From NCBI GenBank assembly GCA_947494335.1, contig CANLUT010000003.1, positions 86,682-135,380 of the forward strand: a stretch of 48,699 nucleotides of DNA, given 5' to 3'. Both the position numbers and the translations under genes were made by a program. This document shows, piece after piece, positions 1 through 48,699 of the stretch (position 1 is the stretch's first letter; each line of letters opens with the position of its first letter). This DNA is from Oligoflexales bacterium. Its GTDB lineage: Bacteria > Bdellovibrionota_B > Oligoflexia > Oligoflexales > RGVZ01. The notes below the pieces were generated by a model. The model was given only the letters and a program-made list of their open reading frames with translations. It ran no database searches and was not told the origin of the DNA.

Positions 1-2205
1 TCCTCAACTCCTCCAACGGAGATGATACTTCGCGCCAAAAACAAGTTAGACGCCATCAAGTCCGAGGGTAAAATTGATTTCTATCAAGTTTACGAGGACA
101 AACTTGCGAGTGTTTGGGATGCTATACGTCATGCCACGGATCTTCCAGAAAATTATCGTGTACAAATTACGCTTGCCGCTGGTGCTCCAGCGATCGAAGG
201 GCTCAAGGTATTGCATTCTCCGCCACCAAACTCTGGTGTTTTAGTTTCTCTTGAAAATCCAGTTGATCCAAACCTAATTCAAAGAGAGTGGGTCAAGACG
301 ACCATTCTTAATGCTGCTCATAAATTTAAACTTGATGGTCTCTTTTTGCCTCAGCTTCAATCTGCACTGGTTAGAATTTTTTCCGGTGAAAAAGTCGAAA
401 ATTTCCTTGTTTCTGCTGCAACGGCGATGCCCGACGTTCATCTTGATGGCAAGCCATTCTCCGTTATGGCCAACAAAGCGCGTGGCGAGGTCGTTGTATT
501 CGTTGCCGATGTCGTTGCTGTGCAGAATGATCAGATATTGGAAAATATTTGCTCGATGGTCCGCCAGTCGATTGAAAAGTTAAAACTCACAGGTATCGCG
601 CGGATGCGCTTTATAAAAAGCGATATGATTAGCTGTATTAAGGAATCTTTGCATGGTCCGGAGCGATTTGGATATGGAACCCCCATGGCGGTTCTGGCTG
701 CTATTCCGGTCGACGCAGACAAAGTTAGCTCAATTAAAATACCTCCAAGGCGTTATCTGACTCTTAAGGTCAGTGAAGATAAGATGTCGGCTGCAATTAT
801 TCTATTTGATTTGAAAACCTATCATGAACCTGGTTTTGTCATGACAAAGGAATTCCTAGAAGAGCAACTACAGCTGAATGGAATCAAATGCGGCGTTAAT
901 GATGAAATTTTCGCCGAGTTAGAGGAAATTTTTTCTAAACGGGGAAATCTAAATAATAAAGTTGCTGCCCGCGGATGGACGTCTATTGCGGGGTCGGATC
1001 CTTATCTACATATGGTCTATAAAGACGCACCTTCGGTTGTCGAAGATTCTGGTCCGATAAATATTCGTGATGCGCAGCAACGAATGATCGTTCAAAAAGG
1101 CCAGATTTTCGGTGAAGTTCGTTATGCAAAACCCGCTGAAACCGGGATGACGGTTTTAGGCCAGATTCTTCCTGCGCCAGATGGTCCCCCGCTTGCAGTC
1201 AATGTTGGTGAAGGCGTGGAGGAGCGGTCTCCTGGTAAGTTCTTCGCCCTCAGTGATGGGGTGCCGAAATTTGAAGATAATAATTTATCCATTATGACTA
1301 TTTTGGTGCACGAAGGTGATGTGAACCTGAAATCAGGAAATATTTATTTCGACGGACCAGTGGAGATCAAAGGAACTGTTGATGTTGGTTCGGTGGTTCG
1401 CGTGCGCGGTCCTCTGAAGATTCATGGATCTATCATTGGGGCGTATGTGTCGTCTCGAGAGCCAATTGAGGTTGTTGAAAGTATCGTTACCGGGGAAAAA
1501 GGAAAAGTTACTTGCGCAAGTCATATCAAGGCAGATTTTATCGAAAATAGTAATATTGAGTGTGATGGTACCCTTACAGTGAATCGCTCTCTTATTAGCA
1601 GTAATGTCGTCGCCGGTCCTTTTATAAGGGCGCTCGCGGGAGATGGCGTCGTCGGTGGGGGTACGATTGTCTGTCGAGGTCTGGTACTGTCTGCCAACGT
1701 CGGATTTGCAAAAGGTGCCAGGACGATCCTTAAGGTTGGCGTCGATAATAAAATCATGAGACGCATTAGTATTCGTGAAAAGCGGGTACTAGACTTACAG
1801 GACTCACAAGAGCGCTATAAAAATGAATTCCGTGAGCTTGCTCAGAAGCGTGCAAACCAGCTGACTGCAAAGCACAAAAAGCAGAAAGAGCAACTTATAA
1901 AGAAGATGTCTCAGATAAGGCCCATGATCGAGAAAGCCGCACTACAGCTGGAAGAAGTGAAGGCGACAATGACATACAGTAACGATGCAATTATCGCTGC
2001 AAGTAACCTCTTTGCCGCAAATTGCACCATTGAAATTGGTGGGCAGGGTTTTGTCATGGAAGTCGATATGATCGCTGCTGCTGTCATTGCTAAGCTGGTT
2101 AGAGATACTCACCTCGTCACATTTGATGAAATGAAGAGCGAGATTGAGCGTAAACTTGGAGAAGCTCCAAGTGCGTCAACTGAGGAAGAAAAGAAGGCTA
2201 GCTAG
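1..2205 (+). CDS. FapA/DUF342 family polymer-like beta-helix protein, possibly 5' partial
   Basis: The central and C-terminal parts match the FapA (DUF342) family. A repetitive Gly/Val-rich beta-helix region (about residues 430-590 from the first Met) contains short strand repeats such as GDVNLKSGNIYFDGPVEIKG. A long charged coiled coil follows (about residues 585-655), then a short Ala-rich globular tail. FapA relatives have been linked to flagellar assembly and surface regulation, but the biochemical role of the family is unclear. The frame is open to the first base of the window. The first ATG (base 22) has GGAG only one base away, too close to act as a ribosome binding site, so the true start probably lies upstream of the window. 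A bidirectional terminator follows. The family call is firm; function is not. Confidence 0.8.
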   Translation, partial: SSTPPTEMILRAKNKLDAIKSEGKIDFYQVYEDKLASVWDAIRHATDLPENYRVQITLAAGAPAIEGLKVLHSPPPNSGVLVSLENPVDPNLIQREWVKTTILNAAHKFKLDGLFLPQLQSALVRIFSGEKVENFLVSAATAMPDVHLDGKPFSVMANKARGEVVVFVADVVAVQNDQILENICSMVRQSIEKLKLTGIARMRFIKSDMISCIKESLHGPERFGYGTPMAVLAAIPVDADKVSSIKIPPRRYLTLKVSEDKMSAAIILFDLKTYHEPGFVMTKEFLEEQLQLNGIKCGVNDEIFAELEEIFSKRGNLNNKVAARGWTSIAGSDPYLHMVYKDAPSVVEDSGPINIRDAQQRMIVQKGQIFGEVRYAKPAETGMTVLGQILPAPDGPPLAVNVGEGVEERSPGKFFALSDGVPKFEDNNLSIMTILVHEGDVNLKSGNIYFDGPVEIKGTVDVGSVVRVRGPLKIHGSIIGAYVSSREPIEVVESIVTGEKGKVTCASHIKADFIENSNIECDGTLTVNRSLISSNVVAGPFIRALAGDGVVGGGTIVCRGLVLSANVGFAKGARTILKVGVDNKIMRRISIREKRVLDLQDSQERYKNEFRELAQKRANQLTAKHKKQKEQLIKKMSQIRPMIEKAALQLEEVKATMTYSNDAIIAASNLFAANCTIEIGGQGFVMEVDMIAAAVIAKLVRDTHLVTFDEMKSEIERKLGEAPSASTEEEKKAS

Positions 2206-2218
2206 ATAATTGAAACAA

Positions 2219-2248
2219 AAAACCCACTGCATCTGAGCTGTGGGTTTT
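2219..2248. terminator. Bidirectional rho-independent terminator between FapA-like gene and slyD
   Basis: A perfect 9-bp stem, AAAACCCAC pairing with GTGGGTTTT, has a 12-base loop. It is flanked by A-rich sequence on the left and T-rich sequence on the right, so it can stop transcription of the two convergent genes from either side. Confidence 0.8.
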
Positions 2249-2274
2249 CTATAAATTTGGTCAACGTCTAACGA

Positions 2275-2739
2275 TCAATGCTGATGTTGACCGTCCGCGC
2301 CGTGGGCATGGCCATGTGCAACTTCTTCTTTGGTCGCTTCGCGTACCGTGTCGATTTCAACGTCAAAGATTAACTTCTGTCCAGCCAGAGGATGATTGGC
2401 ATCAAGCGTTACGGAATCGATGGAAACTGCGGTAACAGTTACAACCTCGCCGTTTGGTCCGTGGAACATGTCGCCAACCTTGACGTCGCCTTCTGGCAAT
2501 TGGTTGCGCTTTACGTTCAAGATGCGGCCTAGGTCTCGTTCCCCGTAAGCATCTTTTGCTTCAACTTCAACGCGACGCTTGTCACCCTTTAGCATTGAGA
2601 CCAACACGCTCTCAAGGCCCGGAATGATCTGTCCCACGCCAGTCATAAACGCTAGCGGCTCGTTGGCTTCGGACTGATCAAGGGTCGCGCCGCTGACATC
2701 AGTAAGTTTATAATGGAATGCAATGACTTTATGGGACAT
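2275..2739 (-). CDS. slyD: FKBP-type peptidyl-prolyl cis-trans isomerase, SlyD-like
   Basis: This 154-residue cytoplasmic protein has the SlyD layout: a split FKBP domain with an insert-in-flap chaperone domain (about residues 70-120), the motif LDANHPLAGQ.L.FDVE typical of SlyD/FklB-type isomerases, and a short His-rich C-terminal tail (HGHAHGADGQHQH). The family catalyses prolyl bond isomerisation and acts as a folding helper. The tail binds Ni2+ in E. coli SlyD; here it is shorter and has no cysteines. The gene lies 46 bases after livF on the same strand, so it may be read as the last gene of the liv operon. An ATG start with the conserved N-terminus MSHKVIAFHYKL fits the family. Confidence 0.9.
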   Translation of the reverse strand: MSHKVIAFHYKLTDVSGATLDQSEANEPLAFMTGVGQIIPGLESVLVSMLKGDKRRVEVEAKDAYGERDLGRILNVKRNQLPEGDVKVGDMFHGPNGEVVTVTAVSIDSVTLDANHPLAGQKLIFDVEIDTVREATKEEVAHGHAHGADGQHQH

Positions 2740-2785
2740 GGATGACTCCTATATAAGATGCGTCACCCTAACAAATGGATATCGA

Positions 2786-3511
2786 TCAGTCACCTAAATA
2801 AGCCTTACGGATTTCGTCTGATTTTAACAAATCCGCAGCTGCACCGTGGGTTTTGATCATTCCAGTCTCGAGGACAATTCCGTAGTGGGCGATTTGAAGG
2901 GCTTGTAAAGCGTTCTGCTCCACTAAAACAATTGTCATCCCCGTTTTGTTGATATCTGTAATAATCTCAAAGATTTTCTCGATAATCTGGGGAGCCAGTC
3001 CAAGGCTTGGTTCGTCTAAAAGCAGCAATTCAGGCTGTCCCATGAGAGCGCGAGCCATAGCAAGCATCTGCTGCTCCCCGCCAGACAGGGTTCCGGCCAA
3101 CTGGTGACGCCTTTCTTTGAGACGAGGGAAAAGCTGGTAGCCATGATCCATATTTGCTTGGTAAGCGGATTTGTCAGGCGCGGCCCACGCGCCCAGGTCC
3201 ATGTTCTCTTCAACAGTCAGATTCAAAAAAATACCTCGTCCCTCTGGGGCCTGACAGAGTCGCTTACGAACGATCTCATGTGCCGGTAGTCCGACGATAT
3301 TTTGACCCTTGAAGAGAATTTCTCCACTTTTAGGTTTTACCAATCCAGAAATGGCTCGCAGTGTCGTGGATTTGCCAGCACCATTGGCTCCGACAAGTGT
3401 AACAATTTGTCCGCGCTTCACGTCGAAACTGATTCCGTGCAGTGCTTGAATGATCCCGTAGAAAACATTTACATTTTGAAAACTGAGAATGCTTTCATTT
3501 TGCGTGGTCAT
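2786..3511 (-). CDS. livF: Branched-chain amino-acid ABC transporter ATP-binding protein LivF
   Basis: This is the second ATPase of the LIV-type importer. It shows Walker A (GANGAGKST), Q-loop (CQAPEGRGIF), signature (LSGGEQQMLAMARAL), Walker B (LLLLDEPSLGLAP) and the switch region (IVLVEQNALQAL). The QAPEGRGIFLNLTVEENM stretch is typical of LivF. I chose the ATG at 3511, giving 241 residues; it has an AAGG-type binding site about 12 bases upstream. A TTG at 3541 would extend the protein by ten unconserved residues deep into livG. With the ATG, the gene overlaps the end of livG by 17 bases, consistent with translational coupling. The encoded protein energises uptake together with LivG at the cytoplasmic face. 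Confidence 0.93.
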   Translation of the reverse strand: MTTQNESILSFQNVNVFYGIIQALHGISFDVKRGQIVTLVGANGAGKSTTLRAISGLVKPKSGEILFKGQNIVGLPAHEIVRKRLCQAPEGRGIFLNLTVEENMDLGAWAAPDKSAYQANMDHGYQLFPRLKERRHQLAGTLSGGEQQMLAMARALMGQPELLLLDEPSLGLAPQIIEKIFEIITDINKTGMTIVLVEQNALQALQIAHYGIVLETGMIKTHGAAADLLKSDEIRKAYLGD

Positions 3512-4301
3512 TAGTGGCCGCCTTACCCAAGTATGCTTCAATCACCCGCGGATTTTTCTGGATCTCGGATGGTACACCTTCTGCGATTTTGACTCCGTAA
3601 TCAAGAACAGCAATCCTCTCACAAATACCCATGACAAGTTTCATGTCGTGTTCAATCAGCAGGATCGTTGCATTGAACTTTTTCCGAATGTCGCGAATCG
3701 TGTCCATCAGTTTCGTCGTCTCCTGAGCATTCATGCCTGCAGCAGGCTCGTCTAGTAGCAGCGTGCGTGCTCCCGTCGCAATCGCTCGGGCTATTTCAAG
3801 GCGCCGTTGATCTCCATATGGAAGACTTGCGGAAAGTTCGTCGCTGCGATGCTCAAGCTTAAAGATTTTCAGTATTTCAATCGCCGCGTCTTGCTTGGCG
3901 GCTTCGTTGTCCAGCATTGACCGCGAATGAATAAGAGTCGGTAGCAGATTATACTTCTTGAATGCTGGATTTTGATCCATAGCGACGAGTAGGTTTTGCA
4001 AAACTGTTAAATCTTTGAACAGGCGAATGTTCTGAAAAGTTCTGGCAACACCAGTGCGCGTGATCTCGAATGGTTTTTTCCCATCAATACGATGACCTGT
4101 TGGCCCGTGAGTGATTGAGCCAGAAGTCGGTTTGTAGACACCCGTCAGCATATTAAAAACAGTCGTCTTGCCGGCGCCGTTTGGGCCAATTAATCCAAAG
4201 ATACCACCCAGTGGGATTTCCAAATTGAGTTCGCTGACAGCTTTTAAACCGCCAAACATTATTGTTAGATTTTCAGCTTTGAGCGCGAAAGAGGGGTTCA
4301 T
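3495..4301 (-). CDS. livG: Branched-chain amino-acid ABC transporter ATP-binding protein LivG
   Basis: This 268-residue ATPase shows Walker A (GPNGAGKTT), signature region (LPYGDQRRLEIARAIA), Walker B (LLLDEPAAGMN) and H-loop (LLIEHDMKLV). The signature reads PYGDQ instead of LSGGQ, and LPYG.QR.LEIARA is the usual LivG form. The C-terminal segment IAEGVPSEIQKNPRVIEAYLG is also LivG-like. The ATG overlaps the livM stop as ATGA, a four-base coupling overlap, so LivG should be made together with LivM. It pairs with LivF to power the LivH-LivM channel. Confidence 0.94.
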   Translation of the reverse strand: MNPSFALKAENLTIMFGGLKAVSELNLEIPLGGIFGLIGPNGAGKTTVFNMLTGVYKPTSGSITHGPTGHRIDGKKPFEITRTGVARTFQNIRLFKDLTVLQNLLVAMDQNPAFKKYNLLPTLIHSRSMLDNEAAKQDAAIEILKIFKLEHRSDELSASLPYGDQRRLEIARAIATGARTLLLDEPAAGMNAQETTKLMDTIRDIRKKFNATILLIEHDMKLVMGICERIAVLDYGVKIAEGVPSEIQKNPRVIEAYLGKAATNDHAK

Positions 4302-5347
4302 GTAAGGTCCCCTTTGACTTTTTTGCGTCCTCTAAAGAGGTCGCCGATTTCTTTGGTCCCAAAAATTCCCTTTGGCCGGGCCAGCATCATAATGATGAGG
4401 ACAAGTGCATAAATCACCATCCGTAGGTCCACTCCGGTATATTGCTGCAAAGGGCGTAAAGCTTCTTTCAACACAGTCAATACAATTGCCGCAACGACGC
4501 TACCAGAAATAGAGCCCATCCCTCCAAGAACGACCATAATGATGACTTCAAAGCTGCGGTTGAAATCAAAGGTGCCAGGGTTCAGCGTTGTAAGGTAGTG
4601 CGCAAAAAGTCCCCCGGCAACCCCTGCAAAAAATGCGCCCATGGCAAATGCTCTTACCTTGCCTTGTGTCGTGTTCACGCCCATTGCTGTGGCAGCGATT
4701 TCATCTTCACGAATTGACTGTAGGACTCGTCCGTGGGCCGAGTGAACCACTCTCCAAACACAAAACACGGTGATAACAACAAATGTGAAGACCCATCCAA
4801 AATTTGTAAACTGCTTAATCCCGGATAAGCCACGAGCTCCACCTACCGCGTCTGTGTTCAGCAGGATGACACGAATAATCTCACCAAATCCTAAAGTGAC
4901 AATGGCTAGGTAGTCACCGCGTAATCTCAATGACGGTAAACCAACGATGTACCCAACAAGAGTCGCCGCGACGCCTCCTAATATGAGGGAACCAAAGTAG
5001 AAAATAACAGCCGTACCCAAAAGTTCGCCCGTTGCGGGGTCAATCATTAAATCCGGGCGATGTTCAACAAGGCTGGTTGTCAAAAATGCAGATAAGTAAC
5101 CGCCTACAGCCATAAAACCTGCATGCCCCATGGAGAACTGGCCTGTGAAACCGTTAACCAGGTTCAAGCTCACAGACAATATCACGTTGATGCCTGCCAG
5201 TACTAAAATCTGAAAAATGTAGGGACTCAACATTGATGGTAGAACGTAATCAAGAGCCCATGCCCCAGCGATGGCAAGAAGCCACCAGCGTAAGCTCATT
5301 AGTCCCGCATAGGATTTGGTATTTTCGATCTTGTTTGACAGTCCCAT
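4298..5347 (-). CDS. livM: Branched-chain amino-acid ABC transporter permease LivM
   Basis: This 349-residue inner-membrane permease has about eight to ten hydrophobic segments. It carries the LivM hallmarks NLVNGFTGQFSMGHAGFMAVGGY near residue 65, RLRGDYLAIVTLGFGEIIRV near residue 140 and the EAA-like loop IREDEIAATAMGVN near residue 217. The start is ATG, 15 bases after the livH stop. It forms the heterodimeric channel with LivH. Neighbours LivG and LivF supply ATPase activity and LivJ supplies substrate. Confidence 0.94.
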   Translation of the reverse strand: MGLSNKIENTKSYAGLMSLRWWLLAIAGAWALDYVLPSMLSPYIFQILVLAGINVILSVSLNLVNGFTGQFSMGHAGFMAVGGYLSAFLTTSLVEHRPDLMIDPATGELLGTAVIFYFGSLILGGVAATLVGYIVGLPSLRLRGDYLAIVTLGFGEIIRVILLNTDAVGGARGLSGIKQFTNFGWVFTFVVITVFCVWRVVHSAHGRVLQSIREDEIAATAMGVNTTQGKVRAFAMGAFFAGVAGGLFAHYLTTLNPGTFDFNRSFEVIIMVVLGGMGSISGSVVAAIVLTVLKEALRPLQQYTGVDLRMVIYALVLIIMMLARPKGIFGTKEIGDLFRGRKKVKGDLT

Positions 5348-5362
5348 GTTGCCTGACCCTGT

Positions 5363-6328
5363 CTACACTTTTTCAGTGCGATGAACGCCCAGAAGTCCGG
5401 ACGGTTTCACGAGAAGAATTAGAATCAAAATAGCGAAAGCTAACGCGTCCTTGTAAGTTGGGGTCCCGTAGCCGGACAACAGAGCTTCGGCCAGACCCAA
5501 AATAAAAGAACCGAGCACCGCTCCTGTTACGTTACCGATTCCGCCCAAAACAGCAGCGCAAAAGGCCTTTAGTCCGGGAAGCGAGCCCATGAGTGGTTCA
5601 ACTTTTGGGTAGGTCATGCCAACCATGACTCCAGCAGCTCCCGCCAAGGCTGAACCGAGCATGAAGGTGGCGGCAATGACGCGATCAGTGGGAATACCCA
5701 TCAAGCTCGCTAAGTCATGATTAAAGCTAACCGCTCGCATAGCCCGACCTAAACGTGTGTGGAAAATGATGTGCCTTAAAATGAGCATCAAGACAATGGC
5801 AGTAACGAAAACAAAAACTTGGAGAGGGTTGATCACCAAAAGATTTTCATCTGTTCCAAATGTCCAGGACTCGAGGTTTTCAAACAGATCAGGGTAGGCC
5901 TTTGGATCGGATCCAAAAACAATTTGCCCTGAGTATTGGAAAAACAAAGAAACACCGACAGCGGTGATCAATAGATTAATGCGTGGTGATGAACGTAGGG
6001 GGCGGTAAGCGAGACGCTCAACGCATAGGCCAACTAGTGCACAGACGACCATCGCAATAAGGACGATAACAATAGATGTTAGTATCGCAGTCAACGTGGA
6101 GGTTTGATCAGGCGCTCCATTCAGCAGTCTATTGAATAGTTCACTGATTTGCGCCCCTGCAAACTTTGAGGTGTAAAGCCCGGTAAATGCACCGAGCATG
6201 TACACCTCACCGTGTGCAAAATTGATCAATTGTAGGATGCCGAATACCATGGTGTAGCCCAGAGCAATCAACGCATACGTTCCCCCTTGGGACAGCCCGT
6301 TGATCAGGTACTGGATAAATTCTGCCAT
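5363..6328 (-). CDS. livH: Branched-chain amino-acid ABC transporter permease LivH
   Basis: This 321-residue polytopic permease opens with the LivH signature QYLINGLSQGGTYALIALGYTMVFGILQLINFAHGEVYMLGAF (several helices). It also has ERLAYRPLR and the loop AVSFNHDLASLMGIPTDRVI. The last helices end in a Leu/Ile-rich stretch followed by KPSGLLG, as in the family. It lies between livJ (52-base gap) and livM (15-base gap) and is co-directional with both. It forms half of the inner-membrane channel for leucine/isoleucine/valine-type substrates, although LIV-family substrate range cannot be fixed from sequence alone. Confidence 0.94.
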   Translation of the reverse strand: MAEFIQYLINGLSQGGTYALIALGYTMVFGILQLINFAHGEVYMLGAFTGLYTSKFAGAQISELFNRLLNGAPDQTSTLTAILTSIVIVLIAMVVCALVGLCVERLAYRPLRSSPRINLLITAVGVSLFFQYSGQIVFGSDPKAYPDLFENLESWTFGTDENLLVINPLQVFVFVTAIVLMLILRHIIFHTRLGRAMRAVSFNHDLASLMGIPTDRVIAATFMLGSALAGAAGVMVGMTYPKVEPLMGSLPGLKAFCAAVLGGIGNVTGAVLGSFILGLAEALLSGYGTPTYKDALAFAILILILLVKPSGLLGVHRTEKV

Positions 6329-6380
6329 GGTCGATCTCGCGTAAGTTGGTTAGCCAGTCAATAGTTTCAGAACTGGTTTC

Positions 6381-7502
6381 TTACGGATTAACAGTCGACT
6401 TGTAAAGGAATTTTCCATCCTTAACTTCGAGGACAACGGCTGGCTTGCTGGCGTTCCGTTTCGCATCAATTGTGATGTTCCCTGTTACCGCTGGGAAGTC
6501 TTTAGTTTGAGCTATGGCGTCACGAATTTCAGTAGAGGCTAATGACTTTGTCTTTTCCATGGCTGCGAACAATACCTTAGCGGCATCGTATCCCATGGCC
6601 GCTAGCCCATCAGGTACCTTGTTGTATTCTGACTTGTAACTTTTGATGAAATTTTGAACAGATGGAGCCTGGTCCTCTTGGCTATAGTGATTAGAGAAGT
6701 AGCTATTATTGAGTGACTTGCCGCCGATCTCAAAAAGCTTGGTCGAGTCCCAACCGTCCCCGCCCAGCAGTGGTGCTTTGATTCCTAACTTTCTAGCCTG
6801 CTTAGCGATAAGTCCAACCTCCGTGTAGTAGCCAGGAATAAAAATCGCATCTGGCTTCTTGGCGCGAATTGAAGTGAGCTGGCTGTTAAAGTCAACCTCG
6901 CCCGAGCTATAGGACTGATCTACCACGATTTCGCCGCCCGATTGCTTGAATGCTTCGGTGAAGAAATTTGAAAGTCCTACAGAATAATCACTTTTTACAT
7001 CTCGTAAAATGGCAACGCGCTTCGCCTTCAGTTGCTCTGCGGCAAACTTTGCCATCACTTTTCCTTGGAAAGGATCGATGAAACAAACGCGGAAAATGTA
7101 ATTACCGATTTCAGTTACTTTCGGATTTGTCGATGAAGGACTAATCATGGGGACTTTGTTTTGCTGTGCGATAGGGGCCATTGCCATTGATCGTGAAGAT
7201 GCGACCTCTCCTAAAATAGCCATGACCTTGTCCTGGGTAACAAGCTTTGTCGTGGCTACAGCTGCTTCCTCTGGTTTTCCTTGATTGTCTAAATTGATGA
7301 GTTCAATCTTCTTGCCTTTGATCCCGCCCTTTGCATTTTGCTCTTTGACGGCAAGAGAGATACCCTCATGAGTCGACAAGCCGAATGTCGCCTCTGATCC
7401 ACTCATTGAACCAACCTCACCAATTTTAATTGTGGAGGCAAAAACAGGTGACACCGTCATGGCAACGGCACAAAGAATTGAGAGTCTGCTGGCAAAAAAC
7501 AT
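6381..7502 (-). CDS. livJ: Periplasmic branched-chain amino-acid (LIV-type) substrate-binding protein
   Basis: This 373-residue protein has a Sec signal peptide (about residues 1-22, probable cleavage after VFA). It is followed by a type 1 periplasmic-binding fold: IKIGEVGSMSG near the mature N-terminus, then NLDNQGKPEEAAVATTKLV and the central SPSSTNPKVTEIGNYIFRVCFIDPFQG. It is the first gene of the liv operon. A strong GGAGG site lies nine bases upstream of the ATG. It would capture branched-chain amino acids in the periplasm and deliver them to LivHM. Related proteins bind other amino acids or amides, so the exact ligand is open. Confidence 0.92.
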   Translation of the reverse strand: MFFASRLSILCAVAMTVSPVFASTIKIGEVGSMSGSEATFGLSTHEGISLAVKEQNAKGGIKGKKIELINLDNQGKPEEAAVATTKLVTQDKVMAILGEVASSRSMAMAPIAQQNKVPMISPSSTNPKVTEIGNYIFRVCFIDPFQGKVMAKFAAEQLKAKRVAILRDVKSDYSVGLSNFFTEAFKQSGGEIVVDQSYSSGEVDFNSQLTSIRAKKPDAIFIPGYYTEVGLIAKQARKLGIKAPLLGGDGWDSTKLFEIGGKSLNNSYFSNHYSQEDQAPSVQNFIKSYKSEYNKVPDGLAAMGYDAAKVLFAAMEKTKSLASTEIRDAIAQTKDFPAVTGNITIDAKRNASKPAVVLEVKDGKFLYKSTVNP

Positions 7503-7606
7503 TAGAAATTTCCTCCGGTTGTAACGTTTTGCTCAAGATATCACAGGGTTTTTGCCGAAAGCACTAGGTATTTTGGGCGGTAACACTAAATTTTTGTTTA
7601 CATTTT

Positions 7607-8284
7607 ATGCAGAACGACTCTTCACTAATTTACTCAATTCGCGAACGGCCCCTGACAGTTGCGATAACGCTGTCAATCGTCGTGCATTTCATGACGGCTA
7701 ACGCACTTAATATTCTGACAACACGTCCGCAAAAGATTGACTTTCAGCCTGTCAAAGTTCGTATTGCGGAGCCTGTTCCGAAGGAAATCCCACCGCCCCC
7801 CAAGAAGAAGGAACCCCCAAAAAAACAGACGGCTGCACCCAACCAACAGGTTGCCCCTCAGGCCCCAGTGACCGATGTGCCTATCCAGGGTGTGACCAAG
7901 GATTCATTATCTACCGAAGGCACGATGGCCGCTCCCGTTGGTAACACTCTCATGGTGGAAGACAGCGGGAAAAGACTGAAGGACGTGGAGGCGTTGCGTG
8001 GCGATATGTCTGCGCCGGCAAAACTCATTGCAAGTACGATGGTGACACCTCCTTATACTGAGGAAGCATTGGACGCCCTGATTCAGGGCTCTTTCATTGT
8101 CGATGTTTACGTCGGTTTAGATGGAACGGTTCGAGAGGCGGAGCTCCGAAAAAAAATCGGTTATGGAATGGACGTACGAGTGATTGATGCAGTGAAGGGC
8201 TCAAAGTTTATTCCCAGAAAAAACAGATTCGGAGTGGATGAGGAAGGGTGGACGGAGCTCAAGTTTACGCTGGTTATACCATGA
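7607..8284 (+). CDS. TonB-like energy transducer / TonB C-terminal domain protein
   Basis: This 225-residue protein has an N-terminal membrane anchor (about residues 17-37) preceded by a short cytoplasmic stretch. A Pro/Lys-rich periplasmic spacer follows (EIPPPPKKKEPPKK, about residues 60-75). The C-terminal TonB-like domain (about residues 130-225) carries PPYTEEALDALIQGSFIVDVYVGLDGTVREAEL and ends in a beta-strand, ELKFTLVIP. TonB proteins pass proton-motive force to outer-membrane receptors through ExbB/ExbD. No exbBD genes or TonB-dependent receptor lie nearby, so its partners must be elsewhere. AgmX/periplasmic-motor-type TonB-domain proteins are an alternative. The gene is divergent from livJ, and no clear Shine-Dalgarno precedes the ATG. 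Confidence 0.75.
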   Translation: MQNDSSLIYSIRERPLTVAITLSIVVHFMTANALNILTTRPQKIDFQPVKVRIAEPVPKEIPPPPKKKEPPKKQTAAPNQQVAPQAPVTDVPIQGVTKDSLSTEGTMAAPVGNTLMVEDSGKRLKDVEALRGDMSAPAKLIASTMVTPPYTEEALDALIQGSFIVDVYVGLDGTVREAELRKKIGYGMDVRVIDAVKGSKFIPRKNRFGVDEEGWTELKFTLVIP

Positions 8285-8455
8285 ACTTAGGAAGAAGTGC
8301 GTCGATCGAGGCCCTCTATCTGTCAGAACTAAATTTAGCTTTTTTATGAATTAATCAAAAACAATTCCCCGTAGGTTTAGGCCTGTGTCTCATATGTCTT
8401 CGGCAAGACCCGATAACCAATGAGATACGGGGATCAGCCGCGACGGGAGGATTTT

Positions 8456-11143
8456 GTGAGCCAACTTGCCAAATTAAAAGTACTCATTGTCGATGACGAA
8501 AAAGAAATTGGGCAACTGATCAAGGAAATCATAGACCCGCATTATGACGGTGTGCTTGCGTGCTCGGGCAAGGATGCTCTGAGTATTCTGAAAAAAGACG
8601 CGTCTTCAATGGTCTGCATCGTCTCAGATTATAATATGCCGGACATGAATGGAATCCAGTTGAGACAGGCGTTCCCGGAACGTTGCATGGAAATTCCTTT
8701 CATTCTGCTGTCAGGCTATATTACCAAAGAGGATGCCCTAGCCGGCTTGGATGCAAAAATTTCGGCGATGATGCCAAAACCATTTGATCCAGCAGAGCTC
8801 ATTGAGCTTGTGAAAAAGCACGCTCAAGCGCGTGAATCAACGATTCGTGAGCGCGTTATGCTTGAGCAGATTTTTATAGAAGAGGCATCTTCAATCGTCG
8901 ATGATCTTGAACCTCTAATTATGTCGCTTGAGCAGCGTCCAAACGACATTGATACGATCAACACCATTTTTCGATTGGTCCATACAATTAAAGGCTCAAG
9001 CGGTGTCCTTGAGTCTTCCCATGTGCGCATGTATGTGCACAAATACGAAGATCTCCTCTCTAAAATGAAAAGCGGAGCCGTAAAAGTCACTCCGGATGTG
9101 GTGTCAATATTGCTTCAAGGTTTTGATGTTGTTCGTAAAATGATAAACGCGCTGAAGATTGGCGAAGAGTGGACCCAGGATGTTGAAAACCTGGCTAAAA
9201 TCTTCGACTACAGTTCGACAATAAGCGTCGCTGAGTCCCCTGAGCAGGTTGCCTCCGGGGCGATTGCAGTTCCAGCGACCGAAGTTTCCAAAGAATCAGT
9301 GAATGTTCCTACGATCATGCTTGATGAGTTTATGGAGCTTTCAGGTGAGATCACAGTTATCAGGAACATGGTGAATAAACTTGTCAAAGTGATCGAGAAG
9401 GAATCACCCAGTAACAAGAATGTTCAGCATCTTGGCGAGCTTCTCGACGAAATGCATAAGATTAATTCTGGAATTCAGGGGCGATTAGTTGAAACCAGAA
9501 AGGTGCCACTTAGCAAGGTGTTTCGTCCGCTGCCAAGAACCGTAAGGGACACGGCGAAAAACTTGGGCAAAACAATTGATTTCAAGTTGGAGGGTGACCA
9601 GATACGTGTCGACTCGTCTTTGGCACAAGTGCTATCTGACTCGCTCATTCATATTGTTAGAAATTCAATCGATCACGGAATCGAAACGCGAGAAATGCGG
9701 ATTCAGCGAAAAAAGAAGCCAGAAGGTAGCTTGACCATCAGAGCCTTCGAGCGTGGTGAGGAGGTTGTTGTAGCTATCCAAGATGATGGTGGAGGCCTTG
9801 ATCCTGTCAAGATCAAAAAGAAAGCCGTTGAGAGAGGATTGTACTCCGCCAGTGACGTTGATCGCCTATCTTTAGCCAAGATTCATTCGTTGATATTTGA
9901 ATCAGGTTTTTCCACTGCCAATCAGATCACAGATGTCTCAGGACGCGGTGTCGGAATGGATATGGTTCGATCGTCCGTCCAAAAGGTCAAAGGACGGGTG
10001 GAAATCGATTCAGAATTGGGATCTGGTACGACTTTTTATCTGCATTTACCGATTCCAAAATCAGTTTTGATCATCAATTCGCTCGTTGTGGAGACATGTG
10101 GACGGGATTTTGCGATTCCTCAGGATAGTGTTGCAAGGCTTCTAAGGCTGGACGGAAAAAAGATTAGACAGTTTATTAAGGAACTACAAGGGACTGCTGT
10201 TTTGGATTACGAGGGTGAGCTGATTCCGCTCGTTGATCTCGGTGAAGCGCTGAGCCTGAGAGAGGCGAATATAAAGCGTCTACTTGGAGAAGAGGTATTG
10301 AATATTCTCATAGCGCGAACTGATGCGGCATACTTTGCTCTGTGCGTCGATCGCGTGCTCGACAGTGAGGAAATCGTTGTAAAAGTTGTTGGCAAACATA
10401 TGGAGCGTCTTAAGGTATACGCTGGCGCGACTTTTATGGGTGATGGAGGCGTTGGGCTCGTGCTCAATATCGACGGAATCGCGGAAGTTTCAGGTGTTAC
10501 AAGCATCCGACAAGCCGCAGCTGACCAGGTGACCCTAGATCAGACCACAGAGATGCCTTCAAACTTAAAGGATGTCCTGCTTTTTGATTTGTGGTGCCAC
10601 GGAGTATTTGCGATTCCGTTAACTGCAGTCCATCGACTCGAAGAAATTCAAAAATCATCGCTTCAGCAAGTTGGGGACCGAGGTGTCGTTATTTATCGCG
10701 ATCAGGTCATGCCAATTGTGGATTTGACGGACGCCCTGGGTGTTAAGGTTCAACACGAAGAGGAGCGGTCAGATCAGGTAGCTATCCCTGTTGTTGTATC
10801 AAAAATCAATGAGCGCTACGTTGGATTTGCGGTGCGCTCTATCGGAGACGTGGCGTCAATGCCGACAAGTATTGATATGCTTGTACGAGATAGAAAGCTG
10901 ATCGAAGGATCATTTGAAGTGGACGGTCGTGTTGTAGCGTTGGTCGATGTTTTTGCAACGTTGGACGCGCAGGGCATACTGAAGGCGATCGATCCTGTCA
11001 CCAATTTAAAAAATCTTTCGTACGGTGTACAAAACGATCCGGCAACTTCTACCCATAAGGCGTTAGCCGGTGATTTGGCTAAAATCGAAAAAAAGCCGGA
11101 AGAGTCCACAGCATTTGCGGGCGATGGATGGGGTCTTTTTTGA
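8456..11143 (+). CDS. Hybrid chemotaxis kinase CheA: REC-HPt-P3-P4-CheW-CheW
   Basis: This 895-residue cytoplasmic kinase has a receiver domain (about 5-125; acidic pair D13/D14, phospho-acceptor D58, Lys108). An HPt domain follows (His176 in LVHTIKGSSG), then a CheA-type dimerisation segment and the ATPase domain (N-box IVRNSIDHGIE, G1 DDGGGLDP, G2 GRGVGMDMV). Two CheW-like domains end the protein (about 535-690 and 700-840). No P2 domain is seen. I chose GTG at 8456 because GGGAGG sits five bases upstream; an ATG at 8420 would add 12 residues. It should autophosphorylate His176 and may phosphorylate its own receiver. A CCCGATAA at 8409-8416 resembles a sigma-28 -10 box, but the -35 is weak. 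It is upstream of a second kinase of related architecture. Confidence 0.9.
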   Translation: MSQLAKLKVLIVDDEKEIGQLIKEIIDPHYDGVLACSGKDALSILKKDASSMVCIVSDYNMPDMNGIQLRQAFPERCMEIPFILLSGYITKEDALAGLDAKISAMMPKPFDPAELIELVKKHAQARESTIRERVMLEQIFIEEASSIVDDLEPLIMSLEQRPNDIDTINTIFRLVHTIKGSSGVLESSHVRMYVHKYEDLLSKMKSGAVKVTPDVVSILLQGFDVVRKMINALKIGEEWTQDVENLAKIFDYSSTISVAESPEQVASGAIAVPATEVSKESVNVPTIMLDEFMELSGEITVIRNMVNKLVKVIEKESPSNKNVQHLGELLDEMHKINSGIQGRLVETRKVPLSKVFRPLPRTVRDTAKNLGKTIDFKLEGDQIRVDSSLAQVLSDSLIHIVRNSIDHGIETREMRIQRKKKPEGSLTIRAFERGEEVVVAIQDDGGGLDPVKIKKKAVERGLYSASDVDRLSLAKIHSLIFESGFSTANQITDVSGRGVGMDMVRSSVQKVKGRVEIDSELGSGTTFYLHLPIPKSVLIINSLVVETCGRDFAIPQDSVARLLRLDGKKIRQFIKELQGTAVLDYEGELIPLVDLGEALSLREANIKRLLGEEVLNILIARTDAAYFALCVDRVLDSEEIVVKVVGKHMERLKVYAGATFMGDGGVGLVLNIDGIAEVSGVTSIRQAAADQVTLDQTTEMPSNLKDVLLFDLWCHGVFAIPLTAVHRLEEIQKSSLQQVGDRGVVIYRDQVMPIVDLTDALGVKVQHEEERSDQVAIPVVVSKINERYVGFAVRSIGDVASMPTSIDMLVRDRKLIEGSFEVDGRVVALVDVFATLDAQGILKAIDPVTNLKNLSYGVQNDPATSTHKALAGDLAKIEKKPEESTAFAGDGWGLF

Positions 11144-11202
11144 CCCAGTAGTGTCATCATTTGGTGACAAAAAAATGTCGTTAAAATGCCAAATATACTG
11201 AA

Positions 11203-11232
11203 TTGACAGCCATTTCAGCGCGGCTTGATAAT
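11203..11232 (+). promoter_or_regulatory. Sigma-70-type promoter for the second CheA operon
   Basis: A perfect -35 box TTGACA (11203-11208) is followed after 18 bases by GATAAT (11227-11232), five of six matches to TATAAT. Initiation near 11239 would leave a leader of about 37 bases before the ATG at 11276. This would allow the second kinase, CheW, CheB and CheR to be expressed independently of the first kinase. Confidence 0.6.
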
Positions 11233-11275
11233 GTCTTAGGAAACTATTTTTTTTAGGGACCTTCAAGGTTCCGAC

Positions 11276-14032
11276 ATGAGCGAGGACTCTGTGGCCAGCA
11301 TCCCTAAAGAGGCATTGGCGGAATACATCGGCGAAACGCGCGAAATGTGTCAGCGCATTTCAATCGGCATGGGTTTAGTTGAAAAGAATCAACATGATGA
11401 CGAAACGCTGAACTCGATTTATCGTGACATGCATTCCATCAAAGGCGGATCTCATCTTTTTGGCTTTAAACGAATCGGTCAGCTTACTCATGCGATGGAA
11501 ACGGCACTGGATCCTGTTCGTCATAAAGAGATTCTCCTCAATCCAAAATTAGTTGACGCTCTTTATCTGGGCTTGGACGCCGTCGCCAGAATCTTGTCGC
11601 TCATTGAGATGAACGGTGATGATAGTCAGATGAGCTTGGATGAAATAGGTCCGGTAGTCCAAAAGATCGCAGACCTGACTTTTCAAGCTTTGAACTCTTC
11701 TCAAGCCACTGAAGGAAAAAACCATGACGAATCTGAGGTTTTGACAAACAGTATGCCCAAGCTTGATGACTCAATGGCACGAGACGAGCTGGAGAACGCT
11801 CCCAAGCTGATGGGCTCTAACGTAGAAATAAAAATAAATGAAACCTCAAAAGACCGAAGAGAGCAGGTTTCAGTAAAGGATGAATTTAACCTGGATCCTA
11901 GTACGGTTCGGATTCCGGTCGGGCTTCTTGATAACTTGATGAACCTTGTTGGTGAGCTGGTTTTAGTCAGAAATCAAATGCTTCAATTTAGTCAAATTCA
12001 GCGGAACGGTGAGTTTCTGAAACTCTCCCAAACGCTCAGTGTTGTGACCTCGGAAATTCAGAATGATGTGATGAAAACAAGGATGCAGCCTATTGGTCCC
12101 TTTCTTTCGAAGTTTCATAGGCTAGTACGTGATTTGGCGCGCGATCTCGACAAGAACATAGATTTTAGAATTGAGGGGGCTGACACTGAGTTGGACAAGA
12201 CTCTTATAGAGGCTGTCAAAGATCCGCTGACACACCTGATTCGTAACAGTATCGATCACGGAATTGAAACCGGCGCGGATCGCCAACGTTTAGGCAAGCA
12301 TCCCGTCGGAATGGTCAAGATCAAGTCTTACCATGAAGGTGGACACGTTATCATTGAGGTGAGTGACGATGGCTCGGGTCTTTCGCCAGTTAAAATAGCA
12401 AAGAAAGCCGTTGAACGTGGGCTTGTGCCAAGTGAGCAAGTTGGGAAAATGTCAGCTAATAGTATTCGGGCCCTAATATTTCTGCCAGGTTTTACGACGG
12501 CAGAATCAGTGACTGATATTTCAGGTCGTGGCGTTGGCATGGATGTCGTCAAGACGAACATTGAGCGCATTGGTGGACATATCAATTTGGAAAGCACAGT
12601 CGGAGCTGGGACAACGGTGAGAATGAGTATTCCACTCACAATGGCTATTATTCCTGCTCTTATGGTGTCCTCATCAGGGCAGTCATACGCTATTCCACAG
12701 TCAAAGGTTATCGAGTTAGTTCGGATTGAAGATTCAGGTCGCGACGACCAGCGCATACAGTGGCTTCAAGGTCAGGCGATGATTCGCTTGCGAGGTAAGC
12801 TCTTGTCGGTAGTTGGTTTAAGCGCGACTCTTGCTGGGAGGCCCGCGTCCGACGCCCTTAAGGTGACTCGGTTGAATAATTTGGTGATTTTGAGAAGCGA
12901 AGGCCAATCGTTTGCCTTGGCGGTCGACGCGGTTTTGGATAATTCGGACATTGTCGTAAAGCCTCTGGCTCAAGTTGTAAAGAATGTCTCGGCGTACTCT
13001 GGGGCAACCGTGATGGGAGATGGATCTGTGGTGTTGATCCTTGACGTTGACGGATTGTCCCGTTTGAGTTTGGTCGCAACCGTGGGTAAGCCTTCATCAG
13101 AGGACGATCCAAACCCTGTCGGGACGAGCATAAAACCTGACTCTGCTGAATATCTCCTCTTGGATCTTGGGGCTCCCGGATTATTTGCCGCTCCCTTGTG
13201 TTTAGTAAATCGGCTCGAGGTTTTTTCTCCGAGCGATGTTCAGTTTTCCGGTGACTTACCTGTCGTTCGCTATCGGGATACTCTGCTTCCGATTCTTTCG
13301 ATTGCTGAAAGACTTGGGTTTACGCGTTTTAGTCCAAAAGACTTATTAGGATCGGACAAATTCAGCGTTATTGTCGTTAGTAAGTCCAATAGACTTTTTG
13401 GACTTGCAGTTAAGAAAATTCTCGATGTGGTTTCAATAGATATGGATATTGACGGGGAGATATCCGATCGAAGTGGAATTCTCGGATCAGTCGTCTTCGG
13501 TAAAAATGTTATTTCGGTTATCGACGTTTTGGGTGTTATCGATAGTTTAATACACGGCTTACCTACAAGGTTGGTGGATCGGGGCTCAGAGATTGCTCCG
13601 ACTGCCACCATTTCAGCCAGCCCTAGCGCCCGAACACCGGATTCAAGGACGTTAAAGATTTTGTTAGCTGAAGACACGAGCTTCTTCCGTCGATATGTTT
13701 CAGCTTACCTTCGCTCTCTTGGTCATGAAGTTGTGGCGGCTACAAATGGAGACGATGCATTTAGACGTCTTGAAATGAGTCATCCATCAGAGTTTGACCT
13801 TGTATTGACAGATATTGAGATGCCAATTCTTGATGGATTCTCGTTGATGCACAAGATTCGTATGCGACCAGAATTTTCAGGTATCCCGGTCATTGCATTG
13901 ACAACGAAGTTTCACGACTCAGATATAAAAAAGGGTAAAGATGCGGGATTTTCTGCGTATCTTGAGAAGCTGAATGCTGAGCTTCTAGAGCAGACGATCA
14001 AGAAGTTATTTGATGTAAAGCAAGCGGTTTAA
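11276..14032 (+). CDS. cheA: Hybrid chemotaxis kinase CheA: HPt-P3-P4-CheW-CheW-REC
   Basis: This 918-residue kinase has an N-terminal HPt domain (His53 in MHSIKGGSHLFG), then an acidic linker. The dimerisation domain follows (IPVGLLDNLMNLVGELVLVRNQ near 225), then the ATPase domain (N-box LIRNSIDHGIE, G1 DDGSGLSP, G2 GRGVGMDVV). Two CheW-like domains occupy about 460-610 and 620-760. A C-terminal receiver (about 800-918) has phospho-acceptor D846 in LTDIEMP, TT in the Thr position and a Lys in LEKLN. P2 is absent. It heads a tight cluster with CheW, CheB and CheR, so it is the better candidate for the main kinase. The start has AAGG seven bases upstream. Confidence 0.92.
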   Translation: MSEDSVASIPKEALAEYIGETREMCQRISIGMGLVEKNQHDDETLNSIYRDMHSIKGGSHLFGFKRIGQLTHAMETALDPVRHKEILLNPKLVDALYLGLDAVARILSLIEMNGDDSQMSLDEIGPVVQKIADLTFQALNSSQATEGKNHDESEVLTNSMPKLDDSMARDELENAPKLMGSNVEIKINETSKDRREQVSVKDEFNLDPSTVRIPVGLLDNLMNLVGELVLVRNQMLQFSQIQRNGEFLKLSQTLSVVTSEIQNDVMKTRMQPIGPFLSKFHRLVRDLARDLDKNIDFRIEGADTELDKTLIEAVKDPLTHLIRNSIDHGIETGADRQRLGKHPVGMVKIKSYHEGGHVIIEVSDDGSGLSPVKIAKKAVERGLVPSEQVGKMSANSIRALIFLPGFTTAESVTDISGRGVGMDVVKTNIERIGGHINLESTVGAGTTVRMSIPLTMAIIPALMVSSSGQSYAIPQSKVIELVRIEDSGRDDQRIQWLQGQAMIRLRGKLLSVVGLSATLAGRPASDALKVTRLNNLVILRSEGQSFALAVDAVLDNSDIVVKPLAQVVKNVSAYSGATVMGDGSVVLILDVDGLSRLSLVATVGKPSSEDDPNPVGTSIKPDSAEYLLLDLGAPGLFAAPLCLVNRLEVFSPSDVQFSGDLPVVRYRDTLLPILSIAERLGFTRFSPKDLLGSDKFSVIVVSKSNRLFGLAVKKILDVVSIDMDIDGEISDRSGILGSVVFGKNVISVIDVLGVIDSLIHGLPTRLVDRGSEIAPTATISASPSARTPDSRTLKILLAEDTSFFRRYVSAYLRSLGHEVVAATNGDDAFRRLEMSHPSEFDLVLTDIEMPILDGFSLMHKIRMRPEFSGIPVIALTTKFHDSDIKKGKDAGFSAYLEKLNAELLEQTIKKLFDVKQAV

Positions 14033-14046
14033 ATTGGAGGTAGACA

Positions 14047-14526
14047 ATGCAGTATCAGACAGACATTGCGGCAACGGGCGGTGCAAATGTCCCCAAAATT
14101 TTGAGATTACAATACTCGACGTTTTATGTGGCTGGCCGGATGTATGGCATTGATGTCAGTCGCGTACAGGAAGTTGTTAAGCCGATACCGATGACAAAAA
14201 TTCCATTGGCAGAAAGTTTTGTGCACGGCTTGATAAATCTTCGGGGTCAGGTTGTGACTGCTGTCAGCATTCACGAGCTTTTTGGTCTCAAGGAAAAGGC
14301 TAAAGTCGACATGATGAACGTCATCTGCAAAGTTGATGGTTTCCTTGTGTCTCTATTGGTGGATGAGATAGGGGACGTTATCGAGCTTGAGACAAAGAAT
14401 TGTGAAGCTGTTCCGAACACTATTTCTTCGGCTGTTAAGCAATACATGACCGGGGTTTACAAGGTCGCTGACGATCTGATGAGTGTGATTGATGTGGACA
14501 AGATCTTTAAAGTTCTAAATGGCTAA
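14047..14526 (+). CDS. cheW: Chemotaxis adaptor protein CheW
   Basis: This 159-residue protein is a single CheW domain. It has VAGRMYGIDVSRVQEVVKP near residue 30, the hallmark FVHGLINLRGQVVTAVSIHELFGL near residue 57, and a C-terminal ISSAVKQYMTGVYKVADDLMSVIDVDKIF. CheW links receptors to the CheA kinase in cytoplasmic arrays. GGAGG lies six bases before the ATG, and the gene is only 14 bases after the kinase stop, so it belongs to the same operon. It may bind both kinases of this cluster or compete with their own built-in CheW domains. Confidence 0.95.
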   Translation: MQYQTDIAATGGANVPKILRLQYSTFYVAGRMYGIDVSRVQEVVKPIPMTKIPLAESFVHGLINLRGQVVTAVSIHELFGLKEKAKVDMMNVICKVDGFLVSLLVDEIGDVIELETKNCEAVPNTISSAVKQYMTGVYKVADDLMSVIDVDKIFKVLNG

Positions 14527-14547
14527 GCTGATTTTATTGGGGTTATT

Positions 14548-15663
14548 ATGCGACTACTTATTGTAGATGATTCCGTTGTGTTTCGTTCCCAGATTAGGAC
14601 AGCGGTGGAGTCTTCTATTGCGGTAAACTCTATCGGCACTGCCGCCAACGGGAAAATCGCTCTTCAAAAGTTGCAGCAAGAGTCCTATGACGTGATGACT
14701 TTGGATATGGAAATGCCAGAGATGAATGGCATGGAGACCCTTAAGGAAATTAGGTCACGCGGAATTCCCATCAAGGTTGTGGTATTTGCGGCCCAAAATC
14801 TTCGTGGCGCGACGTCGGCGATGGAAGCTTTCAAGCTTGGAGCGATCGATGTAGTTTCAAAGCCGGATGGTTCTAACGAGTCTTTTGATATGGCGTTACA
14901 ACATGTGCGCGATCAGTTATTGCCGATTCTGAAGGAAGTGCATCAAAAGAGTGTGAAGGCGCAACCTAAGGCGCCGATAGCAGGATCGTCGGATAGGCAT
15001 CCAGTTGCGGACGAAGTTAGCACACAAGTACCATCTGGTAATGCCGAGACGTCAAACTACCGAAAGGTTCTAGTTGAGACTTTTAGGCCAAAGATAGTTG
15101 TAGTTGGAAGCTCTACAGGCGGTCCAAATGCTCTGGAAACTTTATTTACAGGTATTCGTGCTCCTGTAACAGTGCCTATTTTGATTGTTCAACATATGCC
15201 ACCTGTGTTTACCGCAAGTCTTGCGGCTCGACTTGGAGCGATCACGGGCCTTGATTCGTTTGAAGCAAAGCATGGAGAGCCAGTAGTGACAGGGCGAATT
15301 TATGTAGCGCCGGGTGATTACCATATGGGACTTCTAAAATCTGGCGATGGCCTAATCATTAATTTGTCCCAAGGCGAGAAACGCTGCAATGTACGACCTG
15401 CTGTCGATGTGTTGTTTGAAGACGTTGCCAAGTGTATGCCTAACCAGGTGGGAGCGTTCGTATTAACTGGGATGGGTGAGGATGGAATGCTGGGGTGCAA
15501 GGCTATCAAGAACGCATTTGGAGCGGTCATGATCCAAGACAGAGAGACTTCGGTCGTTTGGGGGATGCCAGGTGCAGTGCACGCTGCTGGGGCGTTTGAT
15601 CAAATGGGTAGCCTTCAGGACTGCGCGCGAGTTCTGCAGGTTTGGTCAATGGGGGCAAGATGA
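14548..15663 (+). CDS. cheB: Chemotaxis response regulator protein-glutamate methylesterase CheB
   Basis: This 371-residue protein has a receiver domain (about 1-120; D53 in TLDMEMP, Lys in VSKPDG). A variable linker (about 125-175) leads to the methylesterase/deamidase domain. The catalytic triad is visible as S189 in GSSTGGP, H216 in VQHMPP and D312 in GMGEDGM. Phosphorylated CheB removes methyl groups from receptor glutamates, giving adaptation. It is preceded by cheW (21-base gap), and its stop overlaps the cheR start. The binding site is weak (GGGG). No CheD accompanies it. Confidence 0.95.
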   Translation: MRLLIVDDSVVFRSQIRTAVESSIAVNSIGTAANGKIALQKLQQESYDVMTLDMEMPEMNGMETLKEIRSRGIPIKVVVFAAQNLRGATSAMEAFKLGAIDVVSKPDGSNESFDMALQHVRDQLLPILKEVHQKSVKAQPKAPIAGSSDRHPVADEVSTQVPSGNAETSNYRKVLVETFRPKIVVVGSSTGGPNALETLFTGIRAPVTVPILIVQHMPPVFTASLAARLGAITGLDSFEAKHGEPVVTGRIYVAPGDYHMGLLKSGDGLIINLSQGEKRCNVRPAVDVLFEDVAKCMPNQVGAFVLTGMGEDGMLGCKAIKNAFGAVMIQDRETSVVWGMPGAVHAAGAFDQMGSLQDCARVLQVWSMGAR

Positions 15664-16550
15664 AGCTACAAAATGAATCAACAGTTACGGCTTTGTCTCC
15701 AGAGCAGATCAAATTTTTCGCCGACTATATTGAACAAAAGCTTGGAATAATCTACGCCAAAGATAATTACTATCAGCTTGAACGACGCTTAAGTGATATT
15801 GCTACGACGCTTGGCGTTGGGTCTGTCATTGAACTCTGGACCAAGGCGCAGACTGGCATTTCAGGTCAATTTCAGAGTCTTCTTCTTGATCTTTCTACTA
15901 ACAACGAGACCTCTTTCTTTCGCGATCCAGGGTTATTTAAGGCAATAGAAGAGCGGATTCTCGTTGAGCCGCGTTTTGGCGGCGACAATCCTCTGCCTCT
16001 GAGAATTTGGTGCTGCGCAACAAGTACTGGCCAGGAGGTTTACTCCATGGCCATATTATTGCATGCGTGGAAATTACAAAATCCCCGCCGCTCATTTTCT
16101 TTCTTGGCTACGGATTACTCGTTGCGTGTCCTGAAGCAGGCGGAAGAGGGAAAATACTCTCAGCTCGAAATTCAGCGGGGATTACCAGAGGCAATGATTA
16201 ATCGCTTTTTTAAGCCAGAGAAGCATGCATCAAATCCAGCTGTCGCTACAGGAAGCTGGATCGTTACGGAAGAGCTCAAGAAAGGTATCACTTACAAGCA
16301 GCAAAACCTTCTCGATGACTTTGGTGGCATTGGGCCTTTTGAAATCGTGCTATGTCGCAACGTGTTGATTTATCAAAACGTTGAAAATAAAAGACGCATA
16401 ATTGCCGAAATTGCCCGCCGCCTTGTGCCCGGTGGATATTTGGTTCTGGGAGCAGCAGAAAGTCTCATGGGACTAAGCGAAGACTTTGAGATGCGTCAAA
16501 TTGATCGGGCTGTCGTCTATCAACGTAAGCAGGATTTGAAGACACGCTAA
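15660..16550 (+). CDS. cheR: Chemotaxis protein-glutamate O-methyltransferase CheR
   Basis: This 296-residue SAM-dependent methyltransferase has an N-terminal helical domain. It carries TNNETSFFRDP near residue 80, a SAM-binding loop CCATSTGQEVYSMAILL (usually STGEEPYS) and the C-terminal IVLCRNVLIYQNVENK followed by LVPGGYLVLGAAESL. It adds methyl groups to receptor glutamates, opposing CheB. I chose ATG at 15660: it overlaps the cheB stop as ATGA and has GGGGG just upstream, while a TTG at 15642 would add six unconserved residues. It ends the chemosensory operon, facing a convergent gene 24 bases away. Confidence 0.94.
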   Translation: MKLQNESTVTALSPEQIKFFADYIEQKLGIIYAKDNYYQLERRLSDIATTLGVGSVIELWTKAQTGISGQFQSLLLDLSTNNETSFFRDPGLFKAIEERILVEPRFGGDNPLPLRIWCCATSTGQEVYSMAILLHAWKLQNPRRSFSFLATDYSLRVLKQAEEGKYSQLEIQRGLPEAMINRFFKPEKHASNPAVATGSWIVTEELKKGITYKQQNLLDDFGGIGPFEIVLCRNVLIYQNVENKRRIIAEIARRLVPGGYLVLGAAESLMGLSEDFEMRQIDRAVVYQRKQDLKTR

Positions 16551-16574
16551 AAGACTATCCTGCGTAACGCTCCA

Positions 16575-17045
16575 TCACGCTGCAATAAAAGCCAAGTAGT
16601 AAAAAACCCAGCCTGTGACAGATGTCATGAAAAGGCCGATTGCTGAAAGTCGCCCCAGAATCTTATGTCTGCTGGAATGGGCCGATGGGCGTGGGGGTAC
16701 TGGAAACTGGCGCCAAGCAAGGAATATAGTTGCAATCAGTAGCAGGGTTGTTGAAATCGAAAATACCAAGTGGATGTAGAGGCTAGGGAATAAGATCGTT
16801 GAAAAATATGGGCTTGGTTCAGCCAGATGGCGCCAACCAACAAGTCGCATTTCAATTTCGAACAGTACAACCGCCACTCCGAGAACAAGAGCAATAGCAG
16901 TCATCATTTTTTTATGGGAGTTGTAGTCCCTATGTTTGCGCACGAAGCTTATGGCGACGGACAGAGTCGGCAAAATTGCAAACATCGCGAGAGCAACCAG
17001 ATCAAGCATGAAGGTGGCGCGGCTACTAGGTAAAAATCCTTCCAC
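16575..17045 (-). CDS. DUF420 family integral membrane protein
   Basis: This 156-residue protein has four to five hydrophobic helices. The DUF420 (YozB-like) pattern is visible: RDYNSHKKMMTAIALVLG, then a periplasmic loop and HLVFSISTTLLLIATIFLAWR, then HKILGRLSAIGLFMTSVTGWVFYY. The conserved His and Gly residues suggest haem or copper handling near terminal oxidases in some relatives, but function is not established. The start is GTG at 17045 with AAGGAG seven bases upstream. No cytochrome oxidase genes are in the window. It is convergent with cheR and unrelated to that operon. Confidence 0.8.
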   Translation of the reverse strand: MEGFLPSSRATFMLDLVALAMFAILPTLSVAISFVRKHRDYNSHKKMMTAIALVLGVAVVLFEIEMRLVGWRHLAEPSPYFSTILFPSLYIHLVFSISTTLLLIATIFLAWRQFPVPPRPSAHSSRHKILGRLSAIGLFMTSVTGWVFYYLAFIAA

Positions 17046-17221
17046 AAGTGGGCTCCTTCTTTGGCTATCATGTCAGCATTGTAGCGATTGGCTACCCTAA
17101 AGCCAATGAAAGGACAGCTGATTTTGCTGGGCTAGTCACGCCGGCGGCTTTAAAGTGCTTTTTTGCAACTTTCCTCTTGCAATGACTACATGATTTCGGC
17201 AATGTATGGCCTCTCATTCGA

Positions 17222-17297
17222 GGGCGCTTAGCTCAGTTGGTAGAGCACCAGATTTGCATTCTGGGGGTCAGGAGTTCGACTCTCCTAGCGTCCACCA
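17222..17297 (+). tRNA. tRNA-Ala (anticodon TGC), CCA encoded
   Basis: The full cloverleaf is present. The acceptor GGGCGCT pairs with AGCGTCC and includes the G3:U70 wobble pair that marks alanine tRNAs. The D stem is GCTC/GAGC. The anticodon stem is CCAGA/TCTGG with loop TTTGCAT, giving anticodon TGC (17255-17257). The T arm is AGGAG/CTCCT with loop TTCGACT. The 3' ACCA is encoded. A terminator follows 12 bases later. Confidence 0.98.
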
Positions 17298-17309
17298 AAT
17301 TCTTAAAGT

Positions 17310-17338
17310 CCCTTGGACAGTCTTCCAGGGGTTTTTTT
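17310..17338 (+). terminator. Rho-independent terminator after tRNA-Ala
   Basis: An 8-bp stem CCCTTGGA/TCCAGGGG (one T-G wobble) with a 6-base loop is followed by seven T (17332-17338). Confidence 0.85.
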
Positions 17339-17469
17339 GTGCCAATTCACTCTGTTTTTGCGCGGCCTTTTGTAGGATCTCGCACAGAAGCATTGATTAA
17401 ATTTAATGCAATTATCGTTGGATTACTGCTAATAGAGTGCTGACGTCTGCTCAGGCACTAGTTATCCGA

Positions 17470-17497
17470 TTGGCATGCGGTGTGCATTTAGTCTAAT
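17470..17497 (+). promoter_or_regulatory. Promoter of the two-domain secreted protein gene (sigma-70, overlapping sigma-54-like site)
   Basis: TTGGCA (17470-17475) and TCTAAT (17492-17497) are spaced by 16 bases, with five of six matches in the -10. The same stretch also matches a sigma-54 -24/-12 element: TGGCATGCGGTGTGCA at 17471-17486 has the invariant GG and GC at correct spacing. Which one is used cannot be told from sequence; the sigma-70 reading is simpler. Confidence 0.5.
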
Positions 17498-17525
17498 GTC
17501 GGGCAAACAGTCCCAAAACCAAACC

Positions 17526-17546
17526 GTTTAATCAGGTCGATTAAAC
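17526..17546. promoter_or_regulatory. Perfect inverted repeat in the leader, possible operator or RNA hairpin
   Basis: GTTTAATC (17526-17533) and GATTAAAC (17539-17546) form a perfect 8+8 dyad with a 5-base centre. It lies downstream of the predicted promoter and 7 bases before the GGAGG ribosome site (17554-17558) of the next gene. It could be a repressor site or a leader hairpin. Confidence 0.45.
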
Positions 17547-17566
17547 AAGTACTGGAGGAATAAATT

Positions 17567-18295
17567 ATGTTGAGACAGGTAATGATAAGTGTAGCCGTTG
17601 CAGGGATGTCGGGGCTAGCTTTGGCGGAAAATCCAGTGCTGGTTCAGGCACCAGTAGAGAAGGTCTTTGTACCGGCCGGTTTTGATGACAATGACAAGGT
17701 TGAGGTGATTGTTCACGGACACTTCAACAGTAGCTGCTACAAGATGGGGCCTGTGAGTGCGACCGTCAACGAGACCTCCAAGAAAGTCACATTAAATGCT
17801 CAAGCGTTCTACTATGCTGGAGCAACTTGCATACAAATGGTGACCCCTTTCATTAAAAGTGTAGAGTTGGATCGTCATCTAACATCTGGTAGCTACACGA
17901 TTGAAGTAGCTAACCGTTCAGTGGAAGTATCGCAGTTGCGCGTGGCGAAAGCGACCCGTCCCGATGCTGATGACTACCTCTATGCTGCAGTAAACAGCGT
18001 CAGCGTCGAGTCTGGCGTTGATGGTTCCCGTGAAATCGTGCTGAAGGGTCAGCACCCGTACTTACTCGATGGATGTGTCAAATTCGAGGATGTGAAAACT
18101 TATGTTGGTGCAGATAAGACGGTTGTGGTTCAGCCTGTGACAAAGATTGTTTACGGTGATGAGTGCCGCGGTGCGGTCAATAACCGCTTTGAGTATCGCG
18201 CTCGATTTGGTGGTGACTTGACCCAAGGTGAATACCTACTGCACGTTCGCGCACTAGATGGCAATGCTATTAACCAGTTCTTGAAATTAGATTGA
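17567..18295 (+). CDS. Secreted protein with two repeated beta-rich domains, unknown function
   Basis: This 242-residue protein has a clear signal peptide (cleavage after LALA, residue 20). I do not recognise a family. The mature part seems to hold two related domains, about residues 43-115 and 155-228. Each has a Gly just before its first Cys, a Cys pair 30-31 residues apart (C57/C88 and C170/C200), and ends in LT.G.Y....V. The distance from the first Cys to the final Val is 57 residues in both. This points to an internal duplication of a disulphide-stabilised beta-sandwich. A GGAGG site precedes the ATG by eight bases. It has its own promoter and terminator, so it is probably monocistronic and periplasmic or surface-located. 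Confidence 0.75.
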   Translation: MLRQVMISVAVAGMSGLALAENPVLVQAPVEKVFVPAGFDDNDKVEVIVHGHFNSSCYKMGPVSATVNETSKKVTLNAQAFYYAGATCIQMVTPFIKSVELDRHLTSGSYTIEVANRSVEVSQLRVAKATRPDADDYLYAAVNSVSVESGVDGSREIVLKGQHPYLLDGCVKFEDVKTYVGADKTVVVQPVTKIVYGDECRGAVNNRFEYRARFGGDLTQGEYLLHVRALDGNAINQFLKLD

Positions 18296-18318
18296 AGTAT
18301 TGCGTAGCTACAATGAAT

Positions 18319-18347
18319 AAGGCCCGGGGTTGATCGCCTCGGGCCTT
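18319..18347 (+). terminator. Hairpin terminator after the two-domain secreted protein gene
   Basis: An 11-bp stem, AAGGCCCGGGG with CCTCGGGCCTT (one G-T wobble), has a 7-base loop and starts 24 bases after the stop codon. The T tract is weak (CATTTCT), but the stem is very stable. Confidence 0.65.
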
Positions 18348-18396
18348 ACTCATTTCTGATGTTTTACAGGACCCGACCTTTCGCCAAAAAGAGGAA

Positions 18397-18429
18397 GGGC
18401 CAGTGGTCCATGTTATGAACCACTGGCCC
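18397..18429. repeat. Perfect 11-bp inverted repeat, possible RNA hairpin
   Basis: GGGCCAGTGGT and ACCACTGGCCC are separated by 11 bases. No T tract follows on either side, so it is not an ordinary terminator. It lies 50 bases after the terminator of the upstream gene. Confidence 0.6.
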
Positions 18430-18485
18430 CGGCTACTGGGCATCAGTGTGAATATCGTAAAACAGGTACTTTGTGGCTGTGACGG

Positions 18486-18506
18486 CCTTCAGAAAAACTC
18501 TGAAGG
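18486..18506. repeat. Perfect 8-bp inverted repeat, possible RNA hairpin
   Basis: CCTTCAGA and TCTGAAGG are separated by the loop AAAAC. With the 18397-18429 stem it forms a series of hairpins without coding sequence. Confidence 0.5.
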
Positions 18507-19041
18507 TATGTGTGGAGGGGTTCTCCAAAAAGGAGCACAGGAAGCGGCAAACGAGCAAAGAAGCCTAGCCCTGTTTCATTTTTATCGATATTCACAATGA
18601 CAAAGATCCGCTTCCTATTGCGGGTACAACAGGCGCAATCAGTTCAGTTGAAAATTCTTCTTGAGATCGTCAAAAGTCGTTCTGATTGCTTACAAAGTAA
18701 GGTAGCAGGCAGCTATGATGTGCTCGAATACTTTGCGCATAAAATTTAATCAATAGTGATTACAGTTGGTTAGGTGGCTGCGAAAAAATGACGCGACCCC
18801 TTCAATTTTTGCTGCGAACAATTTTTACTTAAAATTCATAAGGTTAAGATTTCTGCTGTTGCTCCTTATTCCAAGCTTGAGCTGGATGGGGACGATTGGC
18901 CTGGTGGTCGCAGGTTTGAATTCCTCTGTAACTCCTGCCACTCAAGTGTTTTGCGGTCGTAGTCACTATGGTTTTCCTGCGATTTCTGCGGAGCTTGGAG
19001 ATCTGATATTCTAATGGGAGGCACAATTTATCGGAGGAACC

Positions 19042-19311
19042 ATGAAAATTGCACTTTTGACTCTATCTTTGATTGCATGGCAACCGTTATTAGCCGGGAC
19101 TTCGTCCTCTAATAGCGAGAGCTCCTCTTGTGTTGACGATTCAGGTAATCCCAAAAAAGGAAGCAGCTGCGTTTGCTATTTGAAGAAAGTTTTATGTAGT
19201 GATGGAGTCAATTCATGCCCTGAGCACGTGTGTGAGCAGGTTAGCTGTAAAAGTGATGAGGACTGTTCTGCCATGTCTGGAAAATGCGTAGAAAGCTACT
19301 GTAAAAAGTAA
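19042..19311 (+). CDS. Small secreted ten-cysteine protein, unknown function
   Basis: This 89-residue protein has an N-terminal signal peptide (about residues 1-18, cleavage after LLA) and a Ser-rich start. It then has ten cysteines (C30, 43, 45, 52, 59, 64, 69, 75, 82, 87) in a mature chain of about 71 residues. The end, CKSDEDCSAMSGKCVESYC, resembles the small disulphide-rich C..D.DC repeats seen in secreted proteins of some predatory and social bacteria, but I cannot name a family. GGAGG lies six bases upstream of the ATG, and a strong terminator follows, so it is a real single-gene unit. The even cysteine number suggests five disulphides formed in the periplasm or outside the cell. Confidence 0.75.
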   Translation: MKIALLTLSLIAWQPLLAGTSSSNSESSSCVDDSGNPKKGSSCVCYLKKVLCSDGVNSCPEHVCEQVSCKSDEDCSAMSGKCVESYCKK

Positions 19312-19332
19312 TCTTCATTTAAGTTTGAGATC

Positions 19333-19368
19333 AAAGAGATCCGTCGACGCTTCGAAGGATCTCTTTTT
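19333..19368 (+). terminator. Rho-independent terminator after the Cys-rich protein gene
   Basis: A perfect 10-bp stem AAAGAGATCC/GGATCTCTTT (19333-19342 with 19357-19366) runs into a five-T tract (19364-19368). Confidence 0.8.
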
Positions 19369-19462
19369 ATTATTAGTTCTCAGAAAATACCGAAAAATCA
19401 GCGTCATAATTCGATTTAAGTTTTTGTTTGCTCGATAGGCAGCAACTGAGTATGTTTAACTT

Positions 19463-20725
19463 ATGTACAGCACAATGCAAAAATTAACGCCTGTAGTTCA
19501 GAAATATGGTGGGACGTCTGTCGGCTCCGTTGACCGGATCAAGCATGTTGCAAAACGTGTGGCCTCTCAGTATCGGGATGGCTGGACCCATATGGCGATT
19601 GTTGTAAGTGCCATGACAGGTGAGACCAATCGATTGGTTGCACTGGTAAAAGAAGTGAATCCCAGAGCTCCTGCAAAGGCTTATGATATGGCTGTTGCAA
19701 GTGGTGAGCAGGTTTCTGTGGCTTTAATGGCCGCTGCATTGGCAGCCGAGGGTGTCCAGGCAGAGCCGTTCTTGTCCCATCAATTAGGTATCGTCACAGA
19801 CAGTTTTCATAGCAAAGCGCGTATTAGATCCATTGACTCGCAAAAAATCATTGACTGCTGGGACAGAGGAGTCATTCCTGTCGTTGCAGGATTTCAGGGT
19901 GTTACGGAGTCGATGGAGATCACCACATTAGGCCGTGGAGGCAGCGATACCAGCGCGGTGGCCCTCGCCATCGCTGTAGGCGCTGGTTTCTGCGAAATCA
20001 ATACTGATGTTGATGGAGTCTTCTCTTGTGATCCTAGAGTTGTGCCAGAGGCTCAGTTAATTGAGGACATGGACTTTGAAGTTGCGCTTGAAATGGCGAG
20101 CCTTGGAAGCAAAGTTTTACATCCGCGATGCGTTGAGCTTGGTGCAAAGTTTCAAATGCCCATCGTAGTGCGCAACACATTCACTCCAGATGATCACCGG
20201 AGAACCAGAGTTATGAATCTTGCAAGCCTAACAAATTTAGAAGCTCCCTCGGTCAGTGGTGTGACGCTTGATCGCGATGTTGCGAAAATTACTCTGATTG
20301 GACTTCCTTACGATACAAGCATTGTTTCAGGCTTGTTTAGTGCGATCGCCGAGGTTGGAGTCAATGTCGATATCATTGTGCACAATCTTCCCGAGCCAGG
20401 CGGGAAAACTATGCATCTTGGTTTTACAACCTCGCGAGGTGAGTCCGATCAAGCTGTTAAAGCTGCAAAATCTTTTTGGGTAAAATCAAAAATGCAATCG
20501 CAGCTGGATATTACAGTCGATAACTCCGTTGCAAAGGTTAGTGTCGTAGGGGTTGGTATGCGCAGTCACGCAGGTGTTGCCGCAACGACTTTTTCAGCTC
20601 TTCAGCGAGCTGGCATTGATATCAGGATGATTTCAACCTCGGAAATCAAGATTTCTTGTGTCGTCGATCAAGGTTTGGCCGATGCTGCTTGTAAAGCCTT
20701 ACACTCCGCGTTTATTACTGGCTGA
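19463..20725 (+). CDS. lysC: Aspartate kinase
   Basis: This 420-residue enzyme phosphorylates aspartate, the first step towards lysine, threonine and methionine (and diaminopimelate for peptidoglycan). It carries VQKYGGTSVGSVDRI (about 12-26), TLGRGGSDTSAVALA near 155 and INTDVDGVFSCDPRVV near 180. Two ACT-type regulatory domains fill the C-terminal 160 residues. The single-chain form with two ACT domains matches monofunctional, feedback-controlled aspartokinases. The start could be 19463 or an ATG four codons later; neither has a clear ribosome site. Only about 90 bases separate it from the preceding terminator, which leaves no room for a lysine riboswitch. Confidence 0.95.
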   Translation: MYSTMQKLTPVVQKYGGTSVGSVDRIKHVAKRVASQYRDGWTHMAIVVSAMTGETNRLVALVKEVNPRAPAKAYDMAVASGEQVSVALMAAALAAEGVQAEPFLSHQLGIVTDSFHSKARIRSIDSQKIIDCWDRGVIPVVAGFQGVTESMEITTLGRGGSDTSAVALAIAVGAGFCEINTDVDGVFSCDPRVVPEAQLIEDMDFEVALEMASLGSKVLHPRCVELGAKFQMPIVVRNTFTPDDHRRTRVMNLASLTNLEAPSVSGVTLDRDVAKITLIGLPYDTSIVSGLFSAIAEVGVNVDIIVHNLPEPGGKTMHLGFTTSRGESDQAVKAAKSFWVKSKMQSQLDITVDNSVAKVSVVGVGMRSHAGVAATTFSALQRAGIDIRMISTSEIKISCVVDQGLADAACKALHSAFITG

Positions 20726-20740
20726 CGTTGTTTGCTCGAT

Positions 20741-21373
20741 TTAAATCACAGTCTCAATACCGCGCATCTCAAGATCTGCTCTCAGCTTCTTGGGTGACTC
20801 GTACAGGACAGCGTCTATGCCGCATTTTTTAGCTCCATCAACGTTTGCTGGCACGTCATCCACAAAAAAGCAGCTTTGCGGGTCGCATCCTGCCAATTTG
20901 ATAGCGTGCCGATAGATTTGCTCTTCGGGTTTCATGGATTTGACCTCGTATGAAAGAACAAGATGGTCAAACCATTGGTGAATACCCCAGTTACTCTGAA
21001 TATGCTGCCAATGAATTTCATTGGTGTTGCTGAGCAAAATAATCGGTCGCTGACCAATGTATTTCTGATGAACTGATTTCAGAATTTTTATTGTTTCATC
21101 AATCGGCTTGAAAATATCACTGGCAGCACGAGCTAAGGCTGAGCCATCTACCTGAGTGCCAAAATGGGCCTGAAACTGTAGCTGGAGTTCTTCAAAAGAA
21201 ATAATGCCCCGCTCAAAATCGAACTCGCGACCATCAAGGAATAAAAATGAATGGATTTCTTTGGGGGATGCGCCGATGAGGTGTGCTACTTGAGAGCATG
21301 CTCGATCAACGCTGAAATCGATGAGCACCTTGCCGAGGTCAAAAATAATGGCCTTGGCAAATTCAGATGTCAT
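20741..21373 (-). CDS. HAD superfamily (subfamily IA) hydrolase
   Basis: This 210-residue phosphatase-like protein shows the HAD motifs: motif I IIFDLGKVLIDF, motif II LLSNTN, motif III Lys in SMKPEEQIYRHAI and motif IV FFVDDVPANVDGAKKCGI. Motif I has DLG rather than D.D, as in the YihX-like sugar-phosphatase branch (DLGGVL). The substrate is not known. The ATG at 21373 overlaps the upstream gene's stop as ATGA, so the two are coupled. An upstream extension of 33 codons reads through that gene and is not conserved-looking. It converges on lysC with 15 bases between stops. Confidence 0.85.
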   Translation of the reverse strand: MTSEFAKAIIFDLGKVLIDFSVDRACSQVAHLIGASPKEIHSFLFLDGREFDFERGIISFEELQLQFQAHFGTQVDGSALARAASDIFKPIDETIKILKSVHQKYIGQRPIILLSNTNEIHWQHIQSNWGIHQWFDHLVLSYEVKSMKPEEQIYRHAIKLAGCDPQSCFFVDDVPANVDGAKKCGIDAVLYESPKKLRADLEMRGIETVI

Positions 21374-21867
21374 GAACAGGATGTTTCTTTGAAAACTGAG
21401 ACAAAAACATCGTTGTCGCTTCTCATTTTGAAGTAACAAACATTCTTGCGTTCTTGTTGCTGGTACATGCATTCACGGCTGATAAAGTTCGTTGAGGCTT
21501 CTTTGGCAGGACGAAGACGCAACACATTAAATGGAGCTTCCACGGATACGAGGTACTCTCCAACAACCTTACCATCGATCACTTGCTCAACCTTAACTTG
21601 GTTAGATAGGTTGGTGAGCACCTCACGATGATGTGCAAATTGGCCATCAGAGAAGCTGATTTGAACCTCAATTTCCGAACGTTGATGACTGATAGTATTA
21701 AGATGGCCGAAAGCAATGCGAGTGCTGTCCTCGTTTTCAAAACATCGACCCGCCAGAATTGATCTTGTGGCCTGAATCACGTCTCTGTATTGAACAGCCC
21801 ATGAATTCTCAGCAAATACAGCCAAGGATGCAGCGGTCCAAAATGAATAGAAAAGTGTGTTCTTCAT
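21370..21867 (-). CDS. Secreted protein of unknown function
   Basis: This 165-residue protein has a signal peptide (about 1-24, cleavage after SWA). I recognise no family. The mature part is mostly predicted beta and includes three cysteines, CMYQQQERKNVCYFKM near residue 135 and a terminal TSCS. I chose the ATG at 21867: GAGAG lies nine bases upstream, while the ATG at 21873 would leave only three bases. It overlaps the downstream HAD gene by four bases, an odd pairing of a periplasmic and a cytoplasmic protein. It lies downstream of thymidine kinase with a 111-base gap. Confidence 0.65.
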   Translation of the reverse strand: MKNTLFYSFWTAASLAVFAENSWAVQYRDVIQATRSILAGRCFENEDSTRIAFGHLNTISHQRSEIEVQISFSDGQFAHHREVLTNLSNQVKVEQVIDGKVVGEYLVSVEAPFNVLRLRPAKEASTNFISRECMYQQQERKNVCYFKMRSDNDVFVSVFKETSCS

Positions 21868-21978
21868 GATCATCGGCTCTCTAGAATCCGGGGAACAATT
21901 TGGTCCATAAGTAAAAGTGATCGCTGGTGATAATGAATTTTCCCCACGGGGGCAAGGAAAACTTTTAAACTCCCGTGA

Positions 21979-22599
21979 TTACTGTAAGTTGGGCGCGTGT
22001 TGTCCCGGTGCGGAGTCACCCATTGCAACATACTGATTTTCGAGCTGCTCTCGATAACAGATCGAACAAGCTGGCAAGTATTTTTCCTCAGCACCAAGTT
22101 CTATGGTTGGTCCAGTCAAGGTAGGCTTGCCGTCCAGGAGTTTTAAATTAAATATCGCCTTGCGATTACAAAATGCGCAGGTTGTTTTGACCTCTTCGAG
22201 AGAGTCGGCGATCTCAAATAGACGCTTGCTTCCTTCGAATAAATTTCCACGGAAGTCGGTTCTTAAGCCGTAGCAGATGACCGGAATGTTTTGTCGAGAG
22301 GCTATCAGTCGAAGCTGGTCGATCAAAGACTTAGATAAAAATTGCGCTTCATCGACAACAACACAGTCGTGACCTTCAAAGTCTCTACTATCAAATATCG
22401 TTTCGTCCGTGACTAGGATATCTGCTTTTTTGACGAGTCCAGCGCGCGACTTGACCTCATCGTTACCAAAACGCGTGTCTAATTTTGGTTTAACAAGCAG
22501 TACCTGTTTATTTTGCTGCTGATAGTTATGGGTAACTGCCAGCAAATTCAGTGTCTTGGCGCTTCCGACTGTCCCATATCGAAAATAGAGTTTTGCCAT
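21979..22599 (-). CDS. tdk: Thymidine kinase (type II)
   Basis: This 206-residue salvage enzyme converts thymidine to dTMP using ATP. The P-loop is GTVGSAKT (9-16), followed by the Walker B-like VVVDEAQFL near residue 79, the lasso/substrate region YGLRTDFRGNLFEGS and a Cys4-type zinc site (CAFC near 141, CSIC near 178). The length fits the family. It begins 16 bases after the E1 dehydrogenase stop, so the two are probably co-transcribed. The ATG start gives the usual MAKLYFRYG N-terminus. Confidence 0.93.
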   Translation of the reverse strand: MAKLYFRYGTVGSAKTLNLLAVTHNYQQQNKQVLLVKPKLDTRFGNDEVKSRAGLVKKADILVTDETIFDSRDFEGHDCVVVDEAQFLSKSLIDQLRLIASRQNIPVICYGLRTDFRGNLFEGSKRLFEIADSLEEVKTTCAFCNRKAIFNLKLLDGKPTLTGPTIELGAEEKYLPACSICYREQLENQYVAMGDSAPGQHAPNLQ

Positions 22600-22614
22600 A
22601 TCGTAGAGCGATCC

Positions 22615-25020
22615 TTATTTTATTGGTGCAAAGCGTTCAGGATTGCGTTCGCGCATCAGGTCATAAATTAACTCAAATATGTCTTCTGCGTTTGGTTTAG
22701 AATAGTAATCACCGTCAGAGGCATACGCGGAGCGGTGGGGCTTAGCGGCCAACGTTCGCGGCGGGGCATCCAAAAGTTCGTAGGCCTTTTGCTCTTCAAC
22801 AATTTGCTGCAGCATGTATGCCGAGGCTCCTCCTGGGACATCTTCATCCATGCAAACGAGAGCATTCGTCTTGGCTACTGATTCGCGGATCTTACCAAAT
22901 CGATCAAACGGTAAAAGTGTCTGGGCATCGATCAGTTCAACACTGATGCCCTTGTCTCGCAGGAGTTTGCTTGCGTCTTGTGCGATTCTAATACAAGCGC
23001 CATAGGTGACCAGTGTCACATCGGTTCCCTCTTCCAAAACCTCGGGCACTCCCAAAGCAACGGTATAGTCACCGATGTTGTCTGGCATGGTCTCCTTCTG
23101 GCGGTAGCCATTAAGGACTTCGATAACCAGAGCAGGGTCGTCGCTTTTTAACAGGGTGTTGTACATTCCCGCAGCCTGGACCATGTTTCTTGGAACACAA
23201 ACGTGGATACCTCGGATTCCGTGAATGATCATACCCATTGGCGAGCCTGTATGCCAAATACCCTCAAGGCGGTGACCTTTCGTTCGGACAATTACGGGTG
23301 CAAGCTGTCCGCCCGCTGACCTATAATGGATGGTTGCCAGATCGTCACTCATTCCCTGATAGCAATAGAGTAGGTAATCAAGGTACTGAATATCCGCGAT
23401 AGGTCGTAAGCCCCTCATCGCTGCCCCAATTCCTTGGCCGAGAATGGTCGCCTCACGAATCCCCGTATCGGTGACGTGAAGATCACCAAATTTTTCTTGT
23501 AGGCCCTCGAATTCGAGGTTTACCCCGCCCAGTTGGCCGACATCCTCACCGCAGATGAAGATCCGAGGGTCCTTCTCAATGGCTTTTTCAAAGAATTTTT
23601 GAATAACTTGGCGTCCGTCAACCTTGGCGCTCGTTTCCGAGTAAGTCGCCGGAATATTATTCACAAAAAGTGGAGACGAGCTTGTCTCGGAAAAAAGATG
23701 GCTTGAGTAGCGCCTTTGATTGAAGGTGTCATACCGCTCAATAAACCGAATAAGCTTCAGTTTGCTGTCCTGCTCAATATCCGTAAGCTGGTATAAAACC
23801 CGCTTTAGGCTACTTTGAATATTTCTTCTAAATAATGTCGGCTGTTTCTTAAGGTCCTGGGCTGCCTTCGCGCACAAGTCCTCCTGACCGGTCGATTGTC
23901 CAACGGTCGAAAGCAGCTCAACGGCCTCATCACGCTCTTTTTCGAGGGGTTCCAGATAGTCCCGCCACGCGTCTTCCTTAGCTTTTTCGGCAGCTTTCTG
24001 TTGCTCTGCTTCAATAAGATCTAAATCTGACTGACTGGCGATTTTTTCGCTGATGATCCAAGCTTTCATCTTGGAGATACAGTCAAAATCGTCTTCCCAC
24101 TTTAGTCGTTCTTTCGATTTGTAACGCTCATGGCTACCTGACGTGGAGTGTCCCTGTGGTTGAGTCATCTCTATAACGTGGACAAGCTGAGGGATATGAT
24201 CTCGTCGACAGGCTTCTGCCGCTTTTGTGTAGGTCTCCACTAAACCTTCGTAGTCCCAGCCTTTGACAACGTGAACGGCGATTCCCTTGAGTTCAGTTTC
24301 ATAATCGAAACCAGCCATGATTTTTGAGATCGACTGTTTAGTCGTTTGATGCCGAGCGTGGACGGAGATGCCGTAATCGTCATCCCAAACGCTCATCAAA
24401 ACTGGGACCTGCAAGACGCCAACCGCATTCATAGCCTCCCAAAAAAGGCCTTCGGAGGTTGAGGCATTACCTATGGTGCCAAATGCAATCTCGTTTCCAG
24501 TTCGGCTGAATTTTGTCAAAGCATGAAGTCTTGAATTGTTGCGGTAAAGCTTTGACGCATAACCAAGACCAACCAATCGAGCCATTTGGCCAGCAGTTGG
24601 TGAAATGTCTGAGGATGTGTTGGGCTGGCTCAGCTGGTCAAGCCACTGTCCGTCCTCACTGATCAAACGCGTACTGAAATGGTTATTCATCTGGCGACCA
24701 GCACTCGCTGGATCGTGGTTTACGTCTGTATCTGCAAATAGCTGAGCAAAAAACTGTTTTAGACTGAGTTGTCCCAAGGCCATCATGACGGTTTGATCTC
24801 TGTAGTAACCTGATCGCCAATCGCCTTTTTGAAACACTCTTGCCATAGCAACTTGAGCAAGCTCCTTGCCATCGCCAAAGATGCCAAACTTAGCTTTACC
24901 ACTGAGAACTTCTTTTCGACCGATTAAGCTCGCAAAACGACTTTGACAGGCAATTGAAAAATCTCTGAGCACTTGGTCTCGGTTCCAGTCGCGTTTAGTT
25001 GTGAAAACCTTTTTCGTCAC
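22615..25020 (-). CDS. Fused alpha/beta thiamine-diphosphate dehydrogenase E1 component (2-oxoacid type)
   Basis: This 801-residue protein joins an E1 alpha domain (about 1-400) to an E1 beta domain (about 470-801) by a charged coiled linker. The alpha part holds the TPP loop GTIGNASTSEGLFWEAMN; the beta part starts around RQVIQKFFEKAIEKDPRIFICGEDVGQLGG. Such fused E1 enzymes decarboxylate branched-chain 2-oxoacids or pyruvate with an E2/E3 pair. No E2 or E3 gene is in the window, so the substrate is open. The usual Mg-binding Asp of GDG is Asn185 here, which may be normal in this subfamily. The start is GTG with GAGGAG nine bases upstream. The tdk gene follows 16 bases later. Confidence 0.88.
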   Translation of the reverse strand: MTKKVFTTKRDWNRDQVLRDFSIACQSRFASLIGRKEVLSGKAKFGIFGDGKELAQVAMARVFQKGDWRSGYYRDQTVMMALGQLSLKQFFAQLFADTDVNHDPASAGRQMNNHFSTRLISEDGQWLDQLSQPNTSSDISPTAGQMARLVGLGYASKLYRNNSRLHALTKFSRTGNEIAFGTIGNASTSEGLFWEAMNAVGVLQVPVLMSVWDDDYGISVHARHQTTKQSISKIMAGFDYETELKGIAVHVVKGWDYEGLVETYTKAAEACRRDHIPQLVHVIEMTQPQGHSTSGSHERYKSKERLKWEDDFDCISKMKAWIISEKIASQSDLDLIEAEQQKAAEKAKEDAWRDYLEPLEKERDEAVELLSTVGQSTGQEDLCAKAAQDLKKQPTLFRRNIQSSLKRVLYQLTDIEQDSKLKLIRFIERYDTFNQRRYSSHLFSETSSSPLFVNNIPATYSETSAKVDGRQVIQKFFEKAIEKDPRIFICGEDVGQLGGVNLEFEGLQEKFGDLHVTDTGIREATILGQGIGAAMRGLRPIADIQYLDYLLYCYQGMSDDLATIHYRSAGGQLAPVIVRTKGHRLEGIWHTGSPMGMIIHGIRGIHVCVPRNMVQAAGMYNTLLKSDDPALVIEVLNGYRQKETMPDNIGDYTVALGVPEVLEEGTDVTLVTYGACIRIAQDASKLLRDKGISVELIDAQTLLPFDRFGKIRESVAKTNALVCMDEDVPGGASAYMLQQIVEEQKAYELLDAPPRTLAAKPHRSAYASDGDYYSKPNAEDIFELIYDLMRERNPERFAPIK

Positions 25021-25046
25021 GCCGACATACTCCTCGCGGTAGCGCT

Positions 25047-25817
25047 CTAAAAATCAAATGTAGCGATCACCGGTGCGTGATCGGATGGCTTTTCGCCACG
25101 TCTTTCATCGCGATCGACTTTCACGGATCGACAAAGTGACGCTGCGGGTGGGGTTGCATATATCAGGTCAATCCTGAGCCCCTTATTTCTGGCAAAAGAT
25201 AGTTCCCGATAGTCCCACCAAGAGAAAACACCTGTACTTTGATCATGCATGCGATGCGTGTCAATTAAGCCAACCGACAGGAGATCAGTCAGGGCTGCAC
25301 GTTCGCCGGCAGAGCAATGGATGTGTTCTTTCCAAGCCACAGGATCGTAAACGTCTCGGTCGTCTGGTGCAATATTGAAATCACCTACAAACACCAGCTT
25401 ATCAGACGTCTTCCAATGGCTTTGTATAAATTGCTTTGCTTGCTTCAGCCAGGCCATTTTATAAGCGTATTTTTCACTGCCCACTGACTGCCCATTTGGG
25501 ACATAGGCATTGATGAGGTCAAACCCATAGGCCGTACGAACTGCAATCATCCGCGAGGCCTCATCCTTGGGGTCAAAATTGCGAAACAGGGTTTCTACTG
25601 GCTTTTTTGAGATAATGGCGACGCCGTTATAAGCTTTTTGACCAAAAATAGCTGAGTGATAGCCCAATTCTGATATGGCTTCATGGGGATACTTTTCATC
25701 CGCGCATTTCAATTCTTGAAGGCAGAGAAAATCTGGGCTTTCGCGATCAAGGAATGCCTTGACGCGGTCCAAGCGTGAATTGATTGAATTAACGTTCCAA
25801 GTGACGACTTTTACCAT
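25047..25817 (-). CDS. xth: Exodeoxyribonuclease III
   Basis: This 256-residue EEP-fold nuclease acts at abasic sites in base-excision repair and as a 3'-5' exonuclease. Its active-site motifs are WNVNSI (Asn8), LQELK (Glu35), GDFNIAPDDRDVYDP, RIDLIYA and SDHAPV. The length is standard. The ATG has only a weak ribosome site. It lies 26 bases upstream of the E1 gene on the same strand and may be co-transcribed with it. Confidence 0.95.
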   Translation of the reverse strand: MVKVVTWNVNSINSRLDRVKAFLDRESPDFLCLQELKCADEKYPHEAISELGYHSAIFGQKAYNGVAIISKKPVETLFRNFDPKDEASRMIAVRTAYGFDLINAYVPNGQSVGSEKYAYKMAWLKQAKQFIQSHWKTSDKLVFVGDFNIAPDDRDVYDPVAWKEHIHCSAGERAALTDLLSVGLIDTHRMHDQSTGVFSWWDYRELSFARNKGLRIDLIYATPPAASLCRSVKVDRDERRGEKPSDHAPVIATFDF

Positions 25818-25873
25818 AGGGTGGCGGACTTTAGTTAACCGAGGCCGCCATCGTCAACAAGTAAAGGGACAGT

Positions 25874-26155
25874 TTATAGTAGTTCCATTTCCGCAAGCGG
25901 AGTGCCGCTTAAAGAGTCAGAGTATTGGAAGTCGCTTGTTGGAATACAGTCATTGCGCTGACCGCTGCTTTTGAATGTGTGCTGATAGATGTCACATTCG
26001 ACGTAGTTGAAGCCCTTCTGGAAAGGGACCTTATCGCAGGACTCTTCTTTGCCCTGTCGCATTTTGAGGCCGCAGCGGTCTTTAAACTCGATGGTTTTCC
26101 GATCGGCAGCGAGATTGCCATGACGAACATGATGAGGACAACGTGAGCAAAGCAT
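25874..26155 (-). CDS. Small cysteine/histidine-rich protein, probable metal-binding, unknown function
   Basis: This 93-residue protein begins MLCSRCPHH and has cysteines at 3, 6, 28, 40, 54 and 70 plus His at 8, 9 and 12. The CxxC-HH...H pattern suggests a zinc or iron-sulphur site. I do not recognise the family. I chose ATG 26155 because AAAGGA lies seven bases upstream. A GTG at 26257 would add 34 low-complexity residues without a ribosome site. It lies upstream of xth, 56 bases before that gene's start, possibly in one operon. Frames on the other strand over the same bases look random. Confidence 0.6.
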   Translation of the reverse strand: MLCSRCPHHVRHGNLAADRKTIEFKDRCGLKMRQGKEESCDKVPFQKGFNYVECDIYQHTFKSSGQRNDCIPTSDFQYSDSLSGTPLAEMELL

Positions 26156-26516
26156 TCTTCGATCCTTTCCCTGGATGAAAAAAGTTGTCGATACAACGTT
26201 CGCACGGGGCTTCAATCTGCCCGATCCCACCGCCGCCTTCCTGTTTTTCAAGGTCACCTAGGCTGTTCGGATAAATCGAAACTCATGCAACTCTAATGTT
26301 ATTTAATTTGGATCATAACACCAAATTGACTGATTGCAATAAATTTATTTGGGCCGATTAAATTCTTTTTTTAACTTCAGTTTAAAAAAGGATTCTTAGC
26401 TTGGATGATAGGATTTTCAGTGGGGGTTCCGGATGGTTGACGGTCTTTTCTGAACCGGATACCTTCATTCATCAGCCTAATAAATTGCTGGATTCTCAAA
26501 TGCGGAGGGCGTTGTT
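26156..26516. other. Intergenic region between the Cys/His protein gene and accD
   Basis: These 361 bases hold no credible gene. The middle is AT-rich and contains a perfect 8-bp stem, TTTTTTAA (26367-26374) with TTAAAAAA (26382-26389). The right end holds a candidate accD promoter and the accD ribosome site. The left part must hold the promoter for the minus-strand Cys/His gene, which I could not place. Confidence 0.5.
26437..26465 (+). promoter_or_regulatory. Candidate promoter for the accD-folC-lptD operon
   Basis: TTGACG (26437-26442, five of six to TTGACA) and TACCTT (26460-26465, three of six) are spaced by 17 bases. The -10 is weak, so this is only a candidate. GGAGGG (26504-26509) lies seven bases before the GTG start of accD. 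Confidence 0.3.
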
Positions 26517-27371
26517 GTGGCGTGGTTAGAACGTGAAAAGGCACCGATTGCCAAGAGTGAGCGAATCGATACGCCAGATGGTCTCTGGGAGAAATGTGTA
26601 AACTGCTCCGAGATCATTTTGAAAAAAGAGCTTAACGAAAACCTGAATGTTTGCCCAAAGTGCGATCACCATTATCCGCTTCCAGTTTGGGAGCGCATAC
26701 ACAGCCTGTGTGACGACGGCTCATTTGTAGAAGCGGATGGTAATCTGAGAAGTTCTGATCCACTGAAGTTCTCCGACAGCAAAGCATACTCAAAGCGTCT
26801 CGAAGAACAGCACAAGAAAACTGGTCGTTGGGACGCGTTCGTCTCTGGCAAAGGGACGATTAATGGCCGTCCAGTTCACGTTGGCGTGTTCGACTTCCAA
26901 TTTATGGGCGGCAGTATGGGCTCCGTTGTCGGAGAAAAGATTGCGCGGCTTTTTATGCGCTCAACCGCGGAGAAGGTTCCAGCTATCGTCGTTAGTTCGT
27001 CTGGTGGTGCAAGGATGCAGGAGGGGCTAGTAAGCCTCATGCAGATGGCAAAGACGTGCGCTGCGGTGTCCAAGCTGCGTGATGCTGGTGTTCCTTACAT
27101 TTCAATACTTTGTCACCCAACCACTGGCGGAGTCGCTGCAAGTTTTGCCATGCTTGGTGATATTAATATTGGTGAACCCAACGCATTGATTGGGTTTGCG
27201 GGCCCTAGAGTTATCGAGCAAACAATCCGAGCACAGTTGCCAGAAGGATTTCAGCGGGCAGAATACTTGCTGGAGCATGGGATGCTTGATTTGATTTCCC
27301 ACCGCGACTCATTGCGGGGAACAATCTCGAGAGTTCTCGATATTTTGGCAGCCAACATAGCGAAGAGCTAA
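26517..27371 (+). CDS. accD: Acetyl-CoA carboxylase carboxyltransferase beta subunit
   Basis: This 284-residue subunit transfers carboxyl from biotin to acetyl-CoA to make malonyl-CoA for fatty-acid synthesis. An N-terminal Cys4 zinc ribbon (C27, C30, C46, C49) precedes the crotonase-like carboxyltransferase domain with FDFQFMGGSMGSVVGEKI, SSSGGARMQEG, LCHPTTGGVAASFA and IGFAGPRVIEQTIR. The start is GTG with a strong GGAGGG seven bases upstream. It is followed one base later by folC, an order known from E. coli (accD-folC). The AccA partner is not in the window. Confidence 0.97.
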   Translation: MAWLEREKAPIAKSERIDTPDGLWEKCVNCSEIILKKELNENLNVCPKCDHHYPLPVWERIHSLCDDGSFVEADGNLRSSDPLKFSDSKAYSKRLEEQHKKTGRWDAFVSGKGTINGRPVHVGVFDFQFMGGSMGSVVGEKIARLFMRSTAEKVPAIVVSSSGGARMQEGLVSLMQMAKTCAAVSKLRDAGVPYISILCHPTTGGVAASFAMLGDINIGEPNALIGFAGPRVIEQTIRAQLPEGFQRAEYLLEHGMLDLISHRDSLRGTISRVLDILAANIAKS

Positions 27372-27372
27372 A

Positions 27373-28674
27373 GTGGAGCCTGTAGAAATCCTGGAGCTCT
27401 TTGACAAAAGAGCAACTGTCATTAAGCCTGGCCTTGAGCGCATCACCAGAGCGTTTGATATGATAGGGTGGCCAGCGCGACGGACGCCCTGTTTTGTTGT
27501 CGCAGGAACCAATGGAAAAGGAAGTACTTGTGGCTTTCTTTTTCGTCTTTTGGCAGCGGCGGGCGTTCGAGTAGGTATGTTCTCGTCTCCGCATCTCATC
27601 GACTTTAGAGAACGTTTTTCGATATCAGACGCGGATGTCTCTAACGCTATTCTTGTTAACCATATAAAAAGTATAAAAAAAATGTTGCCTGAGACCCTTT
27701 GGGCCGAGCTTACATTTTTCGAAATCAATACTCTCATAGCGGCCCGCGTCTTCGATGAATTCCAAACAGATGTTAATGTTTGGGAGGTTGGTTTGGGGGG
27801 AAGACTAGACTGCGTCAATGTGTTTGACGCAGATGTGGCGATTATCACCAGCATTGGCCTTGATCATCAGGAGTATTTAGGGACGACTCACGAGCAAATT
27901 GCCCAGGAAAAAGCTGGTATCATGCGTCCGGGAAAACCAATCGTGTGGGGTGGCGTTGGGTCAAGTGAGCGAGAGGCTCACGATACGATTTTAGATTGTG
28001 CAAAAAAGATCGGGGCAAATGTCATCTTGTCAAAAAAGTACGAGATCGGCCCGCCCTCCAAGCTTCTGGCGCATTATCCATCATTTCTATTAAATAATTT
28101 TCACACCGCAATGACTGCTTTAAATGTCTTTGCAGATTCTGGTGCTTGTCCAAAGCTGTCCAGGGGATCTCTTTCAAAGGCTGTCGCTGACTTTGATAAG
28201 CCTGAGCTTCCATGGCCGGTGACGTTGAATGGGCGATTTGAATTGATAACAGTTCAAAAAGGTGACGTTCGTCAAGATCTGTTGATTGATGTGTGTCACA
28301 ACCCGCACGGGGCAAGAGCATTGAACCACGCGCTCGAAGAGACTGGCGTTGTGCCGTTTGGGTCAAAACGACCATGCCTTATTTGCGTGCTATCAGACAA
28401 AGATGCGTCTGGCATCTGGGCCGAAATAAGAGGTAAGATTAGCGATGTCATTCGATTTAAGATTCCGTCATCCAGGTCATGGCATGATCAAGATCATCGC
28501 ATTGAGGGGCCAATGATGGAGTCTTTTCAGAGTGCTTGGGACCTGGCGCTGTCCCGCAAAAGCTGGCAGACACAGTCGCCATGGTTGATTTTTGGCTCCG
28601 TTGCCGCTGTGGGAGATGTCCTCTCGTATTTTCGCAGTGACGGTTGGTCGGTTGTGAGGAAAGTCAGGGATTGA
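27373..28674 (+). CDS. folC: Bifunctional folylpolyglutamate/dihydrofolate synthase FolC
   Basis: This 433-residue Mur-ligase-fold enzyme adds glutamate to dihydropteroate and folates. It shows the P-loop GTNGKGST (45-52), the SSPHLIDFRERF signature, EVGLGGRLDCVNVF, SIGLDHQEYLG and EKAGIMRPG. The C-terminal domain has DVCHNPHGARAL. The start GTG is one base after the accD stop, so translation is probably coupled. The stop TGA overlaps the lptD ATG by one base (TGATG). Confidence 0.95.
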   Translation: MEPVEILELFDKRATVIKPGLERITRAFDMIGWPARRTPCFVVAGTNGKGSTCGFLFRLLAAAGVRVGMFSSPHLIDFRERFSISDADVSNAILVNHIKSIKKMLPETLWAELTFFEINTLIAARVFDEFQTDVNVWEVGLGGRLDCVNVFDADVAIITSIGLDHQEYLGTTHEQIAQEKAGIMRPGKPIVWGGVGSSEREAHDTILDCAKKIGANVILSKKYEIGPPSKLLAHYPSFLLNNFHTAMTALNVFADSGACPKLSRGSLSKAVADFDKPELPWPVTLNGRFELITVQKGDVRQDLLIDVCHNPHGARALNHALEETGVVPFGSKRPCLICVLSDKDASGIWAEIRGKISDVIRFKIPSSRSWHDQDHRIEGPMMESFQSAWDLALSRKSWQTQSPWLIFGSVAAVGDVLSYFRSDGWSVVRKVRD

Positions 28675-31600
28675 TGCTTCAACACCGGAAGACTCATTTT
28701 ATAATTGTGCTCATGCTCATTCTGAGTTGGGCTGATGACGCCGTATCCCAACAATCAAATGTGACGCTGCCTGTTCCCGGCGAGATCATTCCTGAATCTG
28801 ACACTGGACGCCCTCAATTATTTTTTGATGCTCGCTCAACAGGGTTTGCGCGTGACGGCAAGCAGCAAGTGCTCGACGGAGACGTTATAGCGATTGGTGC
28901 TCGAAGTATTGTTACGGCCGACAAAGTTATTTTTGATCAAGAGAGCAAAAAGATTACCGCGGAAGGACACGTTGTGGTCCTGGCGGCAGATCAGATTTTA
29001 ACTGGTGATAAAATTGATTTTTACCTTGATACGGCCGATTTCAAACTGACCGGCGCGCGCATGATTGTGAATGATCGGGAGCAGGCAGATCAAATTGCAA
29101 AAGATGTTCTTGGATTTTCAGTTCAGGAATTAAGTTTCGAGGCTGATCGAAAGTCACAATTGGACGAAATCACAAAAAAGAAAGACGAGATTCGTCAAAA
29201 CGTACGTAGAAAAGCTAAATTAGGCCAGGATCCGGCTGCTGAGGAGATCAATGCCTATGCTCGACTTCTTGAACAGGAAAATCTGATCAAAAGTCAGGAG
29301 AACCCTGCATTTGCTCAGATGACAGAGTCCAGGCGAAACACGTTGAGGAAGCGTCGAGACTTTTGGGAACAGTCAAAAATTTCAGAAGTCATTAAAGGCG
29401 GCAGCGAACGTCAAAGTTACTTCCGCCTGGAAGGCGATGAAATCACAAAGACCAATGGTAACGACTTTCGGGCCAAACACGCCCTTTGGACATCTTGCCG
29501 CTGTGAGAATGATGAGAAGCCAGCTTGGGGGATTAGGTCTGCTTCTACAGATGCGCAGCTCGGCGGTTATGCAACATTCTACGATGCGCTGCTTGAGATT
29601 AAAGGTATTCCTGTGCTCTACGTTCCCTGGCTTAAAATTCCGATAAAGGATCGTCGTCAGTCGGGCTTACTGATGCCAACATTCACGGAAGATGCGATTT
29701 CCGGATCCGGTTTTTCCCAGCCACTGTTTCTAGACCTTGGATCTAATAAGGACGCAACGGTGAAGGGTGACGTTTTTGAGAAGCGTGGACTTCGAGCTGG
29801 ACTTGAAGCGAGATTGAAGCGTCGCCAATACAGCGGTTACCAATTAAACGTTGAGGGTATGCGAGATCGCATTTGGTTGAAGCAGAGGGCGACGAGACGA
29901 AACTTGTCGCAAATGTACGCAGATGGCCTAAGAGTGGCAAGGACTCAGCCCCAAGGAGCAAATCCAGCAGATTTAAGTGGTTTTTCTGGGCGAGACTATG
30001 TACGCATGCGTTTAGCTCAGCGTGACTGGTGGGAGACCCATGCAAAGGAGTGTCTTGATCCAGATCCGGAGGTCAGCAGAAGCTGCGAAGAATCAATGCT
30101 GCGCTCTGTGCGTGCGCCTGGGAACGTAAATCGTGGTCTGGCTAAATGGCGAATTTCTGATCGTTTGGATGAGCGTGTCTCATTTGTATCCTCGGGGGAT
30201 ATTTATTCAGACCGACAATATAATCCCGACGTATACATCCCCGAAGCGGTCCAGCCCGGATTTGACACTGGAAATGGAGAAAGACCGATAAATCCAGTTA
30301 GATCTCGTGTGGCCTATGATGGAAGCCAGTACTTTCTGGGTCTAGGCTCCTATTTGGGTGATCCGTCACGGCTCAATGATCGCTTCGAGGGTTATCAATT
30401 ACCCGTGGTGGCACAAGCAAGATCACGATGGTTTACTCTGAAATCCACAGGCTTGCCAATTTACAGTCGTTTTTTGGCCGATGATTTTAGGATTACACGC
30501 AATCCAGGTTCCGCAAATGATGCTGAATACAGACAGGCATGGATTCCTGCTGGGCATTGGAGGCGCGCTGAGGCTTCGATACTAGCCCCGCTGACCACAC
30601 GTACGGCTGTACAGGTCGATCATTTTACTGATTTGGAAGCTCGTATTATGAGCTTTGATGGTAGCCGCGATAAAGAAACCTCTCGTTTGGATGGGCTAGA
30701 TAGCTCACTGCAGTCTTGGCGGACTGGATTCAGGTTTCAGCTTCCTATTGATGGAAAGGCTCTTCTTCCCGCTTGGCTGGGAGGGTTTTCAGATGAGGCC
30801 GGTCGTCGCATTATTCAGCATGTCATGAACTGGTCGATCACTCTCGCAGCTCGTCCGATGGTTCGCCGGCGTGGTCCCTACGGGGATAGTGGAAGCCTGC
30901 TTGGCAAAATACCGGCTACTTGGTTTGCAACCGATAAGGCAGGAATTGACGATAACATTGCGCCAACCGACTTTATGGATGAGTACCAAATTGTTACCTT
31001 TTCAACATCCCATCGCTGGAAGCTCTACAGCGAAATTTGGAAAACAATTACTGGTGAACAAAGTGAAGATCATGCAAAGGAGATGGCAAAATTGTCATCT
31101 GAGGAGCGAGCGCGCAGAGATCTACTCTACACGATGGACAGACCCGTCAGAGCGGCAGATGACATATTTTCAAATGACCAAACCAAATGGTTCACAAACC
31201 GCTATCAACTTCTTGATACGGACTATGTCGAACCGGTCAGCTTTGGTGCATCTGTCTCCTATGACCGGCTAAAAGATGTTCGTCGCAGGAAATACGGTAG
31301 GTCGCGTGAAAATCGTCCGTGGAGCGAGCTTGATTCGTCTCTCGCTCTCCTGATTTCCCGCTGGTCACTTAGCTCTTCATCAAAATATAACATCTATGAC
31401 AAATCTCAGACCAAGTTCTCCGCAAATTTGGTACCTCCTGATTTATTTAAATCAAACATCGCATTTGGTTATACGATCGAAAGACTTCCTGTCGTCTCAA
31501 ACGGAAATTTGTCATTCATATCGACTGCGGAAAGATCTCTAACATTTGTGACCTCTTTGACCAGTCCAGTCTCAGCAAGTTGGAGCTACTCCCGCAAGGA

Positions 31601-31823
31601 TAAGATTAACGAATTACCAAAGCAGGATTATCGCCAAAAGATCAGCTTGGTGTATGGGTCTGCCAGTGGTTGTTGGGGACTGGGTTTTTCCCGGGAAAAG
31701 GGTTACGGCGTGGAGGAGAGGGCTGCAAGTTATCTATTACAGTTAAACGTCACCTTTATGGGGCAAACGCGCGAGCTTCCCAATATGTCTAGTGGGCTTG
31801 AGAGAGAGCTGAAAAAAAATTAA
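28674..31823 (+). CDS. lptD: LPS-assembly outer-membrane protein LptD
   Basis: This 1049-residue protein has a signal peptide (about 1-27). A LptA/OstA-like beta-jellyroll follows (about 50-150, with LDGDVIAIGARSIVTADKVIF), then a charged helical insert (about 163-243) and the LptD barrel (from about 250), whose hallmark is PVLYVPWLKIPIKDRRQSGLL. It inserts lipopolysaccharide into the outer leaflet of the outer membrane with LptE. It is larger than E. coli LptD (784), because of the insert and long loops. I chose ATG 28674, which overlaps the folC stop by one base; a TTG at 28644 adds ten residues and spoils the signal peptide. A Cys-containing segment, TSCRCENDEKPAWG, sits before the barrel. 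Confidence 0.93.
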   Translation: MLQHRKTHFIIVLMLILSWADDAVSQQSNVTLPVPGEIIPESDTGRPQLFFDARSTGFARDGKQQVLDGDVIAIGARSIVTADKVIFDQESKKITAEGHVVVLAADQILTGDKIDFYLDTADFKLTGARMIVNDREQADQIAKDVLGFSVQELSFEADRKSQLDEITKKKDEIRQNVRRKAKLGQDPAAEEINAYARLLEQENLIKSQENPAFAQMTESRRNTLRKRRDFWEQSKISEVIKGGSERQSYFRLEGDEITKTNGNDFRAKHALWTSCRCENDEKPAWGIRSASTDAQLGGYATFYDALLEIKGIPVLYVPWLKIPIKDRRQSGLLMPTFTEDAISGSGFSQPLFLDLGSNKDATVKGDVFEKRGLRAGLEARLKRRQYSGYQLNVEGMRDRIWLKQRATRRNLSQMYADGLRVARTQPQGANPADLSGFSGRDYVRMRLAQRDWWETHAKECLDPDPEVSRSCEESMLRSVRAPGNVNRGLAKWRISDRLDERVSFVSSGDIYSDRQYNPDVYIPEAVQPGFDTGNGERPINPVRSRVAYDGSQYFLGLGSYLGDPSRLNDRFEGYQLPVVAQARSRWFTLKSTGLPIYSRFLADDFRITRNPGSANDAEYRQAWIPAGHWRRAEASILAPLTTRTAVQVDHFTDLEARIMSFDGSRDKETSRLDGLDSSLQSWRTGFRFQLPIDGKALLPAWLGGFSDEAGRRIIQHVMNWSITLAARPMVRRRGPYGDSGSLLGKIPATWFATDKAGIDDNIAPTDFMDEYQIVTFSTSHRWKLYSEIWKTITGEQSEDHAKEMAKLSSEERARRDLLYTMDRPVRAADDIFSNDQTKWFTNRYQLLDTDYVEPVSFGASVSYDRLKDVRRRKYGRSRENRPWSELDSSLALLISRWSLSSSSKYNIYDKSQTKFSANLVPPDLFKSNIAFGYTIERLPVVSNGNLSFISTAERSLTFVTSLTSPVSASWSYSRKDKINELPKQDYRQKISLVYGSASGCWGLGFSREKGYGVEERAASYLLQLNVTFMGQTRELPNMSSGLERELKKN

Positions 31824-31827
31824 ATAC

Positions 31828-32490
31828 TCAGCGGACTAGTAAGTCGCCAACAATTCTTTCGGCAACCGCTTTAGACGCGTTTCCAAAGCTGTGCTGAAAG
31901 GACTCTTCATTACGTATGTGATGAATCTCAGCCGGCACATCCCCCCGAATGGTGGGGACTTCTCCCGATAAAGCATACTGACGTTGTAGAAGTAGCTTTC
32001 TAGTGGTCAGATCCCAAACTTCCACATGAACGGCCGATGACCAAGACGTCTTCATGAAATAGTCATCTGCTATGCTGATGTCTCTAAGCTGACCAGGAGT
32101 AGGGGGTTGCTGCTTACCCGCAAATACATCTGGCTCACTGGTCCTTCTGACGGCGACGGGTGCTTTACGCTCGCCGGCCTTACCCGTTTGCGCCCTGACG
32201 ACATGGGCGCGCAGTATGGCGTCGGCTTCGTAGGGGCGGGCTAAACGCAGCTGTCCGTTTGCAGCGATTGCACGCTGTATTTCATCCCAAAGGACTTCAT
32301 GGGGAACTGGCTCTGAGGCGGTATCGTAGATCGCCTCAACATAAATACTACGGATATTATTTGGGGTTGAGGACTTGAGGTTCGTAAGCTGGTAGGTGCA
32401 ACCGACCATACAGTGCGCAAGAATCAGGAGCGTGGCCAGCTTCCTGAATTTTCTAGTAGACTCTTGTGAGGCGTTCTTCATAATGGTCAT
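31828..32490 (-). CDS. lptE: LPS-assembly lipoprotein LptE-like
   Basis: This 220-residue lipoprotein has a Lol-type signal and lipobox (MVGC, Cys31). An LptE-like core follows: CTYQLTNLKSSTPNNIRSIYVEAI, then VLWDEIQRAIAANGQLRLARPYEADAILRAHV and later VHVEVWDLTTRKLLLQRQYALSGEV. LptE plugs the LptD barrel, and the neighbouring lptD supports the call. The sequence is diverged, so the assignment rests on pattern and context. I chose ATG 32490; a longer frame to 32571 would cover the start of the divergent neighbour gene. Its stop is four bases from the lptD stop. Confidence 0.78.
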   Translation of the reverse strand: MTIMKNASQESTRKFRKLATLLILAHCMVGCTYQLTNLKSSTPNNIRSIYVEAIYDTASEPVPHEVLWDEIQRAIAANGQLRLARPYEADAILRAHVVRAQTGKAGERKAPVAVRRTSEPDVFAGKQQPPTPGQLRDISIADDYFMKTSWSSAVHVEVWDLTTRKLLLQRQYALSGEVPTIRGDVPAEIHHIRNEESFQHSFGNASKAVAERIVGDLLVR

Positions 32491-32524
32491 TAAGCTACCA
32501 TAACTCGAAGCATTTGAGGTTGCC

Positions 32525-33064
32525 ATGGAATTTGATCGGCTCCCGTCCAAGCCCGTTGTGAAAAGTCTCACCGGTGCTCAGGCCGAGTGGGAAAACTGGT
32601 TATTTAGTAATAATTTTAAAATGATGCGAGATTCTGATGGGGTTGATTGGCGCGTGGCGATGACGTTTGAACAGCTGCCGAGCGAGCTCGATCGCCACAA
32701 GGGTAAGTGGATTGCGACGCTGCAGATTGGGGCGGATGTCCCTATTGCAAGGCTGGTGGAGACTGGGACCCTTGATCCAGAGCAAGATGAACGGCTCATT
32801 ATTTTGGCAGGCTCTGGGACTGTGCCCCTTCGCATGAAAAAACTTCGCTACGAGGCACTTGGTGAAAACGAGATGCGGGAAACCTTGGTGCGCGTTCTTC
32901 CCGAACTCCGCGAAAATTTTAGGAAAACATCTCTTCATGAGGTCAAACGGAGCCTGATTCATCGTTGGGTCGAAGGCTTGTCGAGCTTTGGGCAGCGGGA
33001 GATTCTCGGGGTTCAGTTAAATTTGAGTGAGGATTTCACGAGCCAAATTGATTCGGAAACTTGA
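32525..33064 (+). CDS. Hypothetical cytoplasmic protein
   Basis: This 179-residue protein has no signal peptide, membrane segment or recognised domain. The middle part (GKWIATLQIGADVPIARLVETGTL) looks like a beta sheet and the end (TSLHEVKRSLIHRWVEGL) is helical. GAGG is five bases before the ATG, which supports the start. It is divergent from lptE, with only 34 bases between the starts, so its promoter must overlap one of the two genes. Function unknown. Confidence 0.6.
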   Translation: MEFDRLPSKPVVKSLTGAQAEWENWLFSNNFKMMRDSDGVDWRVAMTFEQLPSELDRHKGKWIATLQIGADVPIARLVETGTLDPEQDERLIILAGSGTVPLRMKKLRYEALGENEMRETLVRVLPELRENFRKTSLHEVKRSLIHRWVEGLSSFGQREILGVQLNLSEDFTSQIDSET

Positions 33065-33135
33065 CGGGCCCTAGCTGTTTCCACTAGTAATGTTGGTTTT
33101 CGTCTTAAGACTAAACTGTATGGGAGTCGGTTCGG

Positions 33136-33639
33136 ATGTTGGAGTTTATTCCGGAAAAAGTAGATCGCGCGGTCGTAATGAACGTCATTCAGACCTCGAG
33201 GCCTGTTTCAAGCTCTGTTGCTTCAATTGTTTCACCGATTGATGGCTTCGTTGGTGCCGATTTTGTGGTTGCTGTTCACAACTGGCTGATTGGAACTCAT
33301 CTTCGCTATGTGATTTTTGATTTACAGGATGAGAAAGAAGTACCTGCTGATTTTCTTGAGGAGCTGATGCAGCTGATGAAGCGCGTTCGCATCCCGTTCC
33401 TTTTTTCAGGTGTTATGGATAAACCAAAAGCACTATTGCAGTCTTATAACTACACCTCGAAATATCCAATTTTTGCATCAATCGATGACGCAATTTCCTT
33501 TATCGAGCAGAAGTTCCCTAACTACTTAGCGGTTCCCCTCGATGGCATTAATTTCGGTGCGCCCATAGAAATGGTTCGTAGTCGTCTTAACGGTAAAGGC
33601 GGCGAGGAAGATGGCGAAGCCGTGCAAGAAGATGAATAA
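33136..33639 (+). CDS. STAS-like domain protein
   Basis: This 167-residue cytoplasmic protein resembles the STAS (sulphate transporter/anti-sigma antagonist) fold. A central HLRYVIFDLQDEKEVPADFLEELMQLMKRVRIPFLFSGV is the core sheet-helix pattern and KYPIFASIDDAISFIEQKF is the last strand-helix. The end is a Gly/Glu-rich acidic tail. STAS proteins are signalling switches, often phosphorylated on Ser/Thr before the core; the usual site is not obvious here, so it may be a relay or structural variant. It is followed by a terminator shared with a convergent gene. No anti-sigma partner is visible nearby. Confidence 0.55.
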   Translation: MLEFIPEKVDRAVVMNVIQTSRPVSSSVASIVSPIDGFVGADFVVAVHNWLIGTHLRYVIFDLQDEKEVPADFLEELMQLMKRVRIPFLFSGVMDKPKALLQSYNYTSKYPIFASIDDAISFIEQKFPNYLAVPLDGINFGAPIEMVRSRLNGKGGEEDGEAVQEDE

Positions 33640-33649
33640 GGTTCCAAAT

Positions 33650-33687
33650 AAAAACCGGCGCTTGATTATCCAAGCGCCGGTTTTTTT
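33650..33687. terminator. Strong bidirectional rho-independent terminator
   Basis: A perfect 15-bp stem (33650-33664 pairs with 33671-33685) with a 6-base loop has A5 on the left and T7 on the right. The stop codon of the convergent lipoprotein gene (33686-33688) lies in the T tract. Confidence 0.92.
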
Positions 33688-34804
33688 ATTTTAGTCGCTC
33701 AAGCTCTTTATTGATGATCTCGAGGTTTTCTTTGACGGTGTCAAGCGTCGAAGCTTCTGGATACTTTGTAATGGCAGTTTCAAGGTAGTTCTTGGCTTTT
33801 TGCAGATGTGACTTTTTGCCAGTGGATTCTGGCATGGATGAACTAGAACGGTACTGACTCGCAGCTTGTCGCCTCAGATCTTGGACGGCGCGATTGGCCC
33901 AACCCTTCAGGCTTTCTTGTGCAGAGGCATAGTGATCGGTGCCTTGGGGAACTTTTCTAGCCTCAACCACAGCCTTTTCGTAGTCCTCTCTCCCCGCGTA
34001 CTCGGTTGCTTTTGTCATGATTTGATTAGCAACAGAGTTTTCTTCCGGCGACGCGGTGATTGTCGGCGCTTGCGCCTCTGGTGATGGGCTTTGTGAGGAC
34101 AGGGTGCCTTCGGCTCCGACAGGCTGGACATCCATACCCATCTTGCGAGCCAAGTCACCCCATGATTGGGTCTCGATTTTTAGTGCGTTGAGGAGGCTTT
34201 GTAAAAATAATGGGCTATTCCCATCAAACCGACTGGCATCCAGTGTCAAATTGTAAATGGCGTAAGAACGGAGATGAGGATTGGTGGAGATTGCCGTGAT
34301 GAGATCAACTCCTTTTTCCCGGCAACGTGTTTCGAGTATGAGTTGCGGTTCAATTTTTTTCGATCCTTGATCAATAACGGTTGATGAGTTCTCTGCATTT
34401 TGACCAGCTGCCATGTCCACTTCGCGGAACGTTGACCTATGGCCACCGACCGGCGTAACAATGTCCCGTAAGATTCCAACCACAACAGCAGCCTCATGGA
34501 TGGTTCCCGGTTGGGGATTTGCTGGAAAAGCGAGAAACTGTTGGCGATCTTTTTCCGTAAAGTCCTGGTTGGGAGAGGAAACTTTTTCAAAAAAACCGGC
34601 ATAGTCCAATTCGTTAGTGCGAGTTTCGGACACGGCTTCCATTTTAACTGGCTTAACATCTTCAGTTTTAGCGGCTGGAGCTGGATGACTGATAGGCTTA
34701 CGTCTTCTGGCAGGTTCCTGCTGTTGGCTTCCTGTCGTGGCACAGGCGGCAAGCAATGAAACACATGTTATTGCCGACAAATAAGTTCCCATCAGTTTCA
34801 ACAT
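33686..34804 (-). CDS. Lipoprotein with helical repeat-like C-terminus, unknown function
   Basis: This 372-residue protein has a lipoprotein signal (lipobox LAAC, Cys21). A Pro/Ala/Lys-rich spacer (about 25-65) follows. A middle domain is mixed alpha/beta (with VVVGILRDIVTPVGG near 108), and after a second low-complexity linker the C-terminal half (about 255-372) is helical and TPR-like (ATEYAGREDYEKAVVEARK; KAKNYLETAITKYPEAS). I know no family for it. I chose ATG 34804, since AAGGAG is six bases upstream; a GTG one codon earlier fits less well. It follows the FadL-like gene on the same strand by 14 bases, so the two probably form an operon. It should sit in the periplasm, anchored to a membrane. 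Confidence 0.65.
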   Translation of the reverse strand: MLKLMGTYLSAITCVSLLAACATTGSQQQEPARRRKPISHPAPAAKTEDVKPVKMEAVSETRTNELDYAGFFEKVSSPNQDFTEKDRQQFLAFPANPQPGTIHEAAVVVGILRDIVTPVGGHRSTFREVDMAAGQNAENSSTVIDQGSKKIEPQLILETRCREKGVDLITAISTNPHLRSYAIYNLTLDASRFDGNSPLFLQSLLNALKIETQSWGDLARKMGMDVQPVGAEGTLSSQSPSPEAQAPTITASPEENSVANQIMTKATEYAGREDYEKAVVEARKVPQGTDHYASAQESLKGWANRAVQDLRRQAASQYRSSSSMPESTGKKSHLQKAKNYLETAITKYPEASTLDTVKENLEIINKELERLK

Positions 34805-34818
34805 CACAATCTCCTTCT

Positions 34819-36045
34819 TTATAGCATAACGCTTAGCGATGCTATGTATCGTCGATCCTCTACGCGCTTCAGCGTATTGCTGACATCCACCGCATAGCTG
34901 GCAAACTCAATGCTTGCCACAGATGTATTCATCAGTATGCCCCACGTTACGAAACCTTGATTTGCGCCAATTTGAACTGCAAATGGAGCGCGCTCCAGGG
35001 GATTTCCCGAAAAAATTTCTACACCACCGTGGAGCATCTTTGCCAAGTCTATTCCAGGTAGGCCGTAGTAGGATGAACCAGTTCCAAAATACAAGTTTTG
35101 GATATCAGCTGAAAATCTGATTCCGTAATCTCGCGCCACGCGGGGGCTGATGGACATTCCAATGCGAGTATCTGTTGGATCAATCACAGATAACGCTTCG
35201 GGATTGCCTTTTGAACCCGTGTAAAGGGTGCCGCAAATTTTTTGACGTACCTCGGTGTATGGATTCAAATAGTCGTCGACGCATCCGGTGGGAAGGTTTC
35301 TGATCGCTATGCCGACCGTCGGAAACCAGAAGTCTGCCAGAGTGAATAAAAATCCGAAATCAGCTCCCAGACCCAAGCCGCGATTACTGTCTTTTCTGAT
35401 GCGTTCAATCAAGGCAGTTCGACTTTTTAATTCGCTACTGCTAATCGTATCCTCGTAAGCGTAACGGTAGGTCGGTCGAAACGTTAAACCCATGCTTAGA
35501 CGATTGGAGAAATTTGTATAGCTGTAACCGAAGTTCGCACCGACGTCTGTGATTGCACTGACGCGTGCATCGGTTGGGGTGTCCTTGTCGACGTAAATGT
35601 GCATGATAGAGTTACTAAACACACCAAGGCCGGCAGGCTGATTCTTATCAGCTTCAAACAGGATGACTGGAGATGCCGCTGCTCGCGCATAAAAAGGTTT
35701 TGCACTGCTAATGTCTGATGTCGCAATGACGTCTGCGATACCCGAGCTGGTAGAGCCTTGGATGGCTCCGTAAAAGCTTCTGCTTTCGGCGTTCAGTCCA
35801 AGAATCAAATTGGGAAATTTTAAAATATGAACATGACTACGACTGCGTGCTTTTCTTACGCGAGCAATACCGGCGGGGTTGGTCCAAAAGGCCGACTCGT
35901 CATTGGCCACTGCTGTGAAGGCGCCACCCAGTCCCATAGCCCTTGGTGTTGGATAGCCTTCGGCGACTTCCACGCCAAATGCGTAGCTCCCGCATGTTGA
36001 TAGCAATGCAGCAATAGCGGCGGATTTAACTGCCCAGCTAAGCAT
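34819..36045 (-). CDS. Outer-membrane beta-barrel protein, FadL/PorV-like (UPF0164-type)
   Basis: This 408-residue protein has a signal peptide (about 1-23) and then EGYPTPRAMGLGGAFTAVANDESAFWTNPAGIARV, the conserved N-terminal plug-like motif of FadL/PorV/PorQ-type barrels. The rest is a run of amphipathic beta strands with aromatic ends; it has one Cys pair (C250, C268) and closes with YIASLSVML. It may carry hydrophobic molecules or act as a scaffold. I chose ATG 36045, since the TTG four codons earlier has no better site. It is upstream of, and 14 bases from, the lipoprotein gene at 33686. Confidence 0.72.
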   Translation of the reverse strand: MLSWAVKSAAIAALLSTCGSYAFGVEVAEGYPTPRAMGLGGAFTAVANDESAFWTNPAGIARVRKARSRSHVHILKFPNLILGLNAESRSFYGAIQGSTSSGIADVIATSDISSAKPFYARAAASPVILFEADKNQPAGLGVFSNSIMHIYVDKDTPTDARVSAITDVGANFGYSYTNFSNRLSMGLTFRPTYRYAYEDTISSSELKSRTALIERIRKDSNRGLGLGADFGFLFTLADFWFPTVGIAIRNLPTGCVDDYLNPYTEVRQKICGTLYTGSKGNPEALSVIDPTDTRIGMSISPRVARDYGIRFSADIQNLYFGTGSSYYGLPGIDLAKMLHGGVEIFSGNPLERAPFAVQIGANQGFVTWGILMNTSVASIEFASYAVDVSNTLKRVEDRRYIASLSVML

Positions 36046-36124
36046 CCTGAACCCCAACGGCCTGAAGTAAGCTTTGATCGTCCCTTCATGATGAAGGAAA
36101 TGGGGGTGGATGGCAAGTAAAGTA

Positions 36125-36769
36125 TTATTTTGACAGGAGAGTTTGCGTTAAAGTCTCAAGGTCCTCTTTTTCTTTGAGGATTTTAACCAGCTCTTCAGAT
36201 CGACTGAGAAGGGTTTCCTGCAATGACTTCACCTGATCGTCCTTTGCAGCAATCATAGCGTCCTTCATCTCAATGATGGCATCGGTCATCTGTGAGAGGC
36301 GATTCATGGAGTCTTGTGTCAGTTTTAGAATCTCTCGATTCTCATCCTTGGCCAAGCTTAAATGATCGATCAAAAGCGCGAGTTCCTGGCTGTGTATGCG
36401 GTCCTGAGAGTCAATAACAACTGGTAGGGGCGTGGCCTGGTAGTTTAGTGCGGATATGGATGCTGCTGGCTGACTTGTTAGTGTCTTGGGCGGAGGGGGT
36501 AAGCCCTCCTCGGCAAAAATATTGCTCATATCAGTATAGACAAAAACCTTGCCGCGCAGGGTGCGCGCCACGAGCTTGCCGTTACGGATTCTTCGCCAAA
36601 TCTCATCATGCGAGATTCCCAAGGATCTTGCAGCCTCCGACAGTTCAAGACCATCAATGTCGCGATCCGTTGTTTGTGGACCGACATAAAGTTCGTCGTC
36701 TCGCATTAAAAGATGAGTCCCAGGAGCAGAGGTGCTCGACTCGCTCGCAAAATGTTCGTGGTCGGTCAT
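36125..36769 (-). CDS. DNA-binding helix-turn-helix protein with long coiled coil
   Basis: This 214-residue protein has an excisionase/MerR-type winged helix-turn-helix (about 40-80: LELSEAARSLGISHDEIWRRIRNGKLVARTLRGKVFVYTD). A Pro-rich linker follows, then a long coiled coil (about 125-214) rich in Glu, Lys and Leu. HTH-coiled-coil proteins of this kind often have regulatory or partition-like roles, but no function is known here. The ATG has a poor ribosome site. It is transcribed towards the FadL-like gene with an 80-base gap and could be the first gene of that unit. Confidence 0.7.
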   Translation of the reverse strand: MTDHEHFASESSTSAPGTHLLMRDDELYVGPQTTDRDIDGLELSEAARSLGISHDEIWRRIRNGKLVARTLRGKVFVYTDMSNIFAEEGLPPPPKTLTSQPAASISALNYQATPLPVVIDSQDRIHSQELALLIDHLSLAKDENREILKLTQDSMNRLSQMTDAIIEMKDAMIAAKDDQVKSLQETLLSRSEELVKILKEKEDLETLTQTLLSK

Positions 36770-36892
36770 GTGGCAACCCAGTTTTGTTTAAATATTAATC
36801 AGATGCCTTGTTTAGTTTTAACTTAAGCCCAAGCGGGCTGCAAGTCCCGCGTGCTTATTTTTTGTTTAATGAGGCCACGAAAAAAAGCAAAC

Positions 36893-38128
36893 TTAAGCTG
36901 GTCTGGCCAATTTGTGGGCATTGCCAGTTCTTCCCAATCGCTGCTGGGTTTCAGACAGCTTTCGTCTAACTTTATCAAAACCCGGATCTATCTGATATGC
37001 CAACTGAAATGTTGCTACTGCATCTGCAACCTTTCCCTTGAGCTCCAACGCAAGCCCCAAATTGAACAAAACGCGCGGATCATTTGGATCGATTGAAAGG
37101 GCGAGCCTGTAACGATCGATGCCCTTATCAATGAAGCTTTGCCTCACGTACGCCAGGCCTAAAGAGTTCAAAGTTGAAACGTCGGATTGTTCGAGGTCCA
37201 ATGCTTTCTCCAAGTTCAAGGCGGCTTTTTCAAAGTCTTTAGTTTTCAGATAAAGATGACCAAGGCCTTTGTATGCCGCCGCTAAGGTCGGAGATAACTT
37301 TAGAGTCAGCTTAAAATACTCTTCAGCATCTGCAAAACGGCGAAGTTCCATCTGCGCGGCGGCAATGATCAATGGATATTTTGGATTTTCGGGACTCAAG
37401 TTATGCAGAATCTTGGCACCTTGGACGACTCCGGCGTGGTCTTTCTGCTCTTCAGATATTTTTAGTAACTGCTTGTAGCCGTCGATATAGTCGGGATTGT
37501 TTGCCACAGCTTGCTTGAAGCATGAAATTGCCTTTTCCGGATTTTGTCGAAGAAGTTCTATTTTGCCAAGTCCGCAGGTGGCTCTCGCAGACTGTGGCTT
37601 CATAGTCAACGCTTCGGTAAACAGTGCTTCAGCAACCCATAGCTCTTTTCTTTCAAGATAATCTTCCGCTCGCTCCAGTAATAACTGAAGATGATCTGGA
37701 TTTTTCTCGTATGAGAGGATGAGCCGTAACTGATCACAAAAGTCCTGATACGAAAATGGCTTAAGTAAATAACCTGATATACCGCCTTCGCTGGCAAGCA
37801 CAATATCGGCTTTTTGATTTTCCATTGTCATGAGTAAGTACGGTGTTGCCCGATAACGCGGGTCTTTGCGGAACTCTCGACAAATTTCTAGACCATTCTT
37901 ATCCGGCAGTTGCCATTCGGCTATAAATAATCCTATTTTTCGCGTGCGCGCAGCCGCTCGGCCTTCTTCAGCAGAGGACACGAATAGTGCTTGTTCGCAT
38001 TGCAAACGATTGAGGAAATTTTGCATGCTAACTCGAAAATGCATCCGCGGTTCGATGATTAAGATCCATCGCTCGCCCAAAAAATCTCGAAGATCCTGCC
38101 AAAGTGCCAAAGTCGTTGTCCTTTCCAT
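36893..38128 (-). CDS. Receiver-TPR protein with Asp-to-Glu receiver (atypical response regulator)
   Basis: This 411-residue protein joins an N-terminal receiver (about 20-135) to seven or more TPR repeats (about 145-400). The phospho-acceptor position is Glu71 (IAEWQLPDKNG) and the acidic pair is Glu26-Pro27 (ILIIEP), while Thr101 and Lys123 (LLKPF) remain. It therefore looks locked in an active-like or non-phosphorylated state. The TPR part (for example AEEYFKLTLKLSPTLAAAYKGLGHLYL) should bind proteins. A possible sigma-28 promoter lies at 38160-38187, suggesting a motility link. It is divergent from the ABC exporter genes. Confidence 0.85.
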   Translation of the reverse strand: MERTTTLALWQDLRDFLGERWILIIEPRMHFRVSMQNFLNRLQCEQALFVSSAEEGRAAARTRKIGLFIAEWQLPDKNGLEICREFRKDPRYRATPYLLMTMENQKADIVLASEGGISGYLLKPFSYQDFCDQLRLILSYEKNPDHLQLLLERAEDYLERKELWVAEALFTEALTMKPQSARATCGLGKIELLRQNPEKAISCFKQAVANNPDYIDGYKQLLKISEEQKDHAGVVQGAKILHNLSPENPKYPLIIAAAQMELRRFADAEEYFKLTLKLSPTLAAAYKGLGHLYLKTKDFEKAALNLEKALDLEQSDVSTLNSLGLAYVRQSFIDKGIDRYRLALSIDPNDPRVLFNLGLALELKGKVADAVATFQLAYQIDPGFDKVRRKLSETQQRLGRTGNAHKLARPA

Positions 38129-38159
38129 GGGTAGAGTCAGACTAACTCATCCGTAGAGG

Positions 38160-38187
38160 TTATCGGCAGCCTCGGAAATGGCTTAAA
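38160..38187 (-). promoter_or_regulatory. Possible sigma-28 (FliA-type) promoter for the receiver-TPR gene
   Basis: On the minus strand, an exact GCCGATAA -10 box (38160-38167) is preceded, 14 bases away, by TTTAAG (38182-38187), similar to the TAAA-type -35 element of flagellar sigma-28. It lies 32 bases upstream of the start codon. An 8-mer match can occur by chance in a window this long, so this is a candidate only. Confidence 0.35.
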
Positions 38188-38322
38188 GAGTACGATAAAT
38201 TTATAAAATTTTACCATTAAATTCAGGTATTTAAATGATTATGGTCATGCTTTTGAGCTTGTGATAAAGTTGCAATTTCCAAGTTGAAGATCAAGTTTAC
38301 AAACTTTGTTTCTGGACAAGCC

Positions 38323-40122
38323 ATGGACACGGTTCGTCAGTCAATCAATCCTAGAGTGATTTGGTGGCAGGATATTTGCAAACACCGTGCGATTTATATT
38401 GCCGGTTTGCTGGCGATGCTTCTCACAAATGGTACGGAAGTATTGGCTCCAAAAGCTCTGCAATGGATCATCGACTCTCTGATGTCGGCCTCGACACTTG
38501 CAGGAACACCAAGAGACGTTCAAGGTCTGCTTTCTAGCGATAGATTTCGCACCATCGTTAGCGCGGCACTGATATTTGTCACCATTGCGTTCTTCGGTCT
38601 ATTAGGTCGTGTTTTTTGGCGTTTTACACTCGCCAGAATGACTCATGTGTCCAGCAATACCATGCGTCAGGGGATCTGGGAGTCCATTCGAAAATCTGAA
38701 CTGGAGTCACTTGGGCGGTTTACTTTAGGTGACCTCATGAATCGCGCGATTGGCGACGTGAACGCGGCCCGATGGATATTTGGATTTACTATTGTGTTGA
38801 CCTGTGATGTCATTTTCTTCTCCTTGCTTGGCTCGATTGCCATGATTTTGATTCATCCGGGGCTTGCAATAGCCTGTTTGTCAACTTTCGTGATCATCCC
38901 ATTCATCGCGATAAAACTGGCGCGGATGGAGTACGGTGCGCATGAGGCGGCCCAAAACGAATTAACAACACTGTCAGAGCAGGTGAGTCAGTCCGTTCGT
39001 GGCATCCGGGCGCAGCGTGCCAGTTATGGATTCCACGTTTGGACTGATGCCATGAAAGGTTCGGCCATTCGCTATGGCGCTCTCCGTTTAAAGGCTCAGA
39101 AAATTTCTATCAACAGTTTTCCGCTGTGTAACGTGCCAACAATTCTTTCATACATGATTTTGTTGGCGTGGGGATCGCGACTTGTTGCTGATAAGTCCAT
39201 AACAGTTGGGCAGTTTGCCGCTATGGCCTCTTACGTTTACCTCTTGCAGGGACCGCTTGCTGCTGACATTGGCGGATTGATTTCTGAATGGCAAAGGGGA
39301 TTTGCGTCGCTTAGGCGTATTAGCGAGATTCATCAAATTCAGTTTCAAGAGAGTCCTGTTTCGACCAGACAGTCTACAAATTCATCTGATTGTTGCGTTT
39401 CAGATCTCGGCCCTTCTCTCCTCAGTGTCAATAATTTGAGTGTTGTTCGTGGTGGTCGTCTTATTTTCGATAATGTGTCATTTGAGTTGCAAAGCGGAGA
39501 GTGGCTGGGAGTATCCGGGCGCGTTGGTTCTGGTAAAAGCTCACTTATGCAGGTTATCGCTGGCTTGATTCCGTCATCAGGCGGAGTCTTGCAAGTGGAT
39601 GGCAAGTTCATGGCTGCAGGGTCGTCGTCACGACTCACAAGTCGCGACCAACCTGTAGCGTACGCCGCAGAGAAGCCTTTTGTGTTCTCCGGAACGATTC
39701 GTCACAATTTGTGCCTAAATCACGCCTTTGCGGACGAGCAGCTTTGGAAGGCACTCCGCACGGTCAACCTTGCGCATGAAGTTACAAGAATGGCAAAAGG
39801 TCTGGATAGCGTCGTCGGAGAGGGTGGAGTGTCTCTGTCGGGTGGTCAGAGACAAAGACTAGCATTAGCAAGGCTAGTGTTGCGTCCTGCGTCTTTAATT
39901 CTTTTGGATGATCCTCTGAGTGCAGTTGATGCTGAGACAGAGGCAAGTGTTATTAGAAACCTCAAAGAAACATGGGCTGATAACGCTGTGATCGTCACAT
40001 CAAATAAAGCCTCTACGCTTGATTGCTGTCGAATGGTTGGTACGCTTTCAGAAGATGGACTGAAATTCGAAGTAGGTCTCACACCAGCACGACCTATGGG
40101 AGAGGTGGTGCTTCATGCCTAA
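38323..40122 (+). CDS. ABC exporter half-transporter with degenerate ATP site (MdlA-like)
   Basis: This 599-residue protein has a six-helix type I exporter membrane domain (about 1-330) and an ATPase domain (about 365-590). Walker A is GRVGSGKSS (Lys405) and the signature is a canonical LSGGQRQRLALAR. Other residues are atypical: the Walker B catalytic position is Asp530 (LLDDP) instead of Glu, the H-loop His is Asn561 (TSNKAS), and the Q-loop position is Glu450. It is thus the degenerate half of a heterodimer, with the next gene's product as its consensus partner. The ATG at 38323 follows a weak GGA site; a TTG at 38284 is unlikely. It overlaps the next gene by eight bases. Transport substrate unknown. 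Confidence 0.85.
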   Translation: MDTVRQSINPRVIWWQDICKHRAIYIAGLLAMLLTNGTEVLAPKALQWIIDSLMSASTLAGTPRDVQGLLSSDRFRTIVSAALIFVTIAFFGLLGRVFWRFTLARMTHVSSNTMRQGIWESIRKSELESLGRFTLGDLMNRAIGDVNAARWIFGFTIVLTCDVIFFSLLGSIAMILIHPGLAIACLSTFVIIPFIAIKLARMEYGAHEAAQNELTTLSEQVSQSVRGIRAQRASYGFHVWTDAMKGSAIRYGALRLKAQKISINSFPLCNVPTILSYMILLAWGSRLVADKSITVGQFAAMASYVYLLQGPLAADIGGLISEWQRGFASLRRISEIHQIQFQESPVSTRQSTNSSDCCVSDLGPSLLSVNNLSVVRGGRLIFDNVSFELQSGEWLGVSGRVGSGKSSLMQVIAGLIPSSGGVLQVDGKFMAAGSSSRLTSRDQPVAYAAEKPFVFSGTIRHNLCLNHAFADEQLWKALRTVNLAHEVTRMAKGLDSVVGEGGVSLSGGQRQRLALARLVLRPASLILLDDPLSAVDAETEASVIRNLKETWADNAVIVTSNKASTLDCCRMVGTLSEDGLKFEVGLTPARPMGEVVLHA

Positions 40123-41875
40123 AGTGCCACAAGCATTGCATACCCTGGATGGTGAAAGACGAGACGTCTTTTATTATGCGAAGTATTTTCTTCCGCTACT
40201 TCGCGGGTCTTACGTAAATATTTTACTAGGAATGCTTAGCCTCATTTTAAGCACATTTCTTTTGGTAAAAGCGTCGGTCGCGTTAGGTCAACTATGCGCA
40301 CATTTAGGTTCACACGCCGTTTTTAGTCAGAGCATTTATTTGCTGATGCTGTCTTTTGTTGCGTTGGAAGCAGGTAGTGTTTTAGCTCAGTTTTTGGGTC
40401 GCACGTTTCTGGCCAGCGGCACAAATGCTGTTCTATTAAAGCTTCGTTGTGCCCTTTTTGAGAAAATTGATCAGCTTCCGATGTCCTATTATGATTCTCA
40501 ACCTTTGGGTCGCATTATCACGCGGTTAACTAGTGATGTTGACGGAGTGGAAGGTTTTTTTGGTGGAGGGTTGGCGCGGATTGCTACCGCCTGTGTGCAA
40601 ATTTTTCTTGTGCTCATTGGAATTATCACAATTGCTCCGAACTTTGGCCTACCTGTAGTTATGGCTGCGATGCCAGCATTGTGTTTTAGCTGGTTTACAA
40701 GAAAGCCGCTTACGTTTTGGCTCGCGGAAAATAAGGCGAGAAACGCGCATGTAAACTCAAAACTTGCGGAATTTATTCAGGCACTCCCGGTATTAAGGGT
40801 TCTTGGCTTGGAACAGTGGTCCGGGGATGAGTTTAATCGTGATGCAAAACACCACCTGGCTTCCAGCATCAAGGTTCTCTCCTGGAATAGCTTTATCCGG
40901 CCCCTAACGGTCTTTCTCAGCACGTGGCCGACGTTGGTGGCCGTTTTGTGGGGTGGTTTTTTATTGCTACAAGGTCAGGTAGAGATTGCAGCTCTGGTCG
41001 CCGTGTTGAGACTGACAGAGCGCTTTTCAAATCCGGTTAGGGTTGTGACTCAGGAAATTCAAGTGATCCAGGATGCAACAGCAAGTGCGGTTCGTGTTGG
41101 CGAGATGTTGAGTGAAGCCAATGAACGAACGATTATGGCACCCGGATCTTTTGAGGGAGTTGTCAGGGGTGAGATTCGATTTGAGTCCGTGGGACTCAGC
41201 TACAGATCAGGCCATGCGGTTCTTCGGTCCCTTGATTTGCTGATTCCCCCGGGACAAAAGCTCGGCGTTATTGGCCAAACGGGTGCTGGTAAAAGCTCGT
41301 TGTTGAATCTGATTCCAGCTCTTTATGTGCCGTACTCAGGCCGAGTTGTCATTGACTCAGTTGATATTCGTGAGTGGACGTTGAGCGCCTTGCGCTCACA
41401 GATAGGTTATCTTGCACAGGACCCGTTTTTATTTAAGGGAACTTTGGCTGCCAATATTTTGGGAATTGCAGATCAGAGCAGCACCCAGGTGCGTCAGAGT
41501 TTTGAGACAAAACTTGACCGCTTTGGGCTTAGGCAAATTCTTGAAAGGTTTAACGGTGGCTTGAATTTTTTGGTCAATGAGGGTGGATCCAATTTAAGCA
41601 GTGGCGAGAAGCAAATGATCGCTTTCCTAAGACTTCTGCATGAAGATCGTCCGATCCTCTTGATGGATGAAGCAACATCTTGTTTAGATCGAGCATGGGA
41701 GTCAGCCATTCAAGGAGCCATTCTTGCGCTGATGCGTGAACGTCGCAGAACATGCGTTATTATTGCTCACCGCCTGGAAACCCTAAAATCATGTGACCGA
41801 GTTATTCGAATTCATGATGGTAAAATTGTAGCAGACGGCAATCCAAACAATATCTTGGGTCTTGATCTGACTTGA
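40115..41875 (+). CDS. ABC exporter half-transporter with catalytic ATP site (MdlB-like)
   Basis: This 586-residue partner has six membrane helices (about 20-310) and an ATPase domain (about 345-575). Walker A is GQTGAGKSS (Lys393), the Q-loop is Gln, Walker B has the catalytic Glu519 (LLMDEATS) and the H-loop His552 is present. The signature is LSSGEKQ (495-498 SSGE) rather than LSGGQ. This is complementary to the partner: the site built from this Walker A/B and the partner's LSGGQ is the active one. The start overlaps the previous gene by eight bases, so the two are made in equal amounts. A terminator follows. This is a classical one-site heterodimeric exporter. Confidence 0.87.
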   Translation: MPKVPQALHTLDGERRDVFYYAKYFLPLLRGSYVNILLGMLSLILSTFLLVKASVALGQLCAHLGSHAVFSQSIYLLMLSFVALEAGSVLAQFLGRTFLASGTNAVLLKLRCALFEKIDQLPMSYYDSQPLGRIITRLTSDVDGVEGFFGGGLARIATACVQIFLVLIGIITIAPNFGLPVVMAAMPALCFSWFTRKPLTFWLAENKARNAHVNSKLAEFIQALPVLRVLGLEQWSGDEFNRDAKHHLASSIKVLSWNSFIRPLTVFLSTWPTLVAVLWGGFLLLQGQVEIAALVAVLRLTERFSNPVRVVTQEIQVIQDATASAVRVGEMLSEANERTIMAPGSFEGVVRGEIRFESVGLSYRSGHAVLRSLDLLIPPGQKLGVIGQTGAGKSSLLNLIPALYVPYSGRVVIDSVDIREWTLSALRSQIGYLAQDPFLFKGTLAANILGIADQSSTQVRQSFETKLDRFGLRQILERFNGGLNFLVNEGGSNLSSGEKQMIAFLRLLHEDRPILLMDEATSCLDRAWESAIQGAILALMRERRRTCVIIAHRLETLKSCDRVIRIHDGKIVADGNPNNILGLDLT

Positions 41876-41881
41876 ATGAAA

Positions 41882-41911
41882 AAAACCCGCAGCGGCGAGG
41901 CTACGGGTTTT
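41882..41911. terminator. Bidirectional terminator between the ABC exporter and RRM genes
   Basis: An 8-bp stem AAAACCCG/CGGGTTTT is extended inward by AGC/GCT across a C-A mismatch. A and T tracts on both sides let it serve the two convergent units. Confidence 0.75.
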
Positions 41912-41941
41912 GTGATTCAGAACTAAACGACAAAGCCGGGA

Positions 41942-42247
41942 TTACATGCGGCTTGGACGTGGTCCACGGTTTTCGCGTGGTGGCTGAGGACGAGCTTCGT
42001 TGACCGTCAAACGACGACCTTCGAAATTTTGGCCGTTGAACTTGTCGATTGCGGCTTGAGCTTCACCGTCAGAGCTCATTTCAACGAACGCAAAACCCTT
42101 GCTGCGACCTGTTTCACGATCTGTAATGATGCGTGCTGATTCAACTGTCCCTACTTCGCTGAAAAGGCTAGCAAGAGCCTCTTGAGATGTGCTGTAAGGT
42201 AGTCCCCCGATGTAAAGCTTCTTTCCCATATACCAAAACCTACTCAT
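41942..42247 (-). CDS. RRM-type RNA-binding protein
   Basis: This 101-residue protein is one RNA recognition motif with RNP2 LYIGGL and RNP1 RSKGFAFVEM, followed by a basic Pro/Arg tail. Such small RRM proteins act on mRNA, often in cold response. The start at 42247 (MSRFWYMGKK) has AGGTGA nine bases upstream. An ATG six codons later (MGKKLYIGG) matches the usual family N-terminus and has a weaker AGG site, so either is possible. A promoter candidate at 42330-42338 implies a leader of about 76 bases with a hairpin, which could be a temperature-responsive or autoregulatory element. Confidence 0.93.
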   Translation of the reverse strand: MSRFWYMGKKLYIGGLPYSTSQEALASLFSEVGTVESARIITDRETGRSKGFAFVEMSSDGEAQAAIDKFNGQNFEGRRLTVNEARPQPPRENRGPRPSRM

Positions 42248-42303
42248 AATTTTTGCTCACCTTAGAATGGACTTCCCATTGTTACAGTGACGCGGTTGAT
42301 CCT

Positions 42304-42323
42304 ACACCTCGGAAACCGGGTGT
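42304..42323 (-). promoter_or_regulatory. Hairpin in the RRM gene leader
   Basis: ACACC-T-CGG and CCG-GGTGT form an 8-bp stem with a bulged T and a three-base AAA loop. It lies just after the predicted start of the RRM transcript, 57 bases before the start codon. It could stabilise the mRNA or be bound by the RRM protein itself. Confidence 0.4.
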
Positions 42324-42329
42324 CTTGGA

Positions 42330-42338
42330 AGTATAACA
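42330..42338 (-). promoter_or_regulatory. Extended -10 promoter of the RRM gene
   Basis: Read on the minus strand, TGTTATACT gives TG-N-TATACT, an extended -10 with five of six matches to TATAAT. No good -35 is seen, as is usual for this type. Initiation would be near 42323. Confidence 0.5.
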
Positions 42339-42461
42339 GGCCACATGGCCAAATGCCACAAAAAGTATCATCTTTTTTGTGCGTGAACTTTTCTGACTTT
42401 CGGGCTATAGGTCAGGGTCTCTAAATTACTGTGATTACAGAAGTTTGATGGAGCGATGCTT

Positions 42462-43082
42462 ATGACTAAAAACCGCAAACGTGCCACGCTGTGGGCGTTG
42501 GGAGCCCTCCTAGTTTGTTCGATTCCACTCGCAACGAGGGTCTGGTTGGATCAAAACGGAGCACTTGAGCGTGAAGACTTAGGTGCAGTTGGTGAATTTA
42601 TTTTGCGCGATGAGCGTGATGCAGCGCTGAACCGTGATCAGCTACGTCGCTCTGTTTCGATCGTAATTTTTTGGCCTGGATCCTGCGGCGAGCAGCAGAA
42701 TTGTTCGAGTGCTCGGGGTAATGTTGCCAAACTCGAGCGCTGGGTTAACGAATCGCTCAAGCCAAAGTGGACCGAAGAAAAAAATCCTTTGAACCTACTT
42801 GTGGTGGGTGAGGGCTCATCAACCATTCCGAAAATGGCGGATTGGCGTGTTTTCCCAGGAGTTGTTGATCCCGGCTCAGTGATCCCATTGGCGTTAGATC
42901 TGGCAAAACCTCACGTCGTGGTCATCGATAATAATTTGTTGTTTTCGGCTGCAGAGCCGCTTGCGGAGGAGCTTAACTTTGCAAGACTGGAACGCGTGCT
43001 GAGTAAGACCGCCTTTGACCAGTATTTAGGAAATTACCTGTCTGGGCGGACATTTATGGGCCCTAGGCGGCATCAAAATTAG
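42462..43082 (+). CDS. Membrane-anchored thioredoxin-fold-like protein, unknown function
   Basis: This 206-residue protein has one N-terminal anchor or uncleaved signal (about 7-27) and a periplasmic domain. The segment GEFILRDERDAALNRDQLRRSVSIVIFWPGSCGEQQNC resembles the beginning of SCO1/thioredoxin-like domains, where CxxxC binds copper or thiols; here the cysteines are six residues apart (CGEQQNC). The resemblance is weak and I do not claim the function. I chose ATG 42462, with GGAG eight bases upstream, over the ATG two codons earlier. It is divergent from the RRM gene and precedes a lipoprotein gene by 92 bases. Confidence 0.5.
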   Translation: MTKNRKRATLWALGALLVCSIPLATRVWLDQNGALEREDLGAVGEFILRDERDAALNRDQLRRSVSIVIFWPGSCGEQQNCSSARGNVAKLERWVNESLKPKWTEEKNPLNLLVVGEGSSTIPKMADWRVFPGVVDPGSVIPLALDLAKPHVVVIDNNLLFSAAEPLAEELNFARLERVLSKTAFDQYLGNYLSGRTFMGPRRHQN

Positions 43083-43174
43083 GGTCTTAACCTCCTGATT
43101 TTTAAGGTTCCCAGGGGTTTTTATCAAGGTGTAGATTCATTTTACCGATCCCTCTCTGTAGTAGGAGGCCGGCT

Positions 43175-43897
43175 ATGATTCAACCTTCCAGAGCCATTTA
43201 CGCTGTTTCATTACTACTCGTGGTGAGTTGCTCTAACGCCAGTGAGAGCAGTTCACAGCGCGTTAAAAAGCCTGGCACATCCGATCAGACTGGTGGCACC
43301 GGTGGATCAGGATCAGACAGCAATTTGTCGTGTGATCAACAATGGTCTTTAGCGGTTCAACAGCAAAAAGTTGGCGCCGTATTTGTCTATGCAGGAACTG
43401 TGAAAGGCCCAATTACGTACAACGTTGTATTACCGTACACACGGACTGAGACGGTCACTGCGGCGTCTGATGCTGCTATTTCCAGAAAGATCGATGTTTC
43501 AACTAGTATCTCTGTGATCGCGTCTTATGTCGAAAAACTGAAGACGCCGCAGTTAACGCTCACCAAAGATAAGTTTCTTCAGACCTGCAATAAAGCCGAC
43601 GGTCAACCTGTTACGGTTACAGGACTTGGCGGAAATATTAGTATTGGCAGTTTAAAAGATGAAAGTATCACATTGAAAAGCGGAAAAAATGTGGTGACCA
43701 AGCGTGTGGACGCCGAAGTAAAAAGCGTTACGCTCGGAAGTTATTCGGTTGGAGACGCTGATGTGGTTATTCATATTTCAAAGCAGTATCCAGTTCTGCC
43801 ATTGAAGCAAACCTTGACACTTAATCAGGTCTCCGAAACAAGCTTAAACGGCGCAGTTTTAGAAGAAGAAATTGTGAATGGATTGCCAGCTAATTGA
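43175..43897 (+). CDS. Secreted lipoprotein, unknown function
   Basis: This 240-residue protein has a lipoprotein signal with lipobox VVSC (Cys19), then a Ser/Gly/Thr-rich spacer (about 20-50). The rest is a predicted beta-rich domain (about 60-235) with two cysteines (in LSCDQQW and QTCNKAD) that may form a disulphide. No family is recognised. AGGAGG is six bases from the ATG. A strong terminator follows, so it is monocistronic or the end of a unit with the preceding gene. Confidence 0.65.
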   Translation: MIQPSRAIYAVSLLLVVSCSNASESSSQRVKKPGTSDQTGGTGGSGSDSNLSCDQQWSLAVQQQKVGAVFVYAGTVKGPITYNVVLPYTRTETVTAASDAAISRKIDVSTSISVIASYVEKLKTPQLTLTKDKFLQTCNKADGQPVTVTGLGGNISIGSLKDESITLKSGKNVVTKRVDAEVKSVTLGSYSVGDADVVIHISKQYPVLPLKQTLTLNQVSETSLNGAVLEEEIVNGLPAN

Positions 43898-43936
43898 TAG
43901 TCGCCCCTAAGAACGCTTAAAATCACGATCGAAATT

Positions 43937-43970
43937 AAATCTCAGACAACAATTCGTCTGAGATTTGTTT
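43937..43970 (+). terminator. Rho-independent terminator after the lipoprotein gene
   Basis: A perfect 11-bp stem AAATCTCAGAC/GTCTGAGATTT (43937-43947 with 43956-43966) has an 8-base loop and is followed by GTTT. Confidence 0.8.
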
Positions 43971-43980
43971 GTCTACAGCC

Positions 43981-44009
43981 TTGCAAATGCACGCGACAAG
44001 TCCTATCAT
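43981..44009 (+). promoter_or_regulatory. Promoter of the porin-like gene
   Basis: TTGCAA (43981-43986) and TATCAT (44004-44009, five of six) are spaced by 17 bases. It sits just after the terminator of the previous gene and about 60 bases before the ATG. Confidence 0.55.
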
Positions 44010-44068
44010 TTTAGTCAGTTCGAAAGTTACAGGGATGTTTTCAACTTTGATTCTGGAGAATCTAAACA

Positions 44069-45346
44069 ATGCGAATTTCCAATTTACTTGCTTCATTGTT
44101 CGTTATGGGCTTTGCCTCTCAGGCGTTTGGACTAGCAGAGGAGTCCGTTGACCCAAAAGCGGCCCCAGCGAAGGACCCAAATGCATTTGCAACATTGCCT
44201 GAGGGTAAGACTTTGCCCCAAGGTGTCATGCGTGCACGTTATATACATAGTAAAATCACCGGAAACGGTTCCAGTTACGACAAAGACGGCAACAAGGTTG
44301 ATGCTGTCGTCGAATTGAATGCTGCAGGTGGGGCGGCTGTTGTTGAATACGGGATCAGCGATAAGCTGTCGCTTCAAGTTCAATTTGATTTCATCGGAAG
44401 TTTTGAAACAAAACTCAACGGCAAAAGAACATGGGAAGCTGAAGGTTACCAAGCTGCAGTGGCCAGTAAAACAGATCTAACGGCTCTTCAGACGGCGTTT
44501 GGTTCGCAAGTTGGCGGCATCATTGACAGCAAGGCAGAGCTGGAAAAAGTTCTCAATCTTAAGGCTCAAAACGATTTTAAAACCGCGGGTGCGTGTACGA
44601 CTCTGGGTGGAGATTGTGCAACGGTTCTTGCAAGTTCGAATGCACAGGCTGTTACAGCACGTGCGACAATCGCAGCAACCGTAGATGCAGTAGAAGCGGG
44701 TGTTGTAAGTGTCGTTAAGGCAAGAGCCGAGAAGAAAGGTGGCCGCGGACTTGGTGACTCCACCGTCGGCGTCCTATACGAAGCAATGAAGATGGATAAC
44801 CTCGCTATTGCTTTAGCTGGTGGCTTGCGTTACCCAACAAGTAATCGCGATCGTGCAGCCAATGAGCGCCCAACAGGCCGTGGATTGATGGAAGTCGGAG
44901 CTCGTTTCAACATTGACTACACCCCAATTCCAACGCTGGCATTGGCTTGGCAAAACCAGTCCGAAGTTATGGCTGCTCCTGGTAAGTACAACTTAGCGGG
45001 TCAAAGCGTGACCGTATCACGCGAAGGTGTACGTAACGTTGGTTTCCTCATGATTAAGCCATCATTGGCAGGATTGAGCGAGTCTCTGTCATTCTTGGCT
45101 CCTAAGGCTGGTATCGCTTACGATTACGACAGCCAAGAGCGCATGAAAGTTGGCTCTGGTACTGAGGCGGCAACTGGCGCACGCGCCTCTGAGCGTAAGT
45201 ATCTTGTTGGACTTGGAATCAGCACGTTTGACTACGGCATTCCTGTTCACATCGACGTTGAGTACCGCAAGAGCGTAGAAGGTCAGAACATCTCGGCTGC
45301 AACCGACTCTCTGACAACCCAGCTCAAGGCGTACTACCGCTTCTAA
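44069..45346 (+). CDS. Porin-like outer-membrane beta-barrel protein with Ala-rich insert
   Basis: This 425-residue protein has a signal peptide (about 1-21, AFG cleavage) and ends in YYRF, the terminal aromatic residue used by the BAM complex. Amphipathic strands are visible at VMRARYIHSKITG, KLSLQVQFDFIGS and throughout the second half (LAIALAGGLRYPTSN, GVRNVGFLMIKPSL, VHIDVEYRKSVEG). Between about 125 and 240 there is an unusual Ala/Val/Lys-rich, largely helical segment, probably a plug or surface loop. A single Cys pair (CTTLGGDC) lies in it. GGAG is ten bases before the ATG. It has its own promoter and a terminator, so it is monocistronic. I do not recognise the exact family. Confidence 0.65.
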   Translation: MRISNLLASLFVMGFASQAFGLAEESVDPKAAPAKDPNAFATLPEGKTLPQGVMRARYIHSKITGNGSSYDKDGNKVDAVVELNAAGGAAVVEYGISDKLSLQVQFDFIGSFETKLNGKRTWEAEGYQAAVASKTDLTALQTAFGSQVGGIIDSKAELEKVLNLKAQNDFKTAGACTTLGGDCATVLASSNAQAVTARATIAATVDAVEAGVVSVVKARAEKKGGRGLGDSTVGVLYEAMKMDNLAIALAGGLRYPTSNRDRAANERPTGRGLMEVGARFNIDYTPIPTLALAWQNQSEVMAAPGKYNLAGQSVTVSREGVRNVGFLMIKPSLAGLSESLSFLAPKAGIAYDYDSQERMKVGSGTEAATGARASERKYLVGLGISTFDYGIPVHIDVEYRKSVEGQNISAATDSLTTQLKAYYRF

Positions 45347-45349
45347 TCC

Positions 45350-45440
45350 GTAATTGGGGACAAACACCTAATTGCAAATAAAAAAGACGGAGGAGCGATC
45401 CTCTGTCTTTTTTTTCAAGTAGGTGTTTGTCCCCAATTAC
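45350..45440. repeat. Nested 21-bp inverted repeat enclosing a terminator, MITE/REP-like
   Basis: The arms 45350-45370 and 45420-45440 are perfect inverted copies of 21 bases, starting GTAATTGGGGAC and ending ACACCTA on the left. Between them is an independent hairpin with A and T tracts. The unit fills almost the whole gap between the porin-like gene and photolyase. The AATTGGGGACA...ACACC core resembles palindromic intergenic repeats that I recall from other bacteria, possibly linked to REP/RAYT-type transposases, but no transposase is near. Confidence 0.7.
45380..45415. terminator. Bidirectional rho-independent terminator inside the nested repeat
   Basis: GACGGAGGA (45386-45394) pairs with TCCTCTGTC (45399-45407) with one G-T pair and a GCGA loop. 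Six A precede and eight T follow, so it acts for both convergent genes. Confidence 0.85.
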
Positions 45441-45445
45441 TAACA

Positions 45446-46921
45446 CTACTGTTTAAACAGCATCGAAGCCCGCACCTTTTGCTCGGCGTGAATCACGACG
45501 GGATCCGGATAGCCAGTGCGCTTACGCGTGGCTGAGGATGGGTTGTGTATTTCTTTAGTGGGTACGTCTTTTAGTTCTGGGATGTAGCGCCGAATGTAAG
45601 TGCCTTCGGCATCAAACCGCTCACTCTGAAGTATCGGATTGAAAATGCGGAAGTAGGGCTGCGGATCGCAGCCCGTGGAGGCAGCCCACTGCCAGCCACC
45701 GTTATTTGGCGCAAGATCGCCGTCGAGCAATTGATTCATAAACCACTTTTCCCCCCAGCGCCAATCGACAAGAAGATCTTTGGTGAGAAAGCTTGCTACG
45801 ATCATACGGGCTCGGTTATGCATCCAGCCTGTCGTCAGTAATTCTCGCATGGCTGCATCCACAATCGGATATCCAGTTTTACCAGCCTTCCAAGCTTCGA
45901 AAAGTTTATCGTCATTTTCCCATTGGAGATTGCGATATTTCTCAATGAAGGCTTCTCGCTCAGCGTTCGGCCAATGCCACATAACGTGGTAGTAAAACTC
46001 ACGCCAAACGAGTTCTTTGAGGTATTTGGTCGCGCCATCGTCACCCTTGAATTTCAGAAACTCCAACTCATAGGCCGCTATAATTTGCGGAACCGTGATG
46101 GTGCCGTTTTTAAGGTAAAGACTCATCTTTGATGTGCCTTCGACGGCCATAAAATCACGAGTCTCGCCGTAAGACGCCAGCTTTCCACTAAAGGCTCGAA
46201 GTGTTTTCCAAGCCGCGGCGGGGCCGGCCTCTGGAATGGGAACGGTGACGCGGGCGCCATTCTCCTTTAGAAAGCGGTCTAAATGATCCTCAGGGAGAAG
46301 ATCTCCCAGCAACTCCTTCCAGGTTAAATGAAAGACTTTTGGTTCTTTACCCTTAGCTTTCAAATCAAGAAATGTTAGTCCCGCTTTCTGACGAACGATG
46401 CGTTCTTTCACGTCGTCAGTTTGCAGTAGATTGAACCATTGTTTTGCAAATGGAGAGTACACTTTAAAGGGAGTTCCCTGCTGAGAGCGGATCTCATGGG
46501 GCTCGATCAGGAGATGATCGCGCTCGGTTATGACCGACCACCCCCAACTCTCGAAGGTCTTTTGCATGCGAGCATCACGGTCGCGAGCAAAGGGTTCGTA
46601 ATCGCGACTCCAGGAAACCGATGCTGCGGACAGGCCCTTTTTTTTGAAACATTCGCCTATGAGTTCAAAGCCATCGTCTGGACTTTTACTTAAGACCAGT
46701 AAATCACCACCGGCACTGCGCAGATCATCACGCAGGGCGGCAAGAGACTTGAGGAAAAATTGGAAACGATTGACGCTAAAATCAGGCCTGCTCAAAAACT
46801 TGTCATCAAACGTAAATATCCCAAGCACTCGTCCTTTATGCCGGTCCACTTGCTGCTTCAGGGCAGCGTTTCCAGCAATGCGAAGATCACGACGAAACCA
46901 ATGAATTCCGAATGTTTCCAT
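45446..46921 (-). CDS. phr: Deoxyribodipyrimidine photolyase
   Basis: This 491-residue flavoprotein repairs UV pyrimidine dimers using blue light. The N-terminal antenna domain begins FGIHWFRRDLRIAGNAAL. The FAD domain has LVWREFYYHVMWHWPNAER, YPIVDAAMRELLTTGWMHNRARMIVASFLTKDLLVDWRWGEKWFM and the signature GDLAPNNGGWQWAASTGCDPQPYFRIFNP. The layout fits the class I CPD photolyases. The ATG is preceded by only a weak AGG. It ends five bases from the nested repeat and is divergent from the DedA gene. Confidence 0.95.
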   Translation of the reverse strand: METFGIHWFRRDLRIAGNAALKQQVDRHKGRVLGIFTFDDKFLSRPDFSVNRFQFFLKSLAALRDDLRSAGGDLLVLSKSPDDGFELIGECFKKKGLSAASVSWSRDYEPFARDRDARMQKTFESWGWSVITERDHLLIEPHEIRSQQGTPFKVYSPFAKQWFNLLQTDDVKERIVRQKAGLTFLDLKAKGKEPKVFHLTWKELLGDLLPEDHLDRFLKENGARVTVPIPEAGPAAAWKTLRAFSGKLASYGETRDFMAVEGTSKMSLYLKNGTITVPQIIAAYELEFLKFKGDDGATKYLKELVWREFYYHVMWHWPNAEREAFIEKYRNLQWENDDKLFEAWKAGKTGYPIVDAAMRELLTTGWMHNRARMIVASFLTKDLLVDWRWGEKWFMNQLLDGDLAPNNGGWQWAASTGCDPQPYFRIFNPILQSERFDAEGTYIRRYIPELKDVPTKEIHNPSSATRKRTGYPDPVVIHAEQKVRASMLFKQ

Positions 46922-47035
46922 GGGATTTGAGACCTAATTGAAAGAGATTTGATGCCAAATAAAGCTTAACTACCTGGAAAAACTGATAAATTTAAGACCT
47001 AAAAGGCGTTGAAAATAGCAAATTGCCGGTAGATA

Positions 47036-47737
47036 ATGAACTTTAAATCATTGGGAGACAACTATTTCGTGGACTTAATCAAACAAATTATCGATTTGTT
47101 TTTGCATCTTGATCAGCACCTGCGTTCAATTGTTCAACAAGCAGGCTCATGGACGTACGTCATTTTATTCTTAGTCATATTCGCTGAAACAGGTTTAGTC
47201 ATAACGCCATTCCTTCCCGGGGACTCGCTACTTTTTGCAGTAGGGGCTATCGCAGCCATACCCGAAACTGGCCTGAATGTTTGGGCCCTTATCGGTTTGA
47301 TGTTTGTGGCAGCAGTCTTGGGTGATGCCGTGAACTACTCAGTTGGCAGATACATGGGGCCCAAAGTCTTCAAAGAAGACTCCGGAATTTTTTTAAACAA
47401 AAAGCATTTGCTCCACACAAAAAAGTTTTATGACAAACATGGCGGCAAGACGATCATCATCGCCCGCTTTATTCCGATTGTTAGGACTTTTGCGCCATTT
47501 GTGGCTGGGATTGGCCACATGAATTACACGAAATTTGCGAGCTATAATGTGATCGGCGCATTCTTCTGGGTGTTGCCATTTACGATCGCGGGCTACTTTT
47601 TTGGGAATTTGCCCGTCGTTCAGAAAAACTTTCACTACGTTATTTTTGGCATCATCATCTTGTCGATCCTTCCAGCTGTGATTGAGTTGTGGAAGGCAAG
47701 AGCTGAGGCCAAGGCTGAGTCTGAATGCAAGGCCTAA
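47036..47737 (+). CDS. DedA family inner-membrane protein
   Basis: This 233-residue membrane protein has the DedA features FAETGLVITPFLPGDSLLFAVGAIAA near 50, GDAVNYSVGRYMGPKVF near 100 and IIIARFIPIVRTFAPFVAGIGHMNY near 140. The acidic and two basic residues match the family's proton-coupled lipid flippase model. DedA proteins recycle lipid carriers such as undecaprenyl phosphate or translocate phospholipids. The start could be ATG 47036 or GTG 47069, which gives the typical VDLIKQIIDLFLHLD. It overlaps the next gene by 13 bases, indicating coupling. Confidence 0.93.
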   Translation: MNFKSLGDNYFVDLIKQIIDLFLHLDQHLRSIVQQAGSWTYVILFLVIFAETGLVITPFLPGDSLLFAVGAIAAIPETGLNVWALIGLMFVAAVLGDAVNYSVGRYMGPKVFKEDSGIFLNKKHLLHTKKFYDKHGGKTIIIARFIPIVRTFAPFVAGIGHMNYTKFASYNVIGAFFWVLPFTIAGYFFGNLPVVQKNFHYVIFGIIILSILPAVIELWKARAEAKAESECKA

Positions 47738-48699
47738 TCCTACTGAGCATTGTTTGCGTCAACGGCTTTATCTCCTTAGCTGAGATGTCGCTGGTGTCGT
47801 CACGCAAAATCAGGTTGCAGAGAATGGTGGACGAAGGCCGAAGGGGTGCTGAGATTGCCCTCAAGCTTGCAGAGTCACCAACCAGATTTCTCGCCTCGGT
47901 CCAGATTTGTTTGACAGTCCTTGGTATCATGGCCGGTGCTCATGGCGGAGCAACCATGGCTGATGATATTGAGTCATGGGTTGGTGCATCGACGCCGTCT
48001 CTCGCGCCCTGGGGCCACGCAATTGGCATGTCACTTGTCATCACTTTTGATGCATTCTTGATGGTTTTTTTGGGCGAACTTCTTCCTAAACGTCTTGCTT
48101 TGATCGCCCCGGAATCGATTGCTGTTAGGGTGGCACCAACGATCAGGCGACTTGGCATGACGCTTGGCCCAGTTGCGAATGTGCTTAGTCGTTTAACGGA
48201 CACTGTGCTAGCCAAGATGCCTTTCAAGATCCAGGGCGAGGAGCCGCAAACGGTTACGGAAGATGAATTTAAGCTACTGGTCGAGCAGGGCGCTGATGAG
48301 GGTGTTCTCGATCGTAATGAAGAAACCATGATAAAACGCGTGCTTCAGTTTGGTGACATCAAGGCTGAGGACTTAATGACGCCAAGAACGAAGCTTGTGG
48401 GGTTGGATCTCGCGGATTCTAACGAAATAAATATTGAAAAGATGCTAAATAGCAATCACGCTTACTTCCCCGTCTATAAAGACTCGATTGATAATCTTGT
48501 GGGTATCGTCTCCATCAAAAAGGTCTTTGAGCACTTCTATCGCTTGGATCATTTTGATCTGAAGCAGTGCATGAACGATCCACTGTTTCTACCTAATAGT
48601 GCCCGCGCCGACCGGGTTTTGGATGCGATGAAGAAAAATGGAACACACATGGCCATTTTGATCGATGAGTTCGGAGGGATGGCTGGTGTTGTGACAGCT
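47725..48699 (+). CDS. CNNM/CBS-domain transporter (CorC/HlyC-type), 3' partial
   Basis: The frame from ATG 47725 stays open to the window end (325 codons, no stop), so the gene is cut there. An N-terminal CNNM (DUF21) domain is visible: LSIVCVNGFISLAEMSLVSSRKIRL, then RFLASVQICLTVLGIMAGAHGG and VFLGELLPKRLAL. After a linker, the CBS pair begins with DLMTPRTKLVGLD and continues through YFPVYKDSIDNLVGIVSIKKVF to ILIDEFGGMAGVVTA. Such proteins export Mg2+ or Co2+, and an older name is hemolysin (TlyC). It overlaps DedA by 13 bases, and AAGG lies ten bases before the start. Confidence 0.92.
   Translation, partial: MQGLILLSIVCVNGFISLAEMSLVSSRKIRLQRMVDEGRRGAEIALKLAESPTRFLASVQICLTVLGIMAGAHGGATMADDIESWVGASTPSLAPWGHAIGMSLVITFDAFLMVFLGELLPKRLALIAPESIAVRVAPTIRRLGMTLGPVANVLSRLTDTVLAKMPFKIQGEEPQTVTEDEFKLLVEQGADEGVLDRNEETMIKRVLQFGDIKAEDLMTPRTKLVGLDLADSNEINIEKMLNSNHAYFPVYKDSIDNLVGIVSIKKVFEHFYRLDHFDLKQCMNDPLFLPNSARADRVLDAMKKNGTHMAILIDEFGGMAGVVTA

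Follow-up and report, generated by a model that had tools for sequence, protein, structure and literature searches.

A candidate CheA-to-CheA cascade: two F5-class chemosensory kinases with receivers at opposite ends in an Oligoflexales bacterium

Chemosensory kinases of the F5 class, known from Azospirillum, R. centenum, Caulobacter and A. caulinodans, have two CheW domains and no P2, are encoded in an operon with CheW, CheB and CheR, and usually follow the order HPt-P3-ATPase-CheW-CheW-REC. We know of no separate role for their doubled CheW domains, and receivers in CheA are usually classed as phosphate sinks. The named F5 loci have one CheA and a CheY. Rare N-terminal receivers in CheA have already been noted by Berry et al. 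(PMC10782961).

In Leptospira, LvrA, with a C-terminal REC, phosphorylates and stimulates the REC-first LvrB encoded in the same operon (PMC5863495); the pair is attributed to gene duplication, and structures are available in which the LvrB REC is helix-linked (PMC5863495, PMC13269768). The hybrid kinase CheA3 of R. centenum phosphorylates a receiver of another hybrid kinase, CheS3 (PMC3868531), and CheA3 and CheA4 of R. sphaeroides, two CheAs from one operon, act together (PMC10782961).

The locus described here lies in a window of 48,699 nucleotides (C3:86682-135380 of a 3.34-Mb genome). It shares with the F5 loci the two CheW domains, the missing P2 and the CheW/CheB/CheR operon, and its CheA2 and the CheA2 receiver (REC2) group with theirs; it differs in an extra, REC-first CheA1 and in the missing operon CheY. 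CheA1 and CheA2 resemble LvrB and LvrA in being encoded side by side with N-terminal and C-terminal receivers, respectively, and CheA1 resembles LvrB in the helix that is predicted to join REC to the domain with the phosphorylatable histidine. Lvr kinases, however, have an ordinary DHp and no receptors, CheW or HPt, whereas CheA1 and CheA2 have CheA-type HPt, P3, P4 and P5; by architecture the two pairs are not homologous, and a Foldseek match to the Lvr-type structure 8vc9 superposes poorly overall. In the R. centenum case CheS3 is a hybrid kinase of another type, the effect is inhibitory, and the pathway controls cyst formation. In the R. sphaeroides pair one kinase lacks P1 and the other a working ATPase, whereas both kinases of the window are complete. 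No earlier description of the CheA1/CheA2 pair was found in a search of the openly accessible literature. The architecture alone is not new; the pair is a new variation on F5 systems. With it the F5 class includes an operon that encodes two kinases, and one loose and one rigid receiver, the latter decayed where its partner is missing, make a testable case of CheA regulating CheA.

The two kinases and their operon

Features are given with window coordinates, strand and evidence; residues of CheA1 are numbered from the ATG at 8420.

8456–11143, plus: cheA1, REC-HPt-P3-HATPase-CheW-CheW (Pfam; Shine-Dalgarno; ortholog start and length)
8480–8812, plus: CheA1 receiver; D70 codon 8627-8629, K120 codon 8777-8779 (Pfam; orthologs)
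8789–8935, plus: predicted continuous REC-HPt helix of CheA1, aa 124-172 (AlphaFold; K120-H188 spacing)
8852–9160, plus: CheA1 HPt (P1); H188 codon 8981-8983 (Pfam; orthologs)
9293–10057, plus: CheA1 P3 (aa 292-360) and HATPase (aa 407-546), with N, G1 and G2 boxes intact (Pfam; AlphaFold; orthologs)
10082–10969, plus: CheA1 tandem CheW domains, P5a aa 555-688 and P5b about aa 716-850 (Pfam; CheW tree)
11203–11232, plus: promoter-like TTGACA-18-GATAAT in the cheA1/cheA2 gap (11/12 consensus; weak evidence)
11276–14032, plus: cheA2, HPt-P3-HATPase-CheW-CheW-REC, 918 aa, P0002 (Pfam; orthologs)
11306–11614, plus: CheA2 HPt (P1); H53 codon 11432-11434 (Pfam; H53 in 26/26 orthologs)
11900–12640, plus: CheA2 P3 and HATPase (Pfam; orthologs)
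12656–13546, plus: CheA2 tandem CheW domains (Pfam; CheW tree)
13556–13645, plus: predicted disordered tether to the C-terminal REC of CheA2, aa 761-790 (AlphaFold; orthologs)
13658–14011, plus: CheA2 receiver; D846 codon 13811-13813 (Pfam; D846 in 26/26 orthologs)
14047–14526, plus: cheW (Pfam)
14548–15663, plus: cheB, REC and methylesterase (Pfam; NCBIfam)
15642–16550, plus: cheR, overlapping cheB (Pfam; loci of relatives)

A sequence-only reading of this DNA had described REC-HPt-ATPase-CheW-CheW beside HPt-ATPase-CheW-CheW-REC, both without P2, and Pfam bears this out. In CheA1 (P0001) the order is REC 21-131, HPt 150-245, H-kinase_dim 292-353 and HATPase 407-546, followed by two CheW domains; in CheA2 it is HPt 13-104, H-kinase_dim 209-268, HATPase 315-455, two CheW domains and REC 795-902. 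The H-kinase_dim match of CheA1, at 21.5 bits, falls marginally below the Pfam cut-off, against 52.3 bits in CheA2. Pfam finds no P2 in either kinase; HPt and P3 are separated by about 40 aa in CheA1, and in CheA2 by some 70 residues that are disordered in the AlphaFold model. NCBIfam gives only general CheA matches for the kinases. That reading also named a lone separate cheW, which stands, and left out the cheB and cheR that follow it.

The longest open reading frame of cheA1 begins at the ATG (907 aa). The GTG at 8456 gives 895 aa and is probably the true start, because a Shine-Dalgarno sequence (GGGAGG) lies about 7 nt upstream of it and a same-genus ortholog is likewise 895 aa long. The earlier H176 and D58, counted from this GTG, are the H188 and D70 used here; H53 and D846 of CheA2 had been placed correctly.

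Across 43 CheA1 orthologs H188 and K120 are present in all, D70 in 42 (with one gap), and the N residue of the ATPase is nearly invariant. AlphaFold predicts that one continuous helix (124-172) joins REC and HPt, in a model whose inter-domain geometry is uncertain (pTM 0.36), and the distance from K120 to H188 is 68 residues in 41/43 orthologs despite identities down to about 35%; the linker after this module differs in length by 17 residues. CheA1 is thus predicted to hold its receiver rigidly locked onto HPt, although the fixed helix could be conserved packing and nothing more. CheA2 is built more loosely: among its 26 orthologs, in which H53, N324, D364, D800, D846 and K898 are invariant, the distance from the second CheW domain to REC ranges over 27-56 residues and that from HPt to P3 over 123-288.

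Promoter-like sites such as that between the two kinase genes are in total fewer in a consensus scan than chance expects. A TonB C-terminal-type gene lies immediately upstream of cheA1 (7607-8284) and is kept there in three same-genus genomes. In G001, a genome of the same genus, a 4.4-kb insertion (L090 9494-13921) splits cheA1 from cheA2, leaving both genes intact. Farther along the window, a REC-TPR protein is encoded on the minus strand (36893-38128).

Descent and distribution

In a tree of the P3-P4-P5-P5 core, CheA1, CheA2 and the remaining two-CheW CheAs form one clade (100/99), inside which the F5 CheAs of Alphaproteobacteria fall together with both kinases. Two CheW domains, found in 99% of F5 CheAs (PMC10782961), are present in both proteins by Pfam; the C-terminal CheY-like domain, which is common though not universal in the class, is present in CheA2, and CheA1 has its REC N-terminally instead. 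By tree and domain content we assign both kinases to the F5 class, CheA2 as an ordinary member and CheA1 as part of a fast-evolving clade (100/100; the CheA2 of these bacteria group at 89/58). In a first, kinase-only tree CheA1 had seemed to fall well away from F5; a constrained tree was 30 log units better and the longer core alignment returned CheA1 to F5, so that the first placement was an artefact of long branches and a short search.

The sequence-only reading had suggested duplication of one hybrid kinase with the receiver moved, and had taken separate domain trees and a search of related genomes as its checks. The core tree places both kinases in the one two-CheW clade, not in distant clades, and ancient paralogy is retained in this form: a recent duplication is ruled out by 32% identity and by the presence of both kinases in two phyla, and the pair lies inside a known class. 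CheA1 and CheA2 probably diverged in an ancestor of both phyla, and for shared genomes their internal branching orders match by eye; AU tests do not distinguish a sister relationship of the two from an earlier branching of CheA1 within F5. The doubled CheW domains, taken earlier as a mark of the duplication, are shared by the F5 class generally. All second CheW domains separate from all first ones (88), which points to doubling as an old, ancestral feature of the class that carries no sign of the CheA1/CheA2 duplication; the second domains of the two kinases form a group of their own, apart from those of other F5 CheAs (98).

Relocation of the receiver between the kinases is probably not what happened. 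REC2 clusters with the C-terminal receivers of other F5 CheAs (95-99) and REC1 with the HPt-REC proteins of the same operons (94), two different groups, although a moved receiver stays compatible with the AU test (p 0.41). The HPt of CheA1 adjoins those of the HPt-REC proteins (95), and an exclusive clade of the CheA1 HPt with all of these is rejected (AU test, p 0.004).

We surveyed 56 genomes of relatives and, by way of a Halobacteriovoraceae MAG, 369 genomes of a second phylum. Of the 56 relatives, most that have either kinase encode CheA1 and CheA2 adjacently or within one operon. In the second phylum CheA1 occurs in 52/369 genomes, CheA2 in 98/369 and both in 48, counts that ignore kinship. 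The four CheA1-only genomes comprise one with a broken CheA2 in the operon (G432, tallied as CheA1-only all the same), two with the gene at a contig edge, and G078. Among the matches listed, the CheA1 clade contains only Oligoflexia/Bdellovibrionota-type genomes, and in 80 named loci the REC-first order appears, among the matches listed, only in an unclassified proteobacterial MAG, Halobacteriovoraceae and Bdellovibrionaceae; the other F5 loci as a rule encode a single CheA, many of them with a CheY. The pair, found together in most relatives that have either kinase and in 48/52 CheA1 genomes, is real and conserved and probably functionally linked, and the cooperation proposed earlier gains support from this co-conservation and from decay of REC1 in one genus without CheA2.

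That genus (G006, G007 and G009) has cheW, cheB and cheR beside CheA1, and in G009 a receptor too. In the N-terminal domain of its CheA1, which no longer scores as a receiver, D25 and K120 are gone and S98 mostly so, a decay that counts as one evolutionary event; the HPt and the N and G boxes are kept. In two other genomes (G029 and G032) CheA2-type kinases near an HPt-REC gene have lost P1 and REC, and in four genomes in which no CheA1 was found CheA2 carries an extra N-terminal HPt. Beside the CheA1 of G032 lies a CheA2-type copy (L094 562-2367) that lacks P1 and whose G2 box is broken; it is likely a pseudokinase.

A possible cascade and its rivals

We tentatively favour a cascade, at a confidence somewhat below an even balance, in which CheA2 phosphorylates and gates CheA1 within one F5 array. 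The system would comprise CheW, CheB, CheR, a soluble PAS receptor and two anciently duplicated CheAs. The most likely route would lead from phosphorylated H53 of CheA2 to D70 of CheA1, where phosphorylation may alter, through the continuous helix, the way H188 is offered to the ATPase of CheA1 or to its targets; the flexibly tethered REC of CheA2 would serve in cis as a sink or for feedback, and CheB and an unlinked CheY (C2:1074-1448) would carry the output to the flagellar motor. The direction and sign of phosphotransfer, the shared array and the output CheY are what we infer, and the predicted geometry favours one direction, from CheA2 to REC1, over the mutual phosphorylation of receivers that the sequence-only reading had offered as an alternative. 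We read REC1 as a gate served by CheA2 because its spacing to HPt is fixed and because it has decayed where CheA2 is missing. The broader claim, that CheA1 is at once an array kinase and a response regulator, with a rigidly fused receiver that a sister CheA phosphorylates and that gates P1, and that this is conserved across Bdellovibrionota/Oligoflexia-type bacteria, is a more doubtful extension.

Several observations count against the cascade. The 132-bp gap between cheA1 and cheA2 with its promoter-like site leaves their co-transcription in some doubt; CheA1 of G078 has an intact REC in a genome with no recognisable CheA2, in a MAG that may be incomplete; in G029 the two kinases are on separate contigs with separate partners; and about half of the second-phylum CheA2 genomes are without CheA1, so that CheA2 does not depend on CheA1.

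The same persistence of CheA2 alone suits the main rival, which we rate as unlikely yet serious: one F5 array would contain both kinases, the receiver of each acting in cis (for example H188 to D70) as sink or feedback with no traffic between the kinases, and the pair would add redundancy or give two settings of the CheB/CheY phosphorylation ratio. CheY-like domains in CheA are mostly sinks or serve HPt dephosphorylation (PMC10782961), and the CheA2 REC is loosely tethered as such a role would have it. The rigid REC1-HPt spacing is unlike a tethered sink, however, and this rival fails to predict that REC1 decays where CheA2 is missing while the HPt and kinase of CheA1 are kept.

A mixed kinase, in which CheA1 and CheA2 form heterodimers or the P1 of one is trans-phosphorylated by the P4 of the other, after the manner of CheA3/CheA4 of R. 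sphaeroides, seems to us distinctly improbable. The genes are adjacent, and the kinases of G029 and G032 without P1 and REC need a partner that supplies HPt; but in L084 it can come from an HPt-REC protein whose gene is close to that of the kinase without P1, both window kinases keep every domain and motif, and their P3 domains have diverged, as the H-kinase_dim scores indicate.

Receptors, CheY and output

The sequence-only reading had noted that no CheY or receptor was close by and that the output was unclear. An operon CheY is indeed absent; a receptor, one of four in the genome, lies 2.8 kb beyond the window's left edge, some 11 kb upstream of cheA1 (soluble, PAS-PAS-PAS-MCP, C3:81930-83840), and relatives have a PAS-MCP in or beside the same operon. 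Three same-genus genomes carry, between cheB and cheR, an unannotated gene of about 318-330 aa and a CheY. Since cheB and cheR overlap in the window, both were probably lost there relative to its congeners, and a search of the window genome, run with no positive control, gave no match to the ~320-aa gene. The missing receptor and unclear output are thus largely an effect of the window edge and of lineage-specific loss of CheY and its neighbour gene.

The CheY at C2:1074-1448 groups (100) with CheYs encoded beside the receptor gene of the operon in a different family of the class, which makes it a candidate output of the system. Flagellin occurs in 48/56 relatives, among them every one that has either kinase (Fisher p 0.001, kinship ignored), and this, with an intact CheA1 in a window genome where no HPt-REC ortholog was found and the rejected HPt clade (p 0.004), leaves very little room for a CheA1 that shares only receptors with CheA2 and drives a separate, non-flagellar output via HPt-REC proteins, even though many relatives have an HPt-REC gene adjoining cheA1 or cheR, and the trees place the REC and HPt of these proteins next to those of CheA1 (94, 95).

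Some further genes were observed in passing. In relatives a conserved 280-330 aa gene lies between cheB and cheY/cheR (L089 13667-14656, L093 2247-3155, L103 12986-13828, L110 6673-7632), with a weak DUF4388 match and, in one, a weak Hpt match. A globin-like gene beside the operon's PAS receptor in one family (L097 11854-12492, L103 5152-5805) hints at oxygen sensing. At C5 ~139-143 kb a degenerate CheA-like protein of 613 aa (L012 6791-8632; NTLKEG with no His, weak kinase score of 41 bits) is encoded next to a divergent 563-aa MCP (L012 4982-6673), perhaps a pseudokinase system. A second chemosensory cluster (L013 8028-11431, C5:219-222 kb) encodes a STAS-like protein, a 750-aa CheA with one CheW domain and a CheW, and a CheV-like (CheW-REC) gene follows one for a REC protein whose C-terminal region is long (L014 3174-5134, C2:767-769 kb).

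Follow-up and report, generated by a model that had tools for sequence, protein, structure and literature searches.

Why should a receiver domain be kept when its phospho-acceptor aspartate is gone, and what might it do at the head of a chain of tetratricopeptide repeats (TPRs)? The question is raised by a gene in a 48,699-nucleotide stretch of DNA from an Oligoflexales bacterium (hereafter the window), in which a sequence-only reading had placed a response regulator–TPR protein at positions 36893 to 38128. That placement is borne out by Pfam, with the minus strand as the coding one: the interval is filled exactly by a single open reading frame (P0001) of 411 codons plus stop, running from an ATG start at 38128 down to 36893, and its plus-strand reading is interrupted by stops. 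Response_reg matches residues 22–134 (37727..38065, minus strand) with 59.3 bits against a cut-off of 30.2, so that the domain belongs to PF00072, and TPR models match the remainder; Pfam and the helix pairs of a structure model together delimit about seven TPRs and a C-terminal helix at residues 146–407 (36908..37693, minus strand). When residues 1–143 were aligned with phmmer, "iaewqlpdkng" paired with "ITDWNMPEMNG" of H. pylori CheY, and codon 71 (37916..37918, minus strand, counted from the start codon), a Glu, therefore lies at the position of the phospho-acceptor, Asp57 of CheY. In the same alignment Glu26-Pro27 (codons 26–27, 38048..38053, minus strand, likewise counted) replaces the DD pair, and Thr101 and Lys123 coincide with the conserved Thr and Lys, all as the sequence-only reading had it. 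Acidity is retained at Glu26; the real loss of a metal ligand is Pro27.

These residues set the domain apart from a CheY-type receiver, which has an Asp acceptor and an acidic metal pair. An aspartate-less receiver (ALR) has a PF00072 domain without the acceptor Asp, and a pseudo-receiver (PsR) lacks at least one of DD, D, T, and K; Glu in place of the acceptor and Pro in place of the second acid, both common to 16 of 16 members of the window's clade, put the protein in both classes. To judge from its sequence, the receiver is a textbook aspartate-less or pseudo-receiver carrying the commonest substitution. In the available text of the published surveys, Glu is the most frequent replacement of the Asp (26% of ALRs; PMC4395418), the first acid is kept in 65% of ALRs, and the second position is acidic in 29% of ALRs (PMC4395418) and about 20% of PsRs; the coupling pair of Thr/Ser and Tyr is kept entire in 47% of PsRs. 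The 411-residue protein thus shares with ALRs and PsRs the Glu replacement, the retained first acid, and the lost second one, but differs by its TPR solenoid output and has both members of the coupling pair. The main texts of the ALR and PsR papers (PMC4395418, PMC12632262) make no mention of TPRs or tetratricopeptides, and among the titles and abstract beginnings of the open-access literature we found neither a pseudo-receiver–TPR fusion nor this family. The TPR fusion, along with the family-wide and varied loss of phosphorylation residues described below, is the newer part of the picture.

Is the Glu more than an accident of one strain? A Glu fixed across orthologues had been proposed as the sign of selection for a non-phosphorylated receiver, and Asp in close orthologues as the sign of the contrary. 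A search of 56 relatives' genomes gave 14 aligned genes of one clade (clade I), the window's included, whose other members are 34–66% identical to the window protein. Glu71 occupies all 14 rows of this alignment and, with two receiver-only fragments of split genes, all 16 clade I proteins that include the site; Asp, looked for among these 16, is found in none. The codons are GAA (10) and GAG (6), and never one of the Asp codons that lie a single base change away. A strain change is therefore dismissed. Asp and Glu both occur in 16 of 29 mostly acidic columns, and column 71 is not among the mixed ones; Glu71 appears conserved as if under selection, as the proposed check had anticipated. Around it, Pro27, Trp72, and Lys123 are invariant in the 14 rows (Lys123 in 16/16), position 101 is Ser or Thr in 16/16, and Tyr120, three residues before the Lys, is present in 15/16.

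That the acceptor and one metal ligand are gone could also be read as decay, with a receiver heading to loss and a Glu fixed by drift. We consider this most improbable: Glu71, Pro27, Trp72, and Lys123 stay invariant at the level of divergence just given, 18 of the 120 receiver columns are invariant, the matched regions of the 14 aligned genes are free of stops, and mean conservation in clade I is higher in the receiver columns (0.66) than in the TPR columns (0.58), the two parts being about equally conserved in three sister clades. Since conservation of the receiver extends to the Thr/Ser–Tyr pair, the domain does not appear to be decaying.

The explanation that we favor, and hold to be rather probable, is that of a scaffold independent of phosphorylation, in which the α3–α4 face of the receiver and the groove of the TPRs bind partners. 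The receiver would keep the fold of CheY and, because its acceptor is Glu71 and its second metal ligand Pro27, is not expected to be phosphorylated by the usual route. Glu71, the acid at 26, Ser/Thr101, and Lys123 would instead probably form a fixed, salt-bridged pocket that holds one conformation; in ALR structures the first acid is described as contacting the Lys (PMC4395418). Instead of a kinase, it would be the supply of partners, expression, or the occupancy of the TPRs that regulates the protein. The retained Thr–Tyr coupling residues would be compatible, too, with a switch that is still mobile.

The same residues have been taken to indicate constitutive activity by phospho-mimicry, in which Glu71 would reach Ser/Thr101 and Lys123 and lock the receiver permanently in a state like that of phosphorylated CheY. 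The near-complete retention of Ser/Thr101, Tyr120, and Lys123 in clade I agrees with this, as does the partial mimicry of phospho-Asp by Glu in many response regulators (PMC12632262). The residue two positions after the Lys, on the other hand, is Phe in 14/14 aligned rows, and Phe there biases CheY toward the inactive state (PMC12632262); the exchange of Asp for Glu alone is often insufficient, CheY being a named case (PMC4395418); and in related clades the site is Ser, Gly, Thr, or Ala, or is an Asp unaccompanied by the Thr, so that an active mimic is not the common state of the family and Glu is one of several endpoints. We therefore regard constitutive activity by phospho-mimicry as doubtful. 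ChxR of Chlamydia resembles the window protein in having Glu for Asp and in working without phosphorylation (PMC4395418); it differs in its DNA-binding output, and changing its Glu to Asp or Ala is insufficient to abolish DNA binding (PMC4395418).

The structure models agree with a scaffold made of a CheY-like domain and a solenoid. The full-length model (mean pLDDT 88, pTM 0.65, 14 sequences) has a (βα)5 domain whose last helix, residues 127–142, leads directly into 14 paired helices (about seven TPRs) and a C-terminal helix; the receiver-only model (pLDDT 89, pTM 0.85, 28 sequences) finds its best fold match in a CheY chain (Z 20.6, rmsd 1.6 Å over 129 aligned residues). CheY of H. pylori is also the best PDB sequence match of the receiver (E 2.6e-16), and the likeness extends to the Trp after the acceptor position and the KPF motif; the contrast lies in the missing acceptor Asp, the missing DD pair, and the TPR output. 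A choice between active and inactive conformations from the model was abandoned, activated and unactivated CheY structures matching with tied Z and neither being favored.

Where would partners bind? On the α3–β4–α4 side of the clade I receiver, Arg84, Glu103, Asn104, Asp108, Ala112, and Glu114 are conserved, Glu114 being invariant throughout clades I–IV, and α5 is the receiver helix with the lowest conservation (0.48). Arg84 in α3 and Asn104, Asp108, and Glu114 in α4 are invariant, at positions that we take to be exposed, as in CheY, and to mark the α3–α4 side. Within the receiver of the full-length model, confidence is lowest in α4 (residues 105–112, pLDDT below 50). Helix α4 is well conserved also in clades III and IV, though not in clade II (0.58), and the α3–α4 face is therefore not special to the members with Glu. 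We infer that this side, through the six residues named, binds a partner protein, and that a second partner lies along a groove of the TPR solenoid, which follows directly on α5; the invariant Asn321 and Asn356 form part of this groove. These two asparagines we read, as an assumption of ours, as part of an Asn ladder like that of O-GlcNAc transferase.

The closest precedent is found in Myxococcus xanthus, where the pseudo-receiver of FrzS binds the TPR protein SgmX via its α3β4α4 surface (PMC12632262, PMC11580455). There, too, a pseudo-receiver works with TPRs, and the corresponding side is conserved in the present family; by this analogy the α3–α4 side would bind either a partner or the protein's own TPRs. 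The architectures are nevertheless distinct: FrzS has Ala at the acceptor site (PMC4395418) and combines its receiver with a coiled coil, the TPRs belonging to the separate protein SgmX (PMC11580455), whereas the window protein is a single chain whose C-terminal part is TPR and not coiled coil. A polarity module of MglB type was also considered; the Robl_LC7 domain (PF03259) matched in 0/58 class genomes, in a search that recovered 3/14 controls.

The window protein belongs to a much wider set. A profile of the 14 clade I proteins was run against 58 genomes, which represent the class and at the same time the phylum; loci found at E 1e-40 were taken, and 72 proteins passed E 1e-20, one of them a longer receiver–TPR protein from the window's own genome. 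At these thresholds a clade I gene is present in 16/58 genomes; it is missing from one member of the window's genus, with a genome 87% complete, and from the four genomes of the neighboring genus. A tree of 67 proteins, rooted on five longer receiver–TPR proteins (491–555 residues) drawn from a greater number of this kind, shows five groups with different residues at the acceptor site: Glu throughout group I, the window's clade (16/16); 15 Glu and 1 Asp in group II, from Silvanigrella-type genomes (n = 16); 16 Asp, 2 Ser, and 1 Thr in group III (n = 19); 6 Gly and 5 Ser in group IV (n = 11); and 2 Ser and 1 Ala in group V (n = 3). The full set of five phosphorylation residues (both acids of the DD pair, D, T, and K) occurs in none of the 65 family proteins of about 400 residues and in four of the five longer outgroup proteins, the fifth missing only the second acid. 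Clade III keeps the Lys in 19/19, but its Thr position holds Met, Leu, or Ile and its Tyr position Ile or Val. These calls assume ungapped spacing, and in several members a Thr or Ser precedes the Thr position by one residue, which makes clade III the group of least certain status. Clade I is its opposite, having lost the Asp and retained the Ser/Thr and, with one exception, the Tyr. Among the Silvanigrella-type paralogues, seven combine a Glu acceptor with Met or Ile for the conserved Lys (L075, L083, L084, L085, L087, L088, L097).

A single origin of the Glu was also considered: one clade of all 28 Glu rows is rejected by the AU test (p 5.7e-5), a test picked after inspection of the tree, with membership defined by the residue and the five active-site columns excluded. 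Glu therefore either arose twice or was lost in between. We tentatively suggest, as a possibility that goes beyond the single protein, an old and duplicated Oligoflexia receiver–TPR family that abandoned phosphorylation and is switched by partner binding in cis or in trans, a built-in version of FrzS–SgmX. Glu would then have been fixed in two groups that apparently do not form one clade, and on other branches the site would have been broken by a change to Gly or Ser, or the Asp retained while Thr and Tyr were seemingly lost. The literature names the switching of bacterial pseudo-receivers on and off as an open question (PMC12632262). One architecture, with a mostly canonical outgroup and clades that lose different residues, lends itself to swaps between paralogues (E71D, D71E, T101M), which could show which features replace phosphorylation and would make the family a useful test set for pseudo-receiver switching. 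Relatives beyond the class were sought by scanning genome contigs with two peptide patterns: of the 14 loci returned, 13 were clade I genes already found, and the remaining one, in a Terriglobia MAG, is a weak match to the receiver alone (26%, E 7e-7).

Does the gene neighborhood name a partner? Within the genus the same six genes lie downstream in all neighborhoods read (5/5, one starting inside the receiver–TPR gene), the first three in the same direction and with weak Pfam matches. In the window these three, on the minus strand and with that same synteny, are a gene at 36125..36769 with a weak HTH_17 match below cut-off, which adjoins the receiver–TPR gene; a second at 34819..36057, with weak UPF0164 and TraF_2 matches below cut-off; and a third at 33686..34807, likely a lipoprotein on reading alone. 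Immediately beyond, at 33650–33685, a terminator-like hairpin of 15 pairs separates two convergent genes. Outside the genus the neighbors of the clade I gene differ. A conserved operon was thus rejected, the downstream genes being conserved within the genus only, and in the neighborhoods read we found no partner, phenotype, or operon conserved past it.

Clade III genes adjoin a set of CAAX-protease, SpoU-methylase, and aminotransferase genes in 7/10 neighborhoods read, and the window's genome has the same set, with the flanking methylase and aminotransferase kept and the receiver–TPR gene absent (L165:3250-4200). A relic of an Asp-clade gene at this empty site was looked for and not counted, there being only a 21-residue match with E 0.03. 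In a Silvanigrella-type contig (L049:2509-4414) the clade I gene begins where the SpoU-methylase gene ends and, if the first possible start is used, overlaps it; this contig suggests, short of proof, that clades I and III may have begun at the SpoU-methylase place. In five genomes a PilT-family gene is also present some 4–6 kb from the Asp-clade (III) paralogue. The intervening genes, typed by Pfam on tested representatives, are mostly housekeeping (SpoU-type methylase, aminotransferase, CAAX protease, peptidase, trypsin-like); proximity to PilT is therefore a matter of neighborhood only, and a type IV pilus link was dropped.

The sequence-only reading had further placed the protein either downstream of the chemosensory kinases or independent of them. 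CheA is encoded in 16/16 genomes with a clade I gene versus 28/42 without (one-sided Fisher p = 0.005, uncorrected), and FliM (15/16 versus 30/42) and PilT (16/16 versus 34/42) lean likewise (p 0.06 each); CheA and PilT without a clade I gene are found together in 21 genomes. Twelve of the 14 genomes without CheA are smaller than 3 Mb, and kinship and genome size may therefore explain much of the co-occurrence. What stands of the downstream placement is the co-occurrence with CheA, a weak lead that is confounded by kinship and small genomes and is not evidence of a pathway; the che cluster of the window itself ends about 20 kb from the gene, and a general, not che-specific, reading of the clade I and III neighborhoods noticed no che operon. 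In that cluster (8420–16550) two CheA-like proteins stand in tandem, as read from the frames with CheA dimerisation and receiver matches, and the first of them carries a receiver at its N-terminus. The frames that follow the pair are, we assume, CheW-, CheB-, and CheR-like.

The co-occurrence with CheA has also been weighed for a role as kinase decoy or modulator, in which the pseudo-receiver would dock on a histidine kinase or on CheA and compete with true receivers. A neighbor of this kind exists in one genome of the genus (G001, L040:8433-9944), where, on the same strand, the orthologue is preceded by a HisKA/HATPase kinase gene at a distance of 38 bases. This kinase has no homologue in the window or in 12 other loci at the thresholds used, a comparison in which some of the 12 loci end short upstream and Pfam typing covers selected neighbors only. 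As the link to CheA is confounded, with FliM and PilT leaning the same way, we think a decoy quite unlikely and retain the phosphorylation-independent scaffold as the preferred reading.

Receivers of this kind are not unusual in number. Among 32 Response_reg matches in the window's genome the aligned acceptor column has 29 Asp, 2 Glu, and 1 Asn; published rates, as far as the available text gives them, are about 6% to 13% of bacterial or prokaryotic receivers for PsRs and about 4% for ALRs (PMC12632262), and the frequency in this genome is therefore ordinary. The two Glu receivers are the 411-residue protein and C1:442117 (L153:799-1986), a protein of 395 residues with a Glu acceptor (IELDF) and acids at the DD positions, which the window protein does not match at E 1e-5. 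The Asn acceptor belongs to a weak, partial receiver match at C8:7534 (L154:948-1718). The same genome also encodes a 507-residue paralogue (G000:C2:546919, L031) that likewise has an N-terminal receiver followed by TPRs but, unlike the 411-residue protein, keeps all five phosphorylation residues.
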